Shown piece after piece: positions 1-64,000 of a stretch of DNA of 64,000 nucleotides; position 1 is the stretch's first letter, and each line of letters opens with the position of its first letter. Source of the stretch: Actinopolyspora alba (lineage in GTDB: Bacteria > Actinomycetota > Actinomycetes > Mycobacteriales > Pseudonocardiaceae). A program made the translations under genes and the position numbers. The stretch covers positions 248,001 to 312,000 of the forward strand of contig NZ_FOMZ01000007.1 in the NCBI RefSeq assembly GCF_900112765.1. The letters run 5' to 3'. The notes below the pieces were generated by a model. That model saw nothing but the letters and a program-made list of their open reading frames with translations, had not been told where the DNA came from and did not search any database.

Positions 1-178
1 GACGGTTCGCGGGTGGGTCCGCCGCGGTTTCTCGTGATCGCTGGGTGGCCGCCCGCCGCTCGTTCGGTGCGACCGCCCGGCGATTCTTCCCGTGCGGGAA
101 CCGACACCGAGCGGGCACGGGGCGGGACGGAGCTGACCCGGACGTTGCCCGTTCGCGCGACTGCCGGACAATCGTGGT
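1..178. other. Upstream region of pdxT, no gene seen
   Basis: No reading frame here looks like a gene. In related genomes pdxS, or pdxS followed by a thioesterase, lies upstream of pdxT, so a partner gene probably sits outside the window. The pdxT GTG is not preceded by a clear ribosome-binding site, so pdxT may be translated from a leaderless or short-leader transcript. Confidence 0.4.
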
Positions 179-883
179 GTGAACCCAGCTCAACCGGTCG
201 TCGGCGTGCTCGCCCTGCAGGGCGGCGTCGCCGAGCATCTCGCCGCGCTGCGGCGCATCGGGGTGACCGCGTGCCCGGTGCGTCGTCCCGAGGAACTCGC
301 CCGGGTCGACGCCCTCGTGCTGCCGGGCGGGGAATCGACCACCATGACGCGGTTGTTGGACACCTTCGAACTCTTCGAGCCGCTGCGTGCGCGGCTGCGG
401 GAAGGTATGCCCGCCTACGGGTCCTGCGCGGGCATGGTGCTGCTCGCGGACAGCGTGCTCGACGACCGCTCCGAGGTTCGGGGCAGTCCCGGCGTCCGCT
501 CGATGGGGGCGCTGGACGTGGTCGTCCGCCGCAACGCCTTCGGGCGGCAGGTGGATTCCTTCGAGGCGGATCTCGACTTCGCCGGGATCGAAGGCCCGGC
601 GTTGCGCGCCGTGTTCATTCGGGCCCCCCTCGTAGAGAAAGCGGGCGCCGATGTGACCGTGCTGGCCAGCGTGCCGTCTCCCGCCGGGCCGCCGGACGGA
701 CGACCGGCGGAGACGGGTGCGGGTACCATCGTCGCGGTTCGGCAGGGACCGGTGCTCGCCACGGCTTTCCATCCCGAGCTGGTCAACGGTGACGACCGCG
801 TGCACCGACTGTTCGTGCGGATGATCAACGAGAACAGCGGGCATACCGGCCCGGTACGACCTGATACCACGGAGGACAAATGA
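179..883 (+). CDS. pdxT: Pyridoxal 5'-phosphate synthase glutaminase subunit PdxT
   Basis: Class I glutaminase of the DXP-independent PLP synthase. It hydrolyses glutamine and channels ammonia to PdxS in the cytoplasm. The 234-residue protein has the GGEST loop at residues 50-54, nucleophile Cys83 in GSCAGM, and the His198/Glu200 pair in FHPE, so the triad is complete. It is slightly longer than usual, with an insert rich in Pro/Gly before the C-terminal FHPE strand and a short polar tail. The GTG start at 179 directly precedes the conserved [15 protein letters not shown] segment. Its stop overlaps the yebC start (ATGA), so the two are translationally coupled. pdxS is not in the window. Confidence 0.96.
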
Positions 884-1632
884 GCGGCCACTCCAAGTGG
901 GCCACGACCAAGCACAAGAAGGCCGCCCTCGACGCCAAGCGCGGCAAGCTCTTCGCGAAGCTGACCAAGAACATCGAGGTCGCCGCGCGTACGGGTGGGG
1001 GCGACCCGGAGGCCAACCCCACGCTGTTCGACGCCATGCAGAAGGCGCGCAAGTCCTCGGTACCGCAGGACAACATCGAGCGCGCCCGCAAGCGCGGCGC
1101 CGGTGAGGAAGCCGGCGGCGCCGACTGGGAGACGGTCATGTACGAGGGCTACGCCCCCAACGGGGTGGCCGTGCTGATCGAGTGCCTGACCGACAATCGC
1201 AACCGCGCCGCGGGCGAGGTGCGCACCGCCATGAACAAGCACGGCGGTTCGATGGCCGACGCGGGGTCGGTGGCCTACCTGTTCAACCGGCGTGGCGTGG
1301 TGATCCTGCCCAAGAACGGTCTCAGCGAGGAGGACGTCCTCGGCGCCGTGCTGGAGGCTGGCGCCGAGGAGATCGAGGACCTCGGCGAGAACTACGAGAT
1401 CCTCTGCGAGCCGAGCGACCTCGTGCCCGTCCGCAAGGCCCTGCAGGCCGAGGGCATCGAGTACGACTCCGCTGAGCCCAGCTTCCTGCCGTCGGTCAAC
1501 GTGCCGCTGGACAGCGAGGGCGCACGCAAGGTCTTCAAGCTCATCGACGTGCTGGAGGACTGCGACGACGTGCAGAACGTCTACTCGAACTTCGACGTCA
1601 GCGACGAGGTCATGGCCCAGGTCTCGGCGTGA
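880..1632 (+). CDS. yebC: YebC/PmpR family DNA-binding protein
   Basis: 250-residue member of the YebC/TACO1 family, beginning with the family hallmark MSGHSKW and containing the conserved NIERARKR and [10 protein letters not shown] segments. The family is described as transcriptional regulators, and some members help ribosomes through proline-rich stretches; which applies here cannot be read from the sequence. The ATG at 880 is preceded by GGAGGA (871-876) inside the end of pdxT. A strong hairpin follows at 1640-1669, so pdxT-yebC forms a closed transcription unit. In many actinobacteria yebC lies just before ruvC; here a methyltransferase, a DUF4262 gene and a small ORF intervene. Confidence 0.96.
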
Positions 1633-1639
1633 GCCGGAT

Positions 1640-1669
1640 GGAACTTCCGGACAACGGTCCGGAAGTTCC
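1640..1669. terminator. Perfect 13-bp hairpin after yebC
   Basis: GGAACTTCCGGAC (1640-1652), loop AACG, then its exact complement (1657-1669). There is no T-tract, which is common for actinomycete terminators. It lies between yebC and the convergent methyltransferase gene and could serve both. Confidence 0.75.
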
Positions 1670-1742
1670 CGTGCGTGCTCGACGGCGGCCCGTGCGGCGG
1701 GAGCGGTCGATCGGTTGGTCCCCGCCCGGTGCCCGCGGACGC

Positions 1743-2372
1743 TCAGAGCCTGCGGACCCGTGCCAGCCAGGCCGCCGTGTCGACCTGCTCCTCGGGCGAG
1801 ACGTCGAATCGTGCGGCGTACTCCTCGCCGGCGACCCCGCGGTAGACGTGCTGCTCCAGGGAATCGATGATCCAACCGTCACCGAACGAGTTCCGCACCT
1901 GCTCGGCGCTCAGGCGCGGCCCGCCGGCGTCCTCGATGTCCGACAGTGCGAGCACGTGTACCACGGCCCCCGGGCCGCACACCGCGTGCAGGCTCCTGGT
2001 GTAGCGGCGCCGCTCCGCTTCGCCGAACACGTGCAGCAGTGCGCTGTCCACGACGGTGTCGAACCGCGGTTCGGTGCCGAGATCGAACGCGTCGGCCACT
2101 TCGAAGCGCGCGGCCACCCCGCGTTCGGCCGCGTTGTCCCGTGCCCGCGCCACGGCGGTCCGGGCGCCGTCCACGCCGAGCACGTCGTAACCGAGCTCGG
2201 TCAGCAGGATGGTGTGCTCGCCCTCGCCGCAACCGGGGTCCAGCACCGAACCACCGATCCACCCCTGCCGTTCCAGTTCGACGATCGCGGGCTGTGGGGC
2301 GCCGATCACCCACGGCGGGTTGCCCTCCCGGTAGGCCTGCTCGAAGTGATCCCGCGAGATCGAAGTGTCCAT
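1743..2372 (-). CDS. SAM-dependent class I methyltransferase
   Basis: 209 residues with a Rossmann-type methyltransferase fold. Motif I reads VLDPGCGEGEH (about residues 43-53), followed by the acidic GVDGA loop at the end of strand 2 and DTVVDSALLHVF as motif IV. The N-terminal GNPPWVIGAPQP segment resembles the small-molecule/thiopurine-type methyltransferases often annotated in actinobacteria. The substrate cannot be inferred. ATG at 2372 has a GGGAGA ribosome site 7 nt upstream. The gene is convergent with yebC and divergent from the DUF4262 gene, with a palindrome at 2499-2516 between them. Confidence 0.85.
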   Translation of the reverse strand: MDTSISRDHFEQAYREGNPPWVIGAPQPAIVELERQGWIGGSVLDPGCGEGEHTILLTELGYDVLGVDGARTAVARARDNAAERGVAARFEVADAFDLGTEPRFDTVVDSALLHVFGEAERRRYTRSLHAVCGPGAVVHVLALSDIEDAGGPRLSAEQVRNSFGDGWIIDSLEQHVYRGVAGEEYAARFDVSPEEQVDTAAWLARVRRL

Positions 2373-2678
2373 GATGTTCTCCCAGTCGTCCGTTCGTCCC
2401 CGGCTCGGGTGTGCCCGATTGGTGCGGGTGCGGTGTCGTTCCTGCCCGGTGTCTCGTTCTTGCCGTTGTCGCGCTTTCGCGTGGCACCACCGAGCATGCG
2501 AGTTCGAGTGAACTCGAAGTCAAGATCACTCGGGGCTTCCGTCGGACTTCCCGTTCCGCGACCGACGACGGCGTGTCCCCGGCGCCCACCGGTGAACTAG
2601 GCTTCGCCCCGACGCGGCGCTCGCCGGGTACGCGCGGTCGCGCCGGGAACGAACCCGTCGACGAAGAGGTGACACGTG
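2373..2678. other. Divergent intergenic region
   Basis: About 300 nt between the divergent methyltransferase and DUF4262 genes. It should hold both promoters. The only clear structure is the palindrome at 2499-2516; no coding frame is convincing. Confidence 0.5.
2499..2516. promoter_or_regulatory. Palindrome CGAGTTC-GAGT-GAACTCG, candidate operator
   Basis: Perfect 7-bp inverted repeat with a 4-nt spacer, midway between two divergent genes. The GAAC/GTTC orientation is the reverse of a LexA box (here GTTC precedes GAAC), so it is not an SOS site. The binding factor is unknown. Confidence 0.4.
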
Positions 2679-3188
2679 ATGACCGGAACTGCGAACTCGA
2701 CGGAGGGACTGCGGCGCTGGTTGGTCGAGACCTCGGAGCGTTACGGGGCCGCCGTACTGCACGTTCCAGAGGAGGAGGACCACGCGCCTTACTCCTTCTC
2801 GGTGGGCGCGTGGCGGCGGTTCGGCAAGCCGGAACTCGTGGTGATCGGGCTGCCCGAGCAGGTGGGGCGGAGCGTGGTGGACACCTACGTCGAGCGCGTC
2901 GGCCGTGGCGAGCGGTTCATCACCGGCAGGCTCTACGAGGGCTTCCTGGCCGAACAGCCCGTCACATTCGAGCGCGTGGCCGGACTGTACTACCCGGAGT
3001 ACCTGGGAAGCGCGATGCTGGTTTACGGCGACGACGACTTCCCCGCGCTGCAGCTGCTGTTACCCACACCGGACACCGGGCTGTTCCCCTGGTCGGAGCG
3101 CGCTCCCGAGGGCTTCGCCGCCTACCAGCCGGTACTGACCCGAAGTGGTGCTCCGGAGAGCTGGAAACCCGGCCACGACGGCGCCTGA
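2679..3188 (+). CDS. DUF4262-family protein
   Basis: 169-residue soluble protein resembling the DUF4262 family, whose biochemical role is unknown. Visible features are the Glu-rich PEEEDHAPYSFSVGAW start of the fold, the FGKPELVVIGLP segment and a YPEYLGSAMLVYGDDDFPALQ region. The start is taken at ATG 2679, 9 nt after GAAGAGG; the GTG at 2676 is an alternative. No signal peptide or membrane segment. It is followed by a probable 48-residue ORF and then ruvC, but nothing links it functionally to DNA repair. Confidence 0.7.
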   Translation: MTGTANSTEGLRRWLVETSERYGAAVLHVPEEEDHAPYSFSVGAWRRFGKPELVVIGLPEQVGRSVVDTYVERVGRGERFITGRLYEGFLAEQPVTFERVAGLYYPEYLGSAMLVYGDDDFPALQLLLPTPDTGLFPWSERAPEGFAAYQPVLTRSGAPESWKPGHDGA

Positions 3189-3281
3189 GGATCCCACTGC
3201 CGAATCCGCCGGGTGCTCCGAGAAATCGTTGGACACGACCGTGCGGCCGCTGCGTGAAGCCGTGCCGTGACCGGCGCGGGG

Positions 3282-3428
3282 ATGCGCATCGAGGCGCTGC
3301 ACGAGCACGACAGCACTCCCTGGATCCCCTGGCCGAGCGGCACCCGGGACGCTCACTGGTACCGCCTGTCGCGTGGCGCCCCGCGCATCCCCCTGCTGTT
3401 CACGTTGCGTGCGAGCCTGCCCGGCTGA
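3282..3428 (+). CDS. Probable small protein, 48 residues
   Basis: A short frame between the DUF4262 gene and ruvC, starting MRIEALHEHDSTPWIPWPSG and ending LRASLPG. Nearly all its codons end in G or C (only about four do not), the pattern of real genes in this genome and unlike the surrounding intergenic DNA. It holds three Trp residues and is strongly basic near the C terminus. An in-frame GTG at 3267 could extend it by five residues; neither start has a strong ribosome site. No function can be assigned. It could also be the remnant of a longer gene. Confidence 0.5.
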   Translation: MRIEALHEHDSTPWIPWPSGTRDAHWYRLSRGAPRIPLLFTLRASLPG

Positions 3429-3527
3429 TTCCCCGGCCGCGCCGCCTCGTCCGGCCGTTCCGTCCTCGCCCGGGAGATGAGGCGTGCGTGTCGCCGTGGT
3501 CGGGAGCGTCCGGCCTGCCGTTATCAT

Positions 3528-3543
3528 TCGAACGCGTGTTCAA
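3528..3543 (+). promoter_or_regulatory. LexA (SOS) box upstream of ruvC
   Basis: TCGAACGCGTGTTCAA matches the actinobacterial/Gram-positive SOS operator (TCGAAC-N4-GTTCGA) at 11 of 12 defined positions. It lies 27 nt before the ruvC start, where a LexA repressor would cover the promoter. ruvC is a known LexA target in mycobacteria. Confidence 0.85.
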
Positions 3544-3570
3544 AGCGGGCTCGCGCGAGAGGATGAGGGT

Positions 3571-4158
3571 GTGCGCATACTGGGAGTCGATCCGGGACTG
3601 ACACGCTGCGGAGTCGGTGTCGTCGAGGGCGGGCAGCGGCGCGGGGTGAGCTGTCTCGGTGTCGGTGTGGTGCGCAGCCCCGTGGACGACGAGCTTCCCC
3701 GGCGCCTCGTGGCCATCGCCGACGGGGTGGAGGAGTGGATCGACCGGCACGAACCGGAAGTCGTGGCGATCGAACGGGTCTTCAGTCAGCAGAACGTGCG
3801 CTCGGTCATGGGAACCGCGCAGGTGTCCGGCATCGTGGCGCTGGCCGCCGCTCGGCGGGACATCCAGGTGGCCTTCCACACCCCGAGTTCGGTCAAGGCC
3901 GCCATCAGCGGTTCCGGGAAGGCCGACAAGCGACAGGTCACCGCGATGGTGAGCAAGGTACTGGGCATGTCGAGCCCACCGAAACCCGCCGACGCGGCCG
4001 ACGCGCTGGCACTGGCACTCTGTCATCTCTGGCGGGCTCCCATGGTCGGCAGGCTCGCCGAGGCGGAGCAGCGCGCGGCCGAACTCGCGCGCAATCATCA
4101 ACAGCGGCTGCGGCAGGCAGCACGAGACTCGTCCGGTACAAGGGGGAACCACCGATGA
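3571..4158 (+). CDS. ruvC: Holliday junction endonuclease RuvC
   Basis: Resolvase that cuts Holliday junctions symmetrically during recombinational repair, working with RuvAB. The 195-residue protein shows the four catalytic acids Asp7 (VDPG), Glu68 (AIERVF), Asp141 and Asp144 (PADAADAL). The start is GTG 3571, giving [10 protein letters not shown], with AGAGGA about 7 nt upstream; a GTG at 3484 would add an unrelated N terminus spanning the LexA box and is rejected. The stop overlaps the ruvA start (ATGA). Regulation by LexA is indicated by the box at 3528-3543. Confidence 0.97.
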
Positions 4159-4793
4159 TCGCTTCGGTGCGGGGTGAGGTGCTTTCGGTCGGACTGGATC
4201 ACGCGGTGATCGAGGTCGGCGGCGTGGGAATGGCCGTGTACGCGACACCGGCGACGCTGGGTGGGCTGCGACGCGGCTCCGAGGCGAACCTGGCCACCTC
4301 GCTGATAGTGCGGGAGGACTCGCTGACGCTCTACGGGTTCGCCGACGCGCAGGCCCGCGACCTGTTCACGCTGCTGCAGACCGCGTCGGGTGTGGGACCG
4401 AGGCTGGCGCTGGCCGCGCTGGCGGTGCTCGACCCCGCCCAACTGCGCGACGCGCTGAGCCAGGGCGACATCGGGGCGCTGACCCGTGTTCCCGGAATCG
4501 GCAAGAAGAACGCCGAACGGCTCACCCTGGAGCTGCGGGACAAGGTGGCGGCGCTGTCCGTCCAGCCCGGTACCGACCCCGCGTGGGCGACCGCGGAGGC
4601 GGGTGCCGCTCCCGGGGGCGCCGTCGTGGACACCGCCGGTATCCGCTCCGAGGTCAGCGAGGCCCTGGTCGGACTCGGGTTCTCCGCGAAACAGGCGGAG
4701 CAGAGCGTCAACGCGGTGCTGGCCGAGAACGGCGGCGAGACCGACACCTCCACCGTGCTGCGCAAGGCCCTGGCCGCTCTCGGTCCCAAGTAG
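4155..4793 (+). CDS. ruvA: Holliday junction branch migration protein RuvA
   Basis: DNA-binding tetramer that recognises four-way junctions and loads the RuvB motor. The 212-residue protein has the N-terminal OB fold ([13 protein letters not shown]), the helix-hairpin-helix region including [16 protein letters not shown] and [12 protein letters not shown], and a C-terminal RuvB-binding domain ([17 protein letters not shown]). ATG 4155 overlaps the ruvC stop and follows an AGGGGG ribosome site at 4141-4146. Cotranscribed with ruvC and ruvB. Confidence 0.97.
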
Positions 4794-4856
4794 TGCGGGC
4801 CGGGAACACCGCGGCGCGACAATCGAAAGTGGCACGAGCGAAGTTCTGAGGAAACG

Positions 4857-5972
4857 ATGCACGAGGACGGGCCGGTGGAGCCGGAAGCCGAGACCCCGGA
4901 CGCGACGGATGCCTCCGAGGGAACCCTCTCGCCGCACCGCGCCAACGGTGAACAGGAGATCGACGCGAGCCTGCGCCCGCGCAAGCTCGACGACTTCGTG
5001 GGCCAGCAGCGCGTCCGCGAGCAGCTGCGCCTGGTGCTGCAAGGTGCCCTCGGAAGGGGGGAGCAGCCCGACCACATCCTGTTCGCGGGGCCACCGGGGC
5101 TCGGCAAGACCAGCCTGGCCATGATCCTGGCGACCGAACTGGGCTCTGCCATCAGGGTGACCTCGGGCCCGGCGCTGGAACGTCCGGGGGACCTGGCAGC
5201 GATGCTGTCCAACCTCACCGCCGGGGACGTGCTGTTCATCGACGAGATACACCGCATGGCGCGCCCCGCCGAGGAGATGCTCTACCTGGCGATGGAGGAC
5301 TACCGGGTAGACGTCGTCGTCGGCAAGGGGCCGGGTGCCACCAGCATCCCGCTGGACATCGCCCCGTTCACCCTGGTGGGGGCGACCACGCGATCGGGGT
5401 CGCTGACCGGCCCGTTGCGGGACCGGTTCGGGTTCACCGCGCACATGGAGTTCTACGAACCCGCCGAGTTGGAGGAGGTCATCAACCGTTCGGCCGGGAT
5501 TCTCGGTGTGGACCTGCGCCCGGACGGTGCCACCGAGATAGCCCGGAGGTGCCGGGGGACGCCGCGTATCGCCAACCGGCTGCTGCGGCGGGTCCGCGAC
5601 TACGCCGAGGTGCGCTCCGACGGAGTGGTCACCGTCGAGGTGGCCCGCGCCGCGCTGGAGGTCTACGACGTGGACGAGCTCGGACTCGACCGCCTCGACC
5701 GGGCGGTGCTCGGTTCACTGGCCCGCTCGTTCGGGGGCGGACCGGTGGGTGCCTCGACGCTGTCGGTGGCCGTGGGCGAGGAGCAGAGCACCATCGAGGA
5801 GGTGTGCGAGCCGTACCTGGTCCGTGCCGGCATGTTGGCCCGGACACCGCGTGGGCGGGTCGCCACCGCCGCGGCCTGGCAGCATCTCGGCATGGTGGCA
5901 CCGGCGAACGCCTTCGGTGCGGCGCCCGTGGCCGAACCCGAGCCCGTGGAACCCGGGTTGTTCGACGAGTGA
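4857..5972 (+). CDS. ruvB: Holliday junction branch migration ATPase RuvB
   Basis: AAA+ ring motor that drives branch migration with RuvA. 371 residues with Walker A GPPGLGKT (78-85), Walker B DEIH (129-132), sensor TTRSG and a C-terminal winged helix ([19 protein letters not shown]). An acidic 35-residue N-terminal extension precedes the conserved [17 protein letters not shown] 4857 sits just after GAGGAA. There are 63 nt between ruvA and ruvB without a terminator, so all three genes are probably under the upstream LexA box. A short weak stem (TCCCG/CGGGA, 5973-5989) follows the stop. Confidence 0.97.
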
Positions 5973-6238
5973 TCCCGGGCTTTTCGGGAGTGCTGCGCTG
6001 AGCGGTTCGGTCCTGGAACCCTGCCGGTGGGCTCTCGAACCGGACGCGACGTTGTGCGCTGCATCACTGGTCGATCCGTCCGGGTCGGTGTGCCCACCGG
6101 CAGGGCAGGGGCGGTTATGTGCTGGTGAACCTGGCACACTGGGGGGCGGTACATCCGAATAGTCCGGGCGCCGGTGGGGCACGGCTCCGTTGTCGCGGTC
6201 GCCGCGCTGTCCGGGTGACGTCCGTGGATGGAGCAAGA

Positions 6239-6652
6239 TTGTCGACAGAGTATTTGATCCCGATTCTGTTCGTCGCCTTCGCGGCGCTGCTGTTCTTCCA
6301 GATGCGCAAGCAGCGCAAGGCGATGAGTGAGCAGCAGAAGCTGCAGAACTCGCTGACGGTCGGTGACCGAGTGATGACCACCTCCGGATTGTTCGGCACC
6401 GTGGTCGAGACCGAGGACGATTCGATCGAACTCGAGATCGCCGACGGTGTGGTCACGACCTGGCTGCGTCAGGCGATCCGTGAGCGGGTCGACACCGAGG
6501 TCGACGAGGACGAGCTCGACGAGGATGACAACGACGAGGACGTTGTCGACTCCTCGGAGCGGACTTCCTCGGACGAGGACTCCGACGTCACCGAGAACGC
6601 GGATACCCAGAAGACCGAGACCCAGAACGCGGAGACCCAGAAGACGGGCTGA
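6239..6652 (+). CDS. yajC: Preprotein translocase subunit YajC with long acidic tail
   Basis: Accessory membrane subunit of the SecDF-YajC complex. 137 residues from the TTG at 6239, which follows GGAG by 5 nt; GTG codons at 6215 and 6224 are alternatives. One membrane segment (about 6-21) leads to the conserved MRKQRKAM and VGDRVMTTSGLFGTV segments. The C terminus is unusual: residues 84-120 are almost all Asp/Glu/Ser, then TQKTETQNAETQKTG repeats. Typical YajC proteins are near 100 residues. secD and secF follow after a 615-nt gap, although yajC and secD are usually closer. Confidence 0.92.
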   Translation: MSTEYLIPILFVAFAALLFFQMRKQRKAMSEQQKLQNSLTVGDRVMTTSGLFGTVVETEDDSIELEIADGVVTTWLRQAIRERVDTEVDEDELDEDDNDEDVVDSSERTSSDEDSDVTENADTQKTETQNAETQKTG

Positions 6653-7267
6653 CCGGGATTTTCCGCCCGGCGGCAACCGGGGGAGTGTCTCTCGGCGCGG
6701 AAGGCGTCGGGCTGACCACTCGCTCGGCCCGCGTGGTCGTGCGGTCTGCCGCGTCGCGCTCCCACGAGGAAGCCGCACACGTGGCGAAGTGGATCGCCGC
6801 GTCGTGGTCACCGCGAGTGACGGCGGACGGCGGGTTCCGCGCCGCGGGTACCGCCGGGGCGGACAGCGAAAACTCAATGAGGCGAAAACTCAATGAGGGT
6901 CGCGTTCGACGGTCCGTTCGAGGTCGTGCGGTGAGGTCCGGCGCGTGCTTTCGGCGGCGACTCCCGCGTCGCCGCCGAGCGTGCCGCCCGCCGCACGGTA
7001 GTGTCGATCATTCGCTCATTCCGGAGATGCCCCCGCCGTGCGTGGGAGCACCACCGGGACGTGCGGTGCCGATCACCCGTGCCGTGTCCGGCGAGTGGAT
7101 CACGATTCAGTACCTGCGCGACGCCGTCGGGATGTGACCTGTCAAACTGGACGCCGTTGTCGCGTCAGCCACGTGCGGTGTCGGCACCGTGAAGGCCGGG
7201 CGCGACGGCGGCTTTGGACGACTGCCGGACCTTCGGCACCGACCCCGGACGAGGAGACGGACCTAAC
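6653..7267. other. Long yajC-secD intergenic region, no gene seen
   Basis: 615 nt with no frame that shows normal codon pattern for this genome; one open 150-codon frame (6685-7137) has random-looking, Arg-rich composition and is rejected. The only ordered structure is a 16-nt tandem duplication at 6866-6897. A separate promoter for secDF is likely here. Confidence 0.5.
6866..6897 (+). repeat. 16-nt perfect tandem duplication
   Basis: GCGAAAACTCAATGAG occurs twice in a row (6866-6881, 6882-6897). It is AT-richer than its surroundings. Possibly a replication-slippage product or a protein-binding array; no function is evident. Confidence 0.8.
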
Positions 7268-9079
7268 GTGGCACCTCCACGCGGGCAGATCCGGCCGGCG
7301 CGTTATCTGCTGGCCTTCGTGGCGATTCTGCTGGGCATATACAGCCTTGTGTTCTTCACCGGTGACCGCAAACCAGTTCCGGAGCTGGGCATCGACCTGC
7401 AGGGCGGTACCCGGGTGACGCTCACGGCGCGGACCCCCAACGGTAAACCCCCCACCGACGAGTCGTTGCAGCAGGCTCGCGAGATCATCGAGCAGCGCGT
7501 GAACGGGCTCGGTGTCAGCGGCTCCGAGGTGACCGTCGACGGCACCAACCTGGTGATCACGGTGCCCGGCAAGGACGGTGAGCAAGCCAAGCGGCTCGGG
7601 CAGACCGCGGAACTGAATCTGCGCAAGGTCAACCAGGTCGTTCCGGTCAGCGCGTTGCAGGGCAACCAGCCCGGGCAGGGCGATCAACCCGGCCAGGGTA
7701 ACCAGTCGGGGCAGGGCGACCAGTCGGGGCAGAACGGGGACTCCGGCCAGGGCGATCAGTCCGGCCAGAACAACGGGTCGAGCGGATCCGGGGAGCAGTC
7801 CTCCGACACCACGCCACAGGCGGTGGGCTCGCGGCAGGCTCCGGCGCAGGACCAACCGGACGAGAACTCCCAGTCCGGCGATGGTGAGCAGCAGTCCGAC
7901 GGCCAGCAGAACGGTAACCAGCAGAGCGGGGACCAGCTGACCAGGGCCGAACGGATCGAGCAGGCCAAGCAGCTGCGGCAGAGCAAGAACCCGACCATGC
8001 AGCGGCAGGCGCTGCTGACGCTGGACTGCAACGCGCCCGACCCGCTGCGCGGCAACGCCGACCCCGAACGCCCGCTGGTGACCTGCGGTGACGACGGTCA
8101 GCGCAAGTACATCCTCGACCCGGTACTGATTCCCGGCACCCAGATCAGCGACGCCAACTCCTCCCCACCGGGGCAGCGCAAGGCGGAGTGGACCGTAAAC
8201 CTGGAGTTCAAGAACCAGGGCAAGAACACCTGGGCCGACTTCACCTCGCAGAACGTGGGTGAGCAGGTGGCCTTCGTGCTCGACAACCGGGTGGTCTCCG
8301 CCCCGTCCATCAACGACGCGATCGTCGGCGGAACCACCTCGATCTCCGGCAACTTCAACCAGGAGACGGCCAACAACCTCGCCAACACGCTCAAGTACGG
8401 TGCGCTGCCACTCGCGTTCGACCAGTCCACAGCCGAGACCGTCTCGCCGACGCTGGGAATCGCCTCGTTGCAGGCCGCGTTGCTGGCGGGCGGCATCGGA
8501 CTGATCCTCGTGGCGGTCTACTGCCTGCTCTACTACCGGCTGCTGGGATTGCTGACGATCCTCTCGCTGGTGCTGTCCGGTGCGGTCGTCTACGGCGTGC
8601 TGGTGCTGTTCGGCCGCTGGATCGGGTTCACGCTCGACCTGCCGGGCATGGCCGGTTTCATCATCGCGATCGGTATCACCGCCGACTCGTTCATCGTCTT
8701 CTTCGAACGACTCAAGGACGAGATACGTGAGGGCAGAACGTTCCGGTCCGCGGTGCCGCGTTCCTGGGCCCGTGCCCGACGGACGATTCTCTCGGCCGAC
8801 GCGGTCAGCTTCCTCGCGGCGGGCGTGCTGTACCTGCTCGCGGTCGGCCAGGTGAAGGGCTTCGCCTTCACGCTCGGGATGTCGACGGTGCTGGACCTGA
8901 TCGTCGTCTTCCTGGTCACCCACCCACTGGTGGCGCTGGCCTCGCGCAGCAAGTTCCTCTCCCGCCCGGGGCTGACCGGTCTCGGCGCGGTCCAGCGGAT
9001 GGGCGAACGCGCCAGGGCACAGCGTAAGGGCGTCAACCGGCAGCAGAGTGCCTCCAACGGCACTCCGAAGGAGGCGTGA
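7268..9079 (+). CDS. secD: Protein translocase subunit SecD with Gly/Gln/Ser-rich insert
   Basis: RND-type accessory subunit that uses the proton motive force to complete Sec export. 603 residues: first membrane segment (13-31), DLQGG motif (43-47), periplasmic P1 domain, and five C-terminal membrane segments from LQAALLAGGIGLI onward, including the conserved GIGITADSFIVFFERLKDE-like segment. Residues 131-223 are a low-complexity insert with six PGQGDQ/SGQGNQ-type hexads (135-170). The start is GTG 7268 with GAGGAG 11 nt upstream, giving the usual short cytoplasmic N terminus; a GTG at 7214 is less likely. secF starts 3 nt after its stop. Confidence 0.96.
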   Translation: MAPPRGQIRPARYLLAFVAILLGIYSLVFFTGDRKPVPELGIDLQGGTRVTLTARTPNGKPPTDESLQQAREIIEQRVNGLGVSGSEVTVDGTNLVITVPGKDGEQAKRLGQTAELNLRKVNQVVPVSALQGNQPGQGDQPGQGNQSGQGDQSGQNGDSGQGDQSGQNNGSSGSGEQSSDTTPQAVGSRQAPAQDQPDENSQSGDGEQQSDGQQNGNQQSGDQLTRAERIEQAKQLRQSKNPTMQRQALLTLDCNAPDPLRGNADPERPLVTCGDDGQRKYILDPVLIPGTQISDANSSPPGQRKAEWTVNLEFKNQGKNTWADFTSQNVGEQVAFVLDNRVVSAPSINDAIVGGTTSISGNFNQETANNLANTLKYGALPLAFDQSTAETVSPTLGIASLQAALLAGGIGLILVAVYCLLYYRLLGLLTILSLVLSGAVVYGVLVLFGRWIGFTLDLPGMAGFIIAIGITADSFIVFFERLKDEIREGRTFRSAVPRSWARARRTILSADAVSFLAAGVLYLLAVGQVKGFAFTLGMSTVLDLIVVFLVTHPLVALASRSKFLSRPGLTGLGAVQRMGERARAQRKGVNRQQSASNGTPKEA

Positions 9080-9082
9080 GTC

Positions 9083-10363
9083 GTGGACACGACCGGCAGC
9101 AACGGGAGCGATCCCGCCGCGACCGACGCGAGCGGCACCGAGGCCAAGCGTGGGGTGCTGCAACGGCTCTACACCGGTACCGGTGCTTTCGACATCGTCG
9201 GCAAGCGCAAGTACTGGTACGTCGTCCTCGGGCTGCTGATGCTGGTCTCCGCCCTTTTCGTCGGTGTCAAGGGCTTCAACCTCAGCATCGAGTTCGAGGG
9301 CGGGACCAACATCTCGATGCCCGCGCAGGGCGCCTCCGGCGAGATCAGCACCGAGGAGGCCGAGGACTCCTTCCAGCAGGCGCTCGGCTCCGAGCCGTCC
9401 TCGGTGCAGCTGGTGGGCAGCGGTGACAGCCAGACGCTGCAGATCAACACCGAGAAGCTGTCGCAGGCCGACCTGGTCAAGGTCAAGTCGGCCCTGTTCC
9501 AGGATCTGCAACCGCTGGGAACCGACGGTCAGCCCAGCGCGGACGCGATCAGCGACAGCGCCGTCAGCGGCACCTGGGGCAGCGAGATCACCCAGCAGGC
9601 GTTGATCGCCCTGGCCGTGTTCCTCGTGCTGGTGACCGCGTTCCTGGCGTTCTACTTCGAGCGGTGGATGGCGGTCGGCGCCCTGGTGGCGTTGCTGCAC
9701 GACGTGCTCGTCACCGCGGGCATCTACTCGATGACCGGGTTCCAGGTCAGTCCCAGCACGGTGATCGGTCTGCTCACCATCCTCGGTTTCTCGCTGTACG
9801 ACACGGTCGTGGTCTTCGACAAGGTCAAGGAGAACACCACCGGGCTGCTGAGCACTACCAGGCGCACCTATCCCGAGGCGGCCAACCTGGCCGTCAACCA
9901 GTCCCTGATGCGTTCGATCAACACTTCGGTGATCGCGCTGCTGCCGGTACTCGGCCTGCTGGTCGTCGGCGCCGGCCTGCTGGGTGTGGGCGTGCTGCGG
10001 GACCTCGCGCTGGTGCAGGGCGTCGGCATGCTGGCGGGTGTGCTCTCCTCGCTGCTGCTGGCCACTCCGCTGCTGGTCGACCTGAAGATGCGCGAGTCCA
10101 AGTACCGCGTACACGCCGACAAGGTCGCCCAGCGCAGGCGCAACCGGGGCAGTGACGGGACCGCCACGGTCAACGGGACCACCACCGATGACCAGTCCGA
10201 CTCCGAGTCCGAGGTGAGCACGACCGGGAAGACGCGTCCCGCTCGTGCCGGGACCAACGGGACGGGTGGTGCGAAACTGGCCGGTGCGGGTGCCGCCGGT
10301 TCCGGCGGGGCACAGCCTTCGGGGAAAGCGGGACGGCGTTCCGCCGGACGCAAGCGGCGGTGA
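9083..10363 (+). CDS. secF: Protein translocase subunit SecF
   Basis: Partner of SecD. 426 residues with a first membrane segment (YWYVVLGLLMLVSALFVG), the FEGGTNI motif of the periplasmic domain, and five further segments containing GFSLYDTVVVFDKVKEN and the SxxTS-like NTSVIALLPVL. The C-terminal 90 residues are a hydrophilic Gly/Thr/Arg tail not needed for the fold. GTG 9083 follows the ribosome site AAGGAGG inside the end of secD. The next gene is rel; apt and the lipoprotein gene usual at this point in mycobacteria are absent. Confidence 0.96.
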   Translation: MDTTGSNGSDPAATDASGTEAKRGVLQRLYTGTGAFDIVGKRKYWYVVLGLLMLVSALFVGVKGFNLSIEFEGGTNISMPAQGASGEISTEEAEDSFQQALGSEPSSVQLVGSGDSQTLQINTEKLSQADLVKVKSALFQDLQPLGTDGQPSADAISDSAVSGTWGSEITQQALIALAVFLVLVTAFLAFYFERWMAVGALVALLHDVLVTAGIYSMTGFQVSPSTVIGLLTILGFSLYDTVVVFDKVKENTTGLLSTTRRTYPEAANLAVNQSLMRSINTSVIALLPVLGLLVVGAGLLGVGVLRDLALVQGVGMLAGVLSSLLLATPLLVDLKMRESKYRVHADKVAQRRRNRGSDGTATVNGTTTDDQSDSESEVSTTGKTRPARAGTNGTGGAKLAGAGAAGSGGAQPSGKAGRRSAGRKRR

Positions 10364-10663
10364 CCGAGCGTCGATCATCGCGGGCCGGCTCCTGATGTGA
10401 TCCGTGTCCGCGGTGATCGGTGTACTGCTGATCGTGCCGCCCTGTGATCGTGCCGCCCGGTGATCGGCGCGGCCGATCATCCGTGGTTTCGGCTCACAGC
10501 CGCGTCGGGACCGCTCGGCGCGGCGTCGCCCCTCCCGGGAAGGCGCACGGGGTTCGTAGCGTTATGCTCGATGTCCGGGTCGCCGCACCGAGCGCCACGG
10601 GCGTTCTCGCGTGCGGAGAACCGACCCGGGCCGAGCGGATCCTCGAACACCCGGGAGCGTGCT
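10364..10663. other. secF-rel intergenic region with GATC-rich tandem repeat
   Basis: 300 nt without a gene. TGATCGTGCCGCCC occurs twice at 16-nt spacing (10429-10442 and 10445-10458), among several more GATCG words. The adenine phosphoribosyltransferase gene found here in mycobacteria is missing. The rel promoter should lie in this stretch. Confidence 0.5.
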
Positions 10664-12979
10664 GTGAGCCAAGAAGTCGAGTCTCCCGCGAGCGGGGCGG
10701 ACTCTGCCGCGCAGCGGCCCGCCTCGGCCACTCGGCGGGTTCGCGCGCGGTTGGCCCGGCGCATCACCGCGCAGCGTCCTACCCAGGTCAAGCAGGTCCT
10801 CGAGCCGTTGGCCTCGGTGCACCGCGAGATGCACCCGCAGGCCGATCTGGCGTTGCTGCAGTACGCCTACGACATCGCCGAGGAACAGCACAGCGACCAG
10901 CAGCGCAAGTCCGGCGATCCCTACATCACGCACCCGCTCGCGGTGGCGACCATCCTCGCCGAGCTGGGCATGGACACCACCACGCTGGTGGCCGCGTTGC
11001 TGCACGACACCGTCGAGGACACCGACTACCCGCTGGACCGGCTGCGGTCCGACTTCGGTGAGGAGGTCTCCCACCTCGTCGACGGCGTCACCAAGCTCGA
11101 CAAGGTCAAGCTGGGAAACGCCGCCGAGGCCGAGACCATCCGCAAGATGGTCATCGCGATGGCCCGCGACCCCCGCGTCGTGGTGATCAAACTCGCCGAT
11201 CGGTTGCACAACATGCGCACCATGCGGTTCCTGCCGCCGGAGAAGCAGGTGCGCAAGGCGCGCGAGACCCTGGAGGTGCTCGCCCCGCTGGCCCATCGGC
11301 TGGGCATGGCCACCATCAAGTGGGAGCTCGAGGACCTGGCCTTCGCGATCCTGCAGCCCAAGAAGTACGACGAGATCGTGCGGCTGGTGGCCAACCGCGC
11401 GCCCTCCAGGGACACCTACCTGCGCACCGTGGTCGACGAGTTGTCGTCGAACCTGGACGCGGCGCGGCTCTCCGCGAAGGTGGAGGGACGTCCCAAGCAC
11501 TACTACTCGATCCACCAGAAGATGATCGTGCGGGGCCGCGACTTCGACGACATCCACGATCTGGTCGGAGTGCGCATCCTCGTCGACCAGGTGCGGGACT
11601 GCTACGCCGCGATGGGTGTGGTGCACGCGCTGTGGCAGCCGATGCCCGGCCGGTTCAAGGACTACATCGCCCAGCCCAAGTTCGGGGTGTACCAGTCGCT
11701 GCACACCACGGTGATCGGCCCCGAGGGCAAGCCGCTGGAAGTGCAGATCCGTACCGAGGAGATGCACCGTACCGCCGAGTACGGCATCGCGGCCCACTGG
11801 CGCTACAAGGAGACCAAGGCGCGCGGTCGAGGCGGCGCCGGTGTCGAGATCGACGAGATGGCCTGGATGCGCCAGCTGCTCGACTGGCAGCGGGAGGCCG
11901 CGGACCCAGGGGAGTTCCTGGAGTCGCTGCGTTACGATCTCAACACCAGAGAGATCTTCGTATTCACCCCCAAGGGTGACGTGATCACACTTCCGGCGGG
12001 ATCGACGCCGGTCGACTTCGCCTACGCGGTGCATACCGAGGTGGGGCACCGCTGCATCGGATCCAGGGTCAACGGCAGACTCGTCGCGCTCGAACGCAAG
12101 CTGGAGAACGGCGAGGTCGTCGAGATCTTCACCTCCAAGGCCGAGGGATCCGGTCCGAGCAGGGACTGGCTTTCCTTCGTCGCCTCGCCGCGTGCCAAGA
12201 CCAAGATCAAGCAGTGGTTCGCCAAGGAGCGGCGCGAGGAGGCGATCGAGTCCGGCAAGCAGGCCATCGCCAAGGAGCTGCGCAGGCTGGGGCTGCCGGT
12301 GCAGCGGCTGGTCTCGGCCGACTCCATCGGATCCGTGGCCAAGGAACTGCACTACACCGATGTGACCGCGTTGTACGCGGCGGTGGGGGAACGACAGGTC
12401 TCGGCGCACCACGTGGTGCAGCGGCTGGTCGCCTCGTTCGGCGGGGTGGAACAGGCCGAGGACGAGATCGCGGAACGCTCCACCCCCTCCACGGTGCAGC
12501 AGCAGCGCCGCAGCTCCGGCGATTCCGGTGTGCGGGTGGAGGGCGCCAACGCGGGTGAGGTCTGGGCGAAGCTCGCGCGTTGCTGCACCCCGGTGCCCGG
12601 TGACGAGATCCTCGGCTTCGTCACGCGCGGCGGTGGCGTCAGCGTGCACCGCACCGACTGCAACAACGCGGACGACCTGCGCTCCAAGCCCGAACGGTTG
12701 GTGGAGGTCTACTGGGCCCCGTCGAACTCCTCGGTGTTCCTGGTGGCCATCCAGGTCGAGGCGTTGGATCGGCACCGGTTGCTCTCGGACGTGACGAAGG
12801 TGCTGGCCGACGAGAAGGTCAACATCCTGTCCGCCTCGGTGACCACCTCCAAGGACCGCGTCGCGGTGAGCCGGTTCTCCTTCGAGATGGGCGATCCCAA
12901 GCACCTGGGACACGTCCTCAAGGCCGTGCGCAACATCGAGGGAGTGTACGACGTGTACCGCATGACCTCCGCGGCGTGA
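10664..12979 (+). CDS. rel: Bifunctional (p)ppGpp synthetase/hydrolase Rel
   Basis: Stringent-response enzyme that makes and degrades (p)ppGpp on the ribosome. 771 residues: HD hydrolase domain with HDTVED (114-119), synthetase domain with the RxKD-type motif [10 protein letters not shown] typical of bifunctional Rel, TGS domain (about 400-460, [20 protein letters not shown]), a zinc-finger-like CC segment ([10 protein letters not shown]) and C-terminal ACT domain. The hydrolase and synthetase motifs are intact. The start is GTG 10664, 6 nt after GGGAG; an upstream ATG would add an unconserved 68 residues. Confidence 0.96.
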
Positions 12980-13014
12980 CCGTTGTTCGATCCGGCTGCG
13001 TGGCGGTGCGGGTA

Positions 13015-13057
13015 GCGGAACCTCTCGCGGGCTCTCGCCGCGGGTCCGGAGACATCG
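13015..13057 (-). repeat. Repeat B, copy 3 (reverse orientation)
   Basis: GCGGAACCTCTCGC...GCTCTCGCCGCGGG...GACATCG is the reverse complement of the element at 41362-41421 and 55160-55220, with several substitutions. It sits between the convergent rel and cyclophilin genes, next to repeat A copies. Confidence 0.6.
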
Positions 13058-13083
13058 AGTAGGTAGTCCTCGCTCAGCGGCGT

Positions 13084-13108
13084 GGCGATTTCGCGAGAAA
13101 TTGACGCC
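13084..13108 (-). repeat. Repeat A, copy a
   Basis: Centred on TTTCGCGAGAAA. Over 22 nt (13084-13105) it is the exact reverse complement of the copy at 41209-41230. It lies 24 nt from a second copy at 13133. Confidence 0.7.
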
Positions 13109-13132
13109 CAGTTCGGCGGTGCGGCCCGGGCG

Positions 13133-13159
13133 GTGTCAATTTCGCGAGAAATCGCCGCC
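13133..13159 (+). repeat. Repeat A, copy b
   Basis: Same flanks as the other copies in forward orientation (GTCAATTTC before, AAATCGCC after), but the central 5 nt read GCGAG instead of TCGCG, as if the core were inverted. Together with copy a it forms a long imperfect inverted pair. Confidence 0.7.
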
Positions 13160-13185
13160 GCGCCACGCCCGCACGGGTGTTCCCC

Positions 13186-13221
13186 GGTACTCCGGCCCAG
13201 GGGTTCCGGGGCCGGAGTACC
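13186..13221. terminator. Bidirectional 13-bp hairpin between rel and cyclophilin gene
   Basis: GGTACTCCGGCCC (13186-13198), 10-nt loop, exact complement GGGCCGGAGTACC (13209-13221). It lies 20 nt from the end of the leftward cyclophilin gene and can also stop rightward rel transcription. Confidence 0.8.
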
Positions 13222-13240
13222 CGGATCGGGGTTTCCCGGA

Positions 13241-14101
13241 TCAGGACTTCACGGTCACCTTCTCGAAGGTCACCTTCTTGTTCGGGTGGCCGCCACCCGC
13301 GCTCGAGAAGGCACCGTCGTGGCCCGCCCGCGCGACCTCGTCGACCACCTGCAGGCCCTCCTTCGACACGGTGCCGAACACCGTGTAGTTGGACTGCAGC
13401 GGTGCCTCGCCGTACACGATGAAGAACTGGCTGCCGTTGGTGTCGGCACCCGAGTTGGCCATCGCCAGGTACCCGCGTCCGTACTGGATGTCGGAGTAGG
13501 TCTCGTCGTCGAACTGGTATCCGGGACCGCCGGTGCCCTTGCCCGTCGGGTCACCGCACTGCAGCATCTGCAGCCCCGAGGTGGAGATGCGGTGACAGGG
13601 GGTGTCGTTGTAGAACCCGGACTCGGCCAGGTGAACGAAGCTGTTGACCGTGCAGGGGGCCAGCGAGCGGTCCAACGTGATCGGGATGGTGCCCACGTTC
13701 GCCTCGATCGTGGCCTGCACGGTTCCCTGCGAGGAGACCTCGCCGTCCTCGGGGGGCTCCACCGGCTTGGCGGGCTCCCCCTTCGAACGGTAGGTGCAGG
13801 AGACCTGGTTCGGCAGCGGTTCGGGGCGGCTCGGAGCGGGTGCGAGTTCGGTCGGTATGGATATCTGTTCCGAGTTCGACTGTTCGGAGGTCGTCGTGGA
13901 GCTCGGTGGAGCACTCGCGGCGTTGTCGCCTCCTTCGGCCGTACGGGTGAGGAAGTAAACCCCCACCACGGCCGCGATCACCACGACGATCGTGGTGGTC
14001 ACCGCCACGGTCCTGCGTTTGCGGGCTTGCTCCTCCCTGCGGGCGAGCTGACGCTCGAGCTTGCTCTTGGCCGCCTGGCGACGTTGTTCGTTGCTGGACA
14101 C
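13241..14101 (-). CDS. Membrane-anchored cyclophilin-type peptidyl-prolyl isomerase
   Basis: 286 residues: a basic, coiled N terminus (1-30), one membrane segment (about 31-52), a Ser/Thr/Pro-rich linker and an extracytoplasmic cyclophilin domain (about 125-284) with FYNDTPCHRI, NGSQFFIVYG and VFGTVSKEG motifs. It corresponds to M. tuberculosis PpiB (Rv2582), which also sits next to rel. It should speed folding of exported proteins. The domain contains several Cys residues, possibly disulfide-forming outside the cell. ATG 14101 is well supported. Transcribed divergently from the MBL hydrolase gene. Confidence 0.93.
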   Translation of the reverse strand: MSSNEQRRQAAKSKLERQLARREEQARKRRTVAVTTTIVVVIAAVVGVYFLTRTAEGGDNAASAPPSSTTTSEQSNSEQISIPTELAPAPSRPEPLPNQVSCTYRSKGEPAKPVEPPEDGEVSSQGTVQATIEANVGTIPITLDRSLAPCTVNSFVHLAESGFYNDTPCHRISTSGLQMLQCGDPTGKGTGGPGYQFDDETYSDIQYGRGYLAMANSGADTNGSQFFIVYGEAPLQSNYTVFGTVSKEGLQVVDEVARAGHDGAFSSAGGGHPNKKVTFEKVTVKS

Positions 14102-14330
14102 CTGTTCCCACTCCGCGGTCGGGGTCGGTCGGCTTCGTCCCGAGGAAACAACACGGGATCACGTTTTCGGGGAGTGTAGAACGGCCCGGTGTGCGAAAAC
14201 TGTGAGACCGCACGACTAGGCTGGGAGCACTGCAGTGATCCGGGTGGCCCGTCGGCCAGTGGTGCGGCAGGTTCTTACACGCCGCGGGCCCCCGGTCGCA
14301 CGTCCCCGAACGCTGAAGAGGTAGCACTCC

Positions 14331-15014
14331 GTGCTTGTTGTTGGTTTCCCCGTCGGACAGCTCCAGGCGAACTGCTACGTGCTCGCACCGCACGAGGGCG
14401 GCGACTGCGTAGTGGTGGACCCGGGCCAGGATGCCGTCGAGCCGGTGCGCAAGCAGCTGGACGAACACGGGCTCACCCCCGTGGGCGTGTTGTTGACGCA
14501 CGGCCATTTCGACCACGTGTTCTCCGCCGGGGAACTTTGCGAGGCCTACGGGATACCAGCCTGGGTGCATCCCGAGGACCGCTACATGCTCGCCGACCCC
14601 GGTGCCGCGCTCGGTCCGGAGGGAAGCCAGCTGTTCGAGGGTGTCCCGGTGAACGTGCCGGAGGACGTGCGCGAACTCTCCGGCGAGACCGTGCTGAACC
14701 TGGCGGGCATGGAGTTCGACGTGCGGCCCGCTCCCGGCCACACGGGTGGTTCGGTGCTGTTCGGGACCGGCACGGCGGAAGGCGGTCGACTGCTGCTGAC
14801 CGGCGACACGCTGTTCGCCGGAGCCATCGGTCGCACCGACCTGCCCGGCGGTGACCACGAACGGATGCTGCGCACACTTCGGAACGAGATCCTGCCGCGT
14901 CCCGACGACACGGCCGTGCTCCCGGGACACGGCTCCACCACGACCATCGGCCGTGAGCGCGAGAGCAACCCCTTCCTGCGGGGGCTCGCCGCATCCGGCG
15001 AAGCGGCCGACTGA
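14331..15014 (+). CDS. MBL-fold metallohydrolase (glyoxalase II-like)
   Basis: 227 residues with the metallo-beta-lactamase fold: THGHFDH (HxHxDH metal motif, about residues 56-62), the APGHTGGS histidine, [11 protein letters not shown] aspartate and the final LPGHGSTT histidine. These are the ligands of a binuclear zinc site as in hydroxyacylglutathione hydrolases. Actinobacteria use other thiols than glutathione, so the substrate may be a different thioester or ester. GTG 14331 follows GAAGAGG at a 9-nt spacing. It precedes hisS as in mycobacteria (Rv2581c-Rv2580c). Confidence 0.9.
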
Positions 15015-15064
15015 CCGTCCTCGACAACCAGCACCAGGACCGACGAGACCAGAAGAAGCCAACG

Positions 15065-16327
15065 ATGAGCACGTTTGCCGCCCCCAAGGGCATCCCCGAG
15101 TACTACCCCCCGGAATCGGCACGATTCCTCGCGGTGCGCGACACCCTGGGCGAAGCCGCTCGCCGCGCCGGGTACGGCTACATCGAGCTGCCGGTGTTCG
15201 AGGACACCGCGCTGTTCGCACGCGGTGTGGGTGAGTCCACCGACGTGGTCAGCAAGGAAATGTACACCTTCCCCGACCAGGGCGGACGTTCGATCACGCT
15301 GCGCCCCGAGGGCACCGCGGGTGTGATCAGGTCGGTCATCGAACACGGCCTCGACCGGGGCCAGCTGCCGCTCAAGCTGTACTACAGCGGGGCGTTCTTC
15401 CGGTACGAGCGGCCGCAGGCCGGCCGCTACCGACAACTGCAGCAGGTGGGCGTGGAGGCCATCGGCGTGGACGATCCGGCGCTGGACGCCGAGGTGATCG
15501 CCGTGGCCGATGAGGGCTACCGCAGGTTGGGACTGACCGGGCACCGCATCGAGCTCACCTCGCTGGGCGACAGCACGTGCCGGCCGGAGTACCGGGCCAA
15601 GTTGCAGGAGTTCCTGCGCGGGTTGCCGCTGGACGAGGAGACGCGTCGTCGGGTGGAGCTCAACCCGCTGCGGGTGCTCGACGACAAACGCCCGGAAGTC
15701 CGCGAGATGGTCGCCGACGCCCCGCTGATGGCCGACAACCTCTCCGATCAGGCCGCCGAGCACTACGAGCGGGTCAAGGCGCACCTGCGTGACCTCGATG
15801 TCCCCTTCACCGAGAATCCCAGGCTGGTCAGGGGGTTGGACTACTACACCAAGACCACCTTCGAGTTCGTGCACGACGGGCTCGGTGCGCAGTCCGGCAT
15901 CGGCGGCGGCGGTCGGTACGACGGGTTGATGGCCGATCTCGGCGGCGCGGAGCTCTCCGGCGTGGGATTCGGACTCGGCCTGGACCGCACCATGCTCGCC
16001 TGCGAGGTGGAGGGAGTGCAGCCCGGTGACCAGTCCCGTTGCGACATCTACTGCGTACCGCTCGGCGAACAGGCCAAGCGTCGGCTGGTGGCGCTGGCCG
16101 GTCAGCTGCGGCACGCGGGCATCAGGGTGGAGATCGCCTACGGCGGCAAGGGGCTGAAGGGGGCGATGAAGGCGGCCGACCGTTCCGGTGCCCGCTACGC
16201 GCTGGTCCTGGGAGAACGGGATCTGGCCGAGGACTCGGCGCAGCTGAAGGACCTTTCCGGCGGGCAGCAGGAGAGCGTACCGCTTTCCTCGGTGGTCGAG
16301 AAGGCGCGGACGGTGCTCTCCGGATGA
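15065..16327 (+). CDS. hisS: Histidyl-tRNA synthetase
   Basis: Class II aminoacyl-tRNA synthetase, 420 residues. Motif 2 region ([22 protein letters not shown]), the histidine-specific motifs [15 protein letters not shown] and [11 protein letters not shown], motif 3 ([12 protein letters not shown]) and the C-terminal anticodon-binding domain ([13 protein letters not shown]) are all present. ATG 15065 is the only good start. Its stop overlaps the start of the following membrane protein gene (ATGA). Confidence 0.97.
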
Positions 16328-16968
16328 GCGAGGAACAGTCCCAGGAAAGCGTGACGCTGGATCTGCTCGATCGTCGCGTCGTCCGCAGGCGGGCGATCAG
16401 TGTCGCCGTCGCCGCTGTCGTGATCGGCGCGGCCATCGGTGGCATCGCGGGGCTGTTCGCGGGGGCGGCCGGTTTCTTCGTCCCGTTGGTCGTGCTGGCG
16501 CTGCCGCTGCTGCTGATGGCCTACAGCGAGGCGCGCAAGACTTACTGGCTGCGTGGCACCGAAGTGGCGGCACGCGCCTTCGGCACGCGCCGGGTCGACC
16601 TGTCGACGGCCACCGCGCTGGACGTGCTGATCACCGATATCCGCGGCACCCGCACGATCAGTCTGGTCGTAACCGGGCCGCCCCGGCATCGCACGTTGAA
16701 CGTGGCGCTGGCGATGTACGCGGGTACCGGCGGGAAGGAACTCGGTGTCTACGCGCTGCGGCGGCTGGCCGACACGTTGGCCGGTACCGGAGACACCCGT
16801 GCGCTGGTGCTCTCGGAACTGATCGTGGCACAGCTCAAGGCCGAGGCACGCGGTGACGCGGCGGCGGACCGGCCGCTCTACAAGTTGGCCTCCGCTGTCC
16901 CCGGAGGCGGGGTTGCCCGGCGAGTGGCCAACACCGACGTGGCGAAGTTCGTCGCCATGCTGGACTGA
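16324..16968 (+). CDS. Two-segment membrane protein of unknown function
   Basis: 214 residues, starting [15 protein letters not shown] at the ATG overlapping the hisS stop. Two adjacent hydrophobic segments (about 25-45 and 47-68) form a hairpin in the membrane, followed by a basic Arg-rich turn and a cytoplasmic domain of about 140 residues ([20 protein letters not shown] onward) with mixed alpha/beta character. I do not recognise the family. Coupling to hisS is positional only. It is convergent with the YibE/F-type gene. Confidence 0.8.
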
Positions 16969-17021
16969 GCGGGCGGGACGTGCCGCTCGCCCCGAACTGG
17001 CGGGGAACCGGTGGCGGGCTC

Positions 17022-18419
17022 TCAGTGGCGCGAGCGGGACCCGCGGCGGGATCTCGCCGCCCCGAGCACGGCACGGGTGGATCCCGCCGCGGCGGCTCGG
17101 TGCACCACGTCGAGCACTCCGGAGGTGTCCGCTCGCCGCTCCTGGGAGTGCGCCGCGGAGTCGTCCTCCCGCCGTCCGCCGCTCTCGCTCAGCACCACCG
17201 TCGCGGCGATGGCGGTGGTCAGCGGGACGGCGGCGATCAGGCCCAGGCTGCCCACCAGGGTTCGCACGATTTCCTGGGCCACGTCCTGTGTGGTGGTGAT
17301 GTCCCCCAACGACTGGCCGGACAGCTTGTAGGTCAACAGCAGCGGGAGTGCCGTTCCCGCGTAGGCCAGCACGAGCGTGTTGACCGAGGACGCCACGTGG
17401 TCCCGACCGATTCGCAGCGCGGCCGAGTACAGCTCCCGCCAACGCATCCGGGGATTGGCGTGGTGCAGTTCCCACACCGCGCTGGTCTGCGTGACGGTGA
17501 CGTCGTCGAGCACTCCCAGCGCCCCGATCACGACTCCGGCCAGCAGCAGTCCCCGCGCGTCGATGTCGTGGCCCAGGGCGCTTATCAGGGACGAGGTGGA
17601 CTCGTCCAGTCCGGTCAGTCGGGTCAGCGCGGCGAACCCCGCGCTGAGCAGGCCGATCAGGCTCAGACTCGCCAGGGTGCCCAGCACGGCGGTCGATGTT
17701 CGTGCCGAGACGCCGTGCGTCGCGTAGAGCACGCAGAACATGATCAGTCCGGCGGCCACCACGGCGACCAGCAGTGGGTCGGCCCCGGAGAGGATGGCGG
17801 GAAGCACGAACCCGAGCAGTACGGTCAGCGTCAACGTCAGCGCCAGCAGGGAGGCGGCTCCCTTGCGACGTCCCAGTGCGATCACCGACGCGGCGAACAG
17901 GCCGACCAGCACCAGCAGCCAGCCACCCCGCTGGTAGTCCACTATCCGGTACGAGGTGGACTCGCGTGGTGAGTCGCCGGAGTAGGAGAGCACGATCTCG
18001 TCGCCCACGCCGAACTCGGGGGTGGTCGGCTCGTCGGGTACTCGTTGTTCGATCGTGCGCCCTGAGGCGGGGCCATCGTGCAGTTCGACGCGAAGCAGCA
18101 CGCAGTTTCCCGCGCCTCCGGTGCCCTGTCCGGACGTCCCGCCCGTGGTGCAGGAGGCGGCGTGTGCCGCTACCACGACACCGTCCACCGGGTTGCGGGT
18201 GAAGCCCGGTTTCGCCTCCGGGGCGGAGTGCTGTCCGAAGGGATACAGCAGTACCGCACCGATCACGGCCGCCAGCGCGAAAGGCGTCAGCACCGCGGCG
18301 AGCAGCCGCCGGGTGCGTCGGGAGGCGGTCGGAGCGGGATGGCCGTGGCCGTGACCGTGGCCGTGTCCGGCGGGGGGAGCGTTCGTGATGCCGCTGGCGG
18401 AATCTTCGGGTGACGGCAC
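17022..18419 (-). CDS. YibE/F-like multi-pass membrane protein with His-rich N terminus
   Basis: 465 residues resembling the YibE/F family of multi-membrane-segment proteins of uncertain (possibly efflux) function. The N terminus has five GH repeats (residues 18-27), then one membrane segment, an extracytoplasmic domain of about 110 residues with two Cys (AASCTTGG, GNCVLL) and seven or so hydrophobic helices. The GVLDDVTVTQ and WELHHANP segments are typical of the family core. The GH run could bind divalent metal, but this is inference. Transcribed toward the hisS operon. Confidence 0.82.
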   Translation of the reverse strand: MPSPEDSASGITNAPPAGHGHGHGHGHPAPTASRRTRRLLAAVLTPFALAAVIGAVLLYPFGQHSAPEAKPGFTRNPVDGVVVAAHAASCTTGGTSGQGTGGAGNCVLLRVELHDGPASGRTIEQRVPDEPTTPEFGVGDEIVLSYSGDSPRESTSYRIVDYQRGGWLLVLVGLFAASVIALGRRKGAASLLALTLTLTVLLGFVLPAILSGADPLLVAVVAAGLIMFCVLYATHGVSARTSTAVLGTLASLSLIGLLSAGFAALTRLTGLDESTSSLISALGHDIDARGLLLAGVVIGALGVLDDVTVTQTSAVWELHHANPRMRWRELYSAALRIGRDHVASSVNTLVLAYAGTALPLLLTYKLSGQSLGDITTTQDVAQEIVRTLVGSLGLIAAVPLTTAIAATVVLSESGGRREDDSAAHSQERRADTSGVLDVVHRAAAAGSTRAVLGAARSRRGSRSRH

Positions 18420-18940
18420 CGAATCATGGTACGACCGTCCGTCTCCCCGACTTCCGCCGCTTCCGTGCCGGTCGTTGTAAGTGGTGTGTCAGCCGCCGGT
18501 CAGCTAGCCGTGTCCTCATGGAGGAGGATCAACGGAAGTCGAGTGAAGGACACGTCATGGGAGTCAACGAGAGTGCTCGTTCCCCCGAGGACCGGTGTCT
18601 TCGTCGTTTTCGGGGGTTTGTCCGCGAGTGGTGGATGTTTCTCCTTGTATCGGTCAGAACAACGCGAGGCTGTGTTCTGGCGGCTTTCACGTTTTTCTCG
18701 ATGGATATATCAAACTTCTTATTTGATCGGAGAGGTTCACCCGTTCGGAGGATAAGGCTGCCACTCGGGGCGTGTAGTATCGATGTCAAGATACTAATTC
18801 TCGAGTTTTCGGTGTTGCTGTTGGAATGTTTTCGTGTCGAGGGTAGGGGCAGTCAATCATTTGGCGTGCGGATCGCCGGGATGTTTGCGCGGGTTCCGTT
18901 GTGTGGTTTTCCGGTTTATTTTTCGGGGTCGGTGAAATAA
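18420..18940. other. Long AT-richer leader of the first SARP gene
   Basis: 521 nt between a divergent YibE/F gene and the SARP gene, clearly lower in GC from about 18640 on. A long frame runs up to the TAA just before the SARP start, but its codons do not show the G/C-ending pattern of real genes here, so it is not called. The inverted repeat at 18776-18795 is the only evident site. Confidence 0.5.
18776..18795. promoter_or_regulatory. Inverted repeat AGTATC-N8-GATACT upstream of SARP 1
   Basis: Perfect 6-bp arms, about 146 nt before the SARP start, in an AT-rich stretch. A closely similar arrangement (ACTATC-N6-GATAGT) lies 169 nt before the paralogous SARP gene. Candidate shared operator or promoter element. 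Confidence 0.4.
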
Positions 18941-19735
18941 TTGATCAAATTCAGGATTCTCGGGTCCGTCGAGATGTGTGATCAAGAAGGAAATTCCGTG
19001 GATATCTCTGGGTTGCAGCGTCGGGCGCTCTTCGCTCTGCTGCTTCTCAACGCCGGAAAAACGGTAAGCTGTGAGCAACTCATAAGTGAGTTGTGGCCTT
19101 CGGGGGTACCTTCGTGCGGTGGCAACGCCTTGCAGGCGCACATGACGCGGTTGCGTCGTGACCTGGAGCGTTGTTTCGGTGCCGAGGAGGCCGCGCTTCG
19201 ACTTCCCGGAAGTCGTTCCGGATATTCGGTTCACGTCGATCCGGGTGAGCTCGATCTGGAAGTTTTCAATACGCTGCGTTCCAGGGCGCGGGAGATCTCC
19301 GAAAGCGATCCGGCCGAAGCGGCCGACATGCTGCGACGGGCTCTGGCCCTGTGGCGTGGTCCGGCTCTGTACGACGTTCGCGACCGTACCTCCTGCCTTT
19401 ACGCCGCCGCGCTGCAGGAGGAGGAGCACTATGCTCTGACGCTTGAGGAGTTGGTGGAACTCGACCTCGGGCAGGGAAAACATGAACAGCTGATCGGCTG
19501 GTTGAAAGCGCTGACCGAGCGGTATCCCTACCGTGAGAAATTCTTCGAACAACTGATCGTCGCTCTTGGTCGAACCGGGCGCAAGGTCGAGGCCGCTTCC
19601 CTGTTCCGCAGAATGCGGTCAGAAATGGTGGAGCAGTTCGGGGTGGATCCTTCGACCAGGCTCAGCAGGGCCGTTCAACGCATGCTGGAGGATGATCTCG
19701 TCGTCGAAGGGGACTTCCGCTCCGTCGAACTGTGA
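18941..19735 (+). CDS. SARP-family transcriptional activator (AfsR/DnrI type)
   Basis: 264 residues with the two domains of short SARPs: an OmpR-like winged helix (about 1-95, LLLNAGKTVSCEQLISELWP then NALQAHMTRLRRDLE) and a bacterial transcriptional activation domain (about 100-250, ALWRGPALYDVRD, RYPYREKFFEQLIVALGRTGRKVEA). No ATPase or TPR domain. The TTG start at 18941 gives the conserved MIKFRILG; the ribosome site is weak. It is closely related along its whole length to the SARP at 21763. No biosynthetic cluster is visible nearby, so its target is unknown. Confidence 0.9.
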   Translation: MIKFRILGSVEMCDQEGNSVDISGLQRRALFALLLLNAGKTVSCEQLISELWPSGVPSCGGNALQAHMTRLRRDLERCFGAEEAALRLPGSRSGYSVHVDPGELDLEVFNTLRSRAREISESDPAEAADMLRRALALWRGPALYDVRDRTSCLYAAALQEEEHYALTLEELVELDLGQGKHEQLIGWLKALTERYPYREKFFEQLIVALGRTGRKVEAASLFRRMRSEMVEQFGVDPSTRLSRAVQRMLEDDLVVEGDFRSVEL

Positions 19736-19861
19736 CCGTCGGGTGCTCAGCGGTCTCCGACCTGATCACATATGTCGTCCTGCGGGGCGTGCTCCTGATT
19801 CCGATGGTGTCGGAACTCGTTCCGGTGCGCCGGGCTGGTTGCCCGTCGGCTGGACAGCTGT

Positions 19862-19877
19862 TCGAATAAGTGTTCGA
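19862..19877 (+). promoter_or_regulatory. LexA (SOS) box at the radical SAM gene
   Basis: TCGAATAAGTGTTCGA matches TCGAAC-N4-GTTCGA at 11 of 12 positions. It ends 8 nt before the GTG start, so it would overlap the start of transcription and block it directly. The M. tuberculosis orthologue Rv2578c is reported as LexA-controlled. Confidence 0.8.
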
Positions 19878-19885
19878 ATGGGGCT

Positions 19886-20998
19886 GTGCGTTGGGAGAAA
19901 CAGCGGATCACTCCGCCGAACAGTCCTTCGGGGGAAGCGGGTTCCGCCGCCGATATCGCAGGTGAGACGGCCGAGTTGGACCTGGGGCTGTCACCGGAGG
20001 CGTCGTGGAGCGGTGACCGCCGGGTCGGTGCGGGCCTGCGACTGCCCGAGCCGGTGCCGATCGAGGCGGGTACGGAGGACGCCTACGCCATCGAGATCCG
20101 GGCGAAGTCGATCATCAACCGGGTGCCGGGTGAGTCCGGTGTTCCGTTCGAGTGGACCCTGAATCCCTACCGGGGGTGTGGGCACGCGTGTCGTTACTGC
20201 TTCGCGCGCAACACTCACACCTATCTCGATCTGGACAGCGGACACGACTTCGACAGCAAGATCGTGGTCAAGGTCAACGCGGGGCAACTGCTGCGTCGTG
20301 AGCTGGCGAGCCCGAAGTGGCGCGGTGATCCCGTGGCGATGGGAACCAACACCGATCCCTATCAGCGTGCCGAAGGGCGTTACGCATTGATGCGGGACAT
20401 CCTCACCGCGCTGACCGAGCGTGCCAACCCGTTCTCGATCCTCACGAAATCGACGCTGATTCTGCGCGACCTCGATCTCATCGAGTCGGCGGCGGCTGTC
20501 ACCGACGTTTCGATCGCGGTATCCATCGGTTCGCTGGACGAAGGACTCTGGCGAACGGTCGAGCCGGGTACTCCCGCCCCCGCCCGGCGGTTGGAAGTGG
20601 TCCGGCGGTTCGCCGAGTCCGGGATCGGTTGTTCGGTGTTGCTGGCCCCGATCCTTCCCGGACTCAGCGACTCCTGGGAGCACATCGACCGTACGGTGGG
20701 TGCACTGGTCGAGGCCGGTGCGAAAAGCATCACTCCGTTGCCGCTCCATCTACGCCCCGGTGCCCGCGAGTGGTACCGCGCCTGGTTGCAACGCGCGTAC
20801 CCGTCGTTGGTTCCGCTCTACGCGCGGCTGTACCGCGACAGCGCCTACGCCCCGGAGTCCTACCGGCGAGAAGTGGTGGAGCTGGTGGAACAGGCCTGTC
20901 GCGCGCACGGGATGCACCGCGAATCCTCCAGCGGGGCGCGCGATACCCCGAAACGCGCCGCTTCCGAAACCGCGAACGAGCAGCTTTCGTTGCTTTGA
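19886..20998 (+). CDS. Rv2578c-type radical SAM protein, SOS-controlled
   Basis: 370 residues of the SplB-like radical SAM family represented by mycobacterial Rv2578c. The cluster motif is YRGCGHACRYC with Cys98, Cys102 and Cys105, and the family signatures VAMGTNTDPYQRAE and SILTKSTLILRDLDLI follow. The GTG at 19886 gives MRWEKQ, like the MRW start of relatives. The product is unknown; similarity to spore photoproduct lyase and the LexA box suggest a DNA-damage role. A 30-residue variable segment (20-55) is rich in Ala/Gly/Glu. It sits between two paralogous SARP genes. Confidence 0.9.
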   Translation: MRWEKQRITPPNSPSGEAGSAADIAGETAELDLGLSPEASWSGDRRVGAGLRLPEPVPIEAGTEDAYAIEIRAKSIINRVPGESGVPFEWTLNPYRGCGHACRYCFARNTHTYLDLDSGHDFDSKIVVKVNAGQLLRRELASPKWRGDPVAMGTNTDPYQRAEGRYALMRDILTALTERANPFSILTKSTLILRDLDLIESAAAVTDVSIAVSIGSLDEGLWRTVEPGTPAPARRLEVVRRFAESGIGCSVLLAPILPGLSDSWEHIDRTVGALVEAGAKSITPLPLHLRPGAREWYRAWLQRAYPSLVPLYARLYRDSAYAPESYRREVVELVEQACRAHGMHRESSSGARDTPKRAASETANEQLSLL

Positions 20999-21440
20999 GT
21001 TTCCGATCCGCGAATACCGGCGTCATGGTGGTCGTTTTGCCGGCGCGGAAACGGATCCTCGACAGTGTCGGTTGGCAGCGCGGCGTCATCCCGATGTCGG
21101 CTCGGTTCGCGGGAGGATGTGGTGGAAAGCCGTTTCGACACGAGGGTGGAGCGGTGCCCCGGCCCCGTTCCTCGGCGGTTTCGTCGCACCGCGGGTAGGC
21201 GATCGACTCCGTCGCTCACTGTCTCGGCTTGGGTTGAGCTCTCCCACGAGAAAACAGCACTTGCGGTTTTTTGTCGGTGTTTTCGGTGTTGATTTCCTCG
21301 GAGAGCGCTGACGTGTCGCTTGTGGTGGTCCGCTTCGGTGAAGATCCCGTGGTCCCGTCGGGAATTGATCGCGGGAAGGGGCTGTCCACGTCGTCGAGTC
21401 GATTCCGGTGTGGACTTTTTCGGCGTAATGCTATCCGCTT

Positions 21441-21473
21441 GGTGGAATATTCCGGTCATGGTGGAATATTCCG
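21441..21473. promoter_or_regulatory. Direct repeat of palindrome-bearing GGTGGAATATTCCG
   Basis: Two identical 14-nt copies (21441-21454, 21460-21473) spaced 19 nt start to start; each contains the palindrome GGAATATTCC. Two-turn spacing suggests side-by-side dimer binding. It is about 290 nt upstream of the second SARP start. Confidence 0.5.
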
Positions 21474-21576
21474 TAGGGGTTTGCCTCACGCATTTGGGGG
21501 ATGGCCCTTTGATCGTTCCGTTCGTAGTATTCATTTCGCTCGATGTCCGTTTAGAGTAAAATAACTGCATTACAGT

Positions 21577-21594
21577 ACTATCGGTGTGGATAGT
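21577..21594. promoter_or_regulatory. Inverted repeat ACTATC-N6-GATAGT upstream of SARP 2
   Basis: Perfect 6-bp arms, 169 nt before the SARP start. It resembles the repeat at 18776-18795 in arm sequence and position. Confidence 0.4.
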
Positions 21595-21762
21595 CCAAAA
21601 CGGATTCCCGCGGTGAAGAGGCACCCGATACCCACCGCTATGCAGGGCGTAGTCGCCAACCCCACCTCGGAGTTCAGGTGCCGTCGTGTCGTCACTTCGG
21701 CAAAAATCCGCGGTCAACGGTGTGTTCGCGGCCCGTTGATCACCTTCGATCGGAGTTAGCTG

Positions 21763-22560
21763 ATGATCCGATTCCGAGTCCTCGGGCAGGTACGGATGTA
21801 TGACGACGAAAATCGACCGATGGAGGTTCCCGGGCTGCAGCGAAGAACCGTGCTGGCGGTGTTGCTGCTCAGCTCCGGACAGGTGGTTCCTCGCGAGCAA
21901 CTCGTCGAACAGCTCTGGCCCGACGGTCCGCCGCGGGGAGCGACGAACGCGCTGCAAGCACACATCGCGCGGCTGCGCCGCGACATGGACCGCTGCTTCG
22001 GTGCCGGAAACGGAGCCTGCCGGTTGTCCACCAGCGACCTCGGCTACGCACTGCGCCTCGAGCAGGGCGAACTCGACCTGGAGGTGTTCGAGACGTTACG
22101 ACTCACCGCGCGCCAGATCGCCGAGGCCGACCCGTCGGCAGCCACGGACATGCTGCAGCAGGCGATCGAGCTCTGGCGGGGCCCTGCCCTGGCCGAGGTC
22201 AGACAACGCGGCGAACGTCTCTACGCCGCCGCCGTGCAGGCCGAGGAGCACTACGTACTGGCTCTGGAGGAGTTCGTCGAACTCAACCTGGAACGTGGTC
22301 ACTACGACTGGGTGATCGGTCGGTTGAAGGCGCTGACGGCGCAGTATCCCTACCGGGAGCGACTGTTCGAACAGTTGATCATCGCGCTCGGCAGGACCGG
22401 ACGTCGTGCCGAGGCGGCCGCGCTGTTCCGGAGGACCCGTTCGGAGATGGTCAACGAGTTCGGGCTCGAACCCTCGGCCGAACTCAATCGTGCCGTCCAG
22501 TTCGTGCTGGACGACGGTGCGGACGAGTCCGGTCGTAGTTCGGAACGCGGAGCTCGGTAA
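21763..22560 (+). CDS. SARP-family transcriptional activator, paralogue of the 18941 gene
   Basis: 265 residues, same two-domain build: winged helix (1-95, LLLSSGQVVPREQLVEQLWP, NALQAHIARLRRDMD) and activation domain (ELWRGPALAEVRQ, QYPYRERLFEQLIIALGRTGRRAEAA). ATG 21763 has GGAG 7 nt upstream. The close match to the other SARP, including the distinctive YAAALQEEEHY/YAAAVQAEEHY segment, points to local duplication with the radical SAM gene between the copies. Codon use here is more G/C-ending than in the first copy. Confidence 0.9.
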   Translation: MIRFRVLGQVRMYDDENRPMEVPGLQRRTVLAVLLLSSGQVVPREQLVEQLWPDGPPRGATNALQAHIARLRRDMDRCFGAGNGACRLSTSDLGYALRLEQGELDLEVFETLRLTARQIAEADPSAATDMLQQAIELWRGPALAEVRQRGERLYAAAVQAEEHYVLALEEFVELNLERGHYDWVIGRLKALTAQYPYRERLFEQLIIALGRTGRRAEAAALFRRTRSEMVNEFGLEPSAELNRAVQFVLDDGADESGRSSERGAR

Positions 22561-22699
22561 TCGAACCCGGCGGCTGGACTTCGTCGACTTCTTGCCGGGG
22601 TGAGCCGCTCGGCTCTGCCTCCCGCCGGTTCTGGCCGGGGAGGCCCGGGTATCGCCTTGCACGAACTCGGACCTCCGCCGCGCGAGCGCGTTACGCGCC

Positions 22700-23770
22700 T
22701 CATCTGAGTCGTTGTGCCAGTGCCGCGGGGGGTCGGCTTGCGAGAGCGGGAACTCCGCTGGGCCTCGGCGTCGGCTGAACGGGTTGCCATCTCACGCAGA
22801 ACGCGCCGAGACCGAAGTCCAGTGCCACGGCGTGGGTGCGTCCGCGCGGATCGATCGACATCGGCTTGGCGGTCCCCAGCTCCGAACCGTCCGGCCGGGC
22901 GGTGAAGCTCTCGCAGTGTGCGGGTGGATTGTCCGGGTCGAACCACAGCTCCACCAGATACTCCCGCACGGGGAGCCGGAACCTGCGCGAATAGGTGTGG
23001 TCCTGTTCGGTCCCCACCAGACCGTTCGGGCCGTGGGTGATCTCGTACTCCAGTAGCGCGGTCTCGCCCTTTTCGAGGCAGTGGTCGAACAGCAGTTCCG
23101 CCGCGACCACCCCGTTGCGGTGGTCCGAGAGCGTCTGGCCGAGGGTGCAGCCGTGCGAGGCGTTGATGTTGGGCGGCGCCACGCCGCTGCCCGCGTTGTC
23201 GAAGACGGTCACCCAGCGATCCACCCCGTTGCGCTCCGCCTGGACCAGCTGTCGTACCCGCAGGCTCCGTTGCTTGCCGGCTGAGTCGATCTCGAGCACG
23301 TCGTGCTGGCTCAGCCGGGTCAGGTGACCGTCCGCGCTGGTGTCCAGTCTGCTGAGCAGACCGGCGGCCGAGGCGTTGTCGGACCAGAGCGTGGCCAGCG
23401 TCGGCGCCGAGGGTTCCTCCCGGTTGCGGCCCCTCGGCTTCGGTGGTCCCAACAGCGCCGACAGCGCGCCGTCCGGTACCCCGAGCACGTCCTCCAGCTC
23501 GCGCAGCGCCACCAGCGAGTCCGGCCGCTCCGGCCTGCGACGTCCGGATTGCCAGTAACTCAGCGCGGTGATGCTCACCGGCGTGCCTCTGGCACGCAGT
23601 CGATGCTGAATGCGCTCCAGGCTGAGTCTGCTCGAACGGATCGCGGCTCGCAGCGCGACGTCGAACGGGCCGGTCCGCAGCAGCTTGGACAGCTCAGGGG
23701 ACAGCTGTCGGTGCTCGTGTCCGGTTAACGGGGATGCTGTGGAGGGTGTTCGGGTGCGGGGGACGACCAT
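22700..23770 (-). CDS. Helix-turn-helix regulator with large C-terminal domain
   Basis: 356 residues. An XRE-like DNA-binding region lies near 40-100 (LERIQHRLRARGTPVSITALSYWQ, then LEDVLGVPDGALSALLG), followed by a linker and a beta-rich C-terminal domain of about 200 residues of unknown ligand. ATG 23770 has GAGGAG 5 nt upstream; the GTG at 23776 overlaps that site and is rejected. Convergent with the second SARP. A palindrome 40 nt upstream (23811-23833) is a candidate autoregulatory operator. Confidence 0.75.
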   Translation of the reverse strand: MVVPRTRTPSTASPLTGHEHRQLSPELSKLLRTGPFDVALRAAIRSSRLSLERIQHRLRARGTPVSITALSYWQSGRRRPERPDSLVALRELEDVLGVPDGALSALLGPPKPRGRNREEPSAPTLATLWSDNASAAGLLSRLDTSADGHLTRLSQHDVLEIDSAGKQRSLRVRQLVQAERNGVDRWVTVFDNAGSGVAPPNINASHGCTLGQTLSDHRNGVVAAELLFDHCLEKGETALLEYEITHGPNGLVGTEQDHTYSRRFRLPVREYLVELWFDPDNPPAHCESFTARPDGSELGTAKPMSIDPRGRTHAVALDFGLGAFCVRWQPVQPTPRPSGVPALASRPPAALAQRLR

Positions 23771-23810
23771 TACCACTCCTCGTGCTTGCTGACCTCCCGC
23801 GGAACGCTAA

Positions 23811-23833
23811 TTGCACTGATCACGTTCGTGCAA
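23811..23833. promoter_or_regulatory. Palindrome TTGCAC-N11-GTGCAA, candidate operator
   Basis: Perfect 6-bp arms in the divergent region between the HTH gene and aspS, about 40 nt before the HTH start. Spacing fits a dimeric regulator. The remaining 290 nt up to aspS show no gene. Confidence 0.45.
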
Positions 23834-24121
23834 CGAGATTGCGGGAATTCGACGTCCCCGGGGGATGAACGTTACCGATTCGGTCGCGGCGGTGACGTTT
23901 TTCCGCGGTGTTGTCGCGGGCGCGGTTCGCGCCGTGCGGGAAATGATCGCCGAATGCTTCGTCCCTTCTCGCTCGTGGCGACATTCGGGTGCTCCTCGCC
24001 GGACCGCGTGGTCGGGGGGTGACCCGAAACCTGGTGCACGGTCGACGGCCGGCGTTGGCTAACCTGGAGTGGTCCCGCTCCGGACGACCACCCGTTTCAC
24101 ACCCTAAGGAGATCAGCAGCC

Positions 24122-25930
24122 GTGATGCGCACGCACGAGGCCGGCTCGCTCCGTGCCGACCAAGCCGGGCAGTCCGTCACCCTCGCCGGATGGGTGGCGC
24201 GTCGCCGTGATCACGGTGGAGTGATCTTCATCGATCTGCGTGATGCCTCGGGAGTTGCTCAGGTGGTCTTCCGCGAGGGCGAGATGGCAGAGCGCGCCCA
24301 CCGGTTGCGCGCCGAGTTCTGCGTCCGCGTCACCGGGGAGATCTCGCTCCGGCCTGAGGGCAACGAGAACCCGGAGATCGCGACGGGCGCCATCGAGGTG
24401 ACCGCCACCGACCTCGAAGTCCTCTCCGAATCGGCTCCGCTGCCTTTCCCGGTGGACGAACATCTCGACGTGGGCGAGGATGTTCGGCTGCGGCACCGCT
24501 ATCTGGATCTGCGCCGTTCCGGGCCCGCGAAGGCGATCAGGATGCGCAGCGAGGCCAACCGCATCGCGCGTGAGGTGCTGCACGGTCGCGAGTTCGTCGA
24601 GGTGGAGACCCCCACGATGACGCGCTCCACTCCGGAGGGCGCCCGTGACTTCCTCATCCCGGCGCGGCTGCAGCCCGGCAGCTGGTACGCGCTGCCACAG
24701 TCACCGCAGCTGTTCAAGCAGCTGCTGATGGTCGGTGGTCTGGAGCGTTACTTCCAGATCGCCCGCTGCTACCGCGACGAGGACTTCCGCGCCGACCGCC
24801 AGCCGGAGTTCACCCAGCTCGACATCGAGATGAGCTTCGTCGACGCCGAGGACGTCATCGACATCAGCGAGCGGGTGATCCGTGCGCTGTGGCGCGAACT
24901 GGCCGACCACGAGATTCCCGCTCCGATCCCCCGGTTGCCCTACGCCGAGGCGATGGCGCGCTACGGGACGGACAAACCGGACCTGCGGTTCGGTGTCGAG
25001 CTCACCGAGCTGACCGACTACTTCCGCGACACTCCCTTCCGGGTGTTCCAGGCTCCCTACGTCGGCGCCGTGGTCATGCCGGGTGGGGCCGATCAGCCCC
25101 GCAGGCAGCTGGATGCCTGGCAGGAGTGGGCCAAGCAGCGCGGCGCGAAGGGGCTGGCCTACGTGCTGATCGGTGCCGACGGCACGCTGTCCGGTCCGGT
25201 GGCCAAGAACCTCTCCGAGCAGGAGCGTGACGGGCTGGCCAAGGCAGTCGGCGCTTCTCCCGGTGACTGCGTGTTCTTCGCGGCCGGGCAGCCCGCCCCG
25301 TCGCGTGCGCTGCTCGGCGCGGTCCGGCTGGAGATCGCCGAGAACTGCGGACTCGTCGATCACGACGCCTGGTCGTTCGTGTGGATCGTCGACGCCCCCA
25401 TGTTCGAGTCCGTCGCCGACAGCGACGACGTCGCCGTCGGTGCTGGCCGCTACACCGCTGTGCACCACCCTTTCACCGCGCCGGTGCCGGAGTGGTCCGA
25501 CAGCTTCGAACAGAACCCGGAGAAGGCTCTGGCCAGCGCCTACGATCTCGTGTGCAACGGTAACGAGATCGGCGGTGGTTCCGTCCGTATCCATCGCTGG
25601 GAGACGCAACAGCGGGTGTTCGACGTGCTCGGCATCTCCAAGGAGGAGGCCGACGAGAAGTTCGGCTTCCTGCTGGAGGCGTTCCGGTACGGCCCGCCGC
25701 CGCACGGTGGGGTGGCCTTCGGTTGGGACCGCATCTGCATGCTGCTGAGCGGCGCGGAATCGCTGCGTGACGTCATCGCCTTCCCGAAGAGCGGTGGCGG
25801 GTTCGACCCGCTCACCGGTGCGCCCGCGCCGATCACCGCGGCGCAGCGCAAGGAGGCCGGGGTGGACGCCAAGCCCACCCGTCGTGGCGCCGGGGAAGCC
25901 GACCAGGCGGCGGGCTCGCGAAGCTCCTGA
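24122..25930 (+). CDS. aspS: Aspartyl-tRNA synthetase, probably non-discriminating
   Basis: Bacterial-type AspRS, 602 residues: N-terminal OB anticodon domain (1-105), class II core with motif 2 ([31 protein letters not shown]), the GAD insertion (about 300-430) and motif 3 ([10 protein letters not shown]). GTG 24122 follows AAGGAG by 10 nt; the adjacent ATG 24125 is nearly as good. Residue His31 in RRDHGG is the residue associated with relaxed tRNA recognition in non-discriminating AspRS, so it may also make Asp-tRNA(Asn) for GatCAB; that is inference. Confidence 0.96.
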
Positions 25931-26575
25931 CTCCGGTGAGTCCTCCCACGCGATCGTGGAGTGTTGATCTGTGTGGCCGCGTGTTGCTACCCTGAGTGCA
26001 TGGTCGTAGCGGTGAGTCGTTTCGTGTCACCCGGCTTGGAACACGATCAGTCGAGCTCGGGGTGAGCACGGTCTCATCAGGTTGTCCGGCAGCGGAAGAC
26101 GTTCTCCCCGACATCGGGACGTCGGGGAAGAACTCCCCGGCCCGGGCGGTTTCACAGCGTCAGCCGATGCTCCGATCGCGTGAAAACCCGTTACGTCTCC
26201 CGTGGCACCCGTCTACGGTCGGTGGCGGACTTCCGCCCGTTCACCGTTCGGAGTGCTTTCGTCTTTCGAGGCGTATTCATCTCACGGATCAGCCTGTTGT
26301 CGGTCTCCCTCCTGTTGTCCACGGGTGGACGGCAGGTGGCGCGCCGGGCAGTGACGAGTGAAGAACATCGTGCAACCACCGTGGTGATTGATTCGTCGTC
26401 GGAACGGGTAGTTCACCTCGGTGGCAAGGGTTGCCGAGCGCTCGGTGGCCGCGTAACCGTTGAGGGTGGTGTTCTTGTGGGTACCGTCGGTACGCAAGGC
26501 CGTTACCCGAGTCGGGTGTAACTTAACCGGTCAGGCCCGTGGAGCAGCGGGCGGTGGCGGTAGGGTCTGGAGACG
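25931..26575. other. aspS-APH intergenic region
   Basis: 645 nt with no convincing gene. It contains the hairpin at 26101-26133; otherwise nothing was recognised. Confidence 0.5.
26101..26133. terminator. Hairpin downstream of aspS
   Basis: GTTCT-CCCCGAC, 8-nt loop, GTCGGGG-(A)-AGAAC: a 12-bp stem with one bulged A. It is 170 nt after aspS, so either a distal terminator or a structured leader element. Confidence 0.45.
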
Positions 26576-27781
26576 ATGAGCGTGGAAATCACCACCGGTC
26601 CGCCGGAGGTTCGTGTGCCCGCGAGTGCGGAGGTTACCGATACGCTCGGTACTGCCGAGACCGTGCTCACCCGGAGAATGGGGGCACCCGTCCGGCTCGC
26701 CGACCCGGAGGACCTGGGCGGTAGTGGCCGGTCGGTCGTGATGCGAGTTCGTGTCGCCGAGACACCGTTCGAGTTGCCGCGCACACTCGTGATCAAGCAT
26801 TACGGAACGGTTCCCGGCAAGGGCCATTCGGATCCGTTCGCCCATGAGGCGGCGAGCTGTCAGCTGGCCACCGCGCTTCCACCGGAACTGCGCGTCGGGC
26901 CGGAACTGATCGCCCAGGACACCGAGAAGCGGCTGTTGGTTCTGGAGGACCTCGGCCGTGGCGCGAACCTGGCCGATGTGTTGTTCGCCGACGATCCGCG
27001 CGCCGCCGAGCGCTCGTTGTTGGCCTGGGCACGTGCGCTGGGCAGACTGCACACCTCGATGGCGGGCAGGGAGGCCGACTTCGACGCTCTGATGCGCAGG
27101 CTCGGGCTCGAGTCGTGGACCGATCCGGTCGCCGATGACATCCAGCGCTCGTTGCGGGAGCTTCCCGAACTGCTGGCCAACACGCTGGATCTCTCGTTGC
27201 CCGAGCAGGTGCGAGCACGGCTCGATTCCGCCGCCGGGCTGTTGGGCTCGACGAAGTACCGCTCCTTCAGCCCCTCCGACATCTGCCCGGACAACAGTCT
27301 GGTGACGGGCAACGGGGTGCGGTTTCTGGACTTCGAGTGGGCGTGTGTCCGTGACATCGCGCTGGATGCCGCCTACCTGCAATTCCCGTTCCCGTCCTCG
27401 TGGTGTTCCTACGCCATGCCCGCGGGGTTGGTGGACAACATGCTCGCCACCTGGCGTTCGGAGATCGTCGAGGTGTGGTCGGACCTGGACGACGACGCCG
27501 TGCTGATGCCCCGCCTGCTGGACGCGCAGCTGCTCTGGGTCTGGGTGTCGACCTGGTGGTTCCTACCGCGGGACGGGCAGTTGGACGGTCCCATCGACGC
27601 CCACATGCCCTCGCCGCGTCGAAGCACCGCTCTCGCTGATCGCTGGCAGCGCTTGGGCAAGGACGCCGAGGCCAACGATATGCCGGAGGTCGCCTCCTAC
27701 GCGGAACGAATGGTCCAGGCGCTGGTGGAACGATTCGGTTCCGGAGCGCTGGAGCTGCGACCGTACCCGGCCTTTCGCTGA
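26576..27781 (+). CDS. APH-fold phosphotransferase-like protein with altered catalytic loop
   Basis: 401 residues with an aminoglycoside-phosphotransferase/choline-kinase fold: nucleotide-binding lobe (RTLVIKHYG lysine near residue 82, then HEAASCQLA), hinge LLVLEDLG, catalytic loop SPSDICPDN and metal-binding LDFEWA. The Brenner motif keeps its Asp and Asn, but the usual HGD reads PSD and the second His is Cys, so kinase activity is uncertain. ATG 26576 has GGAG close upstream. It is a single-gene unit closed by a terminator at 27794. The substrate is unknown. Confidence 0.8.
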   Translation: MSVEITTGPPEVRVPASAEVTDTLGTAETVLTRRMGAPVRLADPEDLGGSGRSVVMRVRVAETPFELPRTLVIKHYGTVPGKGHSDPFAHEAASCQLATALPPELRVGPELIAQDTEKRLLVLEDLGRGANLADVLFADDPRAAERSLLAWARALGRLHTSMAGREADFDALMRRLGLESWTDPVADDIQRSLRELPELLANTLDLSLPEQVRARLDSAAGLLGSTKYRSFSPSDICPDNSLVTGNGVRFLDFEWACVRDIALDAAYLQFPFPSSWCSYAMPAGLVDNMLATWRSEIVEVWSDLDDDAVLMPRLLDAQLLWVWVSTWWFLPRDGQLDGPIDAHMPSPRRSTALADRWQRLGKDAEANDMPEVASYAERMVQALVERFGSGALELRPYPAFR

Positions 27782-27793
27782 GCGCGACCACTC

Positions 27794-27815
27794 ACGCGGC
27801 CAGCGGCCGCGTTTT
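27794..27815 (+). terminator. Rho-independent terminator
   Basis: ACGCGGCC-AGC-GGCCGCGT followed directly by TTT: a perfect 8-bp GC stem with a 3-nt loop and a T-run, just after the APH-like gene. Confidence 0.85.
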
Positions 27816-28331
27816 CGTCCGTCACGGGTGGGAGAGGACTCTTGTCCGGGGCCGGTTCCGAACGGGAGCCGGCCGTACCGATGACCTCGTGCTCTCCCCC
27901 TCGTCCGTTTCCGGCGGGGGAATTCGTCCCCGACTTCCCGTGTCACCACGCCGCTCCGGGAAGACTGTAACGAGATCCTCGTGCGGCCGTCGTTCTCGGG
28001 GAATCGTCCCCGGAGAATCGTTCCCGGGTGCTGTTGTCCACATCGAGCGGGAAGCCACCGGAGATGTGGTCTTTTCGGATGTTCCTATTCCCTGAGACGC
28101 GCTTACTTGTGCGCTGTGTGATAACTTACACCCGAAGGTGGTATTGATTTTTCTGTCATCGCGCTGACCTGAGCAAATTTTCGTGTTTGTCGCGACCGCT
28201 GTCTCCTGTCGCGTTTTTCCACCTTTTCGGGCTACTTTCGGTTTACTCCGAGTACACATTTCTCGGGTAGTATCGGAAATGTCCGCTTCGGGTGGCGGAC
28301 CGATACGTCCGGTCGGTAGTCGGAGGTAGCA
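27816..28331. other. Intergenic region, AT-rich toward its right end
   Basis: About 515 nt with no gene. From 28090 to 28280 the DNA is noticeably AT-richer than elsewhere, as expected for the promoter region of the following small secreted-protein gene. Confidence 0.45.
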
Positions 28332-28724
28332 GTGTCGGGGGTGACAGTGAAAGCCGGGATGAATTCGGCGCTGCGGGCGGCGTTGTTCCTGCTGTTCGCT
28401 GTGGTCCTCGTCGTGCTCTCCCCGCTGCACGCCGCCGGTGCCGTGGCACACGTCGGCAGGGTCGTCTCGGGGGAGTACAAAACCGAGCAGAGTGCTCCCT
28501 GCGAGAGCGAGAAACTCCGCAAGCGCCCCAGCGTGGCCGAACTCGGCAGGAGGATCGGACGGCGCACCGAGCGGTCGTGCAGCAGACGGAACCGCACGGC
28601 TCTCCCCGTCAGACAGCGCTTCGACGCCGCAGAAGACGCGAGAAACATTCGCAATGCGGTCGACTCGACTGTGAAGTGCAGATCAGCCCATTCCCAGGCG
28701 AGACTTCAGGTGTACCGCAGGTGA
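28332..28724 (+). CDS. Putative small secreted basic protein
   Basis: 130 residues from GTG 28332, with GGAGG 5 nt upstream. An ATG at 28359 is in frame. A Sec-type signal (MNSALRAALFLLFAVVLVVL then SPLHAAGA) is predicted, with cleavage likely after AGA near residue 36. The mature part is basic, with Cys residues (APCESEK, RSCSRR, VKCRSA) and no known domain. Third-position G/C bias is weaker toward the C terminus, so the true end or even the gene is uncertain. It could be a lineage-specific exported protein. Confidence 0.5.
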   Translation: MSGVTVKAGMNSALRAALFLLFAVVLVVLSPLHAAGAVAHVGRVVSGEYKTEQSAPCESEKLRKRPSVAELGRRIGRRTERSCSRRNRTALPVRQRFDAAEDARNIRNAVDSTVKCRSAHSQARLQVYRR

Positions 28725-29165
28725 TTCGTCAGCCGATTCGGTTCGACGGGGACCTGCGCTGCTCGCGAGGTCCCTCGCCTCGTCTTCGCGGCAGCGACGG
28801 TTGGAGTCGGGTTCACGTTCGGTTCGACTACCAGGCCGAGCTGTAGAACCTTCCAGTCCACAGGGCACAACGCTCGCGGGCACCCTCGCCGAATTCTTCT
28901 CGCATCGACGCGAGTCCGTTGGAAATCCATTCCGGGAAGCCGTCCGTGACACGGTTCTTTCGAGCGTTCTCCACTCCGGGAGAGCGTGGTTCGGAGGAAC
29001 CAGCAGCGGTACGGACGGCGAGCCGATCGAGTGGTCCGAACACCCGATCGGGACTTCCGGAACGGATTCCCACTCGTACCAGCGACACATTTCGACCGAC
29101 GACCCCTGCGGGCCCACGTGTGTCCGATCGCGGACACGGGCCTGTCGACCCTCACGGAGTAAATC
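28725..29165. other. Intergenic region before the SulP gene
   Basis: 441 nt without a convincing gene or repeat on either strand. Presumed to hold the transporter promoter. Confidence 0.45.
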
Positions 29166-30683
29166 GTGACCACACAACTCGAATCGCCCCGGCCCACCCG
29201 GCCGGGCTCTCTACGCGAACACATCCGCCGGAACAAGTCGGTGTTCGGCTTCGACCTGGGTGCTTCGCTCGTGGTCTTCCTGGTGGCGTTACCACTGTGC
29301 GTGGGCATCGCCGTCGCCTCCGGCGTGCCAGCCGAACTGGGCATCGTCACCGGCATCGTCGGCGGCATCGTCGTCGGCTGCATGCCGGGCAGCACCATGC
29401 AGGTCAGCGGACCCGCGGCAGGCCTGACCGTGCTGGTCGCGTCCACGATCGCCGATCACGGTCTCGCCGTGCTGGGCGTGGTCGTGCTCGGGGCGGGTCT
29501 GCTGCAGATTGCGATGGGGATGACCGGAATCGGTACCTGGTTCCGCGCGATCTCGCCCTCAGTGGTGCAGGGACTGCTGGCCGGGATCGGGCTCGTACTG
29601 ATCCTCGGCCAGATCTATCCCATCGGAGGGTTGGACCAGCCCTCGCACACCGGTGCCAAGTTCGCCGGGCTGCCCGAACTGCTCCGGGCCGTGTTCACCA
29701 CCCCCACGGGACGGGCCGGGGTCGCCATCGCGGTGGTGACGCTGCTCACCATGGTGCTGTGGGGTCGGTTGCCCCAACGCTTCCGGACCGTTCCCGCACC
29801 GTTGGTGGGAGTCACCGTCGCGTCGGCGCTCACCTACGCGCTCGGGTTTCCGCTGGAGACGATCGGGGTCGGTTCGCTGCTGGAAACCATCAATGTCACC
29901 ACTCCCGGTGACTTCGGCGCGGTTACCAGCTTCGCGGTGCTCGGATCGATTCTGACCTTCGCGCTGATCGCTTCCGCGGAGAGCCTGTTCAGCGCGGCGG
30001 CGGTGGACCGGATGCACGACGGTCCCAAGACCCGCTACAACGCTGAGCTGGTGGCGCAGGGTACCGGGAACGCGGTTTGCGGAGTGCTCGGCGCGCTGCC
30101 GATGACCGCGGTGATCGTGCGCAGTACCGCCAACGTGCACGCGGGAGCGCGGACCAAACTCTCCCGTGTGCTGCACGGGTGCTGGCTCCTGCTGTTCGTG
30201 ATGCTGCTTCCCCAGCTGCTCTCCTTCATTCCGCTGGCCACCCTCGGAGCGCTGTTGGTGCACGCGGGATGGAAACTGCTCGGGGTACGCCAGGTCGCCA
30301 CCTTGATCCGGGAACAGCGTTCGGAGGCGTTCATCCTGCTGCTGACCGCTGGGACGATCCTGGCCACCGACCTGCTGATCGGTGTGCTCACCGGTATCGT
30401 GGCCGCGGTGATCAAGACTGCTTGGGAGGTTTCCGGGCTTTCCGTGGAGATCGAACACGACGAGAACCATGCCCGGGTGCGGTTGCACGGCAACGCCACG
30501 TTCCTGCGGTTGCCGCAGCTGCAGGACAGGCTGGAACAACTGCCGCACACCAGTAGCGCTCATGTCGACATGACGCCGCTGCGGCATCTGGACCGAGCCT
30601 GTCATCAGAGCATCGAGCACTGGGCGGAGCAGCGGCGCAAGAACTCCTGCGCCGTGGAGCTGGCCATGCCGGGCGCGCGCTGA
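29166..30683 (+). CDS. SulP-family anion transporter
   Basis: 505-residue SLC26/SulP membrane transporter. The N-terminal half holds the family's [26 protein letters not shown] and [16 protein letters not shown] segments, with about 11-12 membrane helices in total, and a degenerate STAS domain (about 420-500, [23 protein letters not shown]) ends the protein. No carbonic anhydrase is fused, unlike some actinobacterial homologues. Substrate could be bicarbonate, sulfate or another anion. GTG 29166 gives the expected hydrophilic N terminus. Single-gene unit closed by a hairpin at 30699. Confidence 0.9.
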
Positions 30684-30698
30684 CAGCTCGATGCGCAC

Positions 30699-30731
30699 TG
30701 GTCCTCGCCCGTGTTGTCACGGCGAGGACCA
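30699..30731 (+). terminator. 11-bp hairpin after the SulP gene
   Basis: TGGTCCTCGCC (30699-30709), 11-nt loop, GGCGAGGACCA (30721-30731), perfectly complementary, 16 nt after the stop codon. Confidence 0.8.
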
Positions 30732-30864
30732 GCCACGAGTCGGACAAGCTACGACTCGGGCCAGCCACCAGCGGAACCGGTCACAGCGAGATCCGCTGGA
30801 AGGCGGCGAGATCCCGCGCCGTCCCGCACGACCGGTGTCGTCCGGCGCGGGTAGCGTCGGGAAC

Positions 30865-32253
30865 GTGACTGATGGCCTGTTCGACAACGGTTCGTTCCAC
30901 AGCGGTCTGCTGGACGGCGGCCTGTTCGGTGCTGATGCCGAGGACCGCGCCGAACAGCGACTCGCCGAGAACGCGCCGCTGGCGGTGCGGATGCGTCCCC
31001 GGACGCTCGAGGAAGTCATCGGGCAGGATCACCTCCTCGGTTCCGGAGCGCCGCTGCGCCGTCTCGTGGAGGGGGCGGCCCCCGCCTCGGTGCTGCTGCA
31101 CGGGCCACCCGGTACCGGCAAGACCACACTGGCCGGGCTGGTCTCACAGGCCACCGGACGTCGTTTCGTGGCGCTGTCCGCGCTCTCGGCGGGTGTCAAA
31201 GAGGTGCGCGGGGTGATCGAGGAGGCACGGCGCAGGCTCGGGCACTCGGGTGAGGCCACCGTGCTGTTCATCGACGAGGTGCACCGTTTCTCCAAGACGC
31301 AACAGGATGCGCTGCTGTCCGCGGTCGAGGACCGGACTGTGCTGCTGGTGGCCGCCACCACCGAGAACCCCTCGTTCTCCGTGGTCTCACCGTTGCTTTC
31401 GCGTTCGCTGGTGCTGCAACTGCGACCGCTCGGTGAACAGGAGGTCCGGCAGCTGGTGCTGCGCGCCGTGACCGAACAGCGCGGGCTGGACGGCGAATTC
31501 CGTCTGGAGGAGGAGGCCGAGCGGCATCTGGTGGCGCTGGCAGGGGGAGACGCGCGCCGCGCGCTGACGGCGCTGGAGGCCGCTTCCGAAGCGGCGGCTG
31601 CCACCGGCTCCAGCGCCATCGACCTCGCCACCGTCGAGGCGACGGTGGACAAGGCGGCCGTGCGCTACGACCGCGACGGTGACCAGCACTACGATGTCGC
31701 CAGCGCGTTCATCAAATCCATCCGTGGTTCGGACGTGGACGCCGCGCTGCACTACCTGGCCAGAATGATCGAGGCGGGCGAGGACCCACGTTTCATCGCA
31801 CGCAGGCTCGTGGTGCACGCCAGCGAGGATGTCGGCATGGCCGACCCCACCGCGATGCAGAGCGCCGTGGCGACCGCCCAAGCGGTGCAGTTCATCGGAA
31901 TGCCGGAGGGCAGGCTGGCGCTGGCACAGACCACGGTGCATCTGGCCACCGCTCCCAAGTCCAATGCCGTGATCACGGCCATCGACGCCGCGCTGGCCGA
32001 TGTCCGTGCGGGCGGGGCCGGAACCGTGCCCGCGCATCTGCGGGACGGGCACTACGCGGGTGCCGAGCGACAGGGGAACGCCATCGGGTACCGCTATCCG
32101 CACGATCGCCCGGAAGGGGTACTCGAACAGCAGTACCCGCCCGATTCATTGGTCGGCAGGAACTACTACGAGCCCAACGGGCGCGGTGAGGAACGAACAC
32201 TGGCGGAACGGCTGCCGAAACTGCGCAACATCGTTCGCGGGGATCGCCAGTAG
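30865..32253 (+). CDS. rarA: Replication-associated recombination ATPase RarA (MgsA)
   Basis: AAA+ clamp-loader-like ATPase that acts at stalled replication forks. 462 residues from GTG 30865: a short N terminus with three near-repeats (GLFDNG, GLLDGG, GLFGAD), Walker A GPPGTGKT, Walker B FIDEVHRF, sensor ATTENPSF and the C-terminal tetramerisation domain ([27 protein letters not shown]). The GLFD start resembles the SSB/clamp-interaction-type N termini of this family. A GTG or ATG further upstream lies within the previous terminator. Equivalent to Rv2559c at the same place in the conserved gene order. Confidence 0.93.
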
Positions 32254-32409
32254 TACCGGGCGAAGTCACCGGTCCGTCCCGGCGCGGTTCGCGATCGTCC
32301 CGGAACGTCGGTTTCGGAGCTGTTCTCGGGTAATGTGCCGATTCGGCCGGACAAGCCACGAATCGACGACCCGGCCCTCGTCACGGCCGGGTTCGGAAGG
32401 GACGGATGA

Positions 32410-33375
32410 GTGAGTTCTCGGATCCTGGTCACCCGCTCGATTCCCGAGTCGGCGCTGCGACTGCTGGAGTCGGTGGGTGATGTGCGGCTCTGCAGCCAGA
32501 GCCGAGCGATGACCCCGGCGGAGCTGCACGAGGCCGTGCACGGTGCCGAAGCGGTGGTCACCATGCTGCACGACCGGATCGACGGCGAGGTCATCGACGC
32601 GGCGGGGCCGTCGTTGCGCGTGGTCGCCAATGTCGCGGTGGGCTACGACAACGTCGATGTGCCCGCACTGGACCGACGTGGGGTGCTGCTGACCAACACG
32701 CCCGGGGTGCTCACCGATGCCACGGCGGATCTGACGTTCGGGCTGTTGCTGATGGCCACCCGCAGGCTCGCCGAGGGGGAGCGGTTGATCCGTTCTGGCA
32801 TCCCCTGGGCGTGGAACTTCTCGTTCATGCTGGGCAGCGGTTTGCAGGGCAAGACGCTGGGAATAGTCGGGATGGGCCAGATCGGCCGTGCCGTGGCACG
32901 CAGAGCACGTGCCTTCGGCATGGAGGTCGTCTACACCGCTCGGAATCGCGTGGAGTCCGAGGTCGAGCGCGAGCTGGACGCGAGTTTTCTGCCGCTGTCG
33001 CGCCTGCTGCGGGACTCGGACGTGGTGTCGCTGCACTGCCCGCTGACCGAATCGACCAGACACCTGATCGACGGTGCGGCCCTGTCCGACATGAAGTCCT
33101 CGGCGGTACTGCTCAACACCAGTCGTGGTGCCGTGGTCGACGAACGTGCCCTGGCACGCGCTCTCCGGGACGGCACCATCGGCGGAGCCGGACTGGACGT
33201 GTTCGAGAACGAGCCGGCGGTGGAGCCCGAACTGCTCGAACTGGACAACGTGGTGATGGTGCCGCACCTCGGCTCGGCCACTGCCGAGACGCGTACGGCG
33301 ATGGCCGAGTTGGCCGCCCGCAACGTGGTCGGTGTGCTCGACGGCAGTGGCCCGGTTTCACCGGTCAACGGTTGA
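32410..33375 (+). CDS. D-isomer-specific 2-hydroxyacid dehydrogenase
   Basis: 321-residue NAD(P)-dependent dehydrogenase resembling glyoxylate/hydroxypyruvate reductases. NAD-binding GMGQIG is near residue 157; catalytic Arg in NTSRGAVVDE, Glu in DVFENEP and His in VPHLGSAT are all present, as is the VGYDNVD substrate loop. GTG 32410 gives SSRILVTR. It follows rarA after 156 nt. The exact acid reduced cannot be told from sequence. A palindrome overlaps its stop codon. Confidence 0.9.
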   Translation: MSSRILVTRSIPESALRLLESVGDVRLCSQSRAMTPAELHEAVHGAEAVVTMLHDRIDGEVIDAAGPSLRVVANVAVGYDNVDVPALDRRGVLLTNTPGVLTDATADLTFGLLLMATRRLAEGERLIRSGIPWAWNFSFMLGSGLQGKTLGIVGMGQIGRAVARRARAFGMEVVYTARNRVESEVERELDASFLPLSRLLRDSDVVSLHCPLTESTRHLIDGAALSDMKSSAVLLNTSRGAVVDERALARALRDGTIGGAGLDVFENEPAVEPELLELDNVVMVPHLGSATAETRTAMAELAARNVVGVLDGSGPVSPVNG

Positions 33376-33379
33376 CCGG
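33361..33379. terminator. Palindrome across the dehydrogenase stop codon
   Basis: CCGGTCAAC-G-GTTGACCGG, 9-bp perfect arms including the TGA stop. Followed by tandem 12-nt repeats (33401-33424). Likely a terminator or structured 3' end shared by convergent genes. Confidence 0.5.
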
Positions 33380-33400
33380 TCGCTTCCGGCGTCGTCGCGG

Positions 33401-33424
33401 CGGGAAACCGGACGGGAAACCGGA
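33401..33424 (+). repeat. 12-nt tandem duplication
   Basis: CGGGAAACCGGA occurs twice in a row in the gap between two convergent genes. CGCTTCCGG (33381-33389) and CCGGAAGCG (33420-33428) flank it as an inverted pair. Confidence 0.7.
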
Positions 33425-33463
33425 AGCGCGGGGCCTGCCGGGTACGGTTCCGCCCCCGCCGCG

Positions 33464-34636
33464 TCAACCGCGGCGGAACCGTCCGCTCGCTCGTTCACCC
33501 ACCACCCCCGCGGCCGCGGCGAGCGCGGGAAGCAGTATCCCGAGCAGCATCCACACCGGGCTCGGCAGCAGCATCCAGTGGTCGATCCGCAGGCCCAGGA
33601 ACTCCTCCATCGGAGCACGCAACACCAGCGCCCCCGGGATTCCCAGCGCGGTCGCGGGGACGGCCCCGGCGAGCGCGACGGCCGCTGCTGTCGTCGTCCG
33701 CTCGAACCGTTCTCGGGAGCCGTTCCGCCTGGCGGTGAACACTCCGAACAACGCCGCACCACCCAGCAGCCCGCCGAGCGCGATGTAGCGCCAAGTGTCC
33801 ACTGTGGCGATCATTTTCCGCTCCCGCAGCGGCAGCCGGAAGGCGCCGAGCCCCATCTCGCGTAGCCGGGAGGCCACCGCCCTCGGCTCGTGCGACTCGT
33901 CGACCACCACGCCGACCCGTTCGGCGTCGCTGCCGCGTCGCAACTGGGAAACGGTCTTGCCCTCGTTCGCCGCGGCCAACCGTGCGGCGGTCACCGGCGC
34001 GAGGTAGGCGGTCTGCGGTCCGTCCGCGTGCCAGCGGGGGTCGTAGGTGGCGATCACTTCGAGCTCGATGACCGCCGAGTCCGCACGGGCTGGGCGCGAG
34101 TCGTCCGCGGCCTCTTCGACCTCGGCCTCCGAACCCGGGGGAGCCGGGGTTTTGTCGCTGTAGCCGAAACTCAGCGTGCGCCCGAGGTAACTGGTGAAGT
34201 CAACTCCCTGGGTCCGGGCGGGAAGCACCACCTGACCGGGGAGCACACCCTCGGCCACCGAGCCTCCCGTGATCGGAGGAGGAACGTAACTTCCCCAGGA
34301 GTGCGTGGCCAGCGAGAGTCGCGGCATGCCGCTGCCCACCGGAGTCCGGATCGCCGAAGGATGCTCCGGGATCGCGTACTCGACGCCGGGAACGGAGCGG
34401 ATCAACTTCATCCGTTTACTGTTGAGGATTCCGAACGTGCCCTTGCTGTCCAGCGAGGAGATCACGATGCGTTGTGTGCCGCCGGCGCGAAGAACGTCGC
34501 GTGCCGTCGCGGTCTGTATTCCGCCGCTGACTCCGGCCAGCGTGCTGACCAGAAACGTGAACACCAGCGTCACCAGTAGCGGCGTGCGGCTGGTGACCCC
34601 TGCCCTCAGTGCGGCCGATACGGCCCGCTTGCGCAT
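33464..34636 (-). CDS. FtsX-like permease without an adjacent ATPase
   Basis: 390 residues resembling MacB/FtsX-type ABC permeases: one N-terminal membrane segment (PLLVTLVFTFLVSTLAG), an extracytoplasmic domain of about 210 residues, and three C-terminal membrane segments. ATG 34636 (MRKRAVSAALRAG) has GAGGGG 8 nt upstream; longer frames to 35047 are rejected because they lack coding bias. No cognate ATP-binding gene lies next to it, unlike most such systems, so its partner is elsewhere or it has lost one. Convergent with the 2-hydroxyacid dehydrogenase. Confidence 0.72.
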   Translation of the reverse strand: MRKRAVSAALRAGVTSRTPLLVTLVFTFLVSTLAGVSGGIQTATARDVLRAGGTQRIVISSLDSKGTFGILNSKRMKLIRSVPGVEYAIPEHPSAIRTPVGSGMPRLSLATHSWGSYVPPPITGGSVAEGVLPGQVVLPARTQGVDFTSYLGRTLSFGYSDKTPAPPGSEAEVEEAADDSRPARADSAVIELEVIATYDPRWHADGPQTAYLAPVTAARLAAANEGKTVSQLRRGSDAERVGVVVDESHEPRAVASRLREMGLGAFRLPLRERKMIATVDTWRYIALGGLLGGAALFGVFTARRNGSRERFERTTTAAAVALAGAVPATALGIPGALVLRAPMEEFLGLRIDHWMLLPSPVWMLLGILLPALAAAAGVVGERASGRFRRG

Positions 34637-34867
34637 TCGACGCGTCCCCTCGTGCTCGTCCGGCGGAGCCCAACCCGGCCGGAAGAGCAATCTATCGTGC
34701 GGGTCGCGCGCTTTCACACCGACCACCCGTGCCGCGCCGCGGCCACGTCTGTCAAAGCCGCACACGAGTCGGTGACCGCGACGCGATAGCCTGGCCGCGA
34801 TCATCGCCGCCGTTTCGAGGGCATCGTCACGGTGGCCGCACGAATCGGCTGGAAATCGGGAGGACAC

Positions 34868-35272
34868 GTGACGCCCACCGAGATCGCCGCGCTGATCGCA
34901 GCAGGTGCTTTCGTGCTGCTGGTCGTGCTGCTGGCGATCCCGTTGGTCAAACTCGGCCGCACCCTGGACGAGGCGACCAACGCGATCCGCAAGGCGCAGG
35001 AGAACTCCGACCCGCTGTTCACCGGTGCGAACACGACGTTGGACCACGTGAACACGCAGTTGGAACGTGTCGACGGCATCACGGCCAACGCCCAGTCGGT
35101 CTCCAGCAATGTGTCGGCACTGTCTTCGCTGTTCACAGCTACACTGGGAAGTCCGCTGGTGAAGTCAGCCGCCTTCACCTACGGCGTGAGCAAAGCCCTG
35201 CGCGCCCGCCGAAAGCGCGACGAACAGGCCGCGGGCAAGCATTCCCGCAGGCGCAAAGGGGGTCGTAAGTGA
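34868..35272 (+). CDS. DUF948-family membrane protein
   Basis: 134 residues: one N-terminal membrane segment (IAALIAAGAFVLLVVLLAIPLVKLG) followed by a coiled region (LDEATNAIRKAQENSDPLFTGANTTLDHVN) and a basic tail. This is the DUF948 arrangement, function unknown, found upstream of alaS in many actinobacteria. The start is GTG 34868 with GGGAGG just upstream. Its stop overlaps the next start (GTGA). Confidence 0.88.
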   Translation: MTPTEIAALIAAGAFVLLVVLLAIPLVKLGRTLDEATNAIRKAQENSDPLFTGANTTLDHVNTQLERVDGITANAQSVSSNVSALSSLFTATLGSPLVKSAAFTYGVSKALRARRKRDEQAAGKHSRRRKGGRK

Positions 35273-35625
35273 GCCGTCTGTTCTGGCTCGGCGCCGGTGT
35301 CGCCGCGGGCGTGGCGTTGAGCCGCAAGGTCAATCGGACCGCGCGAAAGGCCACCCCGGCGGGTGTGGCCGATCAGCTGGGCGATGCCGTCCGGGAGCTG
35401 GCGGAGGCGGTCGGCTCGTTCGGAGCGGACGTGCGCGCGGGCATGACCGAACGCGAACTCGAGCTCCACGAGGACGTGGCCGAGCGCACCGGTATCGTCA
35501 CCGGAGGCCGTGAGCAGCGGACCATTACGCTGCCGGACAATGGGAACCGGCAGGTGACACGGATGGCGGGGACGCTGGAGGAGACCGGTTCGCAGGGACG
35601 GCGAGCTCGCAGGGCGGGGCGCTGA
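35269..35625 (+). CDS. DUF6167-like small protein
   Basis: 118 residues beginning MSRLFWLGAGVAAGVALSRKV, a short hydrophobic N-terminal anchor followed by a helical acidic middle and a basic tail. It belongs with the small conserved protein found between the DUF948 gene and alaS in actinobacteria. Function unknown; a role beside DUF948 at the membrane is inferred only from translational coupling. Confidence 0.8.
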   Translation: MSRLFWLGAGVAAGVALSRKVNRTARKATPAGVADQLGDAVRELAEAVGSFGADVRAGMTERELELHEDVAERTGIVTGGREQRTITLPDNGNRQVTRMAGTLEETGSQGRRARRAGR

Positions 35626-35710
35626 CGTTCGTCGCGAGTCTCCGCTCACGCCGACCGGTGTCCCGCCTGCTCCGTGCCGGTAGCCCGCATCCGCGTAGAA
35701 GGACTTCATC

Positions 35711-38385
<2,675 letters not shown>

Positions 38386-38389
<4 letters not shown>

Positions 38390-38883
38390 ACCCCGAACGC
38401 TCCGAAACCGAGCCGAACCGGGGCGGTTCCGGTCGAGACCGGAAGGACCCGGGCCCAGGCAGGCGCATCTGCGTGGACGTGGGGCAGGCACGGGTGGGCG
38501 TCGCGGTCAGCGATCCGGCGCCCATCCTCGCCAGCCCGCTCACCACGCTCAAGCGGGACAAGTCCCGCAAGTCCGATCTCGACGAGCTGGCCGAGCTGGT
38601 GCGCGAGTACGAGGTCGTCGAGATAGTGGTCGGCCTGCCGGTCACCCTGGCGGGCAGGCACGGTCCCGCGGCCGACATGGCACGTTCCTATTCCGACGCG
38701 CTCAATGCCAGGACCGGCGATGTCCCGGTGCGGCTCAGTGACGAACGACTCACCACAGTGACGGCCACCAAGGTGCTGTCCGATCGCGGGATTCGTGGTA
38801 GGCGTCAACGGGACGTGGTGGATCAAGCCGCCGCGGTCGAGATCCTGCAGTCCTGGCTCGACGCACGCGGCCGGAGCGAATGA
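38386..38883 (+). CDS. ruvX: Putative pre-16S rRNA nuclease RuvX/YqgF
   Basis: 165-residue RNase H-fold protein of the YqgF family, implicated in 16S rRNA 5'-end maturation. The first catalytic Asp is in ICVDVGQARVGVAV, the middle Glu region in LSDERLTT and the last Asp in DVVDQAAAVEIL. It has a 25-residue unstructured polar N terminus. GTG 38386 overlaps the alaS stop. The gene order alaS-ruvX-mltG-aroE is conserved in actinobacteria. Confidence 0.93.
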
Positions 38884-38895
38884 GAGGACCCCGGC

Positions 38896-40107
38896 GTGAA
38901 CGATGATCTCGGTCTGTTCACCGATGACGCTGGAGACGCACCACGTGGCGGCCGTGCCGAGGAGCGTGAGCGGCTGCACCGTCGACGACGTCGACGCATC
39001 GTCACGGCGGTCTCCGGAATACTGGTACTGCTGATCGTCGTCGGCGGTGCCGGGTACGGTGTGCTGCAGTTGCTGCGGCTCGGCAGCTACGAGGACTACG
39101 AGGGGACCGGTAATGGCCAGGTCGTCATCGAGGTCCGGCCCGGTGAGACAACCAGTGCCATCGCGGGCACCCTCTCGGAACGGGACGTGGTGGCCTCGGC
39201 CGCTGCTTTCGTCCAGGCCGCCGAGGGAAACAGTGAGATCAAGGGCATTCAGCCGGGCTTCTACCTGATGCGTTCCCGGATGTCCGGTCAGGCGGCCGTC
39301 GAACGCATCGTCTCCGACGAGGCCAGAGCGGGCATGGTGGAGATCCGCGGGGGCATGCAGCTCGCCGATCACAACCTTCCTGGCGGGAAGGTCAAGAAGG
39401 GCATCCTCACCCGGCTGGCCGCGGCCACCTGCACCGGGGAGGGGAACTCCCAGGGATGCATCAGCAAGGAGGAATTGACCCGGGCCGCCACCGAGACCCC
39501 GGCTGCCGAACTCGGGATCCCCGACTGGGCCGCCGGCGCGGTCTCGGACGTTCCCCACCCCAGGCGACGCCTCGAGGGGCTCCTGCTGCCGGGGATCTAT
39601 CACGTCCAACCCACCGCCGGCCCCGTCGAGGTGCTGCGTTCGGTGCTGTCGGACTCCTTCGACAAGCTGCGTGCCGTGGGGCTGTCGAATCTGGCCTCGG
39701 AGTCCGGCCACTCGCGCTACGAACTGCTGCGGATCGCCTCACTGGTGCAGAGCGAGGGCATCACCGAGGACTTCGGCAAGGTGGCACGTGTGATCGAGAA
39801 CCGGTTGGCCATCGACATGCGGCTCGAACTCGATTCGACGATCAACTACGTTGTCGAGGACCCGCAGCTCTACACCGACGACGAGGACAGGGCTAAGGAA
39901 GGCCCGTACAACACCTACAACAGAACCGGGCTGCCACCCACACCGATCTCCGCGCCCAGCACGGCGGCTGTCAAAGCGGCGGCCAATCCCGCCGAGGGCG
40001 ACTGGAAGTACTTCGTCAAATGCCGCAAGGACGGCACCTCGTGCTTCTCCAAGACGTTCGAGGGGCACAAACAGGCCCAGGAAAAGGCAGACAGCAACGG
40101 TGTGTGA
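38896..40107 (+). CDS. mltG: Endolytic transglycosylase MltG
   Basis: 403-residue YceG/MltG family enzyme that cleaves nascent glycan strands and limits peptidoglycan length. A basic cytoplasmic tail (22-35, RRRRRR-like) leads to one membrane segment (about 36-60), a LysM-like domain (VRPGETTSAIAGTL) and the catalytic domain with LASLVQSEG/VIENRL, LELDSTINY and YNTYNRTGLPPTPISAPS. GTG 38896 is 12 nt after the ruvX stop. The extracellular domain contains two Cys pairs (TCTGEGNSQGC, CRKDGTSC), likely disulfides. Confidence 0.94.
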   Translation: MNDDLGLFTDDAGDAPRGGRAEERERLHRRRRRRIVTAVSGILVLLIVVGGAGYGVLQLLRLGSYEDYEGTGNGQVVIEVRPGETTSAIAGTLSERDVVASAAAFVQAAEGNSEIKGIQPGFYLMRSRMSGQAAVERIVSDEARAGMVEIRGGMQLADHNLPGGKVKKGILTRLAAATCTGEGNSQGCISKEELTRAATETPAAELGIPDWAAGAVSDVPHPRRRLEGLLLPGIYHVQPTAGPVEVLRSVLSDSFDKLRAVGLSNLASESGHSRYELLRIASLVQSEGITEDFGKVARVIENRLAIDMRLELDSTINYVVEDPQLYTDDEDRAKEGPYNTYNRTGLPPTPISAPSTAAVKAAANPAEGDWKYFVKCRKDGTSCFSKTFEGHKQAQEKADSNGV

Positions 40108-40174
40108 CGTTCGCCCGTGAGCGCCGCCCGCGACGTTCGTACGAGAGTCCGGTTTCGAAAGGGAGCTTCCGGGA

Positions 40175-41068
40175 ATGTCCGCTCAGTCACCCGAGTCGGT
40201 GGAGTCCCGTGCGGTGCGAGCAGGAGTGGTGGGCTCACCGGTGGAGCACTCGCTCTCCCCGGTGCTGCACGGCGCCGCTTACGCGGCTCTGGGGCTGCGG
40301 GACTGGTCGTACCAGCGCATCGAACGGGACGCCGAGGGGCTGCGGGCTCTGGTCGGTGAGCTCGATCCCAGCTGGCGCGGACTGTCGGTGACCATGCCGG
40401 GCAAGCAGGTGGCGCTGGAGCTGGCCTCGGAGGCCAGTGAGCGCGCCGCCGCCGTCGGTGCCGCCAACACGCTGGTCCGGCGTTCCGACGGTGCGTGGTA
40501 CGCGGACTGCACCGATGTCGACGGCATCACCGGGGCACTGCGCGCGGCCTGCGGATTCCCCGGTGCGGCGGACGAGGAGGAACGCACCGGGCTGGTGCTG
40601 GGTGCCGGTGGCACCGCTCTGGCCGTGATCGCCGCGTTCGCCGAGCTGGGGGTGCGTACTGTAACTCTGGCGGTACGCGATCCCGCCCGGGCCGGTTCCG
40701 CGCTGGCCACGGCCGAGCGCATCGGTGTGCGGGCCGAGAGCCGGGCGCTGGGCTCGCTGGATCTGGCGAGGGCCGCCGCTGAGGCCGATGTGGTGGTGTC
40801 CACCCTGCCTGCCGGAGCGGTGGATGACCACGTCCGGGAGCTGGCAGCGGCGGGCCGCGTGCTGGACGTGGTCTACCACCCCTGGCCCACGCCGCTGGCC
40901 GGGGCCGTGCACGCGGCGGGCGGTCGACTGGCGACCGGGCTCGACATGCTGTTGCACCAGTCGTTCGGCCAGGTCGAGTCGTTCACGGGGAAACGGGCTC
41001 CGCGACCGGCGATGCGGGACGCGCTGTCCGAGGCCACCGGCGGGAGAGTGCCGCTCCCGCTGCTGTGA
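40175..41068 (+). CDS. aroE: Shikimate dehydrogenase
   Basis: 297-residue NADP-dependent enzyme reducing 3-dehydroshikimate to shikimate. Substrate-binding SPVEHSLSPVLH, catalytic Lys in TMPGKQVA (near 73) and Asp in CTDVDG, and the Rossmann glycine motif VLGAGGTA are present. ATG 40175 follows GGGAG. Other shikimate genes aroC, aroK, aroB and aroQ are 4-8 kb downstream, separated by an inserted PTS locus and a prepilin peptidase gene. A terminator follows at 41140. Confidence 0.94.
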   Translation: MSAQSPESVESRAVRAGVVGSPVEHSLSPVLHGAAYAALGLRDWSYQRIERDAEGLRALVGELDPSWRGLSVTMPGKQVALELASEASERAAAVGAANTLVRRSDGAWYADCTDVDGITGALRAACGFPGAADEEERTGLVLGAGGTALAVIAAFAELGVRTVTLAVRDPARAGSALATAERIGVRAESRALGSLDLARAAAEADVVVSTLPAGAVDDHVRELAAAGRVLDVVYHPWPTPLAGAVHAAGGRLATGLDMLLHQSFGQVESFTGKRAPRPAMRDALSEATGGRVPLPLL

Positions 41069-41139
41069 GCGGGTGGTCCGCCGCGGTGAACGTGCCGGTG
41101 TGGCCCGGTCGTCTTGGTGCCGCGATGTTTCGCACGCAC

Positions 41140-41173
41140 GTGGGCCGGTCCCCGCGCCCGGGGGCCGGCCCAC
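41140..41173 (+). terminator. Strong hairpin after aroE
   Basis: GTGGGCCGG (41140-41148) and CCGGCCCAC (41165-41173) enclose a further CCCC/GGGG pairing, giving a stem of 13 or more pairs, 70 nt after aroE. Confidence 0.8.
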
Positions 41174-41208
41174 AGTTACATGTGCGGATTCTCGGGATTC
41201 CCGACGCC

Positions 41209-41230
41209 GTCAATTTCTCGCGAAATCGCC
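41209..41230 (+). repeat. Repeat A, copy c
   Basis: GTCAATTTC, core TCGCG, then AAATCGCC: exact reverse complement of copy a at 13084-13105. Lies in the aroE/ptsH convergent gap together with a repeat B copy. The rest of this 377-nt gap holds two near-copies of CGAACCCCGACCAC but no gene. Confidence 0.7.
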
Positions 41231-41361
41231 GGGCCGCTTCGTCGAAGGGCGAACCCCGACCACCCCCGCGGGTCGAACTCCGACCACTCACGCGATCGGC
41301 ACCGCCGCGGGTTCTCCGGTGCGGTTCTCGCGAGGACGGCTCCGACGTCGTGTAGTGACTC

Positions 41362-41421
41362 CGATGTCGGGGCGCCCGCGGCGAGAGCCGTGCCAGAGGT
41401 TCCGCCAAGCGGCCCACTACG
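41362..41421 (+). repeat. Repeat B, copy 1
   Basis: Runs from CGATGTCGGG through GCGAGAGCCGTGCCAGAGG and TTCCGCCA to CACTACG. The stretch GCGAGAGCCGTGC-AGAGGTTCCGCCA is almost identical in copy 2 at 55160-55220. Confidence 0.7.
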
Positions 41422-41445
41422 GAGACCGAGCCACTACAGTTTCCA

Positions 41446-41715
41446 TCAGGAGCCGTCCAGCTCACTGCTGACCATATCGGCGATCCGATCCAGCGCGTCG
41501 TCGGCTCCCTCGCCATCGGCGGCGAGCACGACTTCGTCGCCGTACGCGGCTCCGAGGGTCATCAACCCCAGGATGCTGGCGGCCTCCACCGGGTCCGTCT
41601 CCTGCTTGCGGATGGTGATCTTCACCGACTGCGCGGCCGCTTCCTTGGCCAGCATGGCCGCGGGCCGTGCGTGCAGACCTACCTTGCTCGCGACGGTGAC
41701 GTGTCGTTCAGGCAT
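41446..41715 (-). CDS. ptsH: Phosphocarrier protein HPr
   Basis: 89-residue PTS phosphocarrier. The active-site His15 sits in KVGLHARPAA and the regulatory serine region reads EAASILGLMTLG. It passes phosphate from enzyme I to EIIA. Enzyme I (ptsI) is not in the window. Same strand and immediately downstream of the EIIC gene (51 nt), so the two are probably cotranscribed leftward from the central PTS promoter. Confidence 0.95.
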   Translation of the reverse strand: MPERHVTVASKVGLHARPAAMLAKEAAAQSVKITIRKQETDPVEAASILGLMTLGAAYGDEVVLAADGEGADDALDRIADMVSSELDGS

Positions 41716-41766
41716 CTCCTCGTCCGTTCTCGTCGTTGCCTACCGATCCTCGTGAGTCGTCGAGAA

Positions 41767-43035
41767 TCAGGTCTTGCTCCCGCTGGTGGTGGAATCACCG
41801 GTTTCCACGGAACTGGTGCTCGCCGTTGCCGCCGAAGCGGTTTCGGTCTCGGACTGCTCGGTTTCCGCGTCTTCCTCCCTGCCCGGCGTGGGCAGCTTCA
41901 TCTTCGTGATGATGATCCGGAACAGGAAGTAGTAGATGACGGCGTAGACCAGCCCGATCGGGATCAACCACAGCGCCTTCTGCGCGATTCCGAAGTTGAG
42001 CAGGTAGTCGATGGCCCCCGCCGAGAACCCGAAACCGTGGTGGATGTCCAGCGCGTTGACCAGCGCCAGCGAGGTCCCGGTCAGAACCGCGTGCACGATC
42101 AGCAGTGGCCAGGCCACGAAGATGAACGAGAACTCCAGCGGTTCGGTGACACCGGTCAGGAAGGCGGTCAGCCCCGTGGAGAACATGATACCGCCGACCA
42201 GCTTGCGCTGGGAGGGCTTGGCCGAGTGGTAGATCGCCAGCGCGGCGGCGGGCAGCGCGAACATGAAGATGGGGAAGAACCCGGTCATGAAGGTTCCCGC
42301 GCTGGGGTCGCCCTCGAAGAACCGGTTGATGTCTCCCTGGGCGCCCTGGTACTCGCCGGTGCTGAACCACAGGATGGCGTTCGGGATGTGGTGCAGGCCG
42401 ATCGGCAGCAGCAGTCGGTTGACCACGCCGTAGATTCCGCCGCCCGCGACGACACTGCCGGTCACCGCGTCACTGAACGCCGTCAGTGCCTGGTCGAAGT
42501 AGGGGAAGACGATGCCCAGCACCACGCCGATGACCAGCATGACCACCGAGGTGATGATCGGGACGAACCGACGTCCGCCGAAGAAGCCCAGATAAGAGGG
42601 CAGCTTGATCCGATGGAAGCGCTGCCACAGTGTGGCGGCCACCAGACCGGCGATGATACCGCCGAGCACCCCGTAGGGCCCCTTGTTGTAGACGGTGTCG
42701 CCCTCGGTACCGGTCATCTGGTACAGCACCCCGGCCAGCACCAGATAGCCCACCGCACCCGCCAGGGCGGTGGAGCCGTCGGCCTTTCGCGCGAACCCGA
42801 TCGCCACGCCGATCGCGAACAGCAGCGGCAGGTTGTCGAACAACGCCCCGCCCGCGGAGCTGATGACGCTGCCGACTTCGGTCAGCCCGGGGATGGCGCC
42901 GATCAGGTCATCCTGTCCGAGTCGAAGCAGCAGTGCCGCCGCCGGCAGCACTGCGATGGGGAGCATCAGGCTTTTGCCCAGCCGCTGTAGCTGCGCGAAA
43001 GTCTTGCTGCCGCCCGAGGACGGGCTGGTGCTCAT
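41767..43035 (-). CDS. nagE: PTS EIIC permease, glucose/N-acetylglucosamine type
   Basis: 422-residue sugar-transporting membrane subunit with about ten helices. It starts like the N-acetylglucosamine permeases of Streptomyces (QRLGKSLMLPIAVLPAAALLLRLG) and has the family motifs FARKADGSTALAG, LLLPIGLHHIPN, GVTEPLEFSF and GFGFSAGAIDYLLN. EIIB is a separate gene, as in Streptomyces NagE. ATG 43035 has AGGAGG just upstream; longer starts are not supported. A Ser/Thr/Glu tail follows the last helix. The DasR-like site at 43179 supports an aminosugar substrate. Confidence 0.9.
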   Translation of the reverse strand: MSTSPSSGGSKTFAQLQRLGKSLMLPIAVLPAAALLLRLGQDDLIGAIPGLTEVGSVISSAGGALFDNLPLLFAIGVAIGFARKADGSTALAGAVGYLVLAGVLYQMTGTEGDTVYNKGPYGVLGGIIAGLVAATLWQRFHRIKLPSYLGFFGGRRFVPIITSVVMLVIGVVLGIVFPYFDQALTAFSDAVTGSVVAGGGIYGVVNRLLLPIGLHHIPNAILWFSTGEYQGAQGDINRFFEGDPSAGTFMTGFFPIFMFALPAAALAIYHSAKPSQRKLVGGIMFSTGLTAFLTGVTEPLEFSFIFVAWPLLIVHAVLTGTSLALVNALDIHHGFGFSAGAIDYLLNFGIAQKALWLIPIGLVYAVIYYFLFRIIITKMKLPTPGREEDAETEQSETETASAATASTSSVETGDSTTSGSKT

Positions 43036-43178
43036 CGAGTACCTCCTGGATACACCGGTGCGTTGGAACGGTTTCGACACGTCGCGGCCAGTTCGACCCG
43101 GTGTTCCCGGTCGGGGTGGGATCACCTGTCGCTTACTTTCCGCCGAATCACTCGTACCTTCGCCAGACTGTTGGTACG

Positions 43179-43196
43179 GTAAGGTCTAAACCAGTT
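43179..43196. promoter_or_regulatory. DasR-responsive element (dre)-like site
   Basis: On the minus strand, ACTGGTTTAGACCTTA matches the 16-nt dre consensus ACTGGTCTAGACCACT at 12 positions, with the GGT/ACC core pairs intact. It lies about 144 nt from both the EIIC and EIIB starts, in the middle of a 304-nt divergent promoter region that holds no gene. DasR is the aminosugar-sensing GntR repressor of PTS genes in actinomycetes. Confidence 0.6.
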
Positions 43197-43339
43197 GGAG
43201 GGAACCTTGCGCTTCCGGGTGAACAGGTGTCAAGCGGGTGGCCGATTCGTTGCCGGTTCGACATCGGACGTGCCCGGGGCGACGTGGTTAGCTGTGTGGG
43301 GACACTCGATGTGCGAGTGATCGAGAGTGGAGGATTTCG

Positions 43340-43576
43340 GTGGCTGATGACAAGGCTTCGGCGATCCTGGCCGCGCTGGGCGGTCAGGGCAACGTCGTCG
43401 AGATCGAGCCGTGCATTACGCGACTGCGTTGTGAGCTGGAGGACGGCGCCAAGGTCGACGAGCCCGCGTTGAAGAAGGCGGGGGCGCACGGCGTTATGCA
43501 GCAGGGCACGGTCGTCCAAGTCGTGGTGGGGCCGGAGGCGGACACCATCGCGAGCGATATCGAGGATTTGTTGTGA
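43340..43576 (+). CDS. PTS EIIB subunit, glucose family
   Basis: 78-residue stand-alone EIIB that carries phosphate on Cys25 (EPCITRLR) and gives it to the sugar during transport by EIIC. The LDDGAK-type loop and VQVVVGPEAD strand complete the fold. GTG 43340 has GGAGG about 5-9 nt upstream. It is coupled to the EIIA gene (GTGA overlap). Divergent from its EIIC partner, with the dre-like site between. Confidence 0.92.
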   Translation: MADDKASAILAALGGQGNVVEIEPCITRLRCELEDGAKVDEPALKKAGAHGVMQQGTVVQVVVGPEADTIASDIEDLL

Positions 43577-44028
43577 GTGTTCAAGTGCTCAGTCCGGTGA
43601 CGGGGTTGGTGGCCCCGATAAGCGAGGTGCCGGACCCCGTTTTCTCCCAGTCGATGGTCGGCCCCGGCGTGGCGGTCAAACCGAGCGGTGGAGAGTCGCA
43701 GGCCGTGGCGCCGGTGGAAGGCATCCTGTCGACTCTGCATCCGCACGCCTTCGTCGTCTCCACCGACGACGGCAGTGCCGTGCTGGTGCACCTGGGGATC
43801 GACACGATCGAGCTCGAAGGTGCGGGATTCGCGCTGCACGCGACCAAGGGGGAGCGTGTCACGGCAGGCAGCCCGATCGTGACCTGGAATCCCACCGAGG
43901 TCGAGCGGCAGGGCTACTCCTCGGTGTGTCCCGTAGTGGCACTCGAGGTGGGGCAGGAGGCGTTGTCGGACATGGCCGACGACGGGCGGGTCAATCACGG
44001 AGACCCCCTGTTCACCGTCGACTCGTGA
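43573..44028 (+). CDS. crr: PTS EIIA subunit, glucose family
   Basis: 151-residue EIIA(Glc)-type protein. The phosphorylated His lies in VLVHLGIDT (near residue 73) and the second active-site His in HPHAFVV (near 58). It begins VLSPVTGLVAPISEVPDPVFS as usual. It receives phosphate from HPr and passes it to EIIB. GTG 43573 overlaps the EIIB stop. With HPr and EIIC opposite, only enzyme I is missing from a complete local PTS. Confidence 0.94.
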   Translation: MSVQVLSPVTGLVAPISEVPDPVFSQSMVGPGVAVKPSGGESQAVAPVEGILSTLHPHAFVVSTDDGSAVLVHLGIDTIELEGAGFALHATKGERVTAGSPIVTWNPTEVERQGYSSVCPVVALEVGQEALSDMADDGRVNHGDPLFTVDS

Positions 44029-44103
44029 TGCGCTCCGCACGCTGTCGCCGTTCGTGAGTCGGGGGTCGCGGCCGATTCGCCGGTCGCGGTTCCCGACACG
44101 CCG

Positions 44104-44862
44104 GTGACATCGTCGTGCTCGCGTGCGCGTCGGGGAGCAGGCCCCGACGCTGCTGATGTGTTCGACGGTTCGCTCGCCACTCCGCTATCGGTTTCCCTGG
44201 CGGTCGGAGTGCTCTTCCCACTGGGGTGGTCCTGCGGCGCGGAGTGCGCTCGGCTCGCCGCCCGGGCACTGGGAGGCACGACACCGATCCGGGGGTTGCC
44301 GTGCCGGGCGGCTCTGGCGGTTCTGTGGGCTTCGCTGGCCCCCGCCGTGTGCTACGGCGGCCTCGACCTCCGGTGGTTGCCGGTTCCGATGTTGGTCGGT
44401 TGGTTCGGTGTCGCGCTCGCCACCTGCGACTTGATCGCGGCCCGGTTGCCGGACCGGTTGACGTTCCCCGCCCTCGTTCCACTACTGGCGGTACTGTGCC
44501 ACTGGGCAGCGGTGACCCGGTGTTGGTCGGCACTGTGGTGCGGTCTGGTGGGATCGTTGCTCTTCGGTGGTTGTTACGCGCTGGTGCGGCTGGTCCGGCC
44601 CGCGGCCCTTGGCCCCGGTGACGTGAAACTCGCCTGCGTGCTCGGTCTTCCGTTGGGGGCGGCGGATCCATTGGGCGTGCCCGCCGTGATGCTCGCCGCG
44701 GCGTCGCTGACCCTGTTGGCCGCGGCCCTCACCCTGCGGTGGCGGATACCCCACGGGCCGGCGATGCTGCTGCCCGCATGGTTGGTCACGGCGCTTCCCG
44801 CCCTACCGCTTCCCGCCCCGCCTCTTCCGATTCCGCTCCCCACCGGACCTCCGACGGGTTGA
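44104..44862 (+). CDS. Prepilin peptidase (A24 family)
   Basis: 252-residue membrane protein with the two catalytic Asp motifs of type IV prepilin peptidases: [13 protein letters not shown] and GPGDVKLA. Six or so helices; no N-terminal cytosolic methylase domain, as in the small actinobacterial forms (Rv2551c type). It would process pilin-like Tad/Flp substrates, none of which are in the window. The start is uncertain; GTG 44104 gives an unstructured 25-residue N terminus. Sits between aroE and aroC in mycobacteria too. The C terminus is Pro-rich. Confidence 0.85.
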
Positions 44863-44966
44863 GCCCGGGCGTCCCGCCGGTTGAGGGAGTGGTGTCCACT
44901 CGGAACTCGACGTGCTTTTCAACCCGTGCTGTCCGGAACGAGGCACGCCGTGGCAGGATCGTGGAC

Positions 44967-46175
44967 GTGCTGCGCTGGATGACCGCCGGGGAATCACACG
45001 GTCCCGCTTTGGTGGGAATTTTGGAAGGAATGGTGGCCGGCGTCGAGGTCACCACCGAGGACATCAACGCCCAGCTCGAGCGGCGCAAGCTCGGGTTCGG
45101 TCGCAGCCCTCGGATGAATTTCGAGTCCGACGAGCTGGAAGTGATCGGGGGCATCCGACACGGCCTCACCCAGGGGAGCCCGGTGGCCGTGCGGATCGGC
45201 AACACCGAGTGGCCCAAGTGGCAGCAGGTGATGGCCGCTGATCCGGTCGATCCCGAGGTGCTGGCCTCGTTGGCCCGCAACGAACCGCTGACCCGGCCGC
45301 GCCCGGGCCACGCCGATCTTCCCGGGATGCAGAAGTACGACTTCGACGAGTCCCGTCCCGTGCTGGAGCGCGCCAGTGCCAGGGAAACGGCCGCCCGAGT
45401 GGCCGTGGGAACCGTGGCGCGGCACTTCCTGCACCAGTTGCTGGGAGTGGAGCTGGTCAGCCACGTCGTCTCGCTGGGGGACGTGGACGCCGAGCACGAG
45501 ACGCTGCCCACGGCAGCCGACCTGTCGACCATCGACGAGAACCCGGTACGGGCCTTCGGCGATCACGCCACCGAGCGGATGATGGCCGAGGTCGAGGCCG
45601 CCAAGTCCGAGGGTGACACGCTGGGCGGCGTGGTCGAGGTGGTCGCCTACGGGTTACCGCCCGGGGTGGGTTCGCACGTCCACTGGGACCGCAAGCTCGA
45701 CTCCAAACTGGCGCAGGCGCTGATGAGCATCCAGGCGGTCAAGGGCGTGGAGATCGGTGAGGCGTTCGCCAACGCGCGCCGCAGGGGCAGCGCCGCCCAC
45801 GACGAGCTCTACCCCGCCCACGGGCCGAACTGGGTGCACCGTGCCAGTAACCGGGCAGGCGGGCTGGAAGGCGGCATCACCAACGGGGAGCCGTTGATCG
45901 TGCGGGCCGCCAAGAAACCGATCTCCAGCCTGCCCCGCGCGCTGTCGACCGTCGACGTGCGCACCGGTGAGCAGGCGCAGGCCATGCACCAGCGTTCCGA
46001 CATCACGGCCGTGCCTCGCGCGGCTGTGGTGGCCGAGACCATGGTCGCGCTGGTGCTGGCCGAAGCGGTGATCGAGAAGTTCGGCGGTGACTCCATCGGT
46101 GAGACCCGGCGAAACGTGCGGGGCTACCTCACGGCACTGCAGGAGCGCGCCGAATCGCGAGGGGAGAGTTCATGA
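44967..46175 (+). CDS. aroC: Chorismate synthase
   Basis: 402-residue flavin-dependent enzyme forming chorismate from EPSP. It begins [18 protein letters not shown] and contains the signatures [19 protein letters not shown]-type HDELYPA, and [15 protein letters not shown]. The start is GTG 44967 with AGGA 8 nt upstream; a start at 44739 would overlap the prepilin peptidase gene and is rejected. Its stop overlaps aroK (ATGA). Confidence 0.96.
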
Positions 46176-46693
46176 GCCCGCGGTTGGTGATCGTCGGACC
46201 CCCCGGGGCGGGCAAGACCGAGGTGGGGAAGTCGCTCGCCGAACGTCTCGGGGTGCCGTTCCGGGACACCGATGAGGACGTCGAGAGACTGGCGGGCAGG
46301 ACGATACCGGAGATCTTCACCGATGACGGTGAACCCGCGTTCCGGGAGCTGGAGACACGTGCTCTGACCGCCGCGTTGGCCGAGCACTCGGGCGTGCTCG
46401 CGCTGGGCGGGGGAGCCGTGACGACCGAGCGGAACCGGTCGCTGCTGGCGGGGCATCCGGTGCTGTTCCTGTCGGTGGGTCTGGCCGAGGGGGTTCGTCG
46501 GACCGGCCTGTCCGCTCCCCGTCCGCTGCTGACCGGGGTGAATCCCAGGGCGACGTTCCAGGCGTTGCTGCGGGAGCGACTGCCGCTCTACCGCGAGGTC
46601 GCCGGCTGGGAAGTGGACACCGACGAGTCGTCCCCAGCCGAGATCGTCGACGACCTGTTGCTCCGCATCGGCGGCACCGACAGCCAGGTGTAG
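46172..46693 (+). CDS. aroK: Shikimate kinase
   Basis: 173-residue P-loop kinase phosphorylating shikimate. Walker [14 protein letters not shown] (9-21), shikimate-binding DTDEDVE, FRELE and GGGAV, and a lid with RPLLTG are present. ATG 46172 overlaps the aroC stop. The next gene, aroB, is unusually far away (586 nt). Confidence 0.95.
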
Positions 46694-46902
46694 GTGCCTG
46701 CGGTAACGAGTCTCGGCCTCGGCGGGTACGGCCCGAGCCGCGACGGGTACCGTGGGATGATCGGAATCATCTCCGCATCGCGGTGTATCTCAGCGATTCC
46801 ATGACCGAGTCATGTCCTGCTGGTAGGGCCGGAAACAGTGGCATGGCCTGGTCGTAGTGGCGTTCAGTACGGGGAGCCGCGGTCGACGGACATCTTCTCC
46901 TA

Positions 46903-46920
46903 CCATGTTCAGTAACATGG
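46903..46920. repeat. Perfect 7-bp hairpin CCATGTT-CAGT-AACATGG
   Basis: Located directly before the next hairpin. Function unknown; could be a terminal inverted-repeat fragment or part of a double terminator. Confidence 0.5.
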
Positions 46921-46957
46921 CCAGCCCCTCTGATCTTTGTGATCACGGGCTGGTTTT
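46921..46957 (+). terminator. Rho-independent terminator with T-run
   Basis: CCAGCCC (46921-46927) pairs with GGGCTGG (46947-46953), an inner TGATC/GATCA pair strengthens it, and TTTT follows. It should end transcription from aroC-aroK, separating it from aroB. Confidence 0.7.
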
Positions 46958-47264
46958 CTTGTGTCCGGACGCCGGAAGAGGACGTGCTTGGCTGAGGCGT
47001 ACTTGCCGAGAGTGCCGACGCGCACACGTGGCAGCGGTGGCGCGACCATCTCATCGACCTGCTGATCACAGTCCTCCCACCTACCGGACGCTCCCTGAAC
47101 GAGATGGGCTTCCCGCCTGCCTGGTGCGAGTGGTCGTTGTGGCGGTGGCGCGACTGGCAAAGCGCCGTCAGGTGACGCCGTGTACTCGGTCGCGCTACTT
47201 CGAACGCCCACCCTGTGCGTGGCGGTGCGGCGACTCGCGGGACAATGCGGGACGAGCCCGTTGA

Positions 47265-48817
<1,553 letters not shown>

Positions 48818-48884
48818 ACGGAAGCTCGACCGGCTGTGTCCACCGGGCACGTCGAACGCGGGCACATCCGCGGCTACGGTTGGC

Positions 48885-49742
48885 TCAAGCCCTCTCCCGC
48901 TCGGAGGTAGCGGCGGTGTTCGAGGGGCTGTCGAACGGTGACGTGAGATGGGCCAGCAGCTGCGCCGGTGCGTCCTCCTGCAGCACGTGGCCCGCGCCTT
49001 CGACCCAGTGCAGCTCGGCGTGCGGGATCCGCTCGTGCAGCCACCGCGCGTAGCGGGGCGGGAGGATGCGGTCCTCGGTGCCCCAGATCAGGCGCGTCGG
49101 GATGGTTATCTCGCCGAGCAGGTGCTCGTAGGCCGCCGTGTGCTCCTGCTTGATCTGGCTGTACTGGCGGTAGAAGGCGGCCTGTCCGGTCTCGCCGCGC
49201 CATGGGTCGAGGAACGCGTCGAGGACCGCCTGCGGGTATCCGAGGTTCGTGGCGTGGCGCATGTGACCGGCGACCACTTCCCGGTGGGCGTAGCCCGGAA
49301 GCCGATGGAACACCTCGGCGTGTTCCAGGATGAGCTGGAACAGTCCGCGTTCCCACTCGCCGCCGCTCACGGCGTCGAACAGTGTGAGATCCCGGAAGCT
49401 CGCCCCTTCCAGCAGCATGCTGCGCAACGTGACCGCCCCACCGATGTCGTGCGCCACGACACTGGGGTTCGACAGTTCCCAATGATCGAGGAGCCGGGCG
49501 AGGTTCCGGGCGTGCGCGGCCAGGCTGAGGTCCTGTCCCTCGCGTTGCTCGGATCGGCCGAAGCCGAGCAGGTCGAATGCGTAGACCCGCCGCGTTCGGG
49601 CGAGCGCGGGCGCGAGGTCGCGCCAGAGGAAGGACGAGTACGGGGTGCCGTGCACGAGCACGAGCGGCTCCCCGCTTCCCAGGGCCGTCCAACGGATCAT
49701 CCCGCCAGGTGTCTCGAACTCGTTGTCCAGTGACCAGGTCAT
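48885..49742 (-). CDS. Alpha/beta hydrolase with aspartate nucleophile
   Basis: 285-residue hydrolase of the haloalkane dehalogenase/epoxide hydrolase branch: oxyanion motif HGTP (31-34), nucleophile elbow VAHDIGG with Asp99 in place of serine, acid in GTEDRILPP and final His in GAGHVLQED. The substrate is unknown. ATG 49742 (MTWSLDNEFETPGG) has GGAG 8 nt upstream. It is divergent from a TetR gene, with a TetR-type operator between, so it is probably induced by the regulator's ligand. Confidence 0.88.
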   Translation of the reverse strand: MTWSLDNEFETPGGMIRWTALGSGEPLVLVHGTPYSSFLWRDLAPALARTRRVYAFDLLGFGRSEQREGQDLSLAAHARNLARLLDHWELSNPSVVAHDIGGAVTLRSMLLEGASFRDLTLFDAVSGGEWERGLFQLILEHAEVFHRLPGYAHREVVAGHMRHATNLGYPQAVLDAFLDPWRGETGQAAFYRQYSQIKQEHTAAYEHLLGEITIPTRLIWGTEDRILPPRYARWLHERIPHAELHWVEGAGHVLQEDAPAQLLAHLTSPFDSPSNTAATSERERA

Positions 49743-49774
49743 CGCTGTATCTCCTACACTGATCTGTGAAGTTG

Positions 49775-49798
49775 CCTGTACGACTGTAGGTATACAGG
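49775..49798. promoter_or_regulatory. TetR-type operator CCTGTA-N12-TACAGG
   Basis: Perfect 6-bp arms with a nested CTGTA-GGTA-TACAG palindrome (49784-49797), between the divergent hydrolase and TetR starts. Position and symmetry fit autorepression and control of the hydrolase. Confidence 0.65.
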
Positions 49799-49822
49799 TC
49801 TGTGAAGTCAATTGGGGTGACG

Positions 49823-50449
49823 ATGAGCACTGGCACACACTCGGAACAATCGCTGACGCCCGGCGCGCGGCGGATCCTCGACGTCGCCTCGGAGCTGTTC
49901 TACTGGCGCGGCATCAACGCTGTCGGGGTGGACACCATCGCCGCCGAGTCCGGCGTGACCAAGCGGACCCTCTACGACCGGTTCGGGTCGAAGGACAACC
50001 TCGTCGCCGCCTATCTGAACGCCCGGGACCGGCGTTGGCGCGACACGGTCACCGCTCGCCTCCGTGACGCGCCACCTGACCCGGTGGCCCGCGTGCTGGT
50101 GCCGTTCGACGCGCTCCCGGAATGGCTCGCGCCGAGTACCCGAGGCTGCGGCTTCAGCAACGCCTTCGCCGAGCTGCCCGACGCCGACCATCCCGGCAGG
50201 CGAATCGCCGTCGCGGAGAAGACGTGGTTGCGCGCCCTGTTTCGCGACCTGCTCACCGAGGCGGGCGCGGCTGACGGGAACGACGTCGAGGCTCTCGCCA
50301 CGCAGCTGTTGAGCCTGCACGAAGGTGCCATCATCAGCTACGCCGTCGTGAACGACGATTCGGCCGTGGCTGCCGCTCGCGCGGCCGCGAAGATGCTCGT
50401 GACCGGCACGCTGCCCGGCCACCTGGCCGATCAGCCCTCCTCCCGCTAG
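49823..50449 (+). CDS. TetR-family transcriptional repressor
   Basis: 208 residues. N-terminal HTH (TPGARRILDVASELFYWRGINAVGVDTIAAESGVTKRTLYDRFGSK) is canonical for TetR; the C-terminal ligand-binding domain is all helical. ATG 49823 follows GGGGTGA; an in-frame GTG at 49802 lies almost against the operator and would leave no ribosome site. It probably represses itself and the divergent hydrolase. The next 270 nt before the ABC locus contain no gene. Confidence 0.9.
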   Translation: MSTGTHSEQSLTPGARRILDVASELFYWRGINAVGVDTIAAESGVTKRTLYDRFGSKDNLVAAYLNARDRRWRDTVTARLRDAPPDPVARVLVPFDALPEWLAPSTRGCGFSNAFAELPDADHPGRRIAVAEKTWLRALFRDLLTEAGAADGNDVEALATQLLSLHEGAIISYAVVNDDSAVAAARAAAKMLVTGTLPGHLADQPSSR

Positions 50450-50639
50450 CCGAACCCGCACCTTACGTACAGCGGGAACCCGTGTCCGCCCCGCCCTCGA
50501 AGCGGCAGGCGGATCATGGCCCGGACCCACGGCGTCGCGATTAACCCGGCCCTTCGCCGCCGCTCGGGACGGCCGCACGGGTGCGGGGTCTCTTTCCGGT
50601 GATCAAGAGCCCGTGGAGAGGTGTCTACCAATAGATACC

Positions 50640-50672
50640 GCAGAAAGTGTTAACAAGATGGGTTATCTCTGC
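50640..50672. promoter_or_regulatory. Promoter/operator region of the sugar-alcohol operon
   Basis: GCAGA (50640-50644) and TCTGC (50668-50672) flank an AT-rich segment with the palindrome TGTTAACA (50648-50655), 64 nt before the binding-protein start. It is a plausible operator for the DeoR-type regulator encoded downstream. Confidence 0.4.
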
Positions 50673-50718
50673 TAAGAATGACTCCAGTCACACGGACGGG
50701 TGAGTAGCGGGAGAGCCC

Positions 50719-52188
50719 ATGGTCGATCCGAAACCAGCGGCCGTCAGCAGAAGACGTCTGCTGACGGGAACACTCGCCGGAGGAGCCGCCATGGCCGGTG
50801 GCGGTGTGCTGAGTGGTTGTTCCACTCGACAGGACGTACGACGCCGCGACACGGCCGATCCCTGGCGGCAGTTCGCCGGATGCACCCTGAACTTCGTCTC
50901 GGAGAACACGGCGCCCACCAGCGCCATCGCCGCCGACGCGCAGCGCTTCACCGAGCTGACCGGTATCCACATCAACATCGTGACCCTGGAACTGTCCGCC
51001 CTCGTGCAGAAGGTGGCGCTGGACCTGGCTTCCGGCCAGTCGCAGTACCAGGTGCTCTACGCCGACTCCTACCAGGTGCTCGCGCCCTACGCCGAGGGGC
51101 TGGTCGACCTGCGGGAACCGGCGGGAGATCCGTCGCTGCCCGGCGACACCTCGCGGTTCGACGAGTTCGTTCCGCTGCAGATGGACGTTTCCGGGCGTTT
51201 CGGCGACGGGGAACGAATCCTGGCGCTGCCCTACGACTGCGCCACGATGATCTGGCAGTACCGAAAGGATCTGTTCGAGACCTACCACGACCGCATGGCA
51301 GCCGATCTGGGATTCGATCCCACCCCCGGCCCGCAACGGACCTGGGAGGAGTACTTCCGCATAGCCCAGTGGTTCAACGACAACGTCGACGAGGTCGCCT
51401 ACGGCACCGGTCACCAGGCCAAACAGCACGACTCGCTGATGTGCGACTTCTCCAACGTGCTGTTCGCCCACGGCGGGCAGTACTTTCCCGACGGGGAACG
51501 AGTCGGGCGCTACGGCGCCGTCGACCCCGGCCCCTGCCAGCTGGACTCCGATGCCGCGCTGGAGGCCGCGGAGTTCTACCGGCGCCTGCTCTCGGTCGCC
51601 GACCCGGCCTCCCGGACCTGGGACTGGACCGGTGTGGGTGCCGCCTTCGCCGCGGGCAGGGTGGCGATGTGCCCTAACTGGCACGAGTTCGCCGCCGACA
51701 ACGAACGAGCGCTGCCCGGCAAGGTGGGCTACGCTGCCCTGCCGAGCGGTCCGGTCAAGTCCGCCAACATGTACGGCGGCGCGGGTATCGCCATCAACGG
51801 CAACACCGCCCCCAACGAACGCAAGGCCGCCTGGTTGTTCCTGAACTGGGCGACCTCCCGGCGGACCCAGCTGCGCAACCTCACCGGCGAGGTCGGTGGT
51901 GCCACTCCCACCCTGAGCTCCATCTACCAGCTGCCGGAAGTACGCGGTGCACAGCAGCGGCCCACCGACATGCCCACCATGCTCACCGCTCCGGCGGTGC
52001 AGCGGGCGTGGCAACCGGAGTACTCGGGCATGCGGCCGAAGATCCCGATGTGGAGCGAGTGCGACACCGCCATCTACACCGAGCTGTCCCGAATGTTGGC
52101 GGGTGACGCCACCTCGGCCCAAGCCATGCGCGACACGACCGAGCAGGTGGACCGCATCGTCTCCAGAGGGTGGGTGGCAGCGCGATGA
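50719..52188 (+). CDS. Sugar ABC transporter substrate-binding lipoprotein, Tat-type signal
   Basis: 489-residue extracellular solute-binding protein (family 1). The signal has twin arginines (SRRRLLTG) and a lipobox LSGC (Cys about residue 34), so it is probably exported folded by Tat and anchored by lipid. The mature part resembles carbohydrate-binding proteins, with GGAGIAINGNT and AAWLFLNWATS typical of the family. ATG 50719. The permease gene overlaps its stop. Likely binds the polyol oxidised by the neighbouring dehydrogenases. Confidence 0.9.
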   Translation: MVDPKPAAVSRRRLLTGTLAGGAAMAGGGVLSGCSTRQDVRRRDTADPWRQFAGCTLNFVSENTAPTSAIAADAQRFTELTGIHINIVTLELSALVQKVALDLASGQSQYQVLYADSYQVLAPYAEGLVDLREPAGDPSLPGDTSRFDEFVPLQMDVSGRFGDGERILALPYDCATMIWQYRKDLFETYHDRMAADLGFDPTPGPQRTWEEYFRIAQWFNDNVDEVAYGTGHQAKQHDSLMCDFSNVLFAHGGQYFPDGERVGRYGAVDPGPCQLDSDAALEAAEFYRRLLSVADPASRTWDWTGVGAAFAAGRVAMCPNWHEFAADNERALPGKVGYAALPSGPVKSANMYGGAGIAINGNTAPNERKAAWLFLNWATSRRTQLRNLTGEVGGATPTLSSIYQLPEVRGAQQRPTDMPTMLTAPAVQRAWQPEYSGMRPKIPMWSECDTAIYTELSRMLAGDATSAQAMRDTTEQVDRIVSRGWVAAR

Positions 52189-53111
52189 CCACTGACACCG
52201 AATCACCCACCACGGCGGCCCGCTCGGCGGAGCCCGCGCCGCCACGGCGCCGCATCGGATTCACCGGGCGCATGATGGCCCCCGGGATCGCGCTGCTCGC
52301 CGCGCTGACGGTGCTGCCGTTCGTCACCATCGTCGTGATGAGCTTCTCCGAGGTTCATCTGCTCGGCGGGCTGAGCCTGGACTTCGCCGGGCTGAGCAAC
52401 TGGGCGCGGTTCTTCACCGACCCCGACATGGGCTGGTTCTGGCTGCGAACGGCGCTGTACTTCGTGCTGACCCTGGGACTGGAGATGGTGCTCGGGGTGC
52501 TGCTCGCGCTGTGCGTGTGGCGCCTGATCCGCGGCCGGAACCTGGTGCTGAGCATGTTGCTGCTGCCCATGTTCGTCGCCCCGGTGCTCGTCGGTCTGCT
52601 CGGCAGGTTCCTCGTCGACCCGACGATCGGTCTCTACAGCTGGCTGCTGGAACAGCTCGGTTACGGCGGGGACGTGCTCGGCGGAACCTTCTCCGCGTTC
52701 GCGGCCGTGGTGGCCATGGACGTCTGGGAGTGGACACCACTGATCGCGTTGATCACGCTCGCGGGACTCACCTCGGTGCCCCTCCCGCTGCGGGAGGCGG
52801 CGGCGCTCGACGGGGCCGGACGGTGGCAGACGCTGCGCCACATCGTGCTGCCCTCGATCTCCAACGTGCTGCTGGTGGCCCTGCTGATCAGGGCGATGGA
52901 CGCGATCCGCTACTTCGACATCATCTGGGTCACCACCAACGGTGGTCCCGCCAACGCCACGAAGATAGTTCCGGTCCGGCTGTACGAGACGGCCTTCCGG
53001 TTCTTCGACTTCGGCTACGCCGCCGTCATCGGGCTCGCCATGCTGCTGGCCTCCATCGTTGTGGCCCGGACGTTCGTACGCATGTTGGACAGGAAGGGGC
53101 TCGCCCGATGA
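52185..53111 (+). CDS. Sugar ABC transporter permease (MalF type)
   Basis: 308 residues with six membrane segments and the EAA loop REAAALDGAGRWQTLRHIVLP that contacts the ATPase. The start is ATG 52185 overlapping the previous stop (ATGA); a longer start at 52170 lies within it. Works with the 53108 permease and the ATPase at 58636. N-terminal 30 residues are polar and cytoplasmic. Confidence 0.92.
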   Translation: MTTDTESPTTAARSAEPAPPRRRIGFTGRMMAPGIALLAALTVLPFVTIVVMSFSEVHLLGGLSLDFAGLSNWARFFTDPDMGWFWLRTALYFVLTLGLEMVLGVLLALCVWRLIRGRNLVLSMLLLPMFVAPVLVGLLGRFLVDPTIGLYSWLLEQLGYGGDVLGGTFSAFAAVVAMDVWEWTPLIALITLAGLTSVPLPLREAAALDGAGRWQTLRHIVLPSISNVLLVALLIRAMDAIRYFDIIWVTTNGGPANATKIVPVRLYETAFRFFDFGYAAVIGLAMLLASIVVARTFVRMLDRKGLAR

Positions 53112-54049
53112 GCGTGGTCGACACCGCGGACTCCCGCGCCGCATCGGCCCCCGACGGGGGAACGGACGACAACCGTGGCGGACCCGCGGGCACCCGCGGT
53201 TCACGACTGAGTCCGCTGGAACGAACCGGCACCGGAACCAGGGTCGTGATCGGCATCGCGCTGACCCTGGCTCTGCTGTGGACCCTCGTCCCGCTGGTGT
53301 GGATGGTGCTGTCCTCGCTCAAGCCGAGCGAGGCCATCAACTCCGCCGAACCGCAGTGGCTGTTCAACCCGACCCTGCGGCACTACACCGGGCTGTTCAC
53401 CGGCGGCAACGAACTGGCGCCCTACCTGTGGCACAGCGTCGCCGCAGCCGGGGGATCCGCGGTGCTCTCGGTGGTCCTGGGAGCGCTGGCCGGTTACGGT
53501 CTCGCGCGCAGCGGGATGCGGGGCAAGAGGCACCTGTCGTTCTGGATCATCTCGACCAGGATGGCGCCCATCGCCGCGGTGGTGCTTCCGCTGTTCCTGA
53601 TGTTCCGCCAGGTCGGGCTGATCGACACCCTCCCGGGGCTGATACTGGCCTACCTGACCTTCAACCTGCCCTTCGCCATCTGGCTGCTGAGCGCCTTCTT
53701 CGCCGATGTCCCCCGAGCGCTGGAGGAGTCGGCCAGAGTGGAGGGATGCACCAACTGGCAGGCTTTCCGGTACGTGGTGTTGCCGCTGACCAAGTCCGGG
53801 CTGGTGACCACCTTCGTGCTCTGCCTGGTGTTCGCCTGGAACGACTACGCGTTCGCCCTCGTGTTCAGCGGCCCGCACTCACAGACGTTACCGATAGCCG
53901 CCAGCCAGCTGGTCACGCAGTCCGGCATCGACTGGGGCCAGCTGTGCGCCATCGGCACGTTCGTCGTGGTGCCGATGATGCTGGCGGGACTGGCAGTCCG
54001 CCGGTGGTTGGTCACCGGCCTGACACTGGGAGCAGTGACCGGAGAATGA
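53108..54049 (+). CDS. Sugar ABC transporter permease (MalG type)
   Basis: 313 residues, six membrane segments after a 45-residue hydrophilic N terminus. The EAA loop reads LEESARVEGCTNWQAFRYVVLPL. ATG 53108 overlaps the preceding stop, and its own stop overlaps the dehydrogenase start at 54046. Pairs with the MalF-type permease. Confidence 0.92.
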   Translation: MSVVDTADSRAASAPDGGTDDNRGGPAGTRGSRLSPLERTGTGTRVVIGIALTLALLWTLVPLVWMVLSSLKPSEAINSAEPQWLFNPTLRHYTGLFTGGNELAPYLWHSVAAAGGSAVLSVVLGALAGYGLARSGMRGKRHLSFWIISTRMAPIAAVVLPLFLMFRQVGLIDTLPGLILAYLTFNLPFAIWLLSAFFADVPRALEESARVEGCTNWQAFRYVVLPLTKSGLVTTFVLCLVFAWNDYAFALVFSGPHSQTLPIAASQLVTQSGIDWGQLCAIGTFVVVPMMLAGLAVRRWLVTGLTLGAVTGE

Positions 54050-55080
54050 ACGAACTTCCGACATCGATGCGCGCTTCCGTGCTGCGCGCGGTCGGCGACA
54101 TCGCCGTCGAGGACCGCCCCGTACCGGAACCCGGCCCGCACGAGGTGCTGGTACGGGTGTCCGCTGTGGGTACGTGCGGTTCCGACACCCACTACTACGA
54201 ACACGGCCGGGTCGGTGGGTTCGTGGTCCGCGAGCCCCTGATCCTCGGGCACGAGGCGTCCGGCACGGTCGTCGCCCGCGGCTCCGAGGTGACCGGGCAC
54301 GCTCCCGGAACCCGGGTGTCGCTGGAACCGGGCGTTCCCTGCGGCAGCTGCCACGAGTGCAGGTCGGGGCGCTACAACCTGTGCCCCGAGGTGCGGTTCT
54401 TCGCCACCCCACCCGTCGACGGCGCGTTCTGCGAGTACGTCACGCTGCACGAGCAGTTCGCCTACCCGGTGCCGGAGGACATGTCCGACGAGGCCGCCGC
54501 ACTCGTCGAGCCGCTCTCGGTGGCGGTGTGGGCGTGCCGCAAGGCAGGGGTCTCGCCCGGCAGTCGGGTGCTGGTGACCGGAGCGGGGCCGATCGGGCTG
54601 CTCGCCGCGCAGACAGCACGGGCGTTCGGCGCCACCGAGGTCGTGACCACCGATGTGTCCGAGCGCAGGCTGCGGATGGCCGCCGAACTGGCCTCGGCCG
54701 AGACGATCGACGTCCGGGAGCGCGGGCTGACCGACAGTGGCTACGAGCCGGACGTGCTGCTGGAGTGCTCCGGCAATCCCAAGGCCGGTGCCGAGGCGGT
54801 CGGCATACTCGCCCGCGCGGGGCGTGGCGTGTTCGTCGGACTCGGCGGTGACGAACTGCCGATCCCGCTGGCGCACGTGCAGACCCGGGAGATCGAGCTG
54901 ACCGGTACCTTCCGCTACGCCAACACCTGGCCGACCGCCATAGCACTCGCCGCTTCCGGCGCGGTCGAGCTCGACAGGCTGGTCACTCACCGGTTCGGGC
55001 TGGACCGGGTTCCGGAGGCGCTCACCGCCTCGGCCCGCGACGAGACGGCGGTCAAGTCGGTCGTGCGCCCCCGGGAATGA
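54046..55080 (+). CDS. Zinc-dependent sorbitol/xylitol-type dehydrogenase
   Basis: 344-residue medium-chain dehydrogenase. Catalytic zinc ligands include Cys in GTCGSDTHYYEHG and His-Glu in GHEASG; the structural zinc site is CGSCHECRSGRYNLC; NAD-binding GAGPIG follows. The sequence is closest in pattern to sorbitol/xylitol dehydrogenases. It would oxidise the imported polyol to a ketose. ATG 54046 is coupled to the permease gene. A 184-nt gap with a repeat B copy follows. Confidence 0.88.
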   Translation: MNELPTSMRASVLRAVGDIAVEDRPVPEPGPHEVLVRVSAVGTCGSDTHYYEHGRVGGFVVREPLILGHEASGTVVARGSEVTGHAPGTRVSLEPGVPCGSCHECRSGRYNLCPEVRFFATPPVDGAFCEYVTLHEQFAYPVPEDMSDEAAALVEPLSVAVWACRKAGVSPGSRVLVTGAGPIGLLAAQTARAFGATEVVTTDVSERRLRMAAELASAETIDVRERGLTDSGYEPDVLLECSGNPKAGAEAVGILARAGRGVFVGLGGDELPIPLAHVQTREIELTGTFRYANTWPTAIALAASGAVELDRLVTHRFGLDRVPEALTASARDETAVKSVVRPRE

Positions 55081-55159
55081 CCGTTCCGGACATGTCCCGC
55101 GTACCCGCACGGTCGTTTCCCGACGAGACGAAGCCGGGATTCGACCGGGCGCCGCTACC

Positions 55160-55220
55160 CGATGTCGGGCCTCCCCGCAGCGAGAGCCGTGCGAGAGGTT
55201 CCGCCACGGAACCAACTACG
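55160..55220 (+). repeat. Repeat B, copy 2
   Basis: CGATGTCGGG, GCGAGAGCCGTGCGAGAGG, TTCCGCCA, then ACTACG, closely matching 41362-41421 and in the same orientation. It separates the transporter/dehydrogenase genes from the DeoR gene within one locus. Confidence 0.7.
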
Positions 55221-55264
55221 CAAACCGTCTCGACACAGTCCTACCAAGTAGTGAGGGAGGGGAG

Positions 55265-56089
55265 ATGGCAGCGGCCCGCCCGTCCGAGGCAGCGGTCGAG
55301 CAACGCAGGCAGGAGGTCCTGCGGTTCGTCGTCGACCGCGGCAGGGCACGCATAGACGAGCTGGCCGAGCACTTCGGCGTCAGTCTGATGACGATGCACC
55401 GCGATCTCGACGATCTGGCCGCACGGCACCTGCTGCACAAGTTGCGGGGCCGGGTGGAGTCCTTCCCGTCACTGACGATGGAGACGGCGACCAGGTTCCG
55501 CGTCGGGCTGCACGTCGCGGAGAAGGAGGCCCTGGCGGCGGTGGCCGTCGACGAGGTCCGCCCGAACACCACCGTCGTCCTGGACGACTCCAGCACGTTG
55601 TTCCCCTGCGCCCGCAGGCTCACCGCGGTCGAGAGCCTGACGGTGGTGACCAACTCGTTCGGCGTGGCGCGGACGTTGTCGGGAGCCGAACGCGAAGTGC
55701 TGGTGCTGGGAGGACGCTTCCGGGGCGAGTTCGACTCCTGCACCGGACCGGACGTGTTGCGCGGGCTCTCCCGGCTGCGTGCCGACCTGGCCGTCATGTC
55801 GGCCACCGCGATCACCGACGGGCGGCTGTTCCACCCGATGCAGGACTTCGCCGAGATCAAGGAAGCCATGTGCGCGGCGGCCGAACGCAGTGTGCTGCTC
55901 GTCGACCACTCGAAGTTCGGCAAGACGGCCACTTACTCCCACGGCACCGTCGCGGCATTCGACCTGGTGGTCACCGATGAGGCCACCCCGGAAGAAGAAA
56001 TAGCGGCCATCCGGGAATTCGGTACGGAAGTGCGGGTCACGCACGTCGATCCGGCCGCGGAGTTCCCCGGCGAGCCCGTTCGAGATTGA
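55265..56089 (+). CDS. DeoR-family transcriptional regulator
   Basis: 274 residues: N-terminal DeoR winged helix (QRRQEVLRFVVDRGRARIDELAEHFGVSLMTMHRDLDDL) and C-terminal sensor domain with TTVVLDDSST, TNSF and LLVDHSKFGK, which bind sugar phosphates in this family. It likely represses the polyol genes until a phosphorylated intermediate such as xylulose 5-phosphate appears. ATG 55265 follows GAGGGAGGGGAG. Followed closely by dehydrogenase, kinase and ATPase genes. Confidence 0.92.
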   Translation: MAAARPSEAAVEQRRQEVLRFVVDRGRARIDELAEHFGVSLMTMHRDLDDLAARHLLHKLRGRVESFPSLTMETATRFRVGLHVAEKEALAAVAVDEVRPNTTVVLDDSSTLFPCARRLTAVESLTVVTNSFGVARTLSGAEREVLVLGGRFRGEFDSCTGPDVLRGLSRLRADLAVMSATAITDGRLFHPMQDFAEIKEAMCAAAERSVLLVDHSKFGKTATYSHGTVAAFDLVVTDEATPEEEIAAIREFGTEVRVTHVDPAAEFPGEPVRD

Positions 56090-56105
56090 GAAACGAGGCA
56101 CTCCA

Positions 56106-57131
56106 GTGCGCGCAGCGGTTATCGAAACACCCGGAAAACTGTCGGTCACCACGGTTCCCGATCCCGAGCCCGGCCCCGGTGAGGTCGTCGTCGAGGTCGA
56201 TGCCTGCGGTATCTGCGGCACCGACATCCACATCGTCGACGGTGACTTCGCACCGGCTCCTTACCCGATCGTGCCCGGTCACGAGTTCGCGGGCAGGGTG
56301 GCCGCCCTCGGGCACGGGGTGACGTCGCTGCGGGTCGGCGACGCGGTGGCGGTGGACCCCTCGCTGTTCTGCGGCAGCTGCCACTACTGCTCGCTGGGGC
56401 ACGGCAACCTGTGCGAGGACTGGAACGCCATCGGCAACACCCGCGACGGTGCCTGCGCCGAGTACGCGGTGGCTCCCGTCGCGAACTGCCACCGGCTGCC
56501 GGAAGGTGTGACCGCCGCCCAGGCCGCGCTCATCGAACCGCTCTCCTGCGCCGTGCGCGGTTTCGACAGGCTGCCCCGCAAGCTCGGCGAGCACTACCTG
56601 ATCTACGGCGCGGGAACCATGGGCCTGCTGATGGCCCAGCTCGCCCGAAGGGGCGGCGCCACCTCGGTCTCGGTCGTCGACCTCAACGAGGAGCGCCTCA
56701 AGGTGGCCGAACAGCTCGGTGCCGACGCCACGGCGACCACGGCCGACTCGTTGAGCCACCGCCACGGCTGGGAGGTCGTGATCGACTGCACCGGCGTCAT
56801 CGCCGCGATCGAGGACGGACTGAGCAGGGTTCGCCCCGGCGGCACCTTCCAGCAGTTCGGAGTCGCCCCGGGCGAGGCCACCGCCTCGTTCTCCCCCTTC
56901 CGGGTCTACAACGACGAGATCACCATCGTGGGAAGCATGGCCGTGCTGCACAGCTACTCGCGCGCCGTGGAGCTCATGGGCAGCGGCGCGGTCGACGCGG
57001 ACACCATGATCAGCGACGCCTTCCCGCTGGATTCCTACGAGGACGCGGTCCGCAAGTTCCGCGCCGGGACCGGTCGCAAACTCCAGATCCTTCCGAACTC
57101 GACGCATCAGTCGCAGGATGGCAGTCGATGA
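56106..57131 (+). CDS. Zinc-dependent alcohol dehydrogenase (arabitol/xylitol type)
   Basis: 341-residue medium-chain dehydrogenase with catalytic zinc residues in [10 protein letters not shown] and GHEFAG, structural zinc [15 protein letters not shown] and NAD-binding GAGTMG. It differs enough from the 54046 enzyme to act on another polyol, or the opposite stereoisomer. GTG 56106 lies 16 nt after the DeoR stop. Its stop overlaps the xylulokinase start, indicating that its product feeds that kinase. Confidence 0.88.
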
Positions 57132-58561
57132 ACAACGACGATTACGAACCCACGTTCGGTTCCGGCGAGCTGGTCGCCGGAATCGACTCCTCCACCCAGT
57201 CCACCAAGGTAGTGGTCTGCGACGCGGCGAGCGGCAAGATCCTGCGTACCGGCACCGCCGAGCACCACGGTGGGACCGAGATCGACCCGGAGGTCTGGTG
57301 GGACGCCCTGTGCGGTGCCACCGACGGCCTGCTGGACGGTGTGACGGCCGTCGGCGTCGGTGCCCAGCAGCACGGCATGGTCGCGCTCGACTCCGCCGGG
57401 GAGGTGGTGCGTCCCGCGCTGCTCTGGAACGACACCCGTTCGGCGGAAGCGGCCGAGCAGCTCATCGCCGAGTGCGGGGGAGCCGCCGCTACGGCCGAGC
57501 TGACCGGAACCGTTCCCGTCGCGAGCCTGACGATCACCAAACTCCGCTGGATGGCCGAGCACGAGCCGCGGCTGGCCGATCGGGTCAGCGACGTGCTGCT
57601 GCCGCACGACTGGCTCACGGCCAAGCTCACCGGAGGGGAGTACGTCACCGATCGCGGTGACGCCTCCGGCACCGGCTACTGGTCACCGCACGAGGAACGC
57701 TACCGCCACGACCTGCTCGCACGTGCCTTCGGCGGTCGTTCGCCGAACACCCCGCGCGTGCTCGCCCCGGGGGAGGCGGCCGGGACCACACCGTCCGGCA
57801 GGCTCGTCTCGGCGGGCACCGGCGACAACATGGCCGCGGCCCTCGGCCTCGGCATCACCCCCGGTGATGTGGTGGTCTCGCTTGGAACCAGCGGCACCGT
57901 GTTCGCCTGCTCGGAAACCGCCACCAGCGATCCGGAGGGCACGGTCGCCGGGTTCGCCGACGCCACCGGCAGATTCCTGCCACTGGTGTGCACGCTCAAC
58001 GCGGCCCGGGTCCTGACCGCCACAGCGGACCTGCTCGGCACCGACAGCGCGGGGTTCGACCGGCTCGCCTGCGCGGCCGAGCCCGGTGCGGGCGGGCTGA
58101 CGCTGCTGCCCTATCTGGACGGTGAACGCACCCCGAACCTGCCGGACGCCACCGGGACGCTGCACGGGCTCCGCAGGGACAACATGACCCCCGAGAACCT
58201 GGCCCGCGCGGCGGTGGAAGGGATGCTGTGCGGCCTGGCCGACGGGCTGGACGCGCTGCGGGAGCAGCACGTTCCGGTGCGCCGCGTGCTGCTCATCGGC
58301 GGTGCCGCTCGTTCCGAGGCCGTGCGTCGGGCGGCGCCGCGCGTATTCGACGTACCGGTCACCGTTCCGGCCCCGGCCGAGTACGTCGCCATCGGCGCGG
58401 CGCGGCAGGCCGCCTGGACGCTGGCGGGCACCGACCGGCCGCCGGAATGGCCGGTCGAGACCGAAGTGGAGCTGCCGGTTTCCGAGGCATCGGACGGCGC
58501 ACGAATCAGACGGACACATCGTTCGACGCTGCACCGGATGCACCCGGACGTCCACGGTTGA
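57128..58561 (+). CDS. xylB: Xylulokinase (FGGY family)
   Basis: 477-residue FGGY carbohydrate kinase. Nucleotide-binding [13 protein letters not shown] at the N terminus, QQHGMVALD and LWNDTRS in the sugar site, [11 protein letters not shown] and the C-terminal [12 protein letters not shown]. The pattern is xylulokinase-like: D-xylulose to xylulose 5-phosphate. ATG 57128 overlaps the dehydrogenase stop. It completes an oxidise-then-phosphorylate pathway to the pentose phosphate pathway. Confidence 0.9.
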
Positions 58562-58635
58562 AAATCACCGCCCGGGGCAGCAGGTGGGGAACCTCCGAGC
58601 ACCGGGCGGATTCTCCCCGCAGAGGAGTGTGCGAG

Positions 58636-59730
<1,095 letters not shown>

Positions 59731-59935
59731 GGGCCTCGCCCGAAGCGATTCGCGTGGGTGACCGCGTGGTGGAAAACGGTTTGCCGTCCCGGTATCGGGA
59801 GCCGGTAGTCTCCAGCAGTCGCCCACGCCACATCGGATCTCACCAGTCGCCGTGCTCGTTCCCACCGGGGCGGGATCGGCGGTCGCCGGGCGGGGTGACA
59901 CCTTCGAACGAACGTACTCCTCGAAACGAGCGCCC

Positions 59936-60649
59936 GTGACTGTCGGTACCGAGATCGAGCTGATCGACCTGCCTCCGGGACGGGTGGTGCTCACGGATCG
60001 CCGGACGCGGCGAAGCTGGTCGGTCGATCTGGCTCCTTATAGCCTCGCCGCGACCCCGATCACGCAGGCCAGCTACGCCGAAGTCACCGGAATGCGGCCC
60101 AGCTCGGCACGTGGTGACCAGCTCCCGGTCGAAAGCGTCTCGTGGTGGGACGCCGTCCGCTGCTGCAACGCGCTGTCCCGGCTGCGGGGTCTGACTCCCG
60201 CCTACCGCTTGCACGAGCAGGATGACACCGTCGAATGGGACACCACGGCCGACGGCTACCGGCTGCCGACCGAAGCGGAGTGGGAGCACGCCTGCCGAGC
60301 GGGTACCACCGGGCCGCGGTACGGGCCGCTCGACGAGATCGCCTGGTACCGCGACAACTCCGACGCACACGTGCACGAAGTGGGCCGCAAGCAGCCGAAC
60401 CCGTGGGGCGTGCACGACACGCTCGGCAACGTCTGGGAGTGGTGCTGGGACTTCTACGATCCCGAGGTGTACGGCACCTACCGGGTGCTGCGCGGCGGCG
60501 GCTGGTTCGACGAGCACTGGAGCTGCCGCGCCTCGGTGCGCCGCCGCACCCATCCCACCAACCGGCTCGACGACATCGGTTTCCGCGTAGCTCGCGGGGC
60601 CGTGCCGGAACGCGAGAACGGTTGGACGCGCGTACCCCACCACGGGTGA
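59936..60649 (+). CDS. SUMF1/formylglycine-generating-enzyme-like protein, one catalytic Cys missing
   Basis: 237 residues from GTG 59936 (an in-frame GTG at 59852 is possible). Sulfatase-modifying-factor fold: LPVESVSWWDAV, YRLPTEAEWEHACRAG, LGNVWEWCWD, VLRGGGW and FRVARG. True formylglycine-generating enzymes have two active-site Cys about five residues apart; here Cys197 is present and the second position is Arg202. So it is probably a fold relative with another role. No sulfatase gene is nearby. It is wedged between the ABC ATPase and a copy of that gene's tail. Confidence 0.8.
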   Translation: MTVGTEIELIDLPPGRVVLTDRRTRRSWSVDLAPYSLAATPITQASYAEVTGMRPSSARGDQLPVESVSWWDAVRCCNALSRLRGLTPAYRLHEQDDTVEWDTTADGYRLPTEAEWEHACRAGTTGPRYGPLDEIAWYRDNSDAHVHEVGRKQPNPWGVHDTLGNVWEWCWDFYDPEVYGTYRVLRGGGWFDEHWSCRASVRRRTHPTNRLDDIGFRVARGAVPERENGWTRVPHHG

Positions 60650-60729
60650 GCGAGCGGGTCGCGGTGGGGTTCCGGCCCGAGGACATTGTGCGTCTTCTCC
60701 ACCGACAGCGGGGAACGGCTGACCGGTAG
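60646..60729 (+). pseudogene. Duplicated, frameshifted 3' end of the ABC ATPase gene
   Basis: 84 nt starting at the SUMF1 stop match the last 84 nt of the ATPase gene (59647-59730) at about four in five positions. One extra nucleotide in the middle shifts the frame; restoring it gives VFSTDSGERLTG against the original VFSADSGERLAG. It carries no function of its own. The copies bracket the SUMF1 gene as direct repeats. Confidence 0.85.
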
Positions 60730-60765
60730 AGGTTCGGTCGGCCCGGTTTCAGTGGGAAGTCTCCG

Positions 60766-61074
60766 TCAGCGTCGTTCGTCGCCCCAGCGGTCCTTGCATC
60801 CGGTGAGGAGCGTGACGCAGGCGAGTGTGAGTGGTTCGACTGCGGCCGGACCGACGAGAAGGTGGAGGGTTTCGCCGTCGTCGAGGCGTCCGAGAACGGC
60901 GGGGTGGTCGCGTAACGCGGTGCCGTCGACGGCCTGGTGGTCGGCCAGGGTGATGCGTAGGCGGGTGACGCAGTGGGTCATTGTGATGATGTTTTCGGCC
61001 CCGCCGAGCAGGGTCAGCAGCTCGTTGGCGGTGCGGGTGTAGGGGTCCGAGGTGGATTGTTCTGGTGGTGTCAT
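60766..61074 (-). CDS. Stand-alone PTS EIIB-like protein
   Basis: 102 residues with the EIIB fold of the glucose family: LLTLLGGAENIITMTHCVTRLRITL holds the phospho-cysteine Cys35, then HLLVGPAAVEPL. There is no EIIC, EIIA or HPr gene nearby. ATG 61074 overlaps the stop of the upstream 130-residue gene (ATGA). It might carry phosphate to another protein rather than to sugar, but that is inference. It is clearly distinct from the canonical EIIB at 43340. Confidence 0.8.
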   Translation of the reverse strand: MTPPEQSTSDPYTRTANELLTLLGGAENIITMTHCVTRLRITLADHQAVDGTALRDHPAVLGRLDDGETLHLLVGPAAVEPLTLACVTLLTGCKDRWGDERR

Positions 61075-61463
61075 CGGGCTCCCCAGAGGTAGCGGGGCAC
61101 GTCCATGTCGGCGTAGGCGACCTGGTCGGCCTCGTTCCAGTACGCCTTGGCGAGTACGTGGGCGATCAGGGATCGCAGCCGTAGCAGGGAGTCCAGCCAC
61201 GTGCCGGGGTACTGCCAGTGCTGCCATAGAGCGGGGTCGGTGGTGGCGAGGTGGTCCAGGGTGGTGTCGAGGTCGCGGCGCCAGCGGTGTAGTTCGGTGA
61301 AGGTCACCGTGGTGTGCCTGTGCTGGGTGGCGTCGATGAGGTGTTCGCGGATCGCTGTGGCGGTCTGTCGGGCGGGGGCGCTCCAGGCTGTCGGGGTGTG
61401 TGGGTCAGGGTCGTTGGCCAAGGTCGCCAGGAGGGTGCGTGCGGTCGCGGTGTCGTCCTCCAT
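61071..61463 (-). CDS. Uncharacterised 130-residue protein
   Basis: 130 residues, His- and Thr-rich, predicted mostly helical (LHRWRRDLDTTLDHLATTD, TWLDSLLRLRSLIAHVLAKAYW), ending YADMDVPRYLWGAR. I do not recognise the family. No membrane segment or signal. ATG 61463 has AAAGGA about 7 nt upstream. It overlaps the end of the P-loop kinase gene by 59 nt in another frame and its stop overlaps the EIIB start. Tight coupling suggests the proteins act together. Confidence 0.72.
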   Translation of the reverse strand: MEDDTATARTLLATLANDPDPHTPTAWSAPARQTATAIREHLIDATQHRHTTVTFTELHRWRRDLDTTLDHLATTDPALWQHWQYPGTWLDSLLRLRSLIAHVLAKAYWNEADQVAYADMDVPRYLWGAR

Positions 61464-62226
61464 CGAGGTTCCTTTCTACATGGTCGGTGATCTCGGTGGC
61501 GCTGGTCAGGCAGTACACGGGCCCGCCGTGGGGTTGGTGGTGCAGGGCGCGGCTGAACAGTTGTGTGCGTCCGTGCGGGCTGGTCACGCTCGTCGAGCGC
61601 GGTCGGCCGCAGTCGCCGCCGCAGGCCAGGTCGGCGTTCGACACGGCCGGTGTGGTCGTCGAGGCGGGCAACAGGGTGGCCACGGTGGCGGTCAGGTCGG
61701 TGTCGGTGACCTGGTGGTGCTGCCAGCTGGGCCCGGGGCTGATCCACCGGGTGAGCTCGCGGAAGAACTCGCCGTAGGCGGTCAGAAAGTTCGTGTCGTA
61801 CCAGAGGCGATAGCGGGGATCGTCGGCTCGGTCGCGGCGGCGGTGTCGTGACTCGTCGGGTTCCAGGTGCAGGATCAGCACGGTGTCGTCGTGGTGGCGC
61901 TGGTCGAGGGCGAGCTCGCGGCTGCGGGTCAATGCGAGATGGAAGTCGTGCCACTGGCCGGTGAGTCGGGCCAGGGCGTAGCGGTAGGCCAGCACGCCGA
62001 GGTGGCAGCGGTCGGAGGCGATCACCCGCTCCGGACTGTGCGTGTGCAGCCGGGCGGTCTCGGTGGTGCGCGCGTGGTCCTCGGCCAACAGGTGCCGCAG
62101 CACGGTCTCGTCATCGCCCTCGGCCGGTGGGCGGGCTTCGGGAAAGACCACGGCCTGCCACTGGGTGAGCAGTGTTCCGAGGAGCGTGGTTTTGCCCGCC
62201 CCGGGCATTCCGTCGAGGATCAGCAC
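61405..62226 (-). CDS. P-loop kinase-like NTPase (dTMP-kinase-like fold)
   Basis: 273 residues from GTG 62226. Walker A is GMPGAGKT (6-13), then a thymidylate-kinase-like DR motif (ASDRCHLG) and an Arg-rich lid (SRHRRRDRADD). The C-terminal 80 residues contain paired Cys (ACGGDCGRP) and a His-rich tail. The phosphoryl acceptor is unknown. It starts 2 nt beyond the APH stop, so the genes are coupled. Longer frames overlap the APH gene and are rejected. Confidence 0.75.
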   Translation of the reverse strand: MLILDGMPGAGKTTLLGTLLTQWQAVVFPEARPPAEGDDETVLRHLLAEDHARTTETARLHTHSPERVIASDRCHLGVLAYRYALARLTGQWHDFHLALTRSRELALDQRHHDDTVLILHLEPDESRHRRRDRADDPRYRLWYDTNFLTAYGEFFRELTRWISPGPSWQHHQVTDTDLTATVATLLPASTTTPAVSNADLACGGDCGRPRSTSVTSPHGRTQLFSRALHHQPHGGPVYCLTSATEITDHVERNLDGGRHRDRTHPPGDLGQRP

Positions 62227-62227
62227 G

Positions 62228-63142
62228 TCACAGCACCTGTCCGGTGTCGTGCAGGCTCGCCAGCAGCCACGGGACCAGGGCGGTGACCTGTTCGGCGAGT
62301 TCGGGGTCGAGGTCGATGGCCCATTGCAGGATCCAGCGGGCGCGCAGGGCCAGGTGGTAGGCGAGGTGGTCACCGCTGACCGGGGCGGCGGTGGGGATCC
62401 AGCGGCGGCGCTCGGTGTCGTAGGCGGCCAGCAGCACGCGCCGGTCGTGCGTGCCGAGCAGGCTCTCGTGCAGCACCAGCGTGCCGAGGTCCTCGTAGCG
62501 GCAGCCGATGCCGGAGCCCTCGAAGTCGATGACGCCGGGGTGCTCGCCGTCGGCGAGCAGGATGTTGCGGCGGGAGAAGTCCCCGTGCACGAATCCGCGC
62601 TCGCGGGTGCAGCGCGTCTCGGCCGCCGGTGTCGCCTCGGCCAGTGCGGTGTCGAGTTGTGCCCCGGCCCGGTGGGTGGGGCTGGTGCCGTCCGGCAGCT
62701 CACGCAGTCGTCGGCGGTGTTCGGGCATTGCCGCGAGGAGCTCACCGGGCAGGCTGTGCAGCTGGGCGGCGACTTGGCCGAGCGTCGTGGTCGCCTCGTG
62801 CGGAGACGGTTGGGTGCCGTTCAATCGGGTGGTTGCCAGCCAGGGCAGCTGTCCGGCCTGTTCGTCGTGGGCCAGCATGTCGGGCACGCGTAGTTCGGGG
62901 GCGTGGGCGGCCGCGCGCAGCCCGGCGGCCTCACGGTGGCACCGTTCCTGCCCCCGGTGGGTGTAGACCTTCAACACCGCGTGCTCGGCCAGGAAGATCG
63001 CGGAGCGTCCGCCGTAGCCGACCAAGGCGTGGGAGGCGAATGTCGTGCCTACGGCCGCGGTGGCGGCGAGTCGCGCACTATCGATGGCTTCGGCGAGCTC
63101 GCTGCTGACTTCCTCGTCGTTGCTGGTGGTGTCGTCGTCCAT
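62228..63142 (-). CDS. APH-family phosphotransferase
   Basis: 304 residues with an aminoglycoside-phosphotransferase/choline-kinase fold: lysine strand AVLKVYTH, catalytic loop FVHGDFSRRNILL and metal-binding VIDFEGSGIG. The Brenner motif is complete, unlike the protein at 26576. The substrate is unknown, possibly a sugar or alcohol made by the upstream glycosyltransferase. ATG 63142 has AAGGA 7 nt upstream, overlapping the glycosyltransferase stop. Confidence 0.85.
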   Translation of the reverse strand: MDDDTTSNDEEVSSELAEAIDSARLAATAAVGTTFASHALVGYGGRSAIFLAEHAVLKVYTHRGQERCHREAAGLRAAAHAPELRVPDMLAHDEQAGQLPWLATTRLNGTQPSPHEATTTLGQVAAQLHSLPGELLAAMPEHRRRLRELPDGTSPTHRAGAQLDTALAEATPAAETRCTRERGFVHGDFSRRNILLADGEHPGVIDFEGSGIGCRYEDLGTLVLHESLLGTHDRRVLLAAYDTERRRWIPTAAPVSGDHLAYHLALRARWILQWAIDLDPELAEQVTALVPWLLASLHDTGQVL

Positions 63143-63151
63143 GTCGGATCC

Positions 63152-64000
63152 TTATTCGGGAGCATGCGTGCGAGAAGTTGTGTGGCCGCGCCATTCCCGC
63201 AGCCAGTACGGCGGCTCGGCAGCCAAGGCCCGTGCCTCGGCGTCGGGAACGCTGCCGCGTGTACCGGCGCGGTGCTGCTCGAGGATGGCGCTGTAGGCCG
63301 CGTGTGCGGCCCGCGCCTGGGCCGACCAGGAGTAGCGCTGTTCGACCAGGTGCCGTGCGCGTCTGCCCAGACGGTGGCGGCGCACCTCGTCGCCCAGCAG
63401 CGCGGTCACGTGTCCGGGCAGCTCGGCCAGGTCGGCCTCGACTGCCCACTGCTCGGTCTCGGCGAACCCGACGAACGCCTCGGCCGTGCCGACCACGGGC
63501 AGCCCGGCGGCGCAATAGTCGAGGACTTTGAGCTTCATGCCCCCGCCGGTCTCCAGCGGAGCGACGGCCACGGTCGCACTGTCCAACGCCGAACGCAGGT
63601 CGCGCACCGGGCCGCGCAGCCGCACACGGTCAGCGAGTTCCCGCAGCGAAGCGGGATAGCGGCCGATCACCTCGATCACCGTCCCGGGAGGCAGGCTCGG
63701 TGCGAGCACCTCGTGCAACCACCGCATCGCACGGCGGTTCGGCTCGTAATAGCCGTTGCCGACGAACACCACCCGCGACTCGGCACTCGACCGCGACCTC
63801 GGGGCAGGCCCGGGGTCGACTCCGCAGGGCACCACGTGCACCGCAGTGGTGCCGAGTCGGCGCGCGGTCGCGGCATCGCGATCGGTGAACGTGATCACAC
63901 CGTCGGCGGCGGCCACGGCGGCGGTTTGCAGCACCGCCGCGGTGTCCTGCCCCGCATCGCCGAGCGAACGCAACAGGGCGGCCTCATCGTCGTGCATCTC
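63152..64000 (-). CDS. GT4-family glycosyltransferase, 3' part (gene continues past the window end)
   Basis: 283 codons visible; the frame is open to the window edge, so the N-terminal Rossmann domain is outside. The visible part has the GT4 C-terminal features: ADGVITFTDRDAATARRLG, VVPCGVDPG, VVFVGNGYYEPNRRAM and the nucleotide-sugar loop ETGGGMKLKVLDYCAAGLPVVGT with the EX7E-like glutamate region. It transfers a sugar from a nucleotide donor; acceptor unknown. It is first of the coupled leftward cassette. Confidence 0.85.
   Translation of the reverse strand, partial: EMHDDEAALLRSLGDAGQDTAAVLQTAAVAAADGVITFTDRDAATARRLGTTAVHVVPCGVDPGPAPRSRSSAESRVVFVGNGYYEPNRRAMRWLHEVLAPSLPPGTVIEVIGRYPASLRELADRVRLRGPVRDLRSALDSATVAVAPLETGGGMKLKVLDYCAAGLPVVGTAEAFVGFAETEQWAVEADLAELPGHVTALLGDEVRRHRLGRRARHLVEQRYSWSAQARAAHAAYSAILEQHRAGTRGSVPDAEARALAAEPPYWLREWRGHTTSRTHAPE

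Follow-up and report, generated by a model that had tools for sequence, protein, structure and literature searches.

What does a free-standing EIIB of the PTS do at the end of an operon of glycosyltransferase and kinase genes? We addressed this question at a locus of Actinopolyspora alba, within a window of 64,000 nucleotides (Table 1). An initial annotation had described five tightly coupled genes on one strand. This description held: all five lie on the minus strand, with 9 nt separating the stop codon of GT4 from the ATG of APH, 1 nt between the APH and P-loop kinase genes, and overlaps of 59 nt (P-loop/P130) and 4 nt (P130/EIIB; ATGA). The GT4 gene runs over the window edge; in full it encodes 410 aa (L004:5152-6384), its start codon lying 384 nt past the edge. 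Extension of the analysis upstream, recommended in the same annotation, revealed a larger operon. Past the edge we found a GT2 gene overlapping GT4 by 4 nt, three small ORFs (a 120-aa ORF, an 82-aa CxxC ORF and a 133-aa ORF) and a divergent XRE/DUF5753 regulator. No scaffold-making enzyme was recognised in the operon. The 120-aa ORF gave a weak match to the C-terminal part of TIGR04188 in 3/3 orthologues, far below cut-off.

Table 1. Cassette genes and host PTS genes in the A. alba window.
Feature	Position	Strand	Evidence
Orphan EIIB, 102 aa, last gene of the operon	60766..61074	-	PF00367, E 5.2e-14
P130, 130-aa helical protein, no known family	61071..61463	-	no family above cut-off
P-loop kinase, thymidylate-kinase-like, 273 aa, GTG start	61405..62226	-	Foldseek to TMKs; alignments
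APH-type kinase	62228..63142	-	PF01636, E 3.8e-24
GT4 glycosyltransferase, C-terminal part inside the window	63152..64000	-	PF13692, E 7.8e-16
HPr of host	41446..41715	-	PF00381, E 1.2e-26
EIIC of host, sole PF02378 match in the genome	41767..43125	-	profile search
Other host EIIB, NagF-like, outside the cassette	43340..43576	+	PF00367, E 2.3e-13; separate tree group
EIIA of host, putative phosphoryl donor to the orphan EIIB	43573..44028	+	PF00358, E 3.1e-39

Chance association of these genes was rejected. The order GT4-APH-P-loop-P130-EIIB was kept at 8 of the 10 loci harbouring a close P-loop relative (identity down to 39%), and the remaining two (G104 and G983), counted as remnants, are broken versions of the cassette; gene order is thus more than chance. 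Co-occurrence of the five families elsewhere had been named beforehand as a test, and the eight intact loci provided it, being spread over seven genomes of three genera (three Actinopolyspora, Prauserella halophila and three Streptomyces). The 4-nt overlap of P130 and EIIB was present at every intact locus (8/8), and GT4 and APH formed a single ORF at five of the eight. The Streptomyces form carries an extra O-carbamoyltransferase gene, located between GT2 and GT4, and a flavoprotein gene. Distribution of the cassette is sporadic, with an empty site in close relatives, and XRE regulators adjoin it. For P130, sets of 200, 392 and 396 genomes were queried. Dropped before counting were a P130 match in G162 (E 3.7e-4, stop inside, no operon protein in the surrounding 20 kb) and P-loop profile matches in G968, G915, G917 and G1012, together with the second match in G997. 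Neither P130 nor the P-loop protein matched any of 72,556 plasmid records, and the P-loop protein had no match among viral contigs.

Comparison of the genes between carriers gave dN/dS values of 0.17-0.57 in 27/29 cases. Both exceptions concern A. alba and A. xinjiangensis, with values of 0.98 for EIIB and 0.87 for P130, so that constraint on these two genes is not visible in this pair. In A. xinjiangensis, a set comprising FxLD methyltransferase, LanC-like and lantibiotic dehydratase genes lies 0.4-8.6 kb downstream of the cassette. We treated this RiPP set as a mere neighbour, since no genes of these types were recognised next to the cassette in A. alba or, on inspection by eye alone, in P. 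halophila.

The two kinases differ in fold. The APH protein scored 86.2 bits against PF01636 and retains HGDxSxRN in 7/7 aligned rows and IDFEG in 6/7, the seventh having IDLEG; HGDxxxxN and ID-x-E-G are the catalytic motifs of APH phosphotransferases. Structural comparison by Foldseek suggests that the P-loop protein is thymidylate-kinase-like in fold (best E 3.6e-6, probability 1.00, TMq 0.40; TMq up to 0.52 among the matches listed). Its residues 190-273 form a tail with conserved Cys and His, which alignments showed to be missing from the Streptomyces copies. NCBIfam equivalog cut-offs were not reached for aminoglycoside APH(3') (APH, 44.8 bits vs 205), dTMP kinase (P-loop protein, 15.6 vs 83.25) or mycofactocin MftF (glycosyltransferase, 85.8 vs 280).

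P130 had been reported as an unrecognised protein, and we reached the same view. It gave no NCBIfam match at E 0.1 and a single Pfam match, below cut-off (SIP, E 0.0056); a fold search with its AF2 model, which is helical (pLDDT 83), returned no solved relative at E<=0.001. The S. odonnellii copy matched PF11716 weakly and below cut-off (E 0.0048). With PF11716 for one copy, SIP for the other and an empty fold search, we do not claim P130 as a DinB/MDMPI-type protein. Seven aligned P130 sequences share 50 invariant columns.

The orphan EIIB is above the Pfam cut-off for PF00367 (51.8 bits vs 27). Its C-x-T-R-L-R loop, including the phospho-acceptor Cys, lines up with the corresponding segment in E. 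coli IIB-Glc and in a second solved IIB. The loop is invariant at 8/8 intact loci, even though identity to the A. alba protein falls to 54% across them and the C-terminal part is divergent. Arginines of this loop are needed for sugar phosphorylation in EIIB proteins.

To which EIIBs is the orphan related? The EIIB tree contained three groups, with support of 94/80 for the orphans, 100/99 for NagF-like proteins and 52/84 for EIIBC, the bootstrap not having settled. The tree excludes six rows that were duplicates or relics and contains none from loci lacking C-x-T-R-L according to our script (L031, L069, L077, L080, L081, L087 and L089 among others). Membership of the EIIBC group was decided by ORF length; an EIIC domain followed the EIIB in all nine of its 24 rows that were scanned. 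The tree alone does not say which of the other two groups is nearer the orphans. Apart from the match in the window itself, a search with the orphan profile gave 34 matches at E<=1e-12, of which 33 lay in ORFs of 487-1298 aa; the other host EIIB, which we take to be of the NagF type, stayed below this level. Branch lengths and profile scores, rather than the grouping itself, suggest that the orphan EIIB is closer to the B domains of EIIBC permeases than to the host NagF-like EIIB. Origin from the latter was not supported.

The initial annotation stated that EIIC, EIIA and HPr are absent beside the EIIB. This is correct for the immediate neighbours, but the window also contains a full PTS set at a distance of 17-19 kb. 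It had also allowed for pairing with a distant EIIC in an ordinary sugar transporter. No EIIC is fused or adjacent to the EIIB in the operon, and the A. alba genome encodes two EIIBs and one PF02378 EIIC. Since this sole EIIC adjoins its own EIIB, no spare PF02378 EIIC is available to the orphan, which might at most share this one, and we rejected an ordinary transporter as the main reading. Other carriers have one PF02378 EIIC (A. xinjiangensis, G997 and S. odonnellii), two (P. halophila) or three (Streptomyces NRRL F-5126). Of the three in NRRL F-5126, two adjoin a NagF-like EIIB and one shares its reading frame with an EIIB; the contig of the second P. halophila EIIC (666-aa frame) gave no PF00367 match. 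EIIA was present in 8/8 genomes searched (five carriers, one relic and two non-carriers). The same eight contain an EI-sized PF02896 protein (546-588 aa frame), PF02896 not being EI-specific and matching 14/14 control genomes. As these genes also occur in the two genomes devoid of the cassette, they are permissive only. The earlier suggestion that the EIIB is a phosphate carrier or sensor finds circumstantial support only, through the kept motif and the occurrence of EIIA, HPr and an EI-sized protein in the host.

Our tentative proposal, which we hold at clearly less than even confidence, is a sporadic glycoside-phosphate pathway in which the EIIB is charged by host EIIA and, with P130, donates its phosphoryl group. 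The operon would be of biosynthesis type, sporadically inherited and horizontally distributed among actinomycetes. GT2 and GT4 would build a small glycoside. The APH kinase, coupled or fused to GT4, and the thymidylate-kinase-like P-loop kinase would phosphorylate sugar or nucleoside parts, while in Streptomyces the carbamoyltransferase would add a carbamoyl group. The orphan EIIB would be what remains of an EIIBC permease, its B domain, after loss of the membrane domain, with its Cys phosphorylated by the host EI-HPr-EIIA chain. In a putative complex with its fixed partner P130, it may pass the phosphoryl group, which derives from PEP, on to one of the pathway's sugar intermediates, which would replace the EIIC-bound sugar, giving a phosphorylated product. 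In favour of the proposal are the kept gene order, the constant P130/EIIB overlap and C-x-T-R-L-R loop, the likeness of the orphan to EIIBC, the EIIA and EI-sized proteins of the hosts, the single EIIC beside two EIIBs in A. alba, the low dN/dS of most genes compared and the Streptomyces carbamoyltransferase. That an EIIB freed from its permease has become a soluble PEP-driven donor, with P130 taking, towards the sugar intermediate, the part that EIIC plays in transport, is in itself a rather doubtful proposition; to our knowledge, there is no established case of a soluble EIIB acting as donor to a substrate outside EIIC. Counting against the donor reading are the lack of a recognised scaffold-making enzyme, related clusters (L062-L064, below) lacking EIIB and P130, a short EIIB without cassette in G467, the dN/dS values near 1 of EIIB and P130 in the pair above, and the PTS genes of the two non-carriers.

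Alternatively, EIIB and P130 could together sense PTS status, phosphorylation set by EIIA switching P130, the kinases or the glycosyltransferases, with no phosphate ending up in the product. We consider such a sensor somewhat unlikely, and likewise that it would tie production to carbon supply. It fits with P130 being small, helical and partner-like, and with the host PTS. Phosphocysteines of EIIB and of a regulator are reported to act as regulatory marks (PMC6429109), and an Mlc-IIBGlc interaction has been described. Yet the family matches of the operon proteins scanned include no known PTS-responsive regulator, of PRD type or otherwise, and the loop arginines are fully kept, although a pure sensor might do without them. 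Full retention of Cys and loop despite the drop in overall identity also argues against reuse of EIIB as a mere fold, a non-catalytic scaffold or binder for P130 and GT4-APH that performs no phosphotransfer. We regard this as unlikely, although the divergent C-terminal part, the absence of EIIC from the operon, the single EIIC of the genome and the dN/dS near 1 in one pair would all suit it.

The cassette could also be a module serving conflict or self-resistance, in which APH and the other kinase inactivate a compound rather than make one. Sporadic distribution, empty sites and adjoining XRE regulators are compatible with this, and APH folds do occur in resistance. However, none of 10 operon proteins matched a PADLOC model at E<=0.01, and two glycosyltransferases plus the Streptomyces carbamoyltransferase and flavoprotein point to synthesis, which makes such a module very improbable. 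Least credible of all, to the extent that we give it hardly any weight, is a spare subunit of the host's single EIIC, engaged in ordinary sugar uptake and hitchhiking in the operon. EIIC, EIIA and HPr do share the window with the orphan, but an EIIB of its own lies near that EIIC, and the orphan groups apart from this EIIB and travels with P130 across genera.

If the EIIB is indeed charged and active in the pathway, a biosynthetic route would be fed or gated by the phosphate relay that serves sugar import, a use of the PTS for which we found no description among the open-licence papers listed by our searches, and P130, for which no relative of known function was found, would gain a function. 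If not, the locus is still a rare and unassigned cluster of glycoside type, found in Streptomyces and halophilic actinomycetes. Its pair of glycosyltransferases, its two kinases with unlike folds and the carbamoyltransferase of one of its forms would make it a target for compound discovery.

Four known systems come closest to the cassette. With the B domain of glucose/sucrose-family EIIBC (PF00367), the orphan has in common its fold family, the C-x-T-R-L-R phospho-Cys loop and a PF00358-type EIIA in the host; it differs in being free-standing, without EIIC in the operon, and fixed beside P130 among glycosyltransferase and kinase genes. The NagF-like EIIB (host region 41767-44028) is also free-standing but is accompanied by EIIC and EIIA and belongs to another tree group. 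Actinobacterial clusters of the glucosamine kinase SjGlcNK, predicted to be biosynthetic, resemble the cassette in placing a sugar kinase, there maltokinase-like, beside a glycosyltransferase (PMC6520443, excerpt). They contain a GT1-like glycosyltransferase and an SIS isomerase instead of GT2 and GT4, and the excerpted description does not name EIIB, P130 or a TMK-like kinase (PMC6520443). Finally, clusters with GT2, AdoMet synthase, Gfo/Idh, TMK-like kinase and carbamoyltransferase genes were identified at L062 (assigned by Pfam), L063 and L064 (both by blastp and eye). Unlike the cassette, they showed no EIIB, P130, GT4 or APH at E<=1e-4 (3/3 loci, two of them on short contigs); they share with it GT2, the TMK-like kinase (30-33% identity) and the carbamoyltransferase (56-57%).

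The five coupled genes described by the initial annotation were all present, as confirmed on the sequence and by family scans, and the remaining contig, read past position 64000 for the rest of the operon, revealed more genes upstream. The full-length GT4 glycosyltransferase (410 aa) overlaps by 4 nt an upstream GT2 gene, for which MftF was the top NCBIfam model at a score far under cut-off. Upstream of GT2 lie ORFs of 120 aa, 82 aa (with CxxC) and 133 aa, and a divergent XRE/DUF5753 regulator, kin to the Sco1979 family at a score under that model's cut-off. None of 10 operon proteins matched a PADLOC model, and a search of the cassette region for sigma-70-like promoters gave none.

Features of the cassette and of related loci (window numbering unless a locus is named; L004 is the window's own contig read past 64000)
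Feature	Position	Match or remark
Orphan EIIB	60766-61074, minus strand	PF00367, E 5.2e-14
P-loop protein		AAA_28 only, weak (family scan)
APH		PF01636, E 3.8e-24
GT4	63152 to beyond 64000, minus strand	PF13692
Host PTS set: HPr, EIIC, free-standing NagF-like EIIB, EIIA	41446-44028	glucose family; 17-19 kb from cassette
Host NagF-like EIIB	43340-43576	
FGE-sulfatase-domain gene	59852-60649	convergent with cassette
120-aa ORF, past the window	L004:7284-7646	weakly resembles C-terminal part of TIGR04188 RiPP methyltransferase, in 3/3 orthologues
IS605 OrfB/TnpB-like ORF	L004:13920-14975	nearby genes resemble efp and nusB (by eye)
Short EIIB of genome G467	L122:7199-7486	free-standing; 36% identical to orphan EIIB
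A. xinjiangensis, after the cassette	L011:10979-19196	FxLD methyltransferase, LanC-like protein, lantibiotic dehydratase
Broken cassette of genome G104	L013:7837-13072	upstream, three CRISPR-like repeats (spacing 61 and 121); downstream, radical SAM protein and PLP decarboxylase

The P-loop alignment was used for a peptide-pattern scan of a collection of 84,980 species, a method that can miss relatives; it returned six loci, in Actinopolyspora xinjiangensis, Prauserella halophila, Streptomyces odonnellii, Streptomyces sp. 8L (two contigs) and Streptomyces sp. NRRL F-5126. The genus mate G997 carries a copy at the same site, its six core proteins being 94.6-100% identical. Together with the window these made up the intact set of 8 loci from 7 genomes, all with the order GT4-APH-P-loop-P130-EIIB; the families thus do co-occur elsewhere, the check proposed at the outset. 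The 4-nt overlap of P130 (the 130-aa protein gene) with EIIB was kept in 8/8, and GT4 and APH were fused as one ORF in five (Prauserella and four Streptomyces loci). GT2 was present in seven; the eighth contig (L024) begins within a carbamoyltransferase gene, so that GT2 is not judgeable there. Of the 10 loci where a close P-loop relative occurs, 8 held the intact cassette and the other two (G104, G983) were broken remnants. These results show that the gene set is a conserved unit.

Three of the Streptomyces loci (L021-L023) have extra genes, called by Pfam in S. odonnellii (L021) and by blastp in the others: those for an XRE regulator, a flavoprotein and an RsbW-like ATPase, a second APH in convergent orientation, and, placed between GT2 and GT4-APH, an O-carbamoyltransferase. 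The carbamoyltransferase and second APH were also seen in L024; blastp found no match to the former in the Actinopolyspora and Prauserella loci. Related clusters lacking EIIB (L062-L064) contain GT2, a thymidylate kinase-like kinase and a carbamoyltransferase by blastp, plus AdoMet synthase and Gfo/Idh (Pfam in L062, by eye in L063 and L064); the latter two lie on contigs of 12.1 and 9.2 kb, and genes may lie past their ends. These EIIB-less clusters suggest that EIIB, P130, GT4 and APH form a single module that members of a broader cluster family have either gained or lost. By eye, all three also have a NUDIX-like ORF. We conclude that the locus represents a novel version of the actinomycete glycoside-type gene cluster, one that includes a PTS subunit as a constant member. 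No description of EIIB in such a cluster was found in the open-licence literature (including PMC6520443, PMC6429109 and PMC11393339), a scope mostly outside subscription journals.

The orphan EIIB retains its phospho-Cys loop: C-x-T-R-L-R occurs in 8/8 intact loci, is kept by the G104 remnant as well, and aligns with the equivalent stretch of E. coli IIB-Glc and of another solved IIB. The loop arginines reportedly matter for sugar phosphorylation. Top NCBIfam matches were IIBC transporters, sucrose first, with scores far from the cut-offs because only the B part is present. A 39-row EIIB tree, which by itself gives no ranking of nearness among its three groups, placed the 8 orphans together on their own side of a branch (94/80), with NagF-like proteins in a second group (100/99) and EIIBC B domains in a third (52/84). 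The orphan profile matched 34/394 class genomes at E<=1e-12. Besides the window's own cassette EIIB there were 34 matches, of which 33 fell in long frames (487-1298 aa) and the last, from G467, in a frame of 95 aa; EIIC followed EIIB in 9/9 long frames scanned. Since nearly all matches lie in long frames, EIIC-bearing where scanned, and the host NagF-like EIIB fell short of that level, the orphan was most likely derived from an EIIBC permease. No cassette protein lay near the G467 EIIB within the 15 kb fetched, and therefore a short EIIB does exist outside the cassette.

Pairing of EIIB with a distant EIIC in an ordinary sugar transporter, the alternative raised initially, was not borne out: in this 5.24 Mb draft, with two EIIBs and one EIIC in total, the only PF02378 match belongs to the window PTS set, although this EIIC could be shared and P. 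halophila carries a second one. In all 8 genomes searched, EIIA (PF00358) was present together with a PF02896 protein of the size of EI, two without the cassette; here the latter is on contig C41, PF02896 being unspecific for EI (matched in 14/14 controls). In the proposed scheme, the operon would build a glycoside that is phosphorylated and EIIA would charge EIIB. EIIB would work together with P130 and most probably serve as the donor for a sugar intermediate; a role as sensor would be nearly as likely. The observation behind the initial annotation, a coupled five-gene set that includes an EIIB with its phospho-Cys, was upheld, and its interpretation of EIIB as phosphate carrier or phospho-sensor stands in part, as a putative role.

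P130 matched no family above cut-off in family scans. Its AF2 model is helical (pLDDT 83), and a fold search returned no solved relative at E<=0.001; 50 alignment columns are invariant, and the C-terminal part, ending RYLWGAR, is strongly conserved. The P-loop protein has a thymidylate kinase-like core of ~190 residues and a tail of low model confidence, with Cys/His conserved in the Actinopolyspora and Prauserella copies. The APH motif HGDxSxRN was present in 7/7 aligned rows. dN/dS was 0.17-0.57 in 27/29 gene comparisons from 5 pairs. Both exceptions came from the window and A. xinjiangensis: P130 (0.87), with very few changes, and EIIB (0.98), with differences mostly past residue 48. The EIIB ratio counts against strong constraint on EIIB in this pair.

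The cassette is rare. A P130 single-sequence search matched 5/200 order genomes (one weak match, dropped, and one remnant), and the P130 profile matched 1/392 Streptomyces (the centre genome S. odonnellii itself) and 1/396 phylum genomes (the window's own). The P-loop profile matched 10/200 family genomes: five near full length (the window's own, G062, G997, G037 and G104, where the cassette is broken), a short remnant in G983 and four weak or distant. In G180, with flanks 97-98% identical, the alignment skips from 60624 to 67267 (window numbering continued past the edge; this end point is inside the XRE gene), leaving 42 bases in between; G968 skips from 60624 to 69191, likewise with 42 bases, and G1009 also lacks the cassette, from 58667. 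At that site A. xinjiangensis retains a stretch that matches part of APH at 80% DNA identity, and its complete cassette lies at another location. In the G104 remnant P130 continues into EIIB as one ORF, and GT2 and GT4 were not found there; in G983, APH and a part of the P-loop protein (56 residues) survive. From these empty sites, remnants and sporadic presence we conclude that the cassette is repeatedly gained and lost. The skips in G180 and G968 start within the last 26 bases of the FGE-sulfatase-domain gene.
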